34,585 nucleotides of DNA, taken from positions 1 through 34,585 of IMG/VR virus record IMGVR_UViG_3300042860_003674; one strand, 5' to 3'. Below the pieces are notes generated by a model. The model did not search any database. It had not been told where the DNA came from and saw nothing but the letters and a program-made list of their open reading frames with translations. Positions within the stretch are counted from its first letter, which is position 1. Each line of letters begins with the position of its first letter. Source of the stretch: a virus. The position numbers were made by a program, and so were the translations under genes. Positions 1 to 34,585 of this stretch are shown in pieces.

Positions 1-2
1 CG

Positions 3-1184
3 TTCGCCGCTCGCACGGTCACCGGCACGACGAACCAGATCACGGTAACCAACGGCGACGGCGTCTCCGGCAACCCGACGATCGCGATCTCGCGCGACCC
101 GTCGGTCACCGGGAACGTGGTCGCCACTTTTGACGCAACGACGCCGCGTCCGGTGTTCCGCCTGAACACCGACAACAGCCTCGGTTCCGGTTCGTTGGGT
201 GGATTCCAACTCTACCGTGGCGCGTCTCTCGCGGCCGAGTTCAAGGTGGACGCGGGCGGGACCGTGGACTTCCGTTCGTTTTCCGCTGCCGGTTCGTTTC
301 CGGATTTTCGGATATTTGCGCACCGCGACGTCAAGATCATTCCGGCAAACGAGGCAGCGGGCGAGGCGTTTCAATTTACCGTAGACACGGCAAGCACCGG
401 CAGTTATGGTTATCTAACCTGCTACCAAGCAAAGGCCAACAACACGTCCGGCGCGCGGATTGTGCAAACAGGCGGGCCGGGACTCGCAATTGACGCAACC
501 ACGGGTTTCCTAAAGATTGGCGCGGCGTCTGCGGTGCCGGTGACAATCTCTCAATCTGGCCAAACAACGACGGTTGGCGGCAGCCTCGTGGTGAACGGCA
601 ACATCACCTCTGGCGATGCCACAACCGATACGATGACAACGGCCGGAACCCTAAACGTTGGCACAAATCTCTACCAGCAAACTGGCGAGCCGGTTCCGCT
701 CCTTGACGCCGCGCGCACGTCCACAACAACGTTTGCAAGCACGACCGAAACATCTGTTATCACCGGGGGATCGTATGCGCTAACTGCCGGTTCTGTGGTG
801 CGCGGAAAGATGTGGGGGTTTTATGGCAACACCTCCGGCGCGGCGACGCTCACGATCACCTTCCGCCAGGGGACGACCGACGTCGTCATCATCGCGATCC
901 CCGCGCTGTCGGCTCAGACCAACAGTGTCGCGAACTCGTTCTACTGCGAGTTCGAGGCGAACGTCCTCACGACCACGACCGCGACCGGGATCGGCCGCGC
1001 GCAGGCCGTCAACAACGCCGACGCCGAGGGCGATGTCGCGGTCAACCGCATCGAGCTGTCGGCGAACCCGGTTACGATCGCATCGGCGGCGACGGCGTGG
1101 AACATCGCGCTTGACTACTCCACAACCACAACCGGGCAGCAGGCGACGGTGATGGGTGGCTACATCGAGTACATCGTCGAGTAG
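3..1184 (+). CDS. Tail fibre / receptor-binding protein, C-terminal part (5' end outside window)
   Basis: The reading frame is open at the left edge, so only the last ~393 residues are present. The first visible residues contain RTVTGTTNQITVTNGDG followed by SGNPTIAIS, a block I recognise from tail-fibre and tail-spike proteins of many phages. It is followed by Gly/Ser/Thr-rich segments (for example GGSLVVNGNITSGD) typical of trimeric beta-structured fibres. The last ~130 residues look like a compact beta-rich tip domain. Third-codon composition shifts twice: about 270-810 is richer in A/T than the flanks, suggesting mosaic exchange of the middle of the gene. Role: host recognition at the tail tip. 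The call as fibre rests on the motif and position at the end of the tail module; the exact receptor is unknown. Confidence 0.75.
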   Translation, partial: FAARTVTGTTNQITVTNGDGVSGNPTIAISRDPSVTGNVVATFDATTPRPVFRLNTDNSLGSGSLGGFQLYRGASLAAEFKVDAGGTVDFRSFSAAGSFPDFRIFAHRDVKIIPANEAAGEAFQFTVDTASTGSYGYLTCYQAKANNTSGARIVQTGGPGLAIDATTGFLKIGAASAVPVTISQSGQTTTVGGSLVVNGNITSGDATTDTMTTAGTLNVGTNLYQQTGEPVPLLDAARTSTTTFASTTETSVITGGSYALTAGSVVRGKMWGFYGNTSGAATLTITFRQGTTDVVIIAIPALSAQTNSVANSFYCEFEANVLTTTTATGIGRAQAVNNADAEGDVAVNRIELSANPVTIASAATAWNIALDYSTTTTGQQATVMGGYIEYIVE

Positions 1185-1190
1185 GTCGCG

Positions 1191-1385
1191 ATGAGCAGGT
1201 CGGCGGTGCGATGTTGGGGATGCGGGACACGGCTGGGGTGGACCAGGGGCGCATACGTGACGCCAGCCGCCGGGGCGATGGCGCGGCCGGCCGGTGATGT
1301 GGTGTACCTGCGATGTCCCACGTGCGGGCAGGAGCGGGTGTTTTTCATTGACAAGCGGGTGGTGTTGCCGCTGTCGGTAGACTGA
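1191..1385 (+). CDS. Small zinc-ribbon protein, 64 aa
   Basis: Two CxxC pairs (CWGC near residue 8 and CPTC near residue 42) are spaced about 30 residues apart, as in a zinc ribbon. The ATG lies 7 nt after the tail-fibre stop, and the gene is the last before a strong terminator, so it is co-transcribed with the tail genes. The upstream SD is weak (AGTAGG). I do not recognise a specific family. Possible roles are a small nucleic-acid-binding or virion accessory protein; no catalytic motif is visible. Confidence 0.6.
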   Translation: MSRSAVRCWGCGTRLGWTRGAYVTPAAGAMARPAGDVVYLRCPTCGQERVFFIDKRVVLPLSVD

Positions 1386-1410
1386 TAGCAGGGGAATCTG
1401 TGGTGGCTCG

Positions 1411-1453
1411 GGCCGCCTGGGGTGCGCAGTGGGGCGCGCCTCGGGCGGCTTTT
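1411..1453 (+). terminator. Rho-independent terminator of the late/tail operon
   Basis: A GCCGCCTGGGG arm (1412-1422) pairs with CCTCGGGCGGC (1439-1449), with two G-T wobbles; the stem extends inward through TGCGC/GCGCG. It is followed directly by TTTTCGTTT. It sits between the zinc-ribbon gene and the lysis genes, separating late structural from lysis transcription. A GTG inside the hairpin at 1422 could extend the next gene, but its position in the stem argues against that start. Confidence 0.85.
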
Positions 1454-1472
1454 CGTTTGTGGCGGGGATGCG

Positions 1473-1739
1473 ATGGCGCCGGCTGATGTGAGGGAACTGT
1501 TCAATCTCGTGCAGCTGCTGGGTGCGCCGCTGGTGGTGCTGTACGCGATCCACCGGGGGTGGCTGGCGACCAGGCGCGAGGTGGAGCTGTTGCAGAACTC
1601 GCTGGAGCTGCTGCAGGAGCGGTACGCGGTGCTGGAGCAGCAGATGCGCGAAGAGCAGGCACGGATGCGCACGGAGCTGGAGTCGACGCGGACCCAGCTG
1701 ATCGAGCTGCTGGCGAAGGACGCTGGTGGACCCGGCTGA
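1473..1739 (+). CDS. Small membrane-anchored coiled-coil protein, 88 aa (possible holin/spanin-like accessory)
   Basis: The ATG at 1473 follows a GGCGGGG ribosome-binding site at 1461-1467. A single hydrophobic helix (about residues 8-25, LFNLVQLLGAPLVVLYAI) is followed by a long charged heptad-rich helix (about 31-80) with many Glu, Leu and Gln, typical of a coiled coil. One transmembrane segment plus a coiled coil is seen in lysis accessory proteins of phages, and the gene opens the lysis cassette directly after a terminator. It could be a second holin-like or spanin-like protein, or an unrelated membrane protein; no family is recognised with confidence. Confidence 0.6.
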   Translation: MAPADVRELFNLVQLLGAPLVVLYAIHRGWLATRREVELLQNSLELLQERYAVLEQQMREEQARMRTELESTRTQLIELLAKDAGGPG

Positions 1740-1881
1740 GCGTTGCAGTGTGTGCGACGGCGAGGGCTGGGTGATCGTCTGGGTGAGGACGGCGATTTCG
1801 GCTTACCGCGTCGGAACAGTGTGTCACGCATGCAATGGCTCAGGAAAGCGGCGGGCGGATGGAGTGGCGAACGATCGGTGA
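1726..1881 (+). CDS. DnaJ-type zinc-knuckle micro-protein, 51 aa
   Basis: This short frame starts at GTG 1726, 5 nt after a GAAGGA ribosome-binding site. It overlaps the end of the preceding gene by 14 nt and the start of the endolysin by 47 nt. It encodes two CxxCxGxG-type knuckles, CSVCDGEG and CHACNGSG, about 25 residues apart, the zinc-binding signature of the DnaJ cysteine-rich region. Such isolated knuckles occur in small phage proteins. The paired motif in a non-shadow frame and the good SD make a real gene likely. The alternative is chance conservation within an overlap. Role unknown; presumably zinc-binding. Confidence 0.55.
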   Translation: MDPAERCSVCDGEGWVIVWVRTAISAYRVGTVCHACNGSGKRRADGVANDR

Positions 1882-3157
1882 CGTGCCGCTGAGTTTCTGG
1901 CGGCAGAAGCTGGAGGTCGCGGGGAGTCCGTTACAGGCGGAGGCGGCGGCGACGTGGGAGGCGGCGCGGCCGCATTCGGCGCTGGCGCTGGCGATGCTGT
2001 GGTGTGAGAGCCAGTTCGGGACGAGATTCAACCGGAACACGGTGACGAACCGGAACGCGTTCAACCTGCGGCCGCGGGGCGGGGATGGGTACCAGACGTT
2101 CGGGTCGTGGGCCGAGGGGATCGCGGAATGGCGGGCGCGTATCGCGGATCCGCTATACGCGTACGCGACGACGACCTCGGTGGCGGGGCTGGTGGCGGTG
2201 TTTGCGCCGGGGTGGGACGCGAACGATCCGGTGAGGTACGCGGCGACGGTGGAGAAGATGTTGGCGGCGTGGCCGCGGGAGGGGACGACGATGCCAACGT
2301 ACGAGGTGGCTGGGCTGGGCGGGAAGCGGATCACGCTGCCGGTGCCGCTCGTGGTGCAGCTGGTGCCGGCGGGGCAGAAGAACCAGCGGCCGGGGATCAA
2401 GCGGCAGACGCCGGGGTTCTGGGTGCAGCACGAGACGGGGAATCCGGCAAAGGGCGCCGACGCGGCGATGCATGCGCGGTGGCTGGCGAACGGCGCCGGC
2501 GGGCAGCAGCTCTCGTTTCACTTTGCGGTGGACGACAAGTTTATCTATCAGATGGTGCCGGTGGACGAGGTGACCTGGCAGGCGGCCGATGGGGCGGGGC
2601 CGGGGAACATGAGCGGCATCTCGTGCGAGCTGTGCATCAACGCGGGGATCGACGTGGCGGCGTCGCGCAGGAACGCGGAGGCGCTGGCGGCCGGGGTGCT
2701 CGCCGCACTGGGCATGCACGCGGACCGGGTGCGGCAGCACAACGCGTTTAGTGGCAAGGACTGTCCGTCGCGGATGCGTCGCGAGGGGTACTGGCCGGCG
2801 TTTGTGGCCAACGTGGCAAAGCGGATCGGGTCGATCGAGCCGGTGGATCCGCCGAAGCCGCCGGTGGCGTTCGCGCAGCCGGGGGCGCGGCCGGCGTCGT
2901 GGAACGGGATGGACCAGGTGCTCGGGGGGGCGACGTTCCACGCGATCGGGCGGCGGGTGACGGCCAAGGCGGGGGCGCGGTTCCGGCAGTACGCGGGGGC
3001 CAAGGCGCTGGAGACGCGGGCGCCCGCGACGGTGGAGGAGGTGCTCGAGGTGGAGTGGGCGGTGCAGGGTGACGGCACGTGGTGGTGGGTGACTGACGAG
3101 GGGCACCGGGTGCGGCAGGCGGAGACGGACTGCCGGGTGACGGTGGCGGTCGGGTGA
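1835..3157 (+). CDS. Endolysin: lysozyme/glucosaminidase-like domain + N-acetylmuramoyl-L-alanine amidase
   Basis: 440 aa in modular form. Residues ~1-150 resemble peptidoglycan-cleaving glucosaminidase-like domains: WCESQFGTRF around residue 57 supplies a candidate catalytic Glu58, followed by NAFNLRP. Residues ~170-330 are an Amidase_2 (T7 lysozyme-like) domain: His199 (QHETGN), HF at 229-230, His302 and Cys310 (GKDCPSRM) are the expected zinc ligands. The C-terminal ~90 residues (about 350-440) look SH3-like and may bind the cell wall. An alternative start, ATG 1859, has a closer purine-rich SD. No signal peptide is seen, so export would depend on the holin. It cuts host peptidoglycan at the end of infection. 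Confidence 0.88.
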   Translation: MAQESGGRMEWRTIGDVPLSFWRQKLEVAGSPLQAEAAATWEAARPHSALALAMLWCESQFGTRFNRNTVTNRNAFNLRPRGGDGYQTFGSWAEGIAEWRARIADPLYAYATTTSVAGLVAVFAPGWDANDPVRYAATVEKMLAAWPREGTTMPTYEVAGLGGKRITLPVPLVVQLVPAGQKNQRPGIKRQTPGFWVQHETGNPAKGADAAMHARWLANGAGGQQLSFHFAVDDKFIYQMVPVDEVTWQAADGAGPGNMSGISCELCINAGIDVAASRRNAEALAAGVLAALGMHADRVRQHNAFSGKDCPSRMRREGYWPAFVANVAKRIGSIEPVDPPKPPVAFAQPGARPASWNGMDQVLGGATFHAIGRRVTAKAGARFRQYAGAKALETRAPATVEEVLEVEWAVQGDGTWWWVTDEGHRVRQAETDCRVTVAVG

Positions 3158-4206
3158 GCGGCGCGGGGTGGAGCGAGGACGAGCTGGCGGCGCTGGCGTC
3201 GGGGTTCTCGTACCCGGAGTTCGACGAGTTGTTTCCGGGACGGCGGACGTATGACGCGTGGCGGCTGAAGCGGGCGGCGGTGGGCGCGCCGCGGGGGCTC
3301 GCCGGTGGGGCGACGGTGACGGTGGCTCCGGCGCCGGACGAGGACGACGTCGAGGCGTACTTCGCGACGCTGGAGCAGGCGGGCGAAGCGCGCGCGGGGA
3401 TCAGCAGGACGCAGGAGTCGACGACGTTCACGCCGGCCGACAGGTTGCCGATCGGGGTGGCGTTCACGAGCGACTGGCACGTGGGGGCCGGGGGCGTCGA
3501 CTACGCGCGGCTGCGGGCCGACCTGGAGGCGATCCGGGACACCGACGGCCTGTACGCGATCCACCTCGGCGATGTGCTCGAGAACACGAAGCCGCAGGGG
3601 AAGTCCGGGCCGGCGTTGTGGGGGGCGTTGTTTCCCTCGCCGGACGATCAGATCCGATACGCGGTGTCGCGGATGGAGATGGCGCTCGGGAAGTGGATCG
3701 CGCTCTGCCAGGGCAACCACGATGCGTGGGATGGCCGGTGGGCGGGGATCGACCGGCTGCCGCGGCTGGCGGAGCACCTCGGCTGCGCGTACTTCACCGA
3801 GCGCGGCGGGACGGTGCTGATCGAGCACGGTGGGCACCGGTACTGCGTGGTGGTGAAGCACCAGTGGCGCGGGCAGGGGACGGTCAACAAGAGCAACTCG
3901 CAGCGGCGGGTGTGGGACGAGTGGCCGTGGGAGTGGCAGAGCGCGGACGTGGTGGCGCTGGGGCATACGCACGAGCCGCTGTGCGAGACGGTGCAGCGGC
4001 GGGGCGAGCCGGTGGTGTACCTGCGCTGCGGGACGTACAAGACCAAGGACGACTACGGCGAGCGGCTCGGGTTCCGGGCGGGGTACGGGGTGCCGGTGGT
4101 GGTGTTCTGGCCGGGGGAGCGGCGGTTCGTGCCGTTCCCAGGCGAGCGGTTCGACGAGGCCGTGGCGTTCTTGCGCGCGGTGCGGGGAGGTGACGGGAAT
4201 GCGTGA
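3154..4206 (+). CDS. Calcineurin-like metallophosphoesterase with N-terminal helical domain
   Basis: 350 aa, GTG start overlapping the endolysin stop by 4 nt. The two-metal signature is complete: DWH (Asp107, His109), GDVLEN (Asp140), GNHD (188-190), His236 and GHTH (270-273). This is the full set for a metallophosphoesterase acting on a phosphomonoester or phosphodiester. The first ~45 residues (WSEDELAALASGFSYPEF...) resemble a short Myb/SANT-like helical DNA-binding unit, followed by an acidic linker. It lies between endolysin and holin in one overlapping operon, which is unusual. Substrate is unknown; nucleic acid or nucleotide hydrolysis are both possible. Confidence 0.85.
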   Translation: MSGAGWSEDELAALASGFSYPEFDELFPGRRTYDAWRLKRAAVGAPRGLAGGATVTVAPAPDEDDVEAYFATLEQAGEARAGISRTQESTTFTPADRLPIGVAFTSDWHVGAGGVDYARLRADLEAIRDTDGLYAIHLGDVLENTKPQGKSGPALWGALFPSPDDQIRYAVSRMEMALGKWIALCQGNHDAWDGRWAGIDRLPRLAEHLGCAYFTERGGTVLIEHGGHRYCVVVKHQWRGQGTVNKSNSQRRVWDEWPWEWQSADVVALGHTHEPLCETVQRRGEPVVYLRCGTYKTKDDYGERLGFRAGYGVPVVVFWPGERRFVPFPGERFDEAVAFLRAVRGGDGNA

Positions 4207-4420
4207 TGCGGTGATTCGTGGGGTGCGGACGTTCTTGCAGGCGTTCCTGGGCGTGTTCATCGCGCTCTCGACGAGCGGGGCGATGGGGATCGACAGCGTG
4301 CCGGACCTCCAGGTGTTGAAGCGGGCGGCGATCGCGGCGGGGTGGGCCGGGGTGGTGGCGGCGGTGTCGTTCGTGCAGAACGCGCTGGAGGATGCGAGCG
4401 GGCATCGCGGGTTGAAGTAG
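4199..4420 (+). CDS. Holin, r1t-like, two transmembrane segments
   Basis: 73 aa from ATG 4199, 8 nt after the GGGGAGG SD (4184-4190); a GTG at 4190 would add 3 residues but lies inside the SD. Two hydrophobic segments (about residues 9-29, FLQAFLGVFIALSTSGAMG, and 43-62, AAIAAGWAGVVAAVSFVQNA) and a short charged tail match the r1t-type phage holin pattern. It overlaps the phosphoesterase by 8 nt and ends the lysis operon before a perfect terminator hairpin. It would form pores in the cytoplasmic membrane to let the endolysin reach the wall. Confidence 0.75.
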   Translation: MRDAVIRGVRTFLQAFLGVFIALSTSGAMGIDSVPDLQVLKRAAIAAGWAGVVAAVSFVQNALEDASGHRGLK

Positions 4421-4441
4421 GTGTTGGGCGATCGCATGGAG

Positions 4442-4665
4442 CGTCACAAAAATCGTCACGATTCTGCGTGACGCTGTGTGATGCGAGCAGGGAAGCGCCG
4501 GCCGGTGGGCCGGCGCTTCCTGTCTCTTTGGGTTCTGGTTGTCCTGAGTTTTGGTGCCAAAACAGCGGGCGTGGAATGGGCGATACTGCCAGAGATTGGC
4601 TTTTGCGCGGAGATTCCTAGGGTTTTGGTGGTGCGAAAATAGCCATCGTCACAAACTCGTCACGA
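4442..4665. other. Candidate attP: CGTCAC arm-type repeats flanking an inverted-repeat core
   Basis: This gene-poor stretch between the holin and integrase ends holds two similar blocks: CGTCAC at 4442 and 4454 (12 nt apart, second copy within TCGTCACGA), and CGTCAC at 4647 and 4658 (11 nt apart, second copy again within TCGTCACGA). An inverted GCGTGACGC lies at 4466-4474. Between the blocks is a perfect inverted repeat GTTTTGG-TG-CCAAAAC (4548-4563), whose GTTTTGGTG half recurs at 4622-4630. Paired arm sites about one helical turn apart around a core-type inverted repeat next to the integrase is the usual attP arrangement. The right arm overlaps the integrase stop. The exact crossover cannot be fixed without attB. 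Confidence 0.5.
4491..4520. terminator. Terminator hairpin between convergent holin and integrase genes
   Basis: Perfect 13-bp stem: GGAAGCGCCGGCC (4491-4503), loop GGTG, GGCCGGCGCTTCC (4508-4520), followed on the plus strand by TGTCTCTTT. The symmetric stem could stop both the lysis operon (+) and integrase transcription (-), though only the plus side has a short T-rich tail. Confidence 0.8.
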
Positions 4666-5805
4666 ACCGGTCGATTTTTTGGGGCGAATGGCGTCGGCAA
4701 GGCGGTCGGCGGCGGCTTGCTGCATGTCGGGAGTGACGTGCGAATAGCGGTCGAGGGTCATTGCGACCTTGCTATGGCCGAGGCGTTCGGCGACCACCTT
4801 GGGATGCTCCCCGGCTTCGAGCATTAGGGTGGCTGCGGTGTGGCGAATGTCGTGGAAGCGGATCTTGGGCACGCCGGCCTTTGCGCAGATCACCTCGAGG
4901 TGGTAGCTAACGCGGCCTTTGGTCAGGGGCAGGCGGTGCGGGTTGTCGTTGGTGAAGCACGGGTCGTCAGGGCCGACGGGGAACCGGCCCATCTGCTGGC
5001 GGTCTCGGTGCAGGCGGAGCTCGCGGACGATGTCGTCGGCAAGGGCGATGCGGCGCCGGCTGGTGGGCGTCTTCGGGTCGGAGACGGTGACGTGCCAGCG
5101 GTTGGGCGCGTGGACGCTGCGGACAACGCGAAGGAAGCGTCGTTCAAAGTCGATGTCGGACCAGCGCAAGCCGAGCAGCTCGCCCAGGCGCATGCCCGTC
5201 GAGATGGCCAGGTAATAGAACGCGTAGAGGTCGTGGCCACGCGCGGCGTCGAGGAACAGGCGCGCTTGCTCGGACGACCAGGTGGCATCGATCGGCGCGC
5301 CCTGGCGCGGGGCGATCACGTCGGCGGTGACGTCGCGCGGGATCAGGTTCCAGGCAACGGCGCGACGCATCGCAGCGCGCAGGATCGAGATGATCTTGTG
5401 CACGGTCGACGCCGCAAGTTCGCGTGACTTGCGGGAGACGAGCGCGTGGACGTGGAGCGGCGTGAGCGCGCGCAGCTGCAGGGCGCCGATGTGCGGGGTG
5501 ATGTGAGTGCGAATGGTGCCGCGGTAGCTCTCGACGGTAAGCGGGCGGATCGACGGCTCGATGGCGACCAGCCACTCGTCGAGATACGCGGCAACGGTGA
5601 TGCGGCGATCGCTGAGGAGCTCGCCGCGTTCGGCGGCGCCGAGCAACTCGCCGATCTTTGCCTCGAGCGCCTTGCGCGTGGTGGCGCTCAGGCGCCGCTG
5701 GCGCCGCTTGCCGGTCAGCGGGTCGGGACCGAGGTCAATCGTGGCGCGCCAGACGACGCCGCGCTCGTTCGTTTCCTTGCGAATGTTGTATCGGTTTCGT
5801 GTCAT
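4660..5805 (-). CDS. int: Tyrosine site-specific integrase
   Basis: 381 aa from the ATG ending at 5805, preceded on the minus strand by GGGAG; further upstream codons in the frame lack an SD. An N-terminal arm-binding region (about 1-70) is followed by a SAM-like core-binding domain (about 72-155, with AYLDEWL and STVHKIISILRAAMRRAV) and the catalytic domain. The catalytic residues are all visible: Arg206 (STGMRLGEL), Lys245 (DPKT), His318-x-x-Arg321 (HDIRHTAATLM), His344 (LGHS) and Tyr354 (LDRYSHV). It should integrate and excise the phage at attP/attB. It converges with the lysis operon and faces away from the immunity genes. Confidence 0.95.
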   Translation of the reverse strand: MTRNRYNIRKETNERGVVWRATIDLGPDPLTGKRRQRRLSATTRKALEAKIGELLGAAERGELLSDRRITVAAYLDEWLVAIEPSIRPLTVESYRGTIRTHITPHIGALQLRALTPLHVHALVSRKSRELAASTVHKIISILRAAMRRAVAWNLIPRDVTADVIAPRQGAPIDATWSSEQARLFLDAARGHDLYAFYYLAISTGMRLGELLGLRWSDIDFERRFLRVVRSVHAPNRWHVTVSDPKTPTSRRRIALADDIVRELRLHRDRQQMGRFPVGPDDPCFTNDNPHRLPLTKGRVSYHLEVICAKAGVPKIRFHDIRHTAATLMLEAGEHPKVVAERLGHSKVAMTLDRYSHVTPDMQQAAADRLADAIRPKKSTGS

Positions 5806-5825
5806 AGCCACTCCCTTGCGTTTTA

Positions 5826-5837
5826 GAACAGGTGTTC
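5826..5837. promoter_or_regulatory. Putative LexA (SOS) box upstream of integrase
   Basis: GAACAGGTGTTC is an exact GAAC-N4-GTTC palindrome and fits the Gram-positive consensus CGAACRNRYGTTYG at all positions except the first C. It lies 21 nt before the integrase ATG on the minus strand, just downstream of a possible -10 (CATAAT, 5845-5840). A LexA dimer here would block integrase transcription. Another dimeric regulator is possible. Confidence 0.5.
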
Positions 5838-5839
5838 GT

Positions 5840-5845
5840 ATTATG
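5840..5845 (-). promoter_or_regulatory. Possible -10 element of the integrase promoter
   Basis: CATAAT on the minus strand (5 of 6 match to TATAAT), 35 nt before the integrase start codon. No good -35 hexamer is seen at 16-18 nt spacing, so this would be a weak or activator-dependent promoter. Confidence 0.3.
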
Positions 5846-5945
5846 TCCGCGATGTTGCGTTGAGAGCTGTGACAGACAGCATGCAGACGTCCCCGACCGT
5901 GGTATTCTCGTATTGTCAAATCTCTACGCACCAATGGAGGCGCGG

Positions 5946-6212
5946 ATGAAAATCGTTCTCACGGCAGCGGTGGCCGGGACGGCGACGATGGAGTCGACGG
6001 TCGACGATGTGGCGGTGGCGCTCACAATCGGTGTCGACGACGAGCAGACCGAGGTGTGTGTGGTGTCGCCTGTCGATCAGCAAGTGCTGGCGCAGATGAC
6101 AAGCCAAGACGGCACGATCGCCAGGTGGGCGGCCGAGCTCGTCGCTGCACTACTCGCCAAATCCGCGTACGTACGCGGGGGGGGGGGCGACCCGCGCAGG
6201 GTAGGTCGCTAG
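5946..6212 (+). CDS. Unknown 88-aa protein ending in a poly-Gly stretch encoded by an 11-G tract
   Basis: ATG 5946 follows GGAGG (5936-5940) with 5-nt spacing, so translation is well supported. The product looks like a small beta-rich N-terminal part (MKIVLTAAVAGTATMES...) followed by an amphipathic helix (about 58-75, IARWAAELVAALLAKSA). I do not recognise a family. The 3' end crosses a run of 11 G (6177-6187) encoding GGGG. A change of +1 G moves the frame to one that continues to 6256; loss of one G gives an early stop. Its TAG is nested with the TAG of the convergent repressor gene (CTAG at 6209-6212). Confidence 0.6.
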   Translation: MKIVLTAAVAGTATMESTVDDVAVALTIGVDDEQTEVCVVSPVDQQVLAQMTSQDGTIARWAAELVAALLAKSAYVRGGGGDPRRVGR

Positions 6213-6577
6213 GAACCGCGCTCGTTACCACGATCGCGGTCGATCCATCCGCGTAGGATCATGTCGACGGTTGCAGCGCGCTCTGGCGTCCAGGTGACGC
6301 GATCCACGAGCGCCTGCAACGCCGGCACAGGCGAAGAAGGATCTCGGGGAGCCATCGGCGGTCGATGACCGGCGAGCTCGAGCACCTGGTCGATGGACAC
6401 GCTGAACACGTCGGAGATCGTGTCACAGGAACGCGGGTCGGGCAGGCGCTCTCCGCGGAACCAGCGGTTGACCACCGAAGACGACACGCCAAGACGGCGA
6501 GCGGCATCGGCCTGATTCCACTCGCGTCGCCTCAGTTCACGTTGAAACCACGCAGCAAAGGCATCGCTGTCTGACAT
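6209..6577 (-). CDS. cI-like repressor, XRE-family helix-turn-helix
   Basis: 122 aa from the ATG ending at 6577 (the frame runs 17 codons further upstream, but that would cross its own promoter). Residues ~8-63 form a classic XRE/lambda-repressor-type helix-turn-helix: NQADAARRLGVSSSVVNRWF with GERLPDP following. The remaining ~55 residues are a short helical tail; there is no S24 peptidase Ser/Lys domain, so RecA-stimulated self-cleavage is not expected. It is divergent from the cro-like gene across a shared operator. It likely maintains lysogeny by blocking the rightward early promoter. Confidence 0.85.
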   Translation of the reverse strand: MSDSDAFAAWFQRELRRREWNQADAARRLGVSSSVVNRWFRGERLPDPRSCDTISDVFSVSIDQVLELAGHRPPMAPRDPSSPVPALQALVDRVTWTPERAATVDMILRGWIDRDRGNERGS

Positions 6578-6584
6578 GCCCACA

Positions 6585-6590
6585 ATGCTA
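6585..6590 (-). promoter_or_regulatory. -10 of the repressor promoter (leaderless transcript)
   Basis: TAGCAT on the minus strand lies 7 nt before the repressor ATG, placing the start of transcription at or next to the A of ATG. The -35 region at 17-nt spacing (TCCAAC) is poor, as in a PRM-type promoter needing activation. No SD can fit in the transcript. Confidence 0.55.
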
Positions 6591-6591
6591 G

Positions 6592-6620
6592 TTGACAGGG
6601 TTGTCAGGTTGGAGTAGGAT
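6592..6620 (+). promoter_or_regulatory. Early rightward promoter (PR-like): TTGACA-17-TAGGAT
   Basis: A perfect -35 TTGACA (6592-6597), 17-nt spacer and -10 TAGGAT (6615-6620) form the best sigma-70-type promoter in the window. The start codon of the cro-like gene (ATG 6627) is 7 nt after the -10, so the mRNA is probably leaderless. It should drive the early operon. Confidence 0.8.
6593..6606. promoter_or_regulatory. Operator: TGACA-N4-TGTCA inverted repeat
   Basis: TGACA (6593-6597) and TGTCA (6602-6606) form an inverted repeat that overlaps the -35 of the rightward promoter and lies upstream of the repressor -10. This is where repressor and Cro-like proteins would compete. Confidence 0.6.
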
Positions 6621-6626
6621 GCTGCC

Positions 6627-6890
6627 ATGAAGCAATTGCCCCCGCGCTACCGCGCTACGAATGTGGTTCTAACCATACGCGATCAGGGCCGTACCGTGTC
6701 GTGGCTGGCCAGGAGAATCGGTGTATCCAGGCAGTACACGAGCAGTGTGGTGCACGGCCACATCGATGTCGCCGAACCGGTTGCGATTCGCATCGCGACA
6801 GAGATCGGCGTGCCCTTTTTTTTGCTCTTTGAAGTGTCAAAGAGCAGTGAAATCAACCCAGATCGGGTAGACGCGGAGGTGCTGGTGTGA
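6627..6890 (+). CDS. Cro-like helix-turn-helix protein, 87 aa
   Basis: Residues ~22-60 form a helix-turn-helix of the XRE/Cro kind: SWLARRIGVSRQYTSSVVHG, then a helix ending in EIGVPFFLLFEV. It is the first gene of the early operon, divergent from the repressor and starting at the presumed transcription start. A GGAG at 6611-6614 is 12 nt upstream and lies within the promoter spacer, so leaderless translation is favoured. An 8-T run (6816-6823) encodes part of PFFLL. Likely role: early repressor antagonist or autoregulator. Confidence 0.8.
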   Translation: MKQLPPRYRATNVVLTIRDQGRTVSWLARRIGVSRQYTSSVVHGHIDVAEPVAIRIATEIGVPFFLLFEVSKSSEINPDRVDAEVLV

Positions 6891-7237
6891 GCGAGCTGAT
6901 GGGGATTGACGAGGTGGTGGCGCTGGCGGGACAGGGCGCGGCGGACATGGCTGGGCGGTGGCGCGCTGTCTACCGCACGGCAGGGATTCCGCCGCAGTGG
7001 GTGGCGGACGAGACGCTGTCGCTGGCCCGGGCGCTGGTGGAGGACGCGCTGGGGGTGAACGCGCTGGTCCAGCGGTGGCAGCGCGAGCACGGGAGCCGGG
7101 AGCAGCAGGAGGTGGCCGGGGAGTTCTTCGCCACGATGCAGGGCGTGCATCGGCAGCTCGAGCGGCTGGGGCTCGAGGGGATCGACCGGCTGTGCGAGCG
7201 ACTCGCTGGCGCAGAGGTCGTTGTTCATGCGGTCTGA
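6887..7237 (+). CDS. Unknown early protein, 116 aa, helical
   Basis: GTG 6887 overlaps the cro-like stop (GTGA). The product is largely helical and charged (AGRWRAVYRTAGIPPQWVADETLSLARALVEDALG...), with a conserved-looking IPPQWV segment. No catalytic or zinc motif is visible. Its place as second gene of the early operon is typical of small regulatory or host-takeover proteins; no function can be assigned. Confidence 0.7.
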   Translation: MSELMGIDEVVALAGQGAADMAGRWRAVYRTAGIPPQWVADETLSLARALVEDALGVNALVQRWQREHGSREQQEVAGEFFATMQGVHRQLERLGLEGIDRLCERLAGAEVVVHAV

Positions 7238-7274
7238 AGTGCACGGCTCGTGCCATGGGCGCGGGGAGGTTGTG

Positions 7275-7637
7275 ATGGCTGAAGGGATGTGGCTCTCGAT
7301 CGCGGAGGCGGCGCGGGAGCTCGGGGTGTCGGAGCCGACGGTGGTGGCTGGTGTCGAGCAGGGGCGGATCGAGGCGGTCCGCCTGGGCGAGACGCACCGG
7401 GTGACGCGGATTCACCGGCACGCGCTGATGCCGTGGTTGAAGGGTGAGTTCAACCGGAGCCAGGCGGCGGCGCGAGCGGCGCTGGTGGTGCGGATGCGCG
7501 AGCAGCGGCTGGTGGTGGAGCGGATGGAGGCGGAGCTCGATCGGGAGCGTCGCCGGTTGCTCGAGGTGATGCGGGAGGTGGAGCACGAGGCGGGCGCCTC
7601 GGTGACGGACGACGGACGTCGTCTGCGGGTGGTCTGA
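7275..7637 (+). CDS. MerR/excisionase-type DNA-binding protein with C-terminal coiled coil
   Basis: 120 aa from ATG 7275, 5 nt after GGGGAGG. Residues ~4-55 match the excisionase/MerR winged-helix pattern: LSIAEAARELGVSEPTVVAG then a wing with RLGETHRVTRIHRHAL. Residues ~60-105 are a long charged coiled coil, which is longer than in typical Xis proteins. As the only excisionase-type fold near the integrase region, it is a candidate directionality factor, but it could equally be a transcription regulator. Confidence 0.7.
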   Translation: MAEGMWLSIAEAARELGVSEPTVVAGVEQGRIEAVRLGETHRVTRIHRHALMPWLKGEFNRSQAAARAALVVRMREQRLVVERMEAELDRERRRLLEVMREVEHEAGASVTDDGRRLRVV

Positions 7638-7665
7638 GGCTCGCGCGGCGGCAACCGCGCGAGCC
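7638..7665 (+). other. Stable intergenic hairpin in the early operon
   Basis: Perfect 11-bp stem GGCTCGCGCGG (7638-7648) and CCGCGCGAGCC (7655-7665) with loop CGGCAA. It starts right after the stop codon of the MerR-like gene and ends 2 nt before the AAGGAG ribosome-binding site of the next gene. There is no T tract, so it is more likely an mRNA processing or stability element, or a translation attenuator, than a terminator. Confidence 0.6.
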
Positions 7666-7683
7666 CCAAGGAGAAGAACGACC

Positions 7684-7986
7684 GTGATCAATTCTAACAG
7701 GCACGACAAGGACGATCTGATGGACCAGCAGCGGCGCTTCATGACGATCGACCGGCCTCGCGGCGTGGAGCCGGTGACGCTGTACGTGCGGCCGGTGACG
7801 CCGACGCAGGCGCTCCACAACGTCGAGATGGCGCTGGTGCTCGTGCGGGACTGGCGCGAGGAAGCGCTGGAGCTGCGGACGTTGCGGCTGCGGGATCGGG
7901 TGGAGATCCAGAACCTGCAGGAGCTGCTGGCGGACGCGCTGTGGGACCTGGAGCAGCTGCGCAAGCGCTGTGAGGAGGCCGAGTAA
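7684..7986 (+). CDS. Unknown coiled-coil protein, 100 aa
   Basis: GTG 7684 follows AAGGAG (7668-7673) with 10-nt spacing. The N-terminal half is basic/polar with a short TLYVRPVTPTQALH strand; residues ~50-98 form a leucine/glutamate-rich coiled coil. No family recognised. The preceding hairpin may control its expression. Confidence 0.65.
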   Translation: MINSNRHDKDDLMDQQRRFMTIDRPRGVEPVTLYVRPVTPTQALHNVEMALVLVRDWREEALELRTLRLRDRVEIQNLQELLADALWDLEQLRKRCEEAE

Positions 7987-8207
7987 TGGCGGCGGTGGAG
8001 TCGGTTGGTGGGCGCCGGGGCTCGTGGCGCATCGATGTGGCGGAGGACGGCGGGTACGTGGTGTTGACGGTGGTCTATGTGGACCTTCGCGGCATTGACC
8101 AGCCAGTGGTCGACGCGCAGGACGTGGAGATCGACCCGCAGGACGCGCTGACGCTGGCCGAGGTGCTGCGCAAGGCGGCGCTCGCTGCCGGGATGCAGAC
8201 GTGGTGA
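7986..8207 (+). CDS. Unknown small protein, 73 aa
   Basis: ATG 7986 overlaps the previous stop (TAATG). A beta-rich N-terminal half (SWRIDVAEDGGYVVLTVVYV) is followed by an amphipathic helix near the C-terminus (DALTLAEVLRKAALAAG). The layout resembles the 65-aa product at 13622-13819 (beta sheet then a helix near ARRLAYALLAL), so the two may be distant relatives. Function unknown. Confidence 0.65.
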   Translation: MAAVESVGGRRGSWRIDVAEDGGYVVLTVVYVDLRGIDQPVVDAQDVEIDPQDALTLAEVLRKAALAAGMQTW

Positions 8208-8308
8208 ACCGCGACCCGTGGCGGGATGGCTATCGGTCGTGGTCGTGGGGCGAGCGGGATCGGGCGCGGCGGAGCTGGCGACGGTGGTTGCCGCGATGGT
8301 CGAGGTGA
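8204..8308 (+). CDS. Possible Trp/Arg-rich micro-protein, 34 aa
   Basis: GTG 8204 overlaps the previous stop (GTGA), and TGA 8306-8308 overlaps the next gene, so it exactly fills a gap in an operon of overlapping genes. The peptide is very rich in Trp and Arg (WRDGYRSWSWGERDRARRSW). No SD beyond coupling, and no known family. It may be a chance frame. Confidence 0.3.
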   Translation: MNRDPWRDGYRSWSWGERDRARRSWRRWLPRWSR

Positions 8309-8517
8309 CGGTGGTGCGACTGGTGGTGCTGTTCGGTGCGGGTGCGGCGATCGGGACGTTCGGGGCGTTGCTGCTGGCGATCCGGGTCGCGGAGACGGTG
8401 ACCCACGAGATGCGCGTGGCGCGCGAGTTCGAGCACCGGCAGTGGCGCGCGTTTGTGCGTCGGCAGGTGCGTGGTGGGCGCTCGATGACGGGCGCCGATC
8501 AGATCGGAGTGAACTAG
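8296..8517 (+). CDS. Small single-pass membrane protein, 73 aa
   Basis: From ATG 8296, a long hydrophobic segment (VVRLVVLFGAGAAIGTFGAL and on to IRVAE) is followed by a basic cytoplasmic-type tail. A GTG at 8218 in the same frame would add 26 residues; I prefer 8296 because the upstream stretch is better explained by a coupled micro-frame. Early-operon membrane proteins of this size are often superinfection-exclusion or host-interaction factors, but nothing identifies this one. Confidence 0.55.
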   Translation: MVEVTVVRLVVLFGAGAAIGTFGALLLAIRVAETVTHEMRVAREFEHRQWRAFVRRQVRGGRSMTGADQIGVN

Positions 8518-9225
8518 ATGGGCGGGCAGCGGTTCGACCTCAAGGACTACATCCCGGTGCAGGAGCGGATCAACTTCTTCTGGCGGGACTACCCGGACGG
8601 GCACATCACGACGCAGCTGATGAGCGATCCGGAGGACTTCACGCTCTGCCGCTATCGGGCGGAGGTGTACCGCTCGCTCGAGGACAAGCGGCCGGCGGCG
8701 ACAGGGCACGCGTTCGAGCGGGCCGGGCAGGGGATGGCGAACCAGACGTCGCACGAGGAGAACTGCGAGACCTCGGCGATCGGGCGGGCGCTAGCGAACC
8801 TGGGGTACGCGACGAGCCACTCGCAGCGGCCGAGCCGGGAGGAGATGGGCAAGGTGCAGCGGGCGGAGGCGGAGCACAAGCCGAAGGCGACACCGGCCCA
8901 GGCGCCGCAGCAGCCACCGCAGCAGCCGGCCCCGGTCGAAGCCCAGCAGCCGGTGGCGGACAAGGACGATGCGGCTGCGCCGATCAACCAGAAGGGGATG
9001 GGCGCGCTGCACGCGGCGGCGGGGAAGCGAAACCTGAGCCACGACGACGTGAAGGCGATGGCGGTGGCGCGCTACGGCGTGACGTCGACGAAGGAGCTGA
9101 CGGTCGGGCAGGGGCGGGAGCTGTACGTGTGGCTGTCGCAGACGCCGGACGAGCAGCTGGTCGATCTGGTGGTCGCTGCGCGGGAGCAGCTGCGGCGGTC
9201 GGGCGTGAACCCGATGTTCGCCTAG
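8518..9225 (+). CDS. Putative single-strand annealing / Rad52-like recombination protein
   Basis: 235 aa; GGAG (8506-8509) is 8 nt before ATG 8518. The N-terminal ~110 residues contain a block I associate with phage recombination proteins of the Sak/Rad52-ERF type: YIPVQERINFFWRDYPDGHI, then GHAFERAGQGMANQTS and ENCETSAIGRALANLGYA. A Pro/Gln/Ala-rich linker (about 120-160) follows, then a C-terminal helical domain (about 165-235) of the kind used for partner contact. The SSB gene follows by 10 nt, supporting a role in recombination-dependent replication or repair. Family call is from memory of motif style and is not certain. Confidence 0.55.
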   Translation: MGGQRFDLKDYIPVQERINFFWRDYPDGHITTQLMSDPEDFTLCRYRAEVYRSLEDKRPAATGHAFERAGQGMANQTSHEENCETSAIGRALANLGYATSHSQRPSREEMGKVQRAEAEHKPKATPAQAPQQPPQQPAPVEAQQPVADKDDAAAPINQKGMGALHAAAGKRNLSHDDVKAMAVARYGVTSTKELTVGQGRELYVWLSQTPDEQLVDLVVAAREQLRRSGVNPMFA

Positions 9226-9235
9226 GAGGAATGAC

Positions 9236-9598
9236 GTGGCGAGTGGGGCGCATGTGACGGTGATCGGGCACCTCGGGGCGGACGCGCAGCTCGAGTACGC
9301 GCAGAGCGGGACGGCGCGGTTGCGGTTTCGGGTTGCGGTCAGCGATGGCACGGAGCGGGAGCCGCACACGACGTGGTTCTCGGCCACGTTGCTGGGGAAG
9401 CGCGCGGAGCAGTGGTCCGAGTGGGGGCTGGTGAAGGGCGCGCTGGTGGCGGTGATCGGGCGGCTGAGCGTGCGGGAGTGGGAGTCGAAGGAGGGGGAGC
9501 GGCGGTTTACGCCGGAGGTGCTGGTGGACCAGGTGCTGAAGCTGGACAAGCAGCAGCAGTCTAACGGGGCGCAGGCCAACGGCGTGGTGCCGTTCTAG
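9236..9598 (+). CDS. ssb: Single-stranded DNA-binding protein (SSB)
   Basis: 120 aa, GTG 9236 after GGAGGA (SD). One OB-fold: VTVIGHLGADAQLEYAQSGT, RLRFRVAVSD, TTWFSATLLGKRAE, VKGALVAVIGRLSVREWESK. The C-terminus ends in VVPF rather than the acidic DDIPF tip, so binding to host replication partners may be altered. It coats single-stranded DNA in phage replication and recombination, consistent with the flanking annealing and initiator genes. Confidence 0.92.
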   Translation: MASGAHVTVIGHLGADAQLEYAQSGTARLRFRVAVSDGTEREPHTTWFSATLLGKRAEQWSEWGLVKGALVAVIGRLSVREWESKEGERRFTPEVLVDQVLKLDKQQQSNGAQANGVVPF

Positions 9599-9607
9599 GA
9601 GGGCGCG

Positions 9608-10390
9608 ATGAACTGGCTGCGGCTCTATCACGAGGTGCTCGACGACCCGAAGGTGCAGCGGCTCGACCCGGTGGTGTTCAAGGCGTGGGTCAACCTGCTC
9701 TGCCTCGCGAGCCGCAGCCAGCCGCGCGGGGTGCTCCCGGGAATCGAGGACATCGCGTTCGCGTTGCGGATGGGAACCGACGAAACGAATGCCGCCGTGG
9801 AGCTCCTGGTGGCTCGTGGGCTGATCGATCGCACCAAGAGCGGGCTAGCGATGCACAACTGGGAAGCGAGGCAATTCAAGTCAGACAACGTTTCAGAGCG
9901 CGTGCGTCGTCATCGACAGGCAACGTCTGGTGAAACGTTACATGAAACGTTGCGCGATAAGACGGCTGTAACGGATGAGCAACGTTCCACGGAACGGAAT
10001 AGTAACGCCCTAGATACAGAACAGAACAGAACAGAAACAGAGCAGAGCAGAGGAGATATGGGCGCTAGCGCGCCAGCAAAAGTGACGCCGATCGAGAAGG
10101 GGAAGCGGGGGACGAAGGCGCCGAAGCATTTCGACCTCGATGCGGAGCACTACGACGCGGCGGAGGCGCTGGGGTTCACGACGCAGCAGACGGTGGACGA
10201 GACGGCGCGGTTCCTCGACTGGCACCGGGCGAAGGGGACGACGCACGTGGACTGGACCGCGGCGTGGCGGAACTGGATGCGGAAGGCTCGGGACCTGAAG
10301 GCCGAGCGCGGCTCAAAGCAGACCGATGCGGACTACTGGGCGGAGTTCGACCGGCTGACGGGCGGCGGTGATGTGGAGGTGGGGCCGTGA
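9608..10390 (+). CDS. Replication initiator, lambda-O / DnaD-like
   Basis: 260 aa; ATG 9608 after GGAGGG. Residues ~1-100 form a winged-helix replisome-organiser domain: MNWLRLYHEVLDDPKVQRL, FKAWVNLLCLAS, EDIAFALRMGTDET, LVARGLIDR. A low-complexity, less GC-rich middle (about 95-150) contains the DNA repeats of a probable origin. The C-terminal domain (about 165-245) has FLDWHRAKGTTHVDWTAAWR followed by NWMRKA, a motif common at the end of phage replication proteins. It would bind its own coding sequence and recruit the helicase loader encoded next, as O and P do in lambda. Confidence 0.8.
   Translation: MNWLRLYHEVLDDPKVQRLDPVVFKAWVNLLCLASRSQPRGVLPGIEDIAFALRMGTDETNAAVELLVARGLIDRTKSGLAMHNWEARQFKSDNVSERVRRHRQATSGETLHETLRDKTAVTDEQRSTERNSNALDTEQNRTETEQSRGDMGASAPAKVTPIEKGKRGTKAPKHFDLDAEHYDAAEALGFTTQQTVDETARFLDWHRAKGTTHVDWTAAWRNWMRKARDLKAERGSKQTDADYWAEFDRLTGGGDVEVGP
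9887..9991. other. Candidate replication origin: AACGTT iterons inside the initiator gene
   Basis: The palindrome AACGTT occurs at 9887, 9934, 9946 and 9981 with a variant AACGTC at 9922, and a GTTCCACGGAAC inverted repeat spans 9984-9995. The two central copies sit in TGAAACGTTR repeats 12 nt apart. The area is richer in A/T than the rest of the early region. Iterons in the O-type gene beside a purine-rich tract match the lambdoid origin layout. Confidence 0.5.
10016..10051 (+). repeat. Pentamer repeat (ACAGA/GCAGA, seven copies)
   Basis: Five ACAGA and two GCAGA units in tandem with one extra A, next to the AACGTT iterons. In lambda-type origins an A-rich, strand-biased tract beside the iterons is where the helix opens; this tract could play that part. 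It encodes a polar linker (DTEQNRTETEQSRG). Confidence 0.6.
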
Positions 10391-10917
10391 CCTCGTTGAA
10401 GCAGGCGCTCGCGGAGTTGCGGACGGCGTTTCCGCAGCGGGATGTGCCGGTGGCGACGCTGGCGTTGTACGCGCGGCAGCTGGCGGACCTCGATGAGGCG
10501 GCGGTGGTGGACGCGGTGTACCGCCTGATCCGGACGGCCAAGTTCTTCCCGACGATTTCGGAGATCCGGGAGGCGGCGGTGGCCGGCGGGCCGATGGACG
10601 GCCTGGCGGAGGCGGCGTGGGCGGAGGTGCGCAAGGAAGCGGCGCGGGTGGGCTGGAACCGGGGGCCGGTGATGCGGAACCGGGAGCTGGTGGAGGCGGA
10701 GGCGCCGGTGTTTGCGAACCCGATCACGGAGGCGGCGGTGGCGTCGATGTCGTGGCGGCTGATCTGCCTCGGGGAGCAAGCGGAGGTGCGGGAGCAGTTC
10801 CTGTGGACGTGGAAGAACCTGTCGAGCGGGCTGGTGAAGCGCGGGCAGGCGGCGGACGGGGGGCTGAAGGGGCTGCCGGGGGCGTCGGATTTGGTGGCGC
10901 TGAAGAGGGTGAAGTGA
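10387..10917 (+). CDS. Putative replicative helicase loader (G39P/P-like)
   Basis: 176 aa; GTG 10387 overlaps the initiator stop. An N-terminal helical part has LYARQLADLDEAAVVDAVYR and then FFPTISEIREAA; the tract of a helix followed by F-P-T-I-x-E-I-R is the hallmark of helicase loader/inhibitor proteins such as SPP1 G39P and relatives. The gene follows the initiator directly, the order expected for O/P-type pairs. No ATPase motif is present, so it would act as a structural loader and not a DnaC-type one. Confidence 0.65.
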   Translation: MTSLKQALAELRTAFPQRDVPVATLALYARQLADLDEAAVVDAVYRLIRTAKFFPTISEIREAAVAGGPMDGLAEAAWAEVRKEAARVGWNRGPVMRNRELVEAEAPVFANPITEAAVASMSWRLICLGEQAEVREQFLWTWKNLSSGLVKRGQAADGGLKGLPGASDLVALKRVK

Positions 10918-11816
10918 TGGTGACGAAGAACGACCAGGTCGGGCGGTCCGGCAAGACGCTCGACAAGCACGTCGAAATGCGAAAGCTATTTGGGATGGCG
11001 CTCACGTTCACGAAGAACCTGCGTGCAGGGAAATACCCGCATGAGAAGACGCTGTCCAAGTTTGTCTATGTCGACCTGCACGCTGGATGCGGTGTTTATC
11101 CGGACGGAACAATCGGAAGCCCGCAGTTGTTTATCGACGAAGCCGAGCGCCTCGGTGAGCCGTATCACGCGATTCTTTGCGAGGTCGGCGCCGAGCAACT
11201 GATGAGCTTGCACTCACTTTACGGCAGGAATCCGAACGTCACGGTGGTCGGTGGTGATCACATGCGCACCGTTGAATCTGTGCGTTCGGTTATCCAGCAG
11301 GTTCGTGGCGACCGTGGGATTGTCTACGGCCTGGTGCTTGCCGATCCGAATGGAGCTGATGTTCCGGTGGAGGTGATCAACCAGATTGCCTCTGGATTCA
11401 AGGGCTCGCGCATTGACGTTGCGATATCGACGGGAGCGACCTCGTTTAAGCGTCGTGATGGCCAGCGGCTTCCTGGCGTGTTGGGTGGGATTAACAAGCG
11501 GTACTTCAAGTGTTTTTGGGATATCGGGGGGAAGTGGCAGTGGCAGATCTGGGTCGCGTCGAACTGGACGAATGCCGGAAAGAGCTTCCCCGCTGGAGCT
11601 CACTGGATGGACAGCAAGGGGAATCAAGAGGACGCGTTACTCAAGGCGGCTTTCACGAGCAGAGAAAGAGCGGTCGGCCTGCATCTCCGTATCGAACCTA
11701 CCGCGAGTATCTCCGTCATCCCGAGTTCCGGAAGGTCCGAGCGCAGGTCTTCTCCCGATCAGGAGGTTGGTGCGAACGATGCCGGGTTGCCCCAGCAACT
11801 GAGCCTCATCACCTGA
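10917..11816 (+). CDS. tcmP: Three-Cys-motif partner protein (TcmP-like), 299 aa
   Basis: ATG 10917 overlaps the previous stop (TGATG). Residues ~48-70 give FVYVDLHAGCGVYPDGTIGS, the family's N-terminal signature (normally YiDgFaGpG...GSP); later come LVLADPNGADVPVEVINQIA and FWDIGGKWQWQIWVASNW, resembling the family core. TcmP proteins are known as regular neighbours of phage Gp37/Gp68 three-Cys proteins, and such a gene follows here. The fold looks nucleic-acid- or SAM-binding, but the reaction is unknown. The last ~45 residues read through the HNH frame and look like chance coding. Codon use (more A/T at third positions) differs from neighbours, suggesting recent acquisition. Confidence 0.75.
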   Translation: MVTKNDQVGRSGKTLDKHVEMRKLFGMALTFTKNLRAGKYPHEKTLSKFVYVDLHAGCGVYPDGTIGSPQLFIDEAERLGEPYHAILCEVGAEQLMSLHSLYGRNPNVTVVGGDHMRTVESVRSVIQQVRGDRGIVYGLVLADPNGADVPVEVINQIASGFKGSRIDVAISTGATSFKRRDGQRLPGVLGGINKRYFKCFWDIGGKWQWQIWVASNWTNAGKSFPAGAHWMDSKGNQEDALLKAAFTSRERAVGLHLRIEPTASISVIPSSGRSERRSSPDQEVGANDAGLPQQLSLIT

Positions 11817-11908
11817 TCTATCCGAAGTGGGGCACGTTTGACCTGCCGGAGAACCTGATTGCGGTGTGCCACCACTGCCACTGCGAGATTCACGACAAGC
11901 CGGACTGA
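11540..11908 (+). CDS. HNH endonuclease, overlapping tcmP in the -1 frame
   Basis: The domain in the last ~75 residues is clear: YREYLRHPEFRKVRAQVF, a CERC zinc pair, HHLIYP, ENLIAV, and CHHCHCEIH, i.e. a complete H-N-H/zinc-finger nuclease. The start is uncertain. GTG 11540 has a GGGGGGA purine run 7 nt upstream, but lies ~275 nt inside tcmP. No ATG, GTG or TTG exists nearer the domain. Because the frame is -1 to tcmP, a TcmP-HNH fusion by frameshift, or a single-base indel joining two genes, is an alternative. It would nick or cut dsDNA. Many phage HNH proteins assist packaging; this one sits instead in an accessory cassette. Confidence 0.7.
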   Translation: MADLGRVELDECRKELPRWSSLDGQQGESRGRVTQGGFHEQRKSGRPASPYRTYREYLRHPEFRKVRAQVFSRSGGWCERCRVAPATEPHHLIYPKWGTFDLPENLIAVCHHCHCEIHDKPD

Positions 11909-11916
11909 GGTGCGTG

Positions 11917-13458
11917 ATGGCAGATACGACGCGACAAACAATCACGATAAGCTGGGTGCACATCGACAATGTCAAGACCGATCCGGTGCTTGCTGACATT
12001 TGGCCGGTGCACGCGTTGACGGTCGACGCGATCGCCGAGGCGATGCGTGAGCACGGGTACGACCGCGCCGAGCCGATCGTGCTGTGGCACGGCCGCGACG
12101 TGGTGGTCGACGGGCACACGCGCCTGGCGGCGGCGAAGGCGGCCGGCCTCGATCAGGTCTACGTCGCCAAGACCGAGTTTGCCGACGAAGACGACGCGGT
12201 GCTTTACGCGATCCAGCGACAGAAGAACCGGCGCAACATTGACCCGGCGCGGCTAGTCACGCTGGTGCCGGACATTTATGCGCGCATGAAGCGGCAACGC
12301 GGCGGAGATCGCAAGAGTCAAGAATCAAAAACCTCCATGGAGGTTTTTGATCGCAAGAACACGGCTCAAGAAGTTGCCGAAGTAGTAGGGGTATCTAAGG
12401 CTCAAATCGAGCGCATCGTGGCGATTGCCGACGAGCCGGAGCTGGTTGAGCTGGTGGCTCGCGGCGAGACGTCGATCCGGGCGGCCTACGACCAGGTGCG
12501 CGAGAACAAGCGGATCGCCGTCGAGGCTGCGACGACGTTCGAGCCGCCGGTCAAGCCGACGCCACAGCAGGCGCTGCCGGAGACCAAGCGGTACACGATC
12601 GACGAGGTCGGCGGCGCGGCCGTTCGCGGCGCCTACACGATCGCCGAGTGGACCGCGCTCGACGATCGGCAGCGTCACCAGCTGCTGACCGCGGCGCCGG
12701 CCGAAGCGGCTGCCCAGTTCAACCGGACCAACGACAACGTCGAGTGGGCGCTGTGGACGTGGAACCCGGTCACTGGCTGCCTGCACAACTGCCCCTACTG
12801 CTACGCGCGGGACATCGCGGCGCGCTTCTACCCGCAGGGTTTTGTGCCGGCGATCGTGCCTGGCCGCCTGCATGCCGCGCGCCACATGAAGGTGCCGGCC
12901 GCAGCTGCGACCAACCTCGGCGAAAAGAACGTCTTCGTCTGCTCCATGGCCGACCTGTTTGGCAAGTGGGTGCCGCAGGAGTGGATCGATGCCGTGCTCG
13001 CCGAGGTGCGCGGCAATCCGCAGTGGAACTTCCTGTTTCTGACCAAGTTCCCGCGCCGGTTGTCGCAGCAGGAATGGCCGGACAACGCGTGGGTCGGCAC
13101 GACGGTCGACAAGCAGTTCCGGGTCGAGATTGCCGAGAAGTCGTTCCGCGATGTGCGGGCGGGCGTGAAGTGGCTGAGCTGCGAGCCGATGCTTGAACGG
13201 CTGACCTTTTCGTCGCTTGAGATGTTCGACTGGGTGGTGGTGGGCGGGTCGTCGAAGTCGACGCAGACGCCGGAGTTCAACCCGCCGATCGAGTGGTTTG
13301 AGCATCTGTTGCGTCAGGCGCGCGACGCGGGCTGCAAGGTGTACCTGAAGCCGAACTTTGTCAATCGGTGGCGGGAGTACCCCGGATTTGACGAGGTGAC
13401 AACGGAGCACGGGATTGATACCGGGTGGGTTGATGGCGAGCCTGAGGTAGAGCGGTGA
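11917..13458 (+). CDS. ParB-domain / Gp37-Gp68 (radical-SAM-like) fusion protein, 513 aa
   Basis: ATG 11917 follows GAGG with 6-nt spacing. Residues ~10-110 are a ParB/sulfiredoxin-type nuclease domain (VVVDGHTRLAAAKAAGL, with the GHTR motif at 66-69), then a KorB-like helix-turn-helix (TAQEVAEVVGVSKAQIERIV, about 149-168). Residues ~270-500 are the phage Gp37/Gp68 domain (PF07505, also called DUF5131): TWNPVTGCLHNCPYCYAR carries Cys288, Cys292 and Cys295 in the radical-SAM CX3CX2C spacing, with VCSMADLFG, WVGTTVD, LSCEPML and WVVVGGSS following. Partner of TcmP. A 28-bp palindrome lies in the linker DNA. It may target or modify nucleic acid; no reaction is established to my knowledge. Confidence 0.8.
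   Translation: MADTTRQTITISWVHIDNVKTDPVLADIWPVHALTVDAIAEAMREHGYDRAEPIVLWHGRDVVVDGHTRLAAAKAAGLDQVYVAKTEFADEDDAVLYAIQRQKNRRNIDPARLVTLVPDIYARMKRQRGGDRKSQESKTSMEVFDRKNTAQEVAEVVGVSKAQIERIVAIADEPELVELVARGETSIRAAYDQVRENKRIAVEAATTFEPPVKPTPQQALPETKRYTIDEVGGAAVRGAYTIAEWTALDDRQRHQLLTAAPAEAAAQFNRTNDNVEWALWTWNPVTGCLHNCPYCYARDIAARFYPQGFVPAIVPGRLHAARHMKVPAAAATNLGEKNVFVCSMADLFGKWVPQEWIDAVLAEVRGNPQWNFLFLTKFPRRLSQQEWPDNAWVGTTVDKQFRVEIAEKSFRDVRAGVKWLSCEPMLERLTFSSLEMFDWVVVGGSSKSTQTPEFNPPIEWFEHLLRQARDAGCKVYLKPNFVNRWREYPGFDEVTTEHGIDTGWVDGEPEVER
12324..12351. repeat. 28-bp perfect palindrome inside the parB-like coding sequence
   Basis: The sequence begins ATCAAAAACC, is centred on CCATGG, and ends GGTTTTTGAT; every base pairs with its mirror. 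It encodes the linker between the ParB domain and the helix-turn-helix (SKTSMEVFD). It could be a parS-like binding site, a terminator-like hairpin (A run before, T run after) or a recombination scar. Confidence 0.85.
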
Positions 13459-13625
13459 TCGAGCTGGTGAAGCTGGAGGCGCGGCTGGTGCGGTTGGACG
13501 AGTTGATCCGGTTCCTGGAGCGGAACCCGCTGGTGCCGGGCGGGCAGCGGGAGTACGAGGCGGCGATCCGCGAGTACCAGTCGGTGGACGCGCGGATCGA
13601 GCGGTTGCGGAGGGAGTTGGCATGA
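13455..13625 (+). CDS. Small coiled-coil protein, 56 aa
   Basis: GTG 13455 overlaps the previous stop (GTGA) and TGA 13623-13625 overlaps the next ATG (ATGA), so it fits the tightly coupled operon exactly. The product is two amphipathic helices joined by NPLVPGG, forming a helical hairpin. No function recognised. Confidence 0.6.
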   Translation: MIELVKLEARLVRLDELIRFLERNPLVPGGQREYEAAIREYQSVDARIERLRRELA

Positions 13626-13819
13626 GCGAGCGGTTTGCGATTCACCACGAGTGGGAGGACCTGCGGTTGAGCGTCGCCCTGGCGGAGGGCGGCGAGCTGG
13701 TGCGGGTGCAGATCGAGGACGAGCGCGAGGTGCTGGCGATCCCGATGGAGATCGATGCGCCGAGCGCGCGGCGGCTGGCGTACGCGTTGCTGGCGCTCGC
13801 TGAGGAGGTGGCGCAGTGA
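13622..13819 (+). CDS. Unknown small protein, 65 aa
   Basis: ATG 13622 overlaps the upstream stop by 4 nt. A beta-sheet-like N-terminal part (HHEWEDLRLSVALAEGGELV) precedes a C-terminal helix (ARRLAYALLALAEEVAQ). The layout recalls the 73-aa product at 7986-8207. No catalytic motif. Confidence 0.65.
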   Translation: MSERFAIHHEWEDLRLSVALAEGGELVRVQIEDEREVLAIPMEIDAPSARRLAYALLALAEEVAQ

Positions 13820-14157
13820 CTGAGGCGAGGGGCGAGTACGTGACGACGGGGAGGCTGCCGGTGGTGTCACCTCCGTGCCCGGTGTGCGGGGTGGATCTGG
13901 CTCCGGAAGAGGTGTTTGCAGGGCTCTGCTACTTCTGCCAGCAGTGGCCGGCGCCGGTGATCGACGCGCACTTGCATGCGGACAACGAGGACCGGGAGCG
14001 GGTCAAGGTGCGGCTGATCGCCGTCGGCAACAACCAGTTCGAGTTCCGGATGTGCCGGGTGCGCGGCGACTGGGTCGAGGTGGAAGACACGAAGCACGGC
14101 ATGGCGTTCTGGGTGGCGCTCCGGCATGTGGTGACGGTGTGGGAGGAGCGGGTGTGA
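13816..14157 (+). CDS. Zinc-finger protein, 113 aa
   Basis: GTG 13816 overlaps the previous stop (GTGA) after a GAGGAGG site. CPVC near residue 22 and CYFC near residue 37 form a zinc ribbon at the N-terminus. The C-terminal ~70 residues are beta-rich (VRLIAVGNNQFEFRMCRVRG). It could bind nucleic acid; no family recognised. Confidence 0.65.
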   Translation: MTEARGEYVTTGRLPVVSPPCPVCGVDLAPEEVFAGLCYFCQQWPAPVIDAHLHADNEDRERVKVRLIAVGNNQFEFRMCRVRGDWVEVEDTKHGMAFWVALRHVVTVWEERV

Positions 14158-14414
14158 GCAATCTCAAGTTCGAGCATTACCCGGGTGTTTGGCCGGCGTT
14201 TCTTGTTCGCGCTGACGTTGATCGGCTGAAGGCATGCCCTGAAGCGTGGGAGATCGTGACCACCGCCCAGAAGGTTATTGATCTGATGAACGCCAGCGCC
14301 GCGACCTATCGCAACGGCACCGAAGAAGTCCAAAGAGCGCTGGCCGAAGCCTATCTCTTGCCAATTAGGATCTTACTTCGCGAGGTTCAGGTCAGGGAGG
14401 GGATGCCTCGGTGA
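14154..14414 (+). CDS. Unknown helical protein, 86 aa
   Basis: GTG 14154 overlaps the stop of the zinc-finger gene. The product is mainly helical (WEIVTTAQKVIDLMNASAAT, VQRALAEAYLLPIRILLREV). Its codon use is closer to A/T-ending than its neighbours, hinting at a separate origin. No function recognised. Confidence 0.65.
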   Translation: MSNLKFEHYPGVWPAFLVRADVDRLKACPEAWEIVTTAQKVIDLMNASAATYRNGTEEVQRALAEAYLLPIRILLREVQVREGMPR

Positions 14415-14626
14415 TGCAGACGTTGCGGTGCTACTCGTGCGCGAGGTCGTTGCCGGACAGCGCGTTTCTGGAGGATGCGGCGCGAACGGCGCGACGGTGC
14501 CGGGCGTACTGGTGCCAAGCGTGCCAGGAGCGGGGCGAGGCGACGAGCGCGGACGATGCTGTTGCGGGCAACTACACGCGCTGGGCGCTCGATGACGACG
14601 GCGTGCCGTATCGGCTGCGCGGCTGA
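14411..14626 (+). CDS. Small zinc-finger protein, 71 aa
   Basis: GTG 14411 or the adjacent ATG 14414; both follow a GGGAGGGG site. Cysteine pairs CYSC (near residue 7) and CQAC (near residue 36) plus an extra Cys give a treble-clef or zinc-ribbon layout similar to the N-terminal half of endonuclease VII-like proteins, but no nuclease motif follows. Possibly a small nucleic-acid-binding protein. Confidence 0.65.
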   Translation: MMQTLRCYSCARSLPDSAFLEDAARTARRCRAYWCQACQERGEATSADDAVAGNYTRWALDDDGVPYRLRG

Positions 14627-15021
14627 TGGTGATCGAGGTGGTGGTGCCGATGACGCCGCCGCGGGAGTGCTCGCCGAATGCGCGGGTGCACTTCTCGCGC
14701 AAGGCGAAGGCGGCGCGCTCGCTGCACCAGGCGGCGGCGCTGGCAACGAGGGAAGTGCTCCTGGCTGACCCGCTCGGGCGGGACGCGCTGGCGAAGGCGC
14801 GGCGGATTTGCTACCGGCTGACGGTGTCGTGGGAGCCGGGGAGACGGGGGACGATCGACGAAGACAACACGCTGGCTTCGGCGAAGGCGCTGCTCGATGG
14901 GGTGGCGCAGGCGCTGGGGGTGGACGATCGGCGATTCCGGGTGCGCGGAGTCGAGATCGATCGGGTGACGCGGCGGGGCGTGACGGTAGTGACGCTCTGG
15001 CCGGAGGAGCAGGACCTGTGA
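14626..15021 (+). CDS. rusA: RusA-like Holliday junction resolvase
   Basis: 131 aa; ATG 14626 overlaps the previous stop. The RusA pattern is clear: N-terminal SPNARVHFSRKAKAARS, then DEDNTLASAKALLDGVAQAL followed by GVDD. Asp78, Asp80 and Asp91 with Lys87 are candidate catalytic residues, matching the acidic triad and lysine of E. coli RusA. It would resolve branched DNA produced by recombination-dependent replication before packaging. Confidence 0.85.
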   Translation: MVIEVVVPMTPPRECSPNARVHFSRKAKAARSLHQAAALATREVLLADPLGRDALAKARRICYRLTVSWEPGRRGTIDEDNTLASAKALLDGVAQALGVDDRRFRVRGVEIDRVTRRGVTVVTLWPEEQDL

Positions 15022-15617
15022 GCCACGAGTTCAAGCGAATCGAGGAGTTCGTGGGGTGGGCGTACCGGAAGTTCGAGGTGGACGGTGCGAGCCTCGACCG
15101 GGTGGTGGACGAGGCGATGCGCTCGTTCGGGCCGGACGGGCAGTTCATCCAGGAGTTCGTGTTCGACGCGTGGAAGTTCTTCGCGATCGAGGCGATGACC
15201 GGGCACCAGCCACGGGCGGTGCCGGTGCTGCCGCTGCCGAACGAGAAGGTCGAGGTGGCGGTGGAGATCGACGAGCACCAAGGGAACGAGCGAACGCGGT
15301 TGACGGCGGCGCGGCGCCAGCGCCTGGTGGAGTTGGTGCGCAACGATGAGAAGCCGTGGGCGCGGTGGATGGAGCGACACCCGGAGAACGGCGTGCCGAT
15401 GCGGCTGCTGAACATGACGAAGGAGCAGCTGCTGGCGGCGGCGACGATCCGGGACCACGAGAGCGCGGAGGCCAAGAAGCGGGCGACGTTGTGTCGCCGG
15501 GTGGCTGATCAGCTGGCGCCGGGGCAACGGGCGCGGGAGGTGATGACCGAGCAGGATCTCGAGCGGCTCGACGACGAGCTGGAGCCGAAGCCGACGCCGA
15601 TTCGGGCGCTGGCGTAG
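15018..15617 (+). CDS. Unknown early protein, 199 aa
   Basis: GTG 15018 overlaps the rusA stop. The N-terminal half is acidic and helical with several aromatic positions (FKRIEEFVGWAYRKFEVDGA, FIQEFVFDAWKFFAIEAMTG); the C-terminal half is basic and helical (MTKEQLLAAATIRDHESAEA...). No motif identifies an activity. Position after RusA suggests a DNA metabolism accessory role, which is inference only. Confidence 0.7.
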   Translation: MSHEFKRIEEFVGWAYRKFEVDGASLDRVVDEAMRSFGPDGQFIQEFVFDAWKFFAIEAMTGHQPRAVPVLPLPNEKVEVAVEIDEHQGNERTRLTAARRQRLVELVRNDEKPWARWMERHPENGVPMRLLNMTKEQLLAAATIRDHESAEAKKRATLCRRVADQLAPGQRAREVMTEQDLERLDDELEPKPTPIRALA

Positions 15618-15638
15618 CTGACAGGGAGAGGAACGACC

Positions 15639-16397
15639 ATGAGCACGACGATGCAGAAGCCGCAGCTCTTGAACCCGGACGAGATCCACGGGATCTTCGA
15701 CGCGCTGGACGAGGAGCTCTTCATCCGCTACCGGGTGGAGTGCCAGTTCACGGACAAGCTGATGGGGGGCACGCCGCAGAAGGCGGACCTGATCGCCGGC
15801 TGGATCCGGGCGCGGGCGGGCGTGGACGAGGACGCGGAGCTCGCGGCGATGGTGCGGCGGACGCTCGGCGAGATCGGGGTGGACACGCCGGAAGAGGCGA
15901 CGCTCGACGAGATCATCGCGGTCTCGGAGAAGGTGGGGGCCGAGCGGCACGGCAACACGTTCAAGCGCGACGCCAGCGGGCTGTACATCGAGTCGCGGCA
16001 GGTGAAGGCGGGCTTCAAGGAGGCCACCTCGGTGCTCTTCGCCGGCGAGCGGTGGGGGAAGACGAAGAAGGGGCCGAAGAACGCGCTGAGCGAGTGGATC
16101 TTCGTCGAGGGGCAGCGCATCCACCTGGGGCGGACGGAGCCGGACGGGACGTGGACGCAGCACGGCGTGGTGAGCGGGCCGAGCGGGAGCCGGAGCACGC
16201 TGACGCAGTATGACTACGTGGAGCAGCCGCGGATCACGTTCGTGCTGAAGAGCCTGGTGGACCCGCAGACGGGGAAGGAGCGGATTGAGCAGGAGCAGTG
16301 GAAGCTGCTGCTGACGTATCTGCAGTACTCGGGGCTGGGGGCGCTGCGCTCGCAGAGCCACGGGCAGTTCAAGGTGATGGTGTTCCAGAAGATCTAG
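15639..16397 (+). CDS. Unknown 252-aa protein with a C-terminal RAMP-like glycine loop
   Basis: ATG 15639 follows an AGGGAGAGG site. The N-terminal ~120 residues are mixed alpha/beta and acidic; the C-terminal ~120 have VKAGFKEATSVLFAGERWGK, RITFVLKSLVD, and end with LLTYLQYSGLGALRSQSHGQ followed by FKVMVF. That last block, a helix then G-x-G-x-x-R-S-x-x-x-G then a strand, resembles the glycine-rich loop of RAMP (Cas5/6/7-type) RNA-binding folds. There is no CRISPR array or other cas gene in the window. It is the last gene before the repeat region. Related proteins occur in other phages in my recollection, but with no known function. Confidence 0.65.
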   Translation: MSTTMQKPQLLNPDEIHGIFDALDEELFIRYRVECQFTDKLMGGTPQKADLIAGWIRARAGVDEDAELAAMVRRTLGEIGVDTPEEATLDEIIAVSEKVGAERHGNTFKRDASGLYIESRQVKAGFKEATSVLFAGERWGKTKKGPKNALSEWIFVEGQRIHLGRTEPDGTWTQHGVVSGPSGSRSTLTQYDYVEQPRITFVLKSLVDPQTGKERIEQEQWKLLLTYLQYSGLGALRSQSHGQFKVMVFQKI

Positions 16398-16506
16398 TCG
16401 AGGCGGAGATTGTCTGGCCGGCGGGGCGCGATGCGTCGCCGCCGGCCTTCGACACACAGCGATTCACGCCGATCGACGATTCACGCCAACGCACGACGTC
16501 CCGCCC

Positions 16507-17542
16507 GACTATTCAAGACTGCTCAATTCTCGCCCGGCCGACTTGTCTTCGCAGGTCATGCCCATGCGAGCGACTTTTCATTGCACCTCCTCGCCTGACT
16601 GTTGACTTCACGGGCCAGCCCCACACCCGACCTGCGACCTCACGTGCCATGGCACATCCTGATCATGCCGACATGTCGTTGCGACACCCGCCAAGGCACC
16701 ACTACTGACGGGCCATGCCGAGACCGTGCGCCGCAGGACCCGCAGGCCGTGCCACGTGACTTGCCACGCCAGCACGACGCATGCCAGCAGCAGGCGACAA
16801 TACGCGCCCATGCATCGCGTCCTCGCCATGCCACGTGACTTGCCGTAGCCAATCACCGCATGCCGACGCAGGCGACAATGCGAGCCGTCCCATAGCCTCT
16901 CGCATCCAGGCGGCGCCAGCGACGTCACACATCCCTGCGCGACCAGGCGCCACAAGCGACGTTGCATACCCGCGCATGCCGACTACCCGGAGCTGTTCTT
17001 TTCACTGCCGCTCGTGCCATTCGACAGGCCATATCGCCACGGGGACGCATCACTGACGAAACGCTCGACGGGCCTTCCCCAGCCGGCACAGGACTCGCCT
17101 GGCCTGGTCATTGCTGCCGACTTGTCATGTCTACCTGCCTCATGCCGTGTCTCTCCCAACGACTGGCCTAGACTTGCCGTGCCACTCGACGGGCCAACTC
17201 ATCCCCGGGACCAGCCGTGTCCAACGCGATCGACTATGCACTTCAAGCCAGGACCCTTCGTGGCGACTAGCCAATTCCCAACCTGCCATTGCCAGCGACT
17301 GGTCATCTCACCGCGCGCCATCGCTTGGCTGCCGACTTGCCAACACATCACCGCACGCATCCTGACCCCCGCTGCCCGGTGCATCCGACTAGTCACCGCC
17401 ACGCCAGTCCGTGCTCGACGCGCGACTTATCTACGCTCCGCCATTCGCACCTGAACAGCACAGACGACTAGCCAGCTCTTGTCAGGACGCACGACTACCC
17501 GGCCCGGGTCTCGCCATGGCTAGCCGTGCCTTGCGACTACGC
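16507..17542 (+). repeat. Degenerate array of GACNNGYC boxes in a 1.3-kb gene-free region before terminase
   Basis: From 16398 to 17685 no frame has both a good start site and protein-like sequence. Instead the plus strand carries 16 matches to GACNNGYC: 16540, 16670, 16707, 16758, 16837, 17023, 17067, 17119, 17161, 17171, 17188, 17265, 17297, 17334, 17387 and 17466, plus looser GACTATTC-, GACTACCC- and GACTTATC-type boxes at 16507, 16572, 16981, 17232, 17424, 17493 and 17535. Most neighbouring spacings are 32-33, 42-44 or 51-53 nt (whole helical turns) or 17, 27, 37 nt (half turns). Larger repeats support common descent: 16505-16580 aligns with 17230-17305. A second motif, CATGCC, recurs eight times in the first two thirds. 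Position suggests cos/pac; a structured RNA is another option. Confidence 0.7.
16751..16908 (+). repeat. Diverged ~79-bp tandem duplication
   Basis: GCCACGTGACTTGCC occurs at 16751 and 16830, and GCAGGCGACAATRCG at 16790 and 16868, giving two head-to-tail units of about 79 bp that agree at roughly two thirds of positions. It lies within the GACNNGYC array and shows how that array grew. Confidence 0.75.
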
Positions 17543-17685
17543 AAGCCACGCCCGGCGCCGATCCGCACATCTCTAGCCGACGGGGCGCGGTGGGGTTGTC
17601 AGGCCTCGGTATGCTCGAGAGCAACGGCCCCGCTCCGCCCTGGGCACTGGACAGCCGGTGCTAGGGTGGAGACGGGGAACGCCGC

Positions 17686-18072
17686 GTGGTGGTTGGGGGC
17701 GGTGTGGGTAAGGGCAACTGGAGCCAGTGGACCAAGAAAAAGGAGCAGGAACTGCTCGACCAGCTCCGGAGCGGGAAGACCGTGGCCGGGGCTTGTCGCG
17801 CCTGCGGGGTCCAAACATCGACGTTTTATTTCCAGAAGCAGCGACACCCGGAGTTTGCCGCGGCGGTGGCCGAGGCCATCGACGAGGGCACGGACCATAT
17901 CGAGGACGACCTGCTCGACCTCGGGCGCGATGGCAACGTCGTCGCGCTGCTGGCCACGTTGAAGGCGCGGCGCCCGGACAAGTGGCGCGAGAAGAGCACG
18001 CACGAGCACACCGGGCCTGGTGGCACCGCGCTGACGATCGTGATCGCCGAGCGCGAGGATGGCCCGCAGTGA
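17686..18072 (+). CDS. terS: Terminase small subunit
   Basis: 128 aa from GTG 17686, 7 nt after GGGGA; a GTG at 17704 is an alternative. Residues ~12-50 form a helix-turn-helix: WTKKKEQELLDQLRSGKTVA then GACRACGVQTSTFYFQ, the DNA-recognition domain of small terminase subunits. The next helices (FAAAVAEAIDEGTDHIEDDL) would oligomerise. The C-terminus overlaps TerL by 4 nt. It would recognise the packaging site, for which the repeat array just upstream is the obvious candidate. Confidence 0.8.
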   Translation: MVVGGGVGKGNWSQWTKKKEQELLDQLRSGKTVAGACRACGVQTSTFYFQKQRHPEFAAAVAEAIDEGTDHIEDDLLDLGRDGNVVALLATLKARRPDKWREKSTHEHTGPGGTALTIVIAEREDGPQ

Positions 18073-19268
18073 GTGTGGCCGAGGAGCGGCGCTCGACCGT
18101 GGCCCTGTTCCCGCGTCAGCGGCGCTTCGTGACGAGCACCGCGGCCTATCCGGCCTACATCGGCGGCATCGGCTCCGGCAAGTCCTACGCCGGCGCCGCG
18201 AAGGTGCTGACGCGCATCGGGCAGCGGGGCGTGGGCACGATCTACGCACCGACGTACGCGATGCTGCGTGACGCGACCAGACGCACGCTGATCGACCTCC
18301 TGACGGCGCACGGGGTGCCGCACACGCTCCACAAGAGCGAGAACAGCATCACGATCCTCGGCACCGGGCACGAGATTCTTTGCCGCTCGCTCGACAACCC
18401 CGACGGCCTGCGCGGTCCGAACCTCGAATGGGCGTGGGTCGACGAGGCGGCGTACGTCACGCGCGAAGCGTGGCAGATCGTCAAGGGCCGCGTGCGCACC
18501 GGCGATCGCCCGCAGGCATGGGTGACGTCGACGCCGAAGGGGCGCAACTGGCTCTGGGAAGAGTGGGAGCGCGACGCCAGCGGGACCGAGTTCGACCCGC
18601 TGCATCCGCTCTGGCGGGTGCGCACCGACGAGAATCCCGAGCTCCCCGACGGCTTTGCGAAGAGCATCGGTTACAGCGGCGCCTTCGCGGCACAGGAGCT
18701 CGGTGGCGAGTTCGTCGCGTTCGAGGGGCTGGTCTACGCGCAGTTCTCGCGCGCGCGTCACGTGCGCCGGGTCGACGTGACCGGGTGGCGGACGATCGTC
18801 GCCGTCGACGTCGGCACCCGCAACCCGACCGCGATCCTTACCGTCCACCAGGCGGGCGACGAGCGCATTCACCTCGGGGCCGAGGTGTATCGCCGCAACA
18901 TGGCGGCCGGCGAGATCGTGGAGACGATCAGGGCGGCAGTGGACGCGAGCCAGGCCGAAGCGGTGGTGCTCGACCCGAGCGCCGCGGGGTACATCCTCGA
19001 CCTCCAGCGAGCCGGGTACCCAGCCGTGAAGGGCGAGAACGCCGTCGTCGAGGGCATCGGGCGCGTTGTCGACAGGCTCGAACACGGCTTCACGATCGAC
19101 CCGTCCTGTGTCAACACCATCGCGGAGTTCGAGGCGTATCGCTACCCGGATGGGAGCAAGTCGGACAACGACAAGCCAGTCAAGGAGTTCGACCACGCGA
19201 TGGACGCGCTCAGATACGCCGTGATGCATCTGAGCGAACCAGCGTTGTCGGGGAGGTTGTTTCTGTGA
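18069..19268 (+). CDS. terL: Terminase large subunit
   Basis: 399 aa from GTG 18069. The ATPase domain shows Walker A GGIGSGKS (32-39), Walker B with Asp125-Glu126 (WAWVDEA) and the coupling motif TSTPKG (153-158). The RNase H-like nuclease domain has Asp247 (VDVGTRNP), Asp302 (VVLDPSA) and Asp375/Asp379 (FDHAMDALRY). Length is normal to slightly short for the family. It cuts concatemers and pumps DNA into the prohead at the portal. Confidence 0.95.
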   Translation: MSVAEERRSTVALFPRQRRFVTSTAAYPAYIGGIGSGKSYAGAAKVLTRIGQRGVGTIYAPTYAMLRDATRRTLIDLLTAHGVPHTLHKSENSITILGTGHEILCRSLDNPDGLRGPNLEWAWVDEAAYVTREAWQIVKGRVRTGDRPQAWVTSTPKGRNWLWEEWERDASGTEFDPLHPLWRVRTDENPELPDGFAKSIGYSGAFAAQELGGEFVAFEGLVYAQFSRARHVRRVDVTGWRTIVAVDVGTRNPTAILTVHQAGDERIHLGAEVYRRNMAAGEIVETIRAAVDASQAEAVVLDPSAAGYILDLQRAGYPAVKGENAVVEGIGRVVDRLEHGFTIDPSCVNTIAEFEAYRYPDGSKSDNDKPVKEFDHAMDALRYAVMHLSEPALSGRLFL

Positions 19269-21895
19269 GTCGTATGCGTCGATACGCCGACACCGTCGCC
19301 CGAGCGTTCGTCACCGGTCCGGGCTCCGTCCCCGATCCTGGCATCGCCAACTACCTCGCGGGCTTCGGGCTCGAGCAGGAGTCGCGGGTCGACTATGGCG
19401 AGTACATCCAGACGAGCAACGCGGTCTACACCGCCGCGCGTATCCGCGCCTCGCTCCTCTCCTCGCTGCCGATCGTCGCCTACCGCGTCGGTCCCGACGG
19501 TCGCAAGGACAAGGTCACTGGCGGGCCGCTCGTCGAGCTCCTTTCGAAGGTCAACCCTTTTTGGACGTTCCAGCGGCTCGTCGAGATGACGGAGCTCAGC
19601 CTCTGCCTCTGGGGGTCCGCGTACATCTTCCTCGACCGGGGGACGAACCGACGCGGGCGACCGATGGAGATGTGGTGGGCGAGGCCGGACCGGGTCACCG
19701 TCGTCCCGGACAAAGAAGCCTACGTTAGCCACTTCCTCTACCAGGTCGGGAGCGATCAGGAGCCGATGCGCTTCGAGCGCGACGAGGTGATCTGGCTGCG
19801 CTACCCGAACCCGCTCGACGAGTTCGACGGGCTGTCGCCGCTCGCCTCCGCCGCGATCGCCGCCGACACGAGCCGGGCCGCGATGATCTCGAACGCCGCG
19901 ATGTTCCGGAACGGGCTGCAGCTCGCGGGGGTCGTGCAACCGGCGAACGGGCAGACGCTCACCGAAGAGCAGGCGCGCGGGCTCGAGCAGTCGATGAGCC
20001 GCCGGTTCAAAGGCGCGGACAAAGCGCACCGGTGGGGCGTCCTCCGCTTCGAGGCGAAGTTCCAGCCGCTGAGCGTGACGCCGAAGGACGCCGAATACCT
20101 CGGCTCGCTCAAGTGGTCGCTCGAGGAGATCTGTCGCGCCTACGGCGTCCCCCTCGACCTCGTCGGCGGCGAGCGCACCTACGCAAACCAACAGGACGCG
20201 CGGCTCGCGATCTGGACGGACACGATCCAGCCGGAGGCGCGCTTCATCGCGACCGAGCTCACCGAGCAGCTCCTGCCGCTGTTCCCCAACGTCGCCGACC
20301 TCATCGAGTTCGACCTCTCCGGCGTCGCGGTGCTGCAGGAAGCAGAGGCGGCGAAGTGGGAGATCGAGAAGCAGAAGCTCGACGCGGGGGTGATGCTCCC
20401 GAACGAGTGGCGCGCGTCGAAGGGTCTCGACCCGGTGCCGTGGGGTGACGCCTGGTGGGCACCGACCGGGAGTGGCGGCCTCGGTCCAGTCTCCTCCACA
20501 GTTCCGCCGGTAAGTGCTGCGACGGCATTGTCGAACGGAACCTTGACTGTCAACGAGGTCAGACAGTCGCAGGGTCTCGAACCGGTGTCGTGGGGAGACG
20601 CATGGTGGGTTCCTGCTGGATCAATGCCAGTCACGTCCGGCGAGGTCCCAACAGCGCAGGAGCCGGTCCAGCAGCCGATCGACGACACGCCTATCGACGA
20701 CGAAGACGACACGCCGAACGACCTCGACGACCTCGCGCGCTCGCACCGCGCCGTCGCCGACGTGGACCTGCGACCGACCGAAGAGGTCGCCGCCGTCGCC
20801 CGCCGCGCGCTCGCGTGGAAAGAGGAGGGGCGACCGGGCGGCACCGCCGTCGGTCTTGCCCGCGCGAACCAGCTCGCGAACCGGGAGCGCGTGTCGCCGG
20901 AGACGATCGCGCGGATGAAGAGCTTCTTCGCCCGGCACGAGATCGACAAGCAGGCCGAGGGCTTCAGCGACGGGGAGGACGGCTACCCGTCGCCCGGTCG
21001 CGTCGCGTGGGACCTCTGGGGCGGCGACCCGGGTCGCGCCTGGGCGGAGCGGAAGCAGCTCGAGATCGAGCGCGAACAGGAGGCCGGGCGGACGATCGTC
21101 GTCACCGGTCGCGAGTACGGCGACCCCGAACACGTCGAGCGGTTCGCCGCGTGGGTCCGCCGCCTCGAGCCGGAGGAGCGTCGCTTCGGGAACGCCGTCG
21201 CCGACCTGATGCGCCGACAGCGGCAGGCGGTCCTCGCCCGCGTCAAGAGCGAGCGCAGCGCGCGCACGATCGAGGATGCAGCCGAGAACCCGTTCGAGCT
21301 TGCGCGGTGGATCCGGGAGTTCCGCGTCGTGATGCGGCCGATATACCGCGACATCATCGCCGGCGCCGGACAGGATGGGCTCGCGCAGACCGGCGTCGGG
21401 ATGGCCTTCGACGTGCTCGACCCGCGCGTCGTCAGGTTCATGGAGCGGCAGATCCAACGCTTCGCCGAAGAGGTGAACCAGACGACGTGGGACGCGCTCC
21501 GGGCGACGCTCGCCGACAGCATCGCCCAGGGCGAGGACGTGCTCAAGGCCGCCGACCGCGTCAATACGATCATGGGCGACCGCATCCGGTCGAGCGCGGA
21601 GGCGATCGCGCGGACCGAGGTCGGCGCCGCCGTCAACGGTGGGCAGGAGGAGGGCTGGCGACAGTCCGGCGTCGTCGGCGGGAAGCGGTGGCTGTCCGCG
21701 ATCGACGACCGCACGCGACCCGACCACGTCGCCGCGCACGATCAGGCGGTCGCGATGGACGAGCCGTTCACCGTCGGTGGGGAGCGGGGCATGTACCCCG
21801 GAGATTTCCCGAGCGCGCGGAACGTGGTCAATTGTCGCTGCACAATGGTGCCGATCAGCGACACCGAGTGGGCGGCGATGAATGGGCGATCGTGA
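19265..21895 (+). CDS. Portal protein fused to a conserved unknown domain and a MuF-like head morphogenesis domain, 876 aa
   Basis: GTG 19265 overlaps terL. Residues ~1-425 are an HK97-type portal (YGEYIQTSNAVYTAARIRAS, VIWLRYPNPLDEFDGLSPLA, YGVPLDLVGG). A duplicated motif follows: GLDPVPWGDAWWAPTGS and GLEPVSWGDAWWVPAGS, about 52 residues apart. Residues ~492-600 contain a block I recall from other virion-associated proteins (RERVSPETIARMKSFFARHE, then SPGRVAWDLWGGDPGRAW), of unknown role. Residues ~776-872 are MuF-like: AEAIARTEVGAAVNGG, DDRTRPDHVAAHDQ, NVVNCRCTMVP. Portal and MuF are usually separate; here both enter the prohead as one chain. It forms the DNA entry ring and carries an internal head protein. 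Confidence 0.88.
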   Translation: MSRMRRYADTVARAFVTGPGSVPDPGIANYLAGFGLEQESRVDYGEYIQTSNAVYTAARIRASLLSSLPIVAYRVGPDGRKDKVTGGPLVELLSKVNPFWTFQRLVEMTELSLCLWGSAYIFLDRGTNRRGRPMEMWWARPDRVTVVPDKEAYVSHFLYQVGSDQEPMRFERDEVIWLRYPNPLDEFDGLSPLASAAIAADTSRAAMISNAAMFRNGLQLAGVVQPANGQTLTEEQARGLEQSMSRRFKGADKAHRWGVLRFEAKFQPLSVTPKDAEYLGSLKWSLEEICRAYGVPLDLVGGERTYANQQDARLAIWTDTIQPEARFIATELTEQLLPLFPNVADLIEFDLSGVAVLQEAEAAKWEIEKQKLDAGVMLPNEWRASKGLDPVPWGDAWWAPTGSGGLGPVSSTVPPVSAATALSNGTLTVNEVRQSQGLEPVSWGDAWWVPAGSMPVTSGEVPTAQEPVQQPIDDTPIDDEDDTPNDLDDLARSHRAVADVDLRPTEEVAAVARRALAWKEEGRPGGTAVGLARANQLANRERVSPETIARMKSFFARHEIDKQAEGFSDGEDGYPSPGRVAWDLWGGDPGRAWAERKQLEIEREQEAGRTIVVTGREYGDPEHVERFAAWVRRLEPEERRFGNAVADLMRRQRQAVLARVKSERSARTIEDAAENPFELARWIREFRVVMRPIYRDIIAGAGQDGLAQTGVGMAFDVLDPRVVRFMERQIQRFAEEVNQTTWDALRATLADSIAQGEDVLKAADRVNTIMGDRIRSSAEAIARTEVGAAVNGGQEEGWRQSGVVGGKRWLSAIDDRTRPDHVAAHDQAVAMDEPFTVGGERGMYPGDFPSARNVVNCRCTMVPISDTEWAAMNGRS

Positions 21896-21916
21896 ACGCG
21901 TCCTTTTTCTGGCCAT

Positions 21917-21945
21917 TAGACAGGCACTGCTAATCTGTTTAGGGG
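21917..21945 (+). promoter_or_regulatory. Weak promoter-like sequence in the 121-nt gap before the protease gene
   Basis: TAGACA (21917-21922), 17-nt spacer, TAGGGG (21940-21945); the local DNA is unusually A/T-rich for this genome. An alternative -10, TAATCT, lies at 21931. The match is poor and could be chance, but the gap is the largest in the late operon. Confidence 0.25.
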
Positions 21946-22016
21946 CGATAGAGACCTATCTGGGGCTCGATCGCACAGTCGTTCCCCGCCGGAAGCGGGA
22001 CGACGGGAGGCAGTAA

Positions 22017-22976
22017 ATGCGATACATCCGTGGTGTGATTTCCCGTGCGGATACTCCTGAGAGCGAGGGGGCGCCGATCCGATTTGTCGCCTCAACAGAA
22101 GGTGTCGCCCGCGACGGCCTCGAGATCGGCATGGACGCCTGGAACCTCGACAATTACCGCCGGAACCCGGTCGTCCTCTGGGCGCACGACTACTCCGGAC
22201 AGCGTCCCCCGATCGGTCGCGCCGACGTCTTCGTGGACGGCGATCGGCTCATGGCGGACGTCACCTTCGACCAGTCCGACGACTTCGCCCGCAGCATCGA
22301 GGCGAAGTACCGCGGCGGCTTCCTGCACTCCGTCTCCGTCGGCTGGGATACCCAGGCGATGGAGCCGAGCCCGGTCGCCGGTAGCCGTGGGCGCGTCACC
22401 CGCGCCGACCTCCTCGACATCTCCGCCGTCCCGGTCCCCGGAGACCCGAACGCCCTGATCGCGCGACAGGCTCGCGCGCTCGCGGCGATCGCCGAGGCCG
22501 TGGACGTTCCTGCGACGACGCCGGAGCCGACGACCGCCGGATGGTCGGGTACAGCCGCCGAGATGGTGGCCCTGTACCGCGACACGGCACAGGGTCGGGG
22601 CTACGACGTCGCCGATCGATACCGGCACCTTGCCCGCGCCTACGATCGCGCGGGGAAGATCGCGCCGGAGTACCTGGAGCCGGAGGCCCTCGAGGCCCTC
22701 GGCGTCGAGGGCGTTCGCGCCCTGTTCCTCGAGGGGGAGCCGGACATGTTCCCGGACGCCTTCGAATCCCGCGCGGGGGCCGTCCTCTCGCGGGAGAACC
22801 TCGCCGACCTTCAGGATGCCGTGAACGCGATCCAACGCGTGATCGAGCGCGGCATGAAGGCGAAGAGCGGCGACTATGACGAAGACGACATGACCCCGCG
22901 CGCTGCGGAAGCCGCCGTCGTCGAGACCCCGGACGAGGTGCTTACCCGCATCCTGTCCGCTATCAAGGAGAGCTAA
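22017..22976 (+). CDS. Prohead protease with C-terminal scaffold-like extension
   Basis: 319 aa; ATG 22017 after GGGAGG. Residues ~1-150 are the HK97-type prohead serine protease fold: VVLWAHDYSGQRPPIGRADV (catalytic His in WAHD), GGFLHSVSVGWDTQ (catalytic Ser), DLLDISAVPVPGDPNALIAR. Residues ~175-319 are helical and acidic, as in a scaffold or delta domain that would be cleaved away. It directs capsid assembly and processes the major capsid protein encoded next. Confidence 0.88.
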   Translation: MRYIRGVISRADTPESEGAPIRFVASTEGVARDGLEIGMDAWNLDNYRRNPVVLWAHDYSGQRPPIGRADVFVDGDRLMADVTFDQSDDFARSIEAKYRGGFLHSVSVGWDTQAMEPSPVAGSRGRVTRADLLDISAVPVPGDPNALIARQARALAAIAEAVDVPATTPEPTTAGWSGTAAEMVALYRDTAQGRGYDVADRYRHLARAYDRAGKIAPEYLEPEALEALGVEGVRALFLEGEPDMFPDAFESRAGAVLSRENLADLQDAVNAIQRVIERGMKAKSGDYDEDDMTPRAAEAAVVETPDEVLTRILSAIKES

Positions 22977-22977
22977 C

Positions 22978-24420
22978 GTGTCCGATAACGTTGTGAGCGA
23001 CATCGTCGCCCGTATCGAGTCCATGAACGCCGAGACCCGCGCAGCGGTGTCCGACGATCGCATCCGCCAGGTCGTCGAGGGCATCCTCGCCGACGGCGAG
23101 TTCGCCCGCAAGATGCGCTTCGGCAGCGGCGACTCCCGCCTGATCGGTTCGAAGTTCAGCCGCCACGGGCTGGGCGCGTCCGACATCGAGTTCCTGTACG
23201 ACCTCATGTCCGCCCGCTCGCGCGCCGGTATCGGTCGCGGCCCGTCGGAGGAGCTCGAGGGCGCGTTCCGCGCGATCTCCGATGCCCACTACCTGAGCGA
23301 GGACGAGATCAAGCGCATCGACGGGCGCGCGCTCGAAGAGCTCTACCCGCGCGTGAACAAGAAGCAGGCGCGCGCTCTCGAGGCCGCCTACCGCGCAATG
23401 GACACCGCCGAGACCGGCTTCGGTTCGCAGCTCGTCGGCGCGCAGTACGTCGGCGATTTGTGGGAAGCCGCCCGCCCGGACTCCCGCGTCTTCAACCTCA
23501 TCGACACCTTCGAGATGACCGCGCCGACCGCGTACCTGCCGGTCGAGGTGGACATCCCGGAAGTGCTCCTCGTCAGCGAGAACACCGCGAACAACGCGAG
23601 CAACTACACGACCACGAAGACGGGCTCGCAGCGCGTCGCGGTGTCGGCGTCGAAGTTCGTCATCCACCAGATGTGGAGCGGTGAGCTCGAAGAGGACAGC
23701 ATCATCCCGTTCGTCCCGTTCCTGCGCGCGCAGGCGGCGAAGGCGATCGCCCACTACTCCGATAGCCTCGTCCTCAACGGCGACACCACGAACGCGGGCA
23801 CCGGCAACATCAACCTCGACGACGCCGATCCCGCCGACACGAAGCACTACCTTGCGTTCGACGGCATCCGCCACGCGGCGATCGTGGACAACACCGCGAA
23901 CCTCCTCGACGCCGCCGGTGCGCTCGCGTTCACCGACCTGCGCGACGTTCGCGGTCTGCTCCTCGACCCGACCCGCCTGACCGACTGGGGTCACCCGACC
24001 GACATGAACGACCTGGTCTACGTCGCGGACCCGCAGACGGCGGACCACATCGCGACGTTCGACGAGGTCATCACCGCTCGCCAGTACGGCGCGGGCATCA
24101 ACGCCGACCTCCTCAACGGCGAAGTCGGTCGCATCATCGGGCACCCGGTGGTCGCGTCGATGGCGGTGTCGAAGACCGAAGCCGACGGCAAGGTGAGCAC
24201 CACCGGCGCGAACAACACCAAGGGGCAGGTCGTGGTGTTCAACCGCCGCGGCTTCAAGGCGGGCTGGCGCCGGCGCGTGCGCGTCGAGGTCGAGCGCATC
24301 CCGGCGACCGACCAGACCCGCATCGTCTACAGCATGCGCATGGGCTTCGGTCGCTTCACCCCGACGGGTGCGGCCTCCGGCATCGAGTGCGCGGCGGTTA
24401 TCTACAACATCGCCCTCTAG
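22978..24420 (+). CDS. Major capsid protein, HK97 fold
   Basis: 480 aa; GTG 22978 after AAGGAGAG. The first ~110 residues are helical and charged, a typical delta domain removed by the protease. The mature part has capsid features: TGFGSQLVGAQYVGDLWEAA, a YLPVEVDIPE strand, SASKFVIHQMWSGELEEDSI (spine-helix region), AKAIAHYSDSLVLNGDTTNA, and GRIIGHPVVASMAVSKTEAD. Codons are strongly biased to C or G at the third position, as for a highly expressed gene. It builds the icosahedral head. Confidence 0.9.
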   Translation: MSDNVVSDIVARIESMNAETRAAVSDDRIRQVVEGILADGEFARKMRFGSGDSRLIGSKFSRHGLGASDIEFLYDLMSARSRAGIGRGPSEELEGAFRAISDAHYLSEDEIKRIDGRALEELYPRVNKKQARALEAAYRAMDTAETGFGSQLVGAQYVGDLWEAARPDSRVFNLIDTFEMTAPTAYLPVEVDIPEVLLVSENTANNASNYTTTKTGSQRVAVSASKFVIHQMWSGELEEDSIIPFVPFLRAQAAKAIAHYSDSLVLNGDTTNAGTGNINLDDADPADTKHYLAFDGIRHAAIVDNTANLLDAAGALAFTDLRDVRGLLLDPTRLTDWGHPTDMNDLVYVADPQTADHIATFDEVITARQYGAGINADLLNGEVGRIIGHPVVASMAVSKTEADGKVSTTGANNTKGQVVVFNRRGFKAGWRRRVRVEVERIPATDQTRIVYSMRMGFGRFTPTGAASGIECAAVIYNIAL

Positions 24421-24428
24421 AGGCTCTA

Positions 24429-24469
24429 GGAGGCCCTAGGAGCGACGATATCGTCGCCCTAGGGTCTCC
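24429..24469 (+). other. Very stable hairpin after the major capsid gene
   Basis: GGAGGCCCTAGG pairs with CCTAGGGTCTCC around the inner palindrome CGACGATATCGTCG (24443-24456), with one bulged A: about 21 bp. There is no T tract. It is likely to block 3' exonuclease decay, or to attenuate transcription so the capsid message is made in excess over the downstream genes. Confidence 0.7.
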
Positions 24470-24484
24470 GCATAGGGAGGCAAT

Positions 24485-24910
24485 ATGCCGACGATTACAC
24501 GAGATATGAGCAAGGGGCAGCTCGTCGCCCTCGCGTTCGGACAGGATGCGGTCGCCGCGTCGCAGACCGACGTCCAGCTCCCGGTCGCGATGGCCGAGGC
24601 GTCGATGGTCGTCACCGGCTACGTCGCGCCGTGGGCCGGTCGCGTGGTCGCCGTCGCCGCGTCGCTGTCGGCTGCCGCGACGGCGGGCACGCTCACCGTC
24701 GGCGCGACGTTCGGCGGGACCGAAGACGCGGATACGACGATGACGATCGCGACCGAGACCGAGAAGTCGGTTCGGGTCCTCCGCACCGCTGCCGAGTTCG
24801 CGGCGGGTGCGGTGATCGGCTGCGAGATCACGTCGAGCGCGACCTGGGACGGCACGACCGCCGACCTCGCCGCGCAGGTCTACGTCGTCTACGACGTGGA
24901 AGGCATCTAG
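24485..24910 (+). CDS. Putative head decoration / head fibre protein, 141 aa
   Basis: ATG 24485 after a GGGAGG site. Ala/Thr/Val-rich and predicted beta-rich (GRVVAVAASLSAAATAGTLT, VGATFGGTEDADTTMTIATE), ending in AAQVYVVYDVEGI. Location between capsid and connector genes is where decoration and head-fibre proteins are encoded. No defined family is recognised; the call is from context. Confidence 0.5.
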   Translation: MPTITRDMSKGQLVALAFGQDAVAASQTDVQLPVAMAEASMVVTGYVAPWAGRVVAVAASLSAAATAGTLTVGATFGGTEDADTTMTIATETEKSVRVLRTAAEFAAGAVIGCEITSSATWDGTTADLAAQVYVVYDVEGI

Positions 24911-24980
24911 TGCAGATCACCGGCGGTGCGCCCGGATCGGGTGGCGCCGCCGGCGCGATCTTCATGACCAGGGAGATCCG

Positions 24981-25199
24981 ATGCAGTACCGCGTGAACCA
25001 CCGATACAAGTCGCCGGGCATCTCCCTCGAGGCGGGCACCGTTGTCGATCTCGACGAGGAGACGGCGGCGTTCCTCGAGCGCGACTCGCCCGGGGTCCTC
25101 TCGCCGGTGGTCGCTGCGCGGGACGTTGCCGAGCCGATGCAGACGCGACAGGTGACGGCTCCGACCGGTCGCCGGTCGCGGACGACCACGGGAGGCTAG
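24981..25199 (+). CDS. Small head-module protein, 72 aa
   Basis: ATG 24981 after GGGAGAT. A beta-rich start (MQYRVNHRYKSPGISLEAGT VVDLDEE in two parts) has the style of small proteins found between capsid and connector genes in many siphophages. The 3' part is basic and likely disordered. Role unknown. The 70-nt gap upstream holds only a low-complexity 28-codon frame. Confidence 0.6.
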   Translation: MQYRVNHRYKSPGISLEAGTVVDLDEETAAFLERDSPGVLSPVVAARDVAEPMQTRQVTAPTGRRSRTTTGG

Positions 25200-25202
25200 C
25201 CG

Positions 25203-25790
25203 ATGGCGGACTACGCGACGCTCGCCCAGGTGAAGGCCCGGCTCTCGCGGACGGACGATCGCGACGACGCGACGATCACCGCGCTGATCACCGCCGCCTC
25301 TCGCATGGTCGAAGAGATGACGAACCGGCGATACGACCAGACCACGGAGACGCGCTACTTCACGCCGTCCGGGACGTACTGGACATGGATCGACGACCTC
25401 GTCTCGGTGACGAGTGTCGCGACCGACATCGACGGCAACCGCACCTATACCGAGGTGTGGACGGCGAACGACTACGAGCTCGAGCCGGTGAACGCCGCCG
25501 GGCGGAGCTGGCCATACACGACGCTCGCGATCACTCCGCAGGGGACGCGCTCGTTCCCGGTGCTTCGGCGCGGGGTCCGCATCGCGGGGGTCTGGGGCTG
25601 GCCCGCTGTCCCGCAGCCGGTGACCGAGGCGACGATCCTCATGGTCATCCGGCTGTTCAAGCGCACCGACGCGCCGTTCGGGATCGTTGGCTCGACAGAC
25701 CTCGGCAACGTCGCGACGCTCCCGCGCGTCGATCCCGACATCGCCGCGATGCTTGCGCCCTACCGGCGCATGATCCTGGAGCCGATCTAG
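25203..25790 (+). CDS. Head-tail connector / adaptor protein (HK97 gp6-like)
   Basis: 195 aa. N-terminal LAQVKARLSRTDDRDDATIT followed by an ITAASRMVEEMTNRRY helix is the common start of gp6-like adaptors (a helical pair that binds the portal). The C-terminal part, TEATILMVIRLFKRTDAPFG and RVDPDIAAMLAPYRR, also fits this family. It would form a ring below the portal. Confidence 0.75.
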   Translation: MADYATLAQVKARLSRTDDRDDATITALITAASRMVEEMTNRRYDQTTETRYFTPSGTYWTWIDDLVSVTSVATDIDGNRTYTEVWTANDYELEPVNAAGRSWPYTTLAITPQGTRSFPVLRRGVRIAGVWGWPAVPQPVTEATILMVIRLFKRTDAPFGIVGSTDLGNVATLPRVDPDIAAMLAPYRRMILEPI

Positions 25791-26302
25791 TGGCGGGGGA
25801 GTTCGAGGTCCGGATCGAGATCGAGGGACTCGACAAGCTCAAGAGCAAGCTGAAGAGCAAGACCGCCGCCGGTCCGGCTCGACGATTCCTTACCCGGTCC
25901 GGGAAAGAAATCATCAAGGAAGCGAAGCCGCTCACGCCGGTCAACTTCGGGACGCTCCGCCGGAGCATCGACAAAGAAGTCGCGACGACGACACCGGTCC
26001 CGACCTACGTCAAGGTCGGCACGAACGTCGAGTATGCGCCGTTCGTCGAGTTCGGTCGCGGTCCGGGGAAGCTTCCGCCCAAAGACGCTATCGAAAAGTG
26101 GTATCGGCGCAAGAGTAAAGCAAAGAAGACCGACGACGTGTCGGCTGCGGTGACGGCGATCCGGTGGAAGATCGCGAAGAAGGGAACGGAAGAGCAGCCG
26201 TTCCTCCGCGACGGCTTCAAAGCGGCGGTACCGGCTATCCAGCAGCACGTCTACACGTTCGCGGACGAGCTCGAGGAGGCCTACAAGCGTGGCAGTTCCT
26301 GA
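25790..26302 (+). CDS. HK97 gp10-like head-tail joining / tail completion protein
   Basis: 170 aa; GTG 25790 overlaps the adaptor stop. Family features: IEIEGLDKLKSKLKSK, then SGKEIIKEAKPLTPVNFGTL, RRSIDKEV, VGTNVEYAPFVEFGRGPGK and EQPFLRDGFKAAVPAI. The order NVEYAPFVEFG...QPFL is the signature of gp10-like proteins. It helps join the head to the tail. Confidence 0.82.
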   Translation: MAGEFEVRIEIEGLDKLKSKLKSKTAAGPARRFLTRSGKEIIKEAKPLTPVNFGTLRRSIDKEVATTTPVPTYVKVGTNVEYAPFVEFGRGPGKLPPKDAIEKWYRRKSKAKKTDDVSAAVTAIRWKIAKKGTEEQPFLRDGFKAAVPAIQQHVYTFADELEEAYKRGSS

Positions 26303-26765
26303 CATCATCCGCGAGGTCGTCGCGACGGTCCGCTCCCTCCCACTCCTCGGCACCGCCTACGACGCGCCGGTCGATCAGGTCTACGGACCGTGGCCCGCGA
26401 TCGTCGCCTACCCGGAGGGCGGCACCGTCCGCCTCGCTACCACGCACACGGCGCACGCTCGCCCGGGGACGTGGGGCGTCCACACGATTAGCATCCGGAT
26501 CCACTGGCCCCGCAAGGACCTCGAGTTCGACACCGAGCGCATCCTCGGGTTCGCCGACGCGATCCCGGCAGCCTTGATGGCGAGCTTCATCCGCGACCGC
26601 TTCGGCGGCACGGTCGTCGCCCTGGGCGATGCGCGGTCGCCCGGAGCGTCGGGGGCGATCCGTTACGAGTTCGGCGACGGGAACTACGGCGGCGTCGATA
26701 CGCTCGCGTTCGGGTTCTCGTTCGACGTGACCACCGAGTACGCGGTGGAGGAGGCTATCCCATGA
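26289..26765 (+). CDS. Tail terminator-like protein
   Basis: 158 aa; GTG 26289 overlaps the previous gene by 14 nt. The alpha/beta layout (N-terminal helix IIREVVATVRSL, strand with YGPWPAIVAYPEG, HTISIRIHWPRKDLEFD, and a C-terminal FDVTTEYAVEE strand) and its place between gp10-like and tail tube genes fit a tail terminator (gpU-like). Assignment depends mainly on gene order. Confidence 0.6.
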   Translation: MAVPDIIREVVATVRSLPLLGTAYDAPVDQVYGPWPAIVAYPEGGTVRLATTHTAHARPGTWGVHTISIRIHWPRKDLEFDTERILGFADAIPAALMASFIRDRFGGTVVALGDARSPGASGAIRYEFGDGNYGGVDTLAFGFSFDVTTEYAVEEAIP

Positions 26766-27010
26766 TCGAGCCCACGACCCACGAGTGGCGGGGCGTGCTC
26801 CGCTACAGCTGTCCGCTCTGCGCGTTCGACACGGGCGACCAGGAGACCGCCCGCGACCACATCCTGTGGCGTCACCGTCTCGAGACGAAGCCCGCGCCGG
26901 TCGTCGCCGACCCCGCGCCGGCGAAGGCGAAGCGCAAGCCGGAGCCCGAGCCCGTCGTCGAGGAACCGTCCTTCGGTGAGCGCATCGCCGCGCTCGAGAC
27001 AGGAGAGTAA
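26762..27010 (+). CDS. C2H2-type zinc-finger protein, 82 aa, in the head-tail module
   Basis: ATG 26762 overlaps the upstream stop by 4 nt. Residues ~15-40 read YSCPLCAFDTGDQETARDHI followed by LWRH: two Cys and two His in near-classical C2H2 spacing. A Lys/Pro/Glu-rich tail follows (residues ~43-70). Zinc fingers are unusual at this position in a tail operon. It may bind DNA or a virion protein; no family recognised. Confidence 0.65.
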   Translation: MIEPTTHEWRGVLRYSCPLCAFDTGDQETARDHILWRHRLETKPAPVVADPAPAKAKRKPEPEPVVEEPSFGERIAALETGE

Positions 27011-27013
27011 GAC

Positions 27014-27361
27014 ATGCCGCGCGTCACCCTCACCCGCACGAACAGCCCGGGACCGAACCCGTCCGCCGGGGTCGCCGTCACGATGACGGCGGCGGACACG
27101 AGCAACTTCGAGCAGTTCGCGCTGACCGGTCGCGAGGTCCTCATCGTTCAGAACACCGGCGCGAGCTCCTACACCTACACGATCACGTCGGTCGCCGACC
27201 CCTACGGGCGGACCGGCGACATCACGACCCAGTCGATCGCCGCCGGGGCGATCCACACCCTCGGCCCCTTCGGGCTCGCCGGATGGCAGCAGACCGACGG
27301 ACGGCTTTATCTGCAAGCGTCGAACACCGCGGTGAAGTTCGGGGTGATTGCACTCCCGTAA
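27014..27361 (+). CDS. Putative structural beta-sandwich protein, 115 aa
   Basis: ATG 27014 after AGGAGAG. Beta-rich, Ser/Thr/Gly-rich: VLIVQNTGASSYTYTITSVA, then SIAAGAIHTLGPFGLAGWQQ and a final strand FGVIALP. This style (NTG..., QSIAAGA..., LGPF...) occurs in small phage capsid or tail surface proteins. Probably a decoration or minor tail protein; the family is not certain. Confidence 0.6.
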   Translation: MPRVTLTRTNSPGPNPSAGVAVTMTAADTSNFEQFALTGREVLIVQNTGASSYTYTITSVADPYGRTGDITTQSIAAGAIHTLGPFGLAGWQQTDGRLYLQASNTAVKFGVIALP

Positions 27362-27371
27362 TAGACTGAAA

Positions 27372-27389
27372 GAGCGGGGCGTCCCGCTC
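27372..27389 (+). other. Hairpin before the tail tube gene
   Basis: GAGCGGG (27372-27378), loop GCGT, CCCGCTC (27383-27389), ending 1 nt before the AGGAGG ribosome-binding site of the next gene. No T tract. Probably a 5' stabiliser of the tail tube message. Confidence 0.5.
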
Positions 27390-27403
27390 AGGAGGAAAAC
27401 GAC

Positions 27404-27847
27404 ATGCCCAGTGGTGCTCTTTCGTCCTTCGGGACGCTGCTCAAGATCGGCAACGGCGGCTCGCCGACCGAGACGTTCACGACGATCGCCGAGGTCCGGG
27501 ACATCTCCGGCTTCGCGTTCGCCCTCGCGACCGAGGACGTGACGAATCACGACTCCGCCGGGTGGCGCGAGCACATCCCGACGATCATCGAGGCGGGCGA
27601 GGTCACGTTCGACATCAACTTCAAGGGCGACGCGACCCAGGGGTTCGGCTCCGGATCGCTCTACGACGACATGGTCGACAAGACGAAGCGGAACTTCCAG
27701 CTCGTGCTCCCGACCGGCGTCGGCTCGGCGAATGACACCGCAGCGTTCGCCGCCTACGTCACCGGGTTCGAGCTCTCGGCTCCGGTCGAGGGCGTGCTGT
27801 CCGCTGCGCTCACTCTGCAGGTAACCGGCGCGGTGACCTGGGCCTAG
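27404..27847 (+). CDS. Major tail (tail tube) protein
   Basis: 147 aa; ATG 27404 after AGGAGG. Motifs of tail tube proteins: FTTIAEVRDISGFAFALATE, VTNHDSAGWREHIPTIIEAG, GEVTFDINFKGD and GFELSAPVEGVLSAALTLQV near the end. It precedes the G/GT chaperones and the tape measure gene, the canonical order. It polymerises into the tail tube around the tape measure protein. Confidence 0.88.
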   Translation: MPSGALSSFGTLLKIGNGGSPTETFTTIAEVRDISGFAFALATEDVTNHDSAGWREHIPTIIEAGEVTFDINFKGDATQGFGSGSLYDDMVDKTKRNFQLVLPTGVGSANDTAAFAAYVTGFELSAPVEGVLSAALTLQVTGAVTWA

Positions 27848-27887
27848 TTCACGTTCGCCGGTCGGTGACCAGCGAGAGGAGTAACCC

Positions 27888-28226
27888 GTGACGCTACTCA
27901 CGCGTGAGGCTATTTTCGCCACCCGCCGCTCGAAGACGAAGGCCGTCGCCGTCCCGGAGTGGGGCGGCGACGTGTTGGTCCGACCGTTGACGGCGGGCGA
28001 GGTGCAGGGGATGTCGGAAGTGTTCGCTTCCGGCGACCGTGACCTCTCGCAGAACATCGAGGCGGCGTTCCGCCTGGTGGCAGCGGCGACGGTGACCGAA
28101 GACGGGGCCGCGCTGTTCGCGGGACCGGACGATCTCCGGGGGCTCGAGGTCGGACCGATCGTCCGGCTGGCGACGGCGGTCGCCGAGGTGAGCGGCATCA
28201 CCGGGGGCGACGACGCGGGAAAATAA
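27888..28226 (+). CDS. Tail assembly chaperone G
   Basis: 112 aa; GTG 27888 after GAGAGGAG. N-terminal FATRRSKTKAVAVPEWGGDV, then VLVRPLTAGEVQGMSEV, typical of tail assembly chaperones. It ends GKstop inside the slippery heptamer, so most ribosomes make this short form and a minority the GT fusion. It binds the tape measure protein during tail assembly. Confidence 0.85.
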   Translation: MTLLTREAIFATRRSKTKAVAVPEWGGDVLVRPLTAGEVQGMSEVFASGDRDLSQNIEAAFRLVAAATVTEDGAALFAGPDDLRGLEVGPIVRLATAVAEVSGITGGDDAGK

Positions 28227-28543
28227 GGGACCGGCCCGACCGCCGGTTTCAGTTCCGCCTCGCTCTCGCCCTCGGGATGCCGGTAGAGGAGATGCTCGAC
28301 CGGATGACGTGGCGAGAGTACCTCGAGTGGGGCGAGTACTACGGTCTCGAGCCGTGGGGTGAGGAGCGCGGTGATCTGCGCTCCGGCATCGTCGCGTCGG
28401 TGATCGCGAACGTGAACCGCGACGCGAAGAAGCAGCCGCAGGCGTTCGAGCCGGCAGACTTCATGCCGTATTACGAGAAGCCGAAGCCGACCCCCGAGCA
28501 GCTCGCTCACAAGATCCGCGCCGCGCTCGGAGGGTACCGCTAA
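27888..28543 (+). CDS. Tail assembly chaperone GT (programmed -1 frameshift product)
   Basis: After a -1 slip at 28217-28223 translation continues as IRDRPDRRFQFRLALALG and then MPVEEMLDRMTWREYLEWGE to 28543, giving about 218 aa. The downstream frame has no SD of its own near an early start and its sequence between 28226 and 28277 is protein-like, supporting fusion. The T part (LEPWGEERGD, then FMPYYEKPKPTPEQ) is typical of T extensions that contact the tail tube protein. The gene joins the tape measure ATG in a TAATG overlap. Confidence 0.85.
28217..28223 (+). promoter_or_regulatory. Slippery heptamer for -1 ribosomal frameshift (GGGAAAA)
   Basis: G GGA AAA is in the X XXY YYZ phase of the G frame (zero-frame codons GGA at 28218 and AAA at 28221, stop TAA next). 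Slippage yields GGG AAA ATA and enters the T frame. It is at the exact position expected between tail chaperone genes. Confidence 0.9.
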
Positions 28544-31365
28544 TGGCGACCGTTATCTCGACGATGGGCGTCAAGATGGACCTCGACGCGTCGGGGTTCA
28601 ACACGAAGATGGACGATGTCGGGCGAAAGCTCGACGCCGTCGGGACCCGACTCCGGGACATCGGGACCACGCTGACGACGCGCTTCACCGCGCCGATCGT
28701 CGGCGGGTTCGCCCTCGCGGTGATGGCCGCCTCAGATCTCAACGAGAGTATGAGTGCGGTGGGCACCGTATACGGAGCTGCCGCTGACGGGATCATTACT
28801 GCTTCCGAAGACGCGGCAGGCAGCGTAATGATGAGTCAGCAGCAGTACCTCGCAGCGGCTACGCAATTTGGTGTGTTTGGTCAGGCTGCGGGAAAGACTG
28901 GCGACGATCTCGCAAAGTTCGGCAACGATAGCATTAGAGCCGCTGCCGACCTCGCATCTTTTTACAACGTGCCTGTCGATGAGGCTCTCGATGCAATCGG
29001 GGCAGGACTTAGAGGAGAAGCAGAGCCCCTATCTCGATTTGGCATCATCATGAACGAGGCAGCCCTGGAAGCCTATGCTTTGGAGGCAGGCATCTGGAAT
29101 GGTGTCGGAGCTATGACCGATCAGCAAAAGGTCGCGGCTCGTCAAGGCTTCATCATGGCCAACCTCGGAGCGGCTAACGGCGACGCTGCTCGCACTGCCG
29201 ATAGCTTTGCGAATCGCATGAAAATACTCAAAGCGACTTTGGTCAATTTTGCCGCTAGCATCGGCACAATTATTCTACCGTATGCTATCAAGCTCGCAGA
29301 CATGCTGCAAAATCTCCTCGAACGGTTCCAGGGAATGAGCACGAGGATGAAGACAATCGTCGTCATCGTGCTCGCGGTCGTCGCGGCTATCGGTCCGCTG
29401 CTCCTCGCCCTGGGCGTGTTCGCGAGCGCGCTCTCCACGGTGATCGCCCTGCTCCCAAAGATCAAGATGTTCTTTAACGTTTTGCGCGCCGGGATGCTGT
29501 CGAGCCTCGGCCCTATCCTCCTCGTCGTCGCCGCGATCGCGGCGATCTACTTTATCTGGACACGGGATCTGTTCGGCATCAAGACGAAGATCACGAACTG
29601 GTTCAACGTGTTCAAGGCTCCGGGCGGCGGACTCGACCGGCTCAAGGCGAAGTTCGGAGAGTTCAAGGACACGCTCGGCGGGCTCTATCGCGCAGCCCTG
29701 CCGAAGATGAGGGCCGGCATCGATAGTCTCCGGCAGGCCCTTGTCGCGCTCTGGGACCGCGTCAAAGGGCCGCTAGGCTCGTTCGTGAAGCTCATCGGCG
29801 ACGGTGTGGTGAAGGCCGTCCGGTGGGCGATGGACAACCTCTACCGCCTCCAGCCGCTTCTTGACGCGATCGGGGCGTACATCCACGCGGTCGTCGCCCT
29901 CGTTCGCGCGCTGTTTGCGGGCGACTGGTCGGCGGCGTGGGATGCGTTCAAGAACGTCGTCGAGACCGCGAGCATCGCGGCCCTCGAGGCGTTCCGGCTC
30001 GCCTGGGACGCGATCAAGGGGATCGCCTCCCGGATCGACTGGGGTGCGCTCGTCTCCGGAGCCGCGGGGCTCGGGTACAAGCTCCTCGGCTACATTGACG
30101 ACCTGGGCGGCATCCTGTGGGGATGGGCGAAGGCGGGGGCGACGTTCCTCGCGATGAAGCTCGCAACGCTGTGGGATGACCACAAGAGCAAGATCGGCGA
30201 GGTCGCCGGGTTCCTTGTCAGCAAGATCGACGACGTCGGGCTCCTGCTCTGGGGATGGATTCAAGCCGGCGCGACGTGGATGGCCGGGAAGCTCGCCGGG
30301 CTGTGGGACGAACACGGGGACACGATCAAGCAACTCCCGGGGCGGTTCGTCGCCGGGATAGGGGCCGTCGGTTCGTTCCTCTGGGGATGGTTAGAAACAG
30401 GCGCGAAGTGGATGGCGGGGAAGCTCGCCGGGCTCTGGGACGCGCACAAGCAGACGATATCGCAACTCCCGGGACGCTTTATCGCGGGGATAGGCGCGGT
30501 CGGTGCGTTGCTTTGGGGATGGTTAGAGACGGGCGCGAAGTGGTTCGCGAAAAAAGTCTCCGGGCTTTGGGATGCGCACAAGGACACGATCTCACAACTC
30601 CCCGGGCGATTTGTCGCGGGGATAGGCGCGATCGGTGCGCTGCTCTGGTCGTGGGCGAAGACCGGCGCGAAGTGGTTCGCCGGCAAAGTCTCCGGGCTCT
30701 GGGACGCGCACAAAGACACGATCGGACAGATCCCCGGACGGCTCATTACGGCGATGGGCGCGCTCGGTGCGCTGCTGTGGGGATGGGCGAAGACGGGCGC
30801 ATCGTACCTCGGGACCCAGGCGTCAAGGCTGTGGGACAACGTGAAGCCGCAGATCGCCGCGATCCCGGGCGCGCTGATCTCGGCGATGGGCGGGCTCGGC
30901 GGGAAGCTCTACGAATGGGTGAAGACGGGGGCGAGCGACGCCCTCGACTCCGTCACCGGCGCGGGATCGGACGCCCTGACGAGCATGCGGTCGATCGGCA
31001 CGCAACTCGGTGGCGCGCTCAAGTCCGCCTTCAACGGTGCCCTATCGGGGATCGGCGACTACATCATCACGAAGATCAACGGCATCATCCGCACCGTGAA
31101 CGGGTGGATCGAGAACGCGAACAGGCTCCCCGGCGTGGACATCCCCTACATCCCGACGATCGGCGGCGGGAGCACAATCCCCGGCGGCGGCGGTAGTGGC
31201 GGTGGACAGGGAGGCTTTGTCGCGCAGGCCCTCGGCATGGGTGGCGCGCAGGTGATCAACGCGACAATCAACATCAACGTGACCGGGGTCGATAGCCCGA
31301 AGACAGTCGCGCAGGAGGTCTACGCGACGTTCTCCCGCGAGCTCGGTCTGCGAGGTGCGATCTAA
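28543..31365 (+). CDS. Tape measure protein
   Basis: 940 aa. N-terminal LDASGFNTKMDDVGRKLDAV helical domain followed by APIVGGFALAVMAASDLNES, typical of TP901-type tape measures. Two long hydrophobic stretches (about residues 265-305 and 320-345) may pass the host membrane during DNA entry. From about residue 525 to 800 there are 44-residue repeats with conserved LWGW and GLWDAHKDTI elements. A Gly-rich segment and a beta-type C-terminus (INATININVTGVDSPKTVAQ) end the protein. Length would predict a tail of roughly 140 nm by the usual ~1.5 angstrom per residue rule. Bases ~28740-29330 have a different codon style. Confidence 0.93.
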   Translation: MATVISTMGVKMDLDASGFNTKMDDVGRKLDAVGTRLRDIGTTLTTRFTAPIVGGFALAVMAASDLNESMSAVGTVYGAAADGIITASEDAAGSVMMSQQQYLAAATQFGVFGQAAGKTGDDLAKFGNDSIRAAADLASFYNVPVDEALDAIGAGLRGEAEPLSRFGIIMNEAALEAYALEAGIWNGVGAMTDQQKVAARQGFIMANLGAANGDAARTADSFANRMKILKATLVNFAASIGTIILPYAIKLADMLQNLLERFQGMSTRMKTIVVIVLAVVAAIGPLLLALGVFASALSTVIALLPKIKMFFNVLRAGMLSSLGPILLVVAAIAAIYFIWTRDLFGIKTKITNWFNVFKAPGGGLDRLKAKFGEFKDTLGGLYRAALPKMRAGIDSLRQALVALWDRVKGPLGSFVKLIGDGVVKAVRWAMDNLYRLQPLLDAIGAYIHAVVALVRALFAGDWSAAWDAFKNVVETASIAALEAFRLAWDAIKGIASRIDWGALVSGAAGLGYKLLGYIDDLGGILWGWAKAGATFLAMKLATLWDDHKSKIGEVAGFLVSKIDDVGLLLWGWIQAGATWMAGKLAGLWDEHGDTIKQLPGRFVAGIGAVGSFLWGWLETGAKWMAGKLAGLWDAHKQTISQLPGRFIAGIGAVGALLWGWLETGAKWFAKKVSGLWDAHKDTISQLPGRFVAGIGAIGALLWSWAKTGAKWFAGKVSGLWDAHKDTIGQIPGRLITAMGALGALLWGWAKTGASYLGTQASRLWDNVKPQIAAIPGALISAMGGLGGKLYEWVKTGASDALDSVTGAGSDALTSMRSIGTQLGGALKSAFNGALSGIGDYIITKINGIIRTVNGWIENANRLPGVDIPYIPTIGGGSTIPGGGGSGGGQGGFVAQALGMGGAQVINATININVTGVDSPKTVAQEVYATFSRELGLRGAI
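30061..30960 (+). repeat. 132-bp periodic repeats in the tape measure gene
   Basis: The codons for L(W/Y)-x-W (LWGW, LWSW or LYEW) begin at 30115, 30247, 30379, 30511, 30643, 30775 and 30907, exactly 132 bp (44 codons) apart each time. The middle copies (30379-30770) are nearly identical in DNA, showing recent duplication; outer copies are diverged. Confidence 0.85.
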
Positions 31366-33938
31366 TGGCCCTCACTACTGTCCGCTACGGCAGATACTCC
31401 GCCTCCGCCGAAGCCGCCTACGGCATCATCGGGACGTCTGCGATTCGCGCGTGCGTCTTCAACAGCGCGACGCAAAACGTCTGGGTCCACACGCTCGGCG
31501 GGTGGATTCGGAAGAGCGGCTCGACGAACTCGACCGTCCGCTTCGGCCTCTACGGGACGACGAGCAACAACCCCTCGACCCGCCTGGGCTACACGTCGTC
31601 GATCTCCGTGACCTCGACGAGCATGACGTCGCGGACGGCGTCGGTGTCGGTGACCGATTCGTCGCCGCTACAGACCGCGATCAAGCTCGCCTCCGGCAGC
31701 CTCTACTCAATCGCGATCCTGTCGACGACGGCGAACACCGACCACTCGATGGTCGTCGCCGCGTCGATCTCCGCCACTAACGAACAGTTCTACAACAAGT
31801 CCGGGACGTCGCTCCCCGCGCCGTTCGGGACCTACTCCGCCAGCACCGAAGGCCATATGACGGTGTGGGCGGAGGGATACCTCAACGTCAAGCCGGAGGT
31901 CGCGACCAGCCTGTCGCCGTCGGGGACGATCAACGACACCGCGCCGACGTTTGTCGCCAACTTTCAGGATCTCAACGGCGCATACGGGACGACGTCCGGG
32001 AACGGTGTCGACACCGGCGACCGGATGACGAAGTACGCGATCGAGGTCCGGACGCAAGGAAGCGCGACCGCCGATCGGTGGAGCTCGAACTACACGGCGA
32101 CCGGGACCGAGCAGACGAACAACGCGATAGCTCGCGCCTACGGCGGCTCCACGCTCACGCGCGGAACGACCTACGAGTGGCGCATCCGGTTTTACGATGA
32201 GTTCAACGAGGCGGGGGACTTCACCGCGTGGACAGCGTTCACCCCGGCGAGCCTCGGCTACGTGACGACCGACGGCACCCCGACCGGGAAGACCGAAGAC
32301 GACACGCCGGACTTTCAGGGCCGGTGGACTCACCAGTCCGGCACCTCGACGAACGCGGTGCAGATCAAGCTCTACGACAGCCTCGGCGTCCTCCTCAAGG
32401 ACTCCGGCACGATCACGAAGACGGTGACGTCGTCGGCGTCGCCGGGGACGCTGTTCACGATCACCGCCGCCGAATCGACGTTCGGCGCGTCGACGTGGGG
32501 CGGCTCCTACGAGTACGAGATCCGGGGCCGCGACACGTCGAACGTGTGGTCGAACTACTCGACGCCGCGCCGGTCGTTCAACGTCAACGCCGCGCCGTCG
32601 GTCCCGTCCTCCCTGTCGCCGAGCACCTCGACCGTCTACACGTCCTACCCGCTGCTCACGTGTCAGGCGACCGACACCGACGACACGGTCGCGACCGGGC
32701 TCGAGGTGTCGGCACGGATCAAGAGCTCCGGCGGCACCGTCCTCTTCACGCGGGCGATGACCTACTCGACGGGGAACGCGCGGTGGGAGTACCAGACCAC
32801 CGGCACCGACCTCGCGTCCTACGCGACTTACAAGTGGGACGCCTCCGCGTTCGACGGGACGACCTACTCCGGCGGCGTGACGTCGTCGGGGTCGCGCACC
32901 TGGTCGAGCGAGGGCACGTTCGTCTACGCACTCGGTCCGACGGTGACGATGTCTTCGCCGACCGACGGCTCGACGGTGACGACGTCCGCGCTCACGGTGA
33001 CGTGGACGACGACGAACCAGGCGCAATACCGCGTGCGGCTCTACGCCGACGGCGGCACGACCGCGCTCTACGACTCGGGCTGGACGGTCTCCGGCACCTC
33101 GTCGCACAACATCCCGTCGGGGTACATCGAGAACGGCACCGCCTACGATCTCGTGGTCGAGGTCGAGGATACGACGCCGCTCACCGGCTCCTCCGGCATC
33201 GTGGACATCACCGCCGCGTTCACCCCTCCGGCGACGCTGACCAACGTCACCGCGTCGGCGATTAAGACCGTCGGCACCAACCCGTGGGCGACCGCGGTGT
33301 CGCTCTCGTGGGATCAATCGAGCGACGCGAACTTCGTGGAGTACATCGTCCGCCGCTCCGCAGAGAGCGGGCCGGACACTGCCGAGGTCATCGTCGCCCG
33401 GATCAGCGCGCAGACGACCACGACCTACACCGACTACACCCCGGCGAGCGGCGTCGAGTACACGTACGCCGTGTCGCAGGTCTCGAGCACGAGCGGCGAG
33501 GAGCTCGAGTCGGTCCGGGAGTCGGCGAGCATCGAGCTCGCCTTCGGCGGGATCATGCTCACCGCCGTCGGCGCGGCGGCATCGACGACCCAGGCCGCGC
33601 TCCGCTACACCGCCGAACGCGACGAGCAGCGCGTGATCGACGAGACGGTCTACCAGCCGCTCGACGGTTCGAACCCGCAGACGATTCGCTCCGCGACGCG
33701 GTACCGGACGATCGCCTTCGAGGCGATGCTGCATCCGGACGACTACAGCACGGCGACGCAAAAGAAGGACGAGCTCGAGACCCTCGACGTCGCGAACGTC
33801 ACGGTCTGCTACCGCGACAACCACGGGCGGAAGATCTTCGGGAGGATCGCCGACCTCTCGTTCACCGATCAGATCCCGACGTGGTGGCGCGCGTCGGTGG
33901 CGATCCGCGAGGAAGCCTATAGCGAGGCGGTGGTCTAG
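31365..33938 (+). CDS. Large tail protein with fibronectin/Ig-like domains (distal tail or minor tail protein)
   Basis: 857 aa. The N-terminal ~170 residues are a Ser/Thr-rich beta domain. Several Ig/FnIII-like units follow with hallmark strands such as RGTTYEWRIRFYDEFNEAGD, YEYEIRGRDTSNVWSNYSTP, YTYAVSQVSSTSGEE and PTDGSTVTTSALTVTW. The last ~140 residues differ (PQTIRSATRYRTIAFEAMLH, KIFGRIADLSFTDQIPTWWR) and resemble C-terminal modules of Dit-like proteins with a receptor-free core. It follows the tape measure gene, as tail-tip proteins do. FnIII-like domains probably bind host surface carbohydrate. Confidence 0.75.
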   Translation: MALTTVRYGRYSASAEAAYGIIGTSAIRACVFNSATQNVWVHTLGGWIRKSGSTNSTVRFGLYGTTSNNPSTRLGYTSSISVTSTSMTSRTASVSVTDSSPLQTAIKLASGSLYSIAILSTTANTDHSMVVAASISATNEQFYNKSGTSLPAPFGTYSASTEGHMTVWAEGYLNVKPEVATSLSPSGTINDTAPTFVANFQDLNGAYGTTSGNGVDTGDRMTKYAIEVRTQGSATADRWSSNYTATGTEQTNNAIARAYGGSTLTRGTTYEWRIRFYDEFNEAGDFTAWTAFTPASLGYVTTDGTPTGKTEDDTPDFQGRWTHQSGTSTNAVQIKLYDSLGVLLKDSGTITKTVTSSASPGTLFTITAAESTFGASTWGGSYEYEIRGRDTSNVWSNYSTPRRSFNVNAAPSVPSSLSPSTSTVYTSYPLLTCQATDTDDTVATGLEVSARIKSSGGTVLFTRAMTYSTGNARWEYQTTGTDLASYATYKWDASAFDGTTYSGGVTSSGSRTWSSEGTFVYALGPTVTMSSPTDGSTVTTSALTVTWTTTNQAQYRVRLYADGGTTALYDSGWTVSGTSSHNIPSGYIENGTAYDLVVEVEDTTPLTGSSGIVDITAAFTPPATLTNVTASAIKTVGTNPWATAVSLSWDQSSDANFVEYIVRRSAESGPDTAEVIVARISAQTTTTYTDYTPASGVEYTYAVSQVSSTSGEELESVRESASIELAFGGIMLTAVGAAASTTQAALRYTAERDEQRVIDETVYQPLDGSNPQTIRSATRYRTIAFEAMLHPDDYSTATQKKDELETLDVANVTVCYRDNHGRKIFGRIADLSFTDQIPTWWRASVAIREEAYSEAVV

Positions 33939-34585
33939 TGGCGCGGACGATCTCGACCACGCTCTGGCGGACCGACATCGACGGGAACCGGCTCGAGGAT
34001 CTGAGCCGGTACCTCACCGAGGGCTCCGTCGAGATGAACACCGACCGCGTGTCGGGGAAGATGGCCGGGTACTTCTCGATCACCGAGCCCGATCGCATCC
34101 GCGCCTACACCGACTTCCTCGCGCCAACGCTGACGATCGAGTATGACGACGGGTCGCCGACGATCACGAAGTCGCTCGGCTTCTACTCCACGCGCACGGC
34201 TCCGGCGACCCGCACGCTCGAGCGACACGAGGCGACGTTCGAGGTCGAAGACCTCAGCCGGCTCCTGTCGCTGTCGGCGTACACGGCGGTCGACAACGTC
34301 CCCGCTTCGACCAACGTCGTCACCGAGGTCGAGGCGACGATCGGCGAGGCGTCGATCACCCGCTACTCGCTGCCGACGACGAGCGCGACCACGCCGAAGG
34401 CCCTCACGTTCCCGATCGGCACGACGCGGCTCGAGAAGGCGAACGACCTGCTCGGCTCTATCGGCTGGTACGCGCTGTTCCCCCGTCTCGACGGGAAGCT
34501 CACCAGCAAGCCCTACATCGACCTCGCGAACGCGCAGCCGGTGATGACGATCGGGGACGGCGACCTCCTGGCGCCTATCGATGTG
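33938..34585 (+). CDS. Tail tip / baseplate hub protein, N-terminal part (3' end outside window)
   Basis: GTG 33938 overlaps the previous stop by 1 nt, and the frame is open to the window end (216 residues visible). It starts ARTISTTLWRTDIDGNRLED, then GYFSITEPDRIRAYTDFLAP and YDDGSPTITKSLGFYSTRTA, a beta-barrel-like style of tail hub proteins that follow Dit in siphophages. RLEKANDLLGSIGWYALFPR also occurs in hub proteins. Probably the hub or Tal protein; the diagnostic C-terminal part is missing. Confidence 0.6.
   Translation, partial: MARTISTTLWRTDIDGNRLEDLSRYLTEGSVEMNTDRVSGKMAGYFSITEPDRIRAYTDFLAPTLTIEYDDGSPTITKSLGFYSTRTAPATRTLERHEATFEVEDLSRLLSLSAYTAVDNVPASTNVVTEVEATIGEASITRYSLPTTSATTPKALTFPIGTTRLEKANDLLGSIGWYALFPRLDGKLTSKPYIDLANAQPVMTIGDGDLLAPIDV

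What the first reader, a model, noticed from the sequence alone, without database searches (positions are those of the whole stretch)
10917..13458. TcmP / HNH / ParB-Gp37/Gp68 cassette
TcmP proteins and Gp37/Gp68 three-Cys proteins are known genomic partners of unknown biochemistry. Here they enclose an HNH nuclease, and the second partner has an extra ParB domain. tcmP and HNH have a codon style richer in A/T than the early operon around them. A nuclease, a ParB DNA-targeting domain and a CX3CX2C protein together suggest DNA or RNA modification, anti-host or anti-phage defence, or self-marking of phage DNA.
Basis: partly seen in the sequence, partly recalled or inferred. Interest (0 to 1): 0.75.

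Follow-up and report, generated by a model that had tools for sequence, protein, structure and literature searches.

The report
Phage TcmP–HNH–radical-SAM gene cassette
This phage carries a conserved three-part cassette (a methyltransferase-like protein, a DNA-cutting HNH domain and a ParB-linked radical-SAM enzyme) that most likely chemically marks DNA at the replication fork, and in several relatives the cutting domain appears to be added by a deliberate slip of the ribosome.

Summary
tcmP (10917-11816), an HNH frame (to 11908) and parB-DUF5131 (11917-13458) are there, and the AT-richer codon style is real. The cassette is not a chance assembly. Of 83 viral loci found with DUF5131, 73 have TcmP just upstream and 30 have this HNH. 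Of 49 loci found with the HNH alone, 46 have both partners. TcmP folds like the methyltransferase RlmJ. DUF5131 folds as a radical-SAM core behind a ParB domain. The HNH resembles McrA.

Two things look new. (1) TcmP C-termini are enriched in beta-clamp-binding-like motifs (13 of 68 against 0.7 expected), which points to DNA at the replisome. (2) The HNH is often joined to TcmP: fused in frame in some phages, out of frame without a start codon in others. Four such -1 loci, in at least three places of the TcmP tree, carry the slippery heptamer CCCTTTY exactly in phase; another clade has an RF2-like CTC TTT TGA (+1). The window's HNH is also in the -1 frame, but without a perfect slippery site, so its route of expression is unresolved.

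Most likely: DNA marking at the fork, with an optional nuclease. The chemistry is untested. PADLOC already lists the pair as unvalidated defence candidates (PDC-M30/M41).

The parts
10917..11816 (+). tcmP ORF: RlmJ-like SAM-methyltransferase fold; methyltransferase domain about 10917-11680; motif I DLHAGCG, motif IV DPNG
11690..11908 (+). HNH (beta-beta-alpha-Me, McrA-like) domain in the -1 frame relative to tcmP; frame open from 11495
11648..11654 (+). candidate (imperfect) -1 slip site G_GCT_TTC in the tcmP frame; weak, A-site re-pairing only
11534..11542 (+). alternative HNH starts GTG 11534 / GTG 11540 after a G-run (11526-11531); would give 122-124 aa
11793..11813 (+). QQLSLIT, C-terminus of the 0-frame tcmP ORF: resembles a clamp-binding QLxLF tail but is probably a by-product of the HNH motif ATEPHHL
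11917..13458 (+). parB-DUF5131 (Gp37/Gp68) gene, 513 aa
11944..12531 (+). ParB N-terminal-like domain plus helical part
12721..13383 (+). radical-SAM core (DUF5131), with the conserved NRTNDN..W.W.WNPVTGC stretch
12778..12801 (+). CX3CX2C cluster motif CLHNCPYC

Best explanation
A mobile, phage-borne DNA base-modification module. DUF5131 is a radical-SAM enzyme (inferred from its CX3CX2C motif and fold), placed on DNA by a ParB or other DNA-binding N-terminal domain. TcmP, an RlmJ-like SAM-binding methyltransferase-fold protein, is its regular partner. In many relatives TcmP carries a C-terminal beta-clamp-binding-like tail, so the pair would work at the replication fork and mark newly made phage DNA. 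The optional McrA-like HNH domain is physically or genetically tied to TcmP and adds cleavage or nicking, most simply of DNA lacking the mark. In several relatives TcmP and TcmP-HNH are made from one message by programmed frameshifting (-1 at CCCUUUY, or +1 at CUC UUU UGA), so that a fraction of TcmP molecules would carry the nuclease. Shown here by sequence or model: gene order, co-occurrence, folds, tail enrichment, frame relations, slippery sites. Inferred: DNA as substrate, the chemistry, clamp binding, that frameshifting really happens and how often, what the HNH cuts.
For: Reciprocal co-occurrence: 73/83 and 30/83, 46/49. Folds: TcmP to RlmJ E 5.6e-7, TM about 0.5; DUF5131 gene to ParB 5k5d E 1e-8, and weakly to RlmN/spore photoproduct lyase; HNH to McrA 6ghc E 2.9e-7. 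The ParB region matches the one fused to DNA methyltransferases (PHROG 498, PADLOC MTase_II). Tail motif 13/68 against 0.74 expected, maximum 5 in 3000 shuffles; LF in the last 10 residues of TcmP 14/47, DUF5131 control 1/68, other ORFs 16/808. The clamp consensus QLxLF, usually C-terminal, is from PMC4549789. CCCTTTY in phase at L008, L092, L109, L117, against 2 in 20,401 in-phase positions in TcmP bodies. None of the four has an ATG/GTG/TTG upstream of the HNH domain in its frame. Downstream stem-loops in L008, L011, L092, L109 with z -2.0 to -3.0. L109 groups with the in-frame fusion L090 on the TcmP tree (branch support 86). The window cassette lies in an early operon with SSB, a replication initiator and RusA.
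Against: RlmJ and RlmN are RNA enzymes. TcmP motif IV is variable (DPNG in 22 of 51), not the catalytic DPPY. The window's own tcmP has no convincing clamp tail and its HNH no perfect slippery site. 80-nt windows downstream of the sites show no unusual structure; the short stem-loop segments were chosen by eye. Not every TcmP has a clamp-like tail. The sequences are related, so counts are not independent. No wet data.
Confidence: 0.42

Rival explanations
1. RNA modification: TcmP and DUF5131 modify tRNA or rRNA (both resemble ribosomal RNA enzymes, RlmJ and RlmN), protecting phage translation from host attack.
For: Best PDB matches are RlmJ and, for the core of DUF5131, RlmN.
Against: ParB or HTH domains on DUF5131, clamp-like tails on TcmP, a McrA-like HNH as third partner, and placement among DNA replication genes.
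Confidence: 0.2
2. Anti-phage or superinfection defence carried by phages and prophages: the pair senses or damages incoming DNA, and the HNH cuts it.
For: PADLOC lists the pair as PDC-M30/M41 candidates. PDC-M30 was predicted in 32 P. aeruginosa strains, 68.8% of them phage-resistant (PMC10855318). In Gordonia phage Fairfaxidum, tcmP (TIGR04474 109 bits) and DUF5131 lie beside the integrase and immunity repressor.
Against: In the window the cassette lies in the early replication operon, not a lysogeny locus; PDC systems are unvalidated; the PDC-M30A hit of the window's own TcmP is only E 0.03.
Confidence: 0.2
3. DNA repair at the fork: a radical-SAM lyase-like enzyme reverses a lesion and the HNH nicks for excision, with clamp recruitment as for mismatch-repair proteins.
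For: Spore photoproduct lyase is among the weak fold matches; clamp-like tails.
Against: TcmP keeps a SAM-binding methyltransferase fold that has no obvious role in such repair.
Confidence: 0.1
4. For the HNH of the window alone: an independent gene with an internal start inside tcmP, or a frameshifted remnant of a former fusion, not a frameshift product.
For: Window has GTG at 11534/11540 after a G-run; many relatives have HNH genes with their own ATG/GTG within 45 nt of the domain; window lacks a perfect slippery heptamer.
Against: The HNH frame is conserved (about 60% aa identity, changes mostly at HNH codon position 3); L008 has no start at all; four relatives have CCCTTTY in phase.
Confidence: 0.55

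Closest known systems
TcmP (TIGR04474) with Gp37/Gp68 DUF5131 (PF07505) partner pairs
   Same: Same two protein families side by side; DUF5131 well above cut-off; a relative (L047) of the window's TcmP passes TIGR04474 (61.2 against 53)
   Different: Window TcmP scores below the cut-off; HNH third member; ParB N-terminus on DUF5131; clamp-like tails on relatives
PADLOC candidates PDC-M30 and PDC-M41
   Same: DUF5131 matches PDC-M41B (130 bits) and PDC-M30B (121 bits)
   Different: TcmP of the window only E 0.03 to PDC-M30A; HNH and ParB were not part of any PDC-M30/M41 match; the candidates themselves are untested
E. coli RlmJ (m6A2030 23S rRNA methyltransferase)
   Same: Best fold match of TcmP; motif I similar
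   Different: DPNG instead of DPPY, clamp-like tail in relatives, radical-SAM partner
EcoKMcrA HNH
   Same: HNH domain sequence (E 2.9e-7)
   Different: Here a small domain tied to TcmP; the rest of McrA is not matched
IS transposases with QLxLF tails (PMC4549789)
   Same: Clamp-binding motif at the extreme C-terminus
   Different: Not a transposase; clamp binding here is only predicted

Membership tests
TcmP (TIGR04474) | score above curated cut-off 53 bits | tested here: not met
   window 40.9 bits; relative L047 61.2, Gordonia gp43 109.1; so a divergent relative, not a strict member
TcmP (TIGR04474) | neighbour with a three-Cys (CX3CX2C) protein | tested here: met
DUF5131 / Gp37Gp68 (PF07505) | score above cut-off 28.9 | tested here: met
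   137.6 bits
Radical-SAM superfamily | CX3CX2C motif and radical-SAM barrel | tested here: met
   cysteines invariant in 56 relatives; fold matches RlmN/SPL weakly, E about 2e-3; PF04055 below its cut-off
Radical-SAM superfamily | 4Fe-4S cluster and SAM cleavage | not testable with these tools
   needs purified protein
HNH endonuclease | HNH motif residues and zinc cysteines | tested here: met
   CERC..EPHH..ENL..CHHCH; PHROG 1.7e-10, McrA 2.9e-7; Pfam below cut-off
ParB N-terminal domain | ParB_N fold | tested here: met
   5k5d E 1e-8, TMt 0.62; PHROG 4715 4.4e-9
ParB N-terminal domain | CTP binding | not testable with these tools
   needs assay
PDC-M30/M41 candidate defence | both components A and B | tested here: inconclusive
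   B strong, A only E 0.03 in the window; 15 of 51 relatives match one PDC-M30A model
-1 programmed ribosomal frameshift (window) | in-phase X_XXY_YYZ slippery heptamer | tested here: not met
   none between 11570 and 11690; only G_GCT_TTC
-1 programmed ribosomal frameshift (L008, L092, L109, L117) | in-phase slippery heptamer and no other start for the downstream frame | tested here: met
   CCCTTTY in all four; no start codon upstream of the HNH domain
-1 programmed ribosomal frameshift (L008, L092, L109, L117) | measured frameshift product | not testable with these tools
   needs reporter assay
Restriction-modification system | a mark that blocks cleavage by the partner nuclease | not testable with these tools
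   needs biochemistry

The most novel reading that the evidence does not exclude
A new kind of restriction-modification-like system in phages: a clamp-tethered methyltransferase-fold protein plus a ParB-guided radical-SAM enzyme mark DNA as it is replicated, and a fraction of the tethered protein is given an HNH nuclease by programmed frameshifting, so that unmarked (host or rival) DNA is cut. Recoding of a nuclease onto a DNA-modification protein has arisen several times.
Probability: 0.25. Interest if true: 0.88.

Novelty: new variant of a known kind. Interest (0 to 1): 0.66.

Why it matters
TcmP and Gp37/Gp68 are a widespread pair of unknown function. The clamp-like tail gives a concrete lead on where the pair acts (the replisome). 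The HNH fusions and frameshifts say that nuclease and TcmP work as one unit. Both predictions are cheap to test. If they hold, phages carry a radical-SAM DNA-marking system whose nuclease is dosed by recoding.

Tried and rejected
Sequencing or assembly error as cause of the HNH frame change: rejected, identical in three other contigs over 10133-17813, and the -1 frame is shared by L008 and L011. HNH as a stray homing endonuclease: unlikely, because loci selected by the HNH alone carry both partners in 46 of 49. A frameshift site common to all loci: rejected; many HNH genes have their own starts, some fuse in frame, and both shift directions occur. The window's QQLSLIT tail as a clamp motif: set aside, since it follows from the HNH codons for ATEPHHL and is not kept in L008 or L011. 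The 0-frame extension of tcmP past about 11690 as a selected protein: unlikely (GC by codon position 0.56/0.67/0.60, not coding-like; 26-32% identity against about 60% in the HNH frame). Downstream RNA structure over 80 nt: nothing unusual. Isolate phages with this TcmP or TcmP-HNH: none by tblastn. Two genome-contig scans found no relatives. Literature: nothing found on DUF5131; the one paper holding frameshifting, HNH, phage and methyltransferase together was not read beyond its abstract; the library holds open-access papers only.
Full report
Observation. The cassette is real. tcmP runs from ATG 10917 to TGA 11816 and parB-DUF5131 from 11917 to 13458; between them an HNH-coding frame ends at 11908. 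DUF5131 scores 137.6 bits (cut-off 28.9), TcmP 40.9 (cut-off 53), HNH 18.5 in Pfam (cut-off 21.4) but E 1.7e-10 in PHROGs. GC3 is 0.70 for tcmP, 0.69 for HNH, 0.79 for the ParB part and 0.87 for the DUF5131 part. Neighbouring early genes have 0.89-0.98, except one replication gene at 0.79. The window is a 34,585-base virus record. The cassette sits in an early operon with SSB, a replication initiator and a RusA-like resolvase.

Frames. HNH codons start at 2 mod 3, tcmP codons at 0 mod 3, so the HNH is in the -1 frame; its motif begins at 11690, 126 nt before the end of the tcmP ORF. This is not an assembly error: three other contigs (L002-L004) are identical to the window from 10133 to 17813. 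The HNH frame is the constrained one. Among window, L008 and L011 the HNH frame keeps 58-61% amino-acid identity and the tcmP frame 26-32%, with changes concentrated at HNH codon position 3.

Co-occurrence. A scan of viral contigs with a DUF5131 alignment matched 143 loci, of which 80 were returned. Of 83 loci examined (a few contigs counted twice), 73 have TcmP directly upstream, 30 have the HNH, and 4 entries have TcmP-HNH as one ORF. Some of the loci without TcmP are cut by contig ends. A scan with the HNH alone gave 49 loci (three of them the window's phage); 46 have both TcmP and DUF5131, and two of the other three are short loci with TcmP but no DUF5131 in reach. In a few loci the HNH lies elsewhere in the module (upstream of tcmP in L082, after DUF5131 in L138/L139). 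The three parts therefore belong together. The window's TcmP, and the L090 fusion, were not found in isolate phages, but DUF5131 was (133 records). In Gordonia phage Fairfaxidum gp43 is a TcmP (109 bits) next to DUF5131, integrase and repressor.

Folds. TcmP was modelled from 51 sequences (pLDDT 88.7); the best PDB matches are RlmJ structures (E 5.6e-7, TM about 0.5), with weak sequence support. Motif I (DxxAGxG) is kept; motif IV is mostly DPNG and variable after the aspartate. The parB-DUF5131 model (pLDDT 86) shows a ParB N-domain (5k5d, E 1e-8) and a radical-SAM core with weak matches to RlmN and spore photoproduct lyase. The cysteines of CX3CX2C are invariant in 56 relatives. ParB_N is recognised by Pfam in 17 of 56 and HTH domains in a few others. 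The window's ParB region matches profiles of DNA methyltransferases that carry ParB domains. The HNH is closest to McrA among solved structures.

Clamp-like tails. Many TcmPs end in QASLF, QPSLF, QQPLPF, QLALGL, QTHLGF, QGQMDL and similar. QxxLF-type or QxxLx[FLW]-type motifs in the last ten residues occur in 13 of 68 against 0.74 expected and at most 5 in 3000 shuffles. LF in the last ten: 14 of 47 against 2.0 in shuffles, DUF5131 control 1 of 68, other ORFs 16 of 808. The published beta-clamp consensus is QLxLF, usually at the C-terminus (PMC4549789). I infer recruitment to the sliding clamp; binding itself is untested. The pattern was noticed before it was tested on the same set, so the test is not fully independent.

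Recoding. HNH arrangements fall into three kinds: own start within about 45 nt of the domain (most), in-frame fusion (L012, L013, L090, L125), and out of frame without a near start. In the last kind L008, L092, L109 and L117 (all -1) have no ATG/GTG/TTG upstream of the HNH domain and carry the slippery heptamer CCCTTTC/CCCTTTT in phase 20-47 nt before the HNH motif (L092 also TTTTTTG). The background is 2 such heptamers in 20,401 in-phase positions of TcmP bodies. Stem-loops follow in L008, L011, L092 and L109 (z -2.0 to -3.0; segments chosen by eye), while 80-nt windows are not unusual. L023 and L029 (+1) have CTC TTT TGA at the tcmP stop, like the RF2 type of frameshift (from general knowledge), directly at the end of a QASLF/QPSLF tail; the nearest starts in the HNH frame there are 42 nt or more upstream. 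On the TcmP tree the starred branches force at least three changes for the -1 arrangement, and L109 groups with the in-frame fusion L090 (quick tree, modest support). I read this as programmed frameshifting that makes a TcmP-HNH fusion, with a probability of about 0.7 for these relatives. For the window it is about 0.4: there is no perfect heptamer, only G_GCT_TTC at 11648-11654, and GTG starts at 11534/11540 are possible.

Function. The combination of ParB or HTH DNA-binding domains, clamp-like tails, a McrA-like nuclease and replication-operon placement favours DNA as substrate. The pair would then be a DNA-marking enzyme and the HNH an optional cutter of unmarked DNA. RNA modification (RlmJ/RlmN kinship), defence (PDC-M30/M41; PMC10855318) and repair remain open. 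None of the chemistry is shown.

Verdict. A divergent member of the known but uncharacterised TcmP/DUF5131 pairs, with an HNH as a recurrent third part and two features for which I found no report in a limited literature search: clamp-like TcmP tails, and recurrent fusion or frameshift linkage to the HNH.

Noticed in passing
window 16400-17680: About 1.2 kb between the early and late genes without convincing ORFs, holding imperfect direct repeats such as GCCGTGCCACGTGACTTGCC and GCTGCCGACTTGTCA; possibly an origin or regulatory region. No Rfam match in the window.
   Followed up: partly
L145 1002-3729 (Dulem virus 34): A DUF5131 gene lies just downstream of a DNA cytosine methyltransferase gene; no tcmP is annotated there.
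   Followed up: no
L144 3013-4954 (Gordonia phage Fairfaxidum): tcmP and DUF5131 are convergent, between integrase/HTH genes and the immunity repressor: a typical place for prophage-encoded defence.
   Followed up: no
L008 5371-6792: The closest DUF5131 relative has a different N-terminal region in place of ParB, so the N-terminal module is swapped between phages.
   Followed up: partly
L010 2247-4321: Upstream of another tcmP-DUF5131 pair are ORFs that read by eye like a DNA methyltransferase and a ParB protein.
   Followed up: no
window 28543-31365: Tape measure protein; distant relatives mainly in phages of Gordonia, Arthrobacter and Microbacterium, hinting at an actinobacterial host.
   Followed up: no
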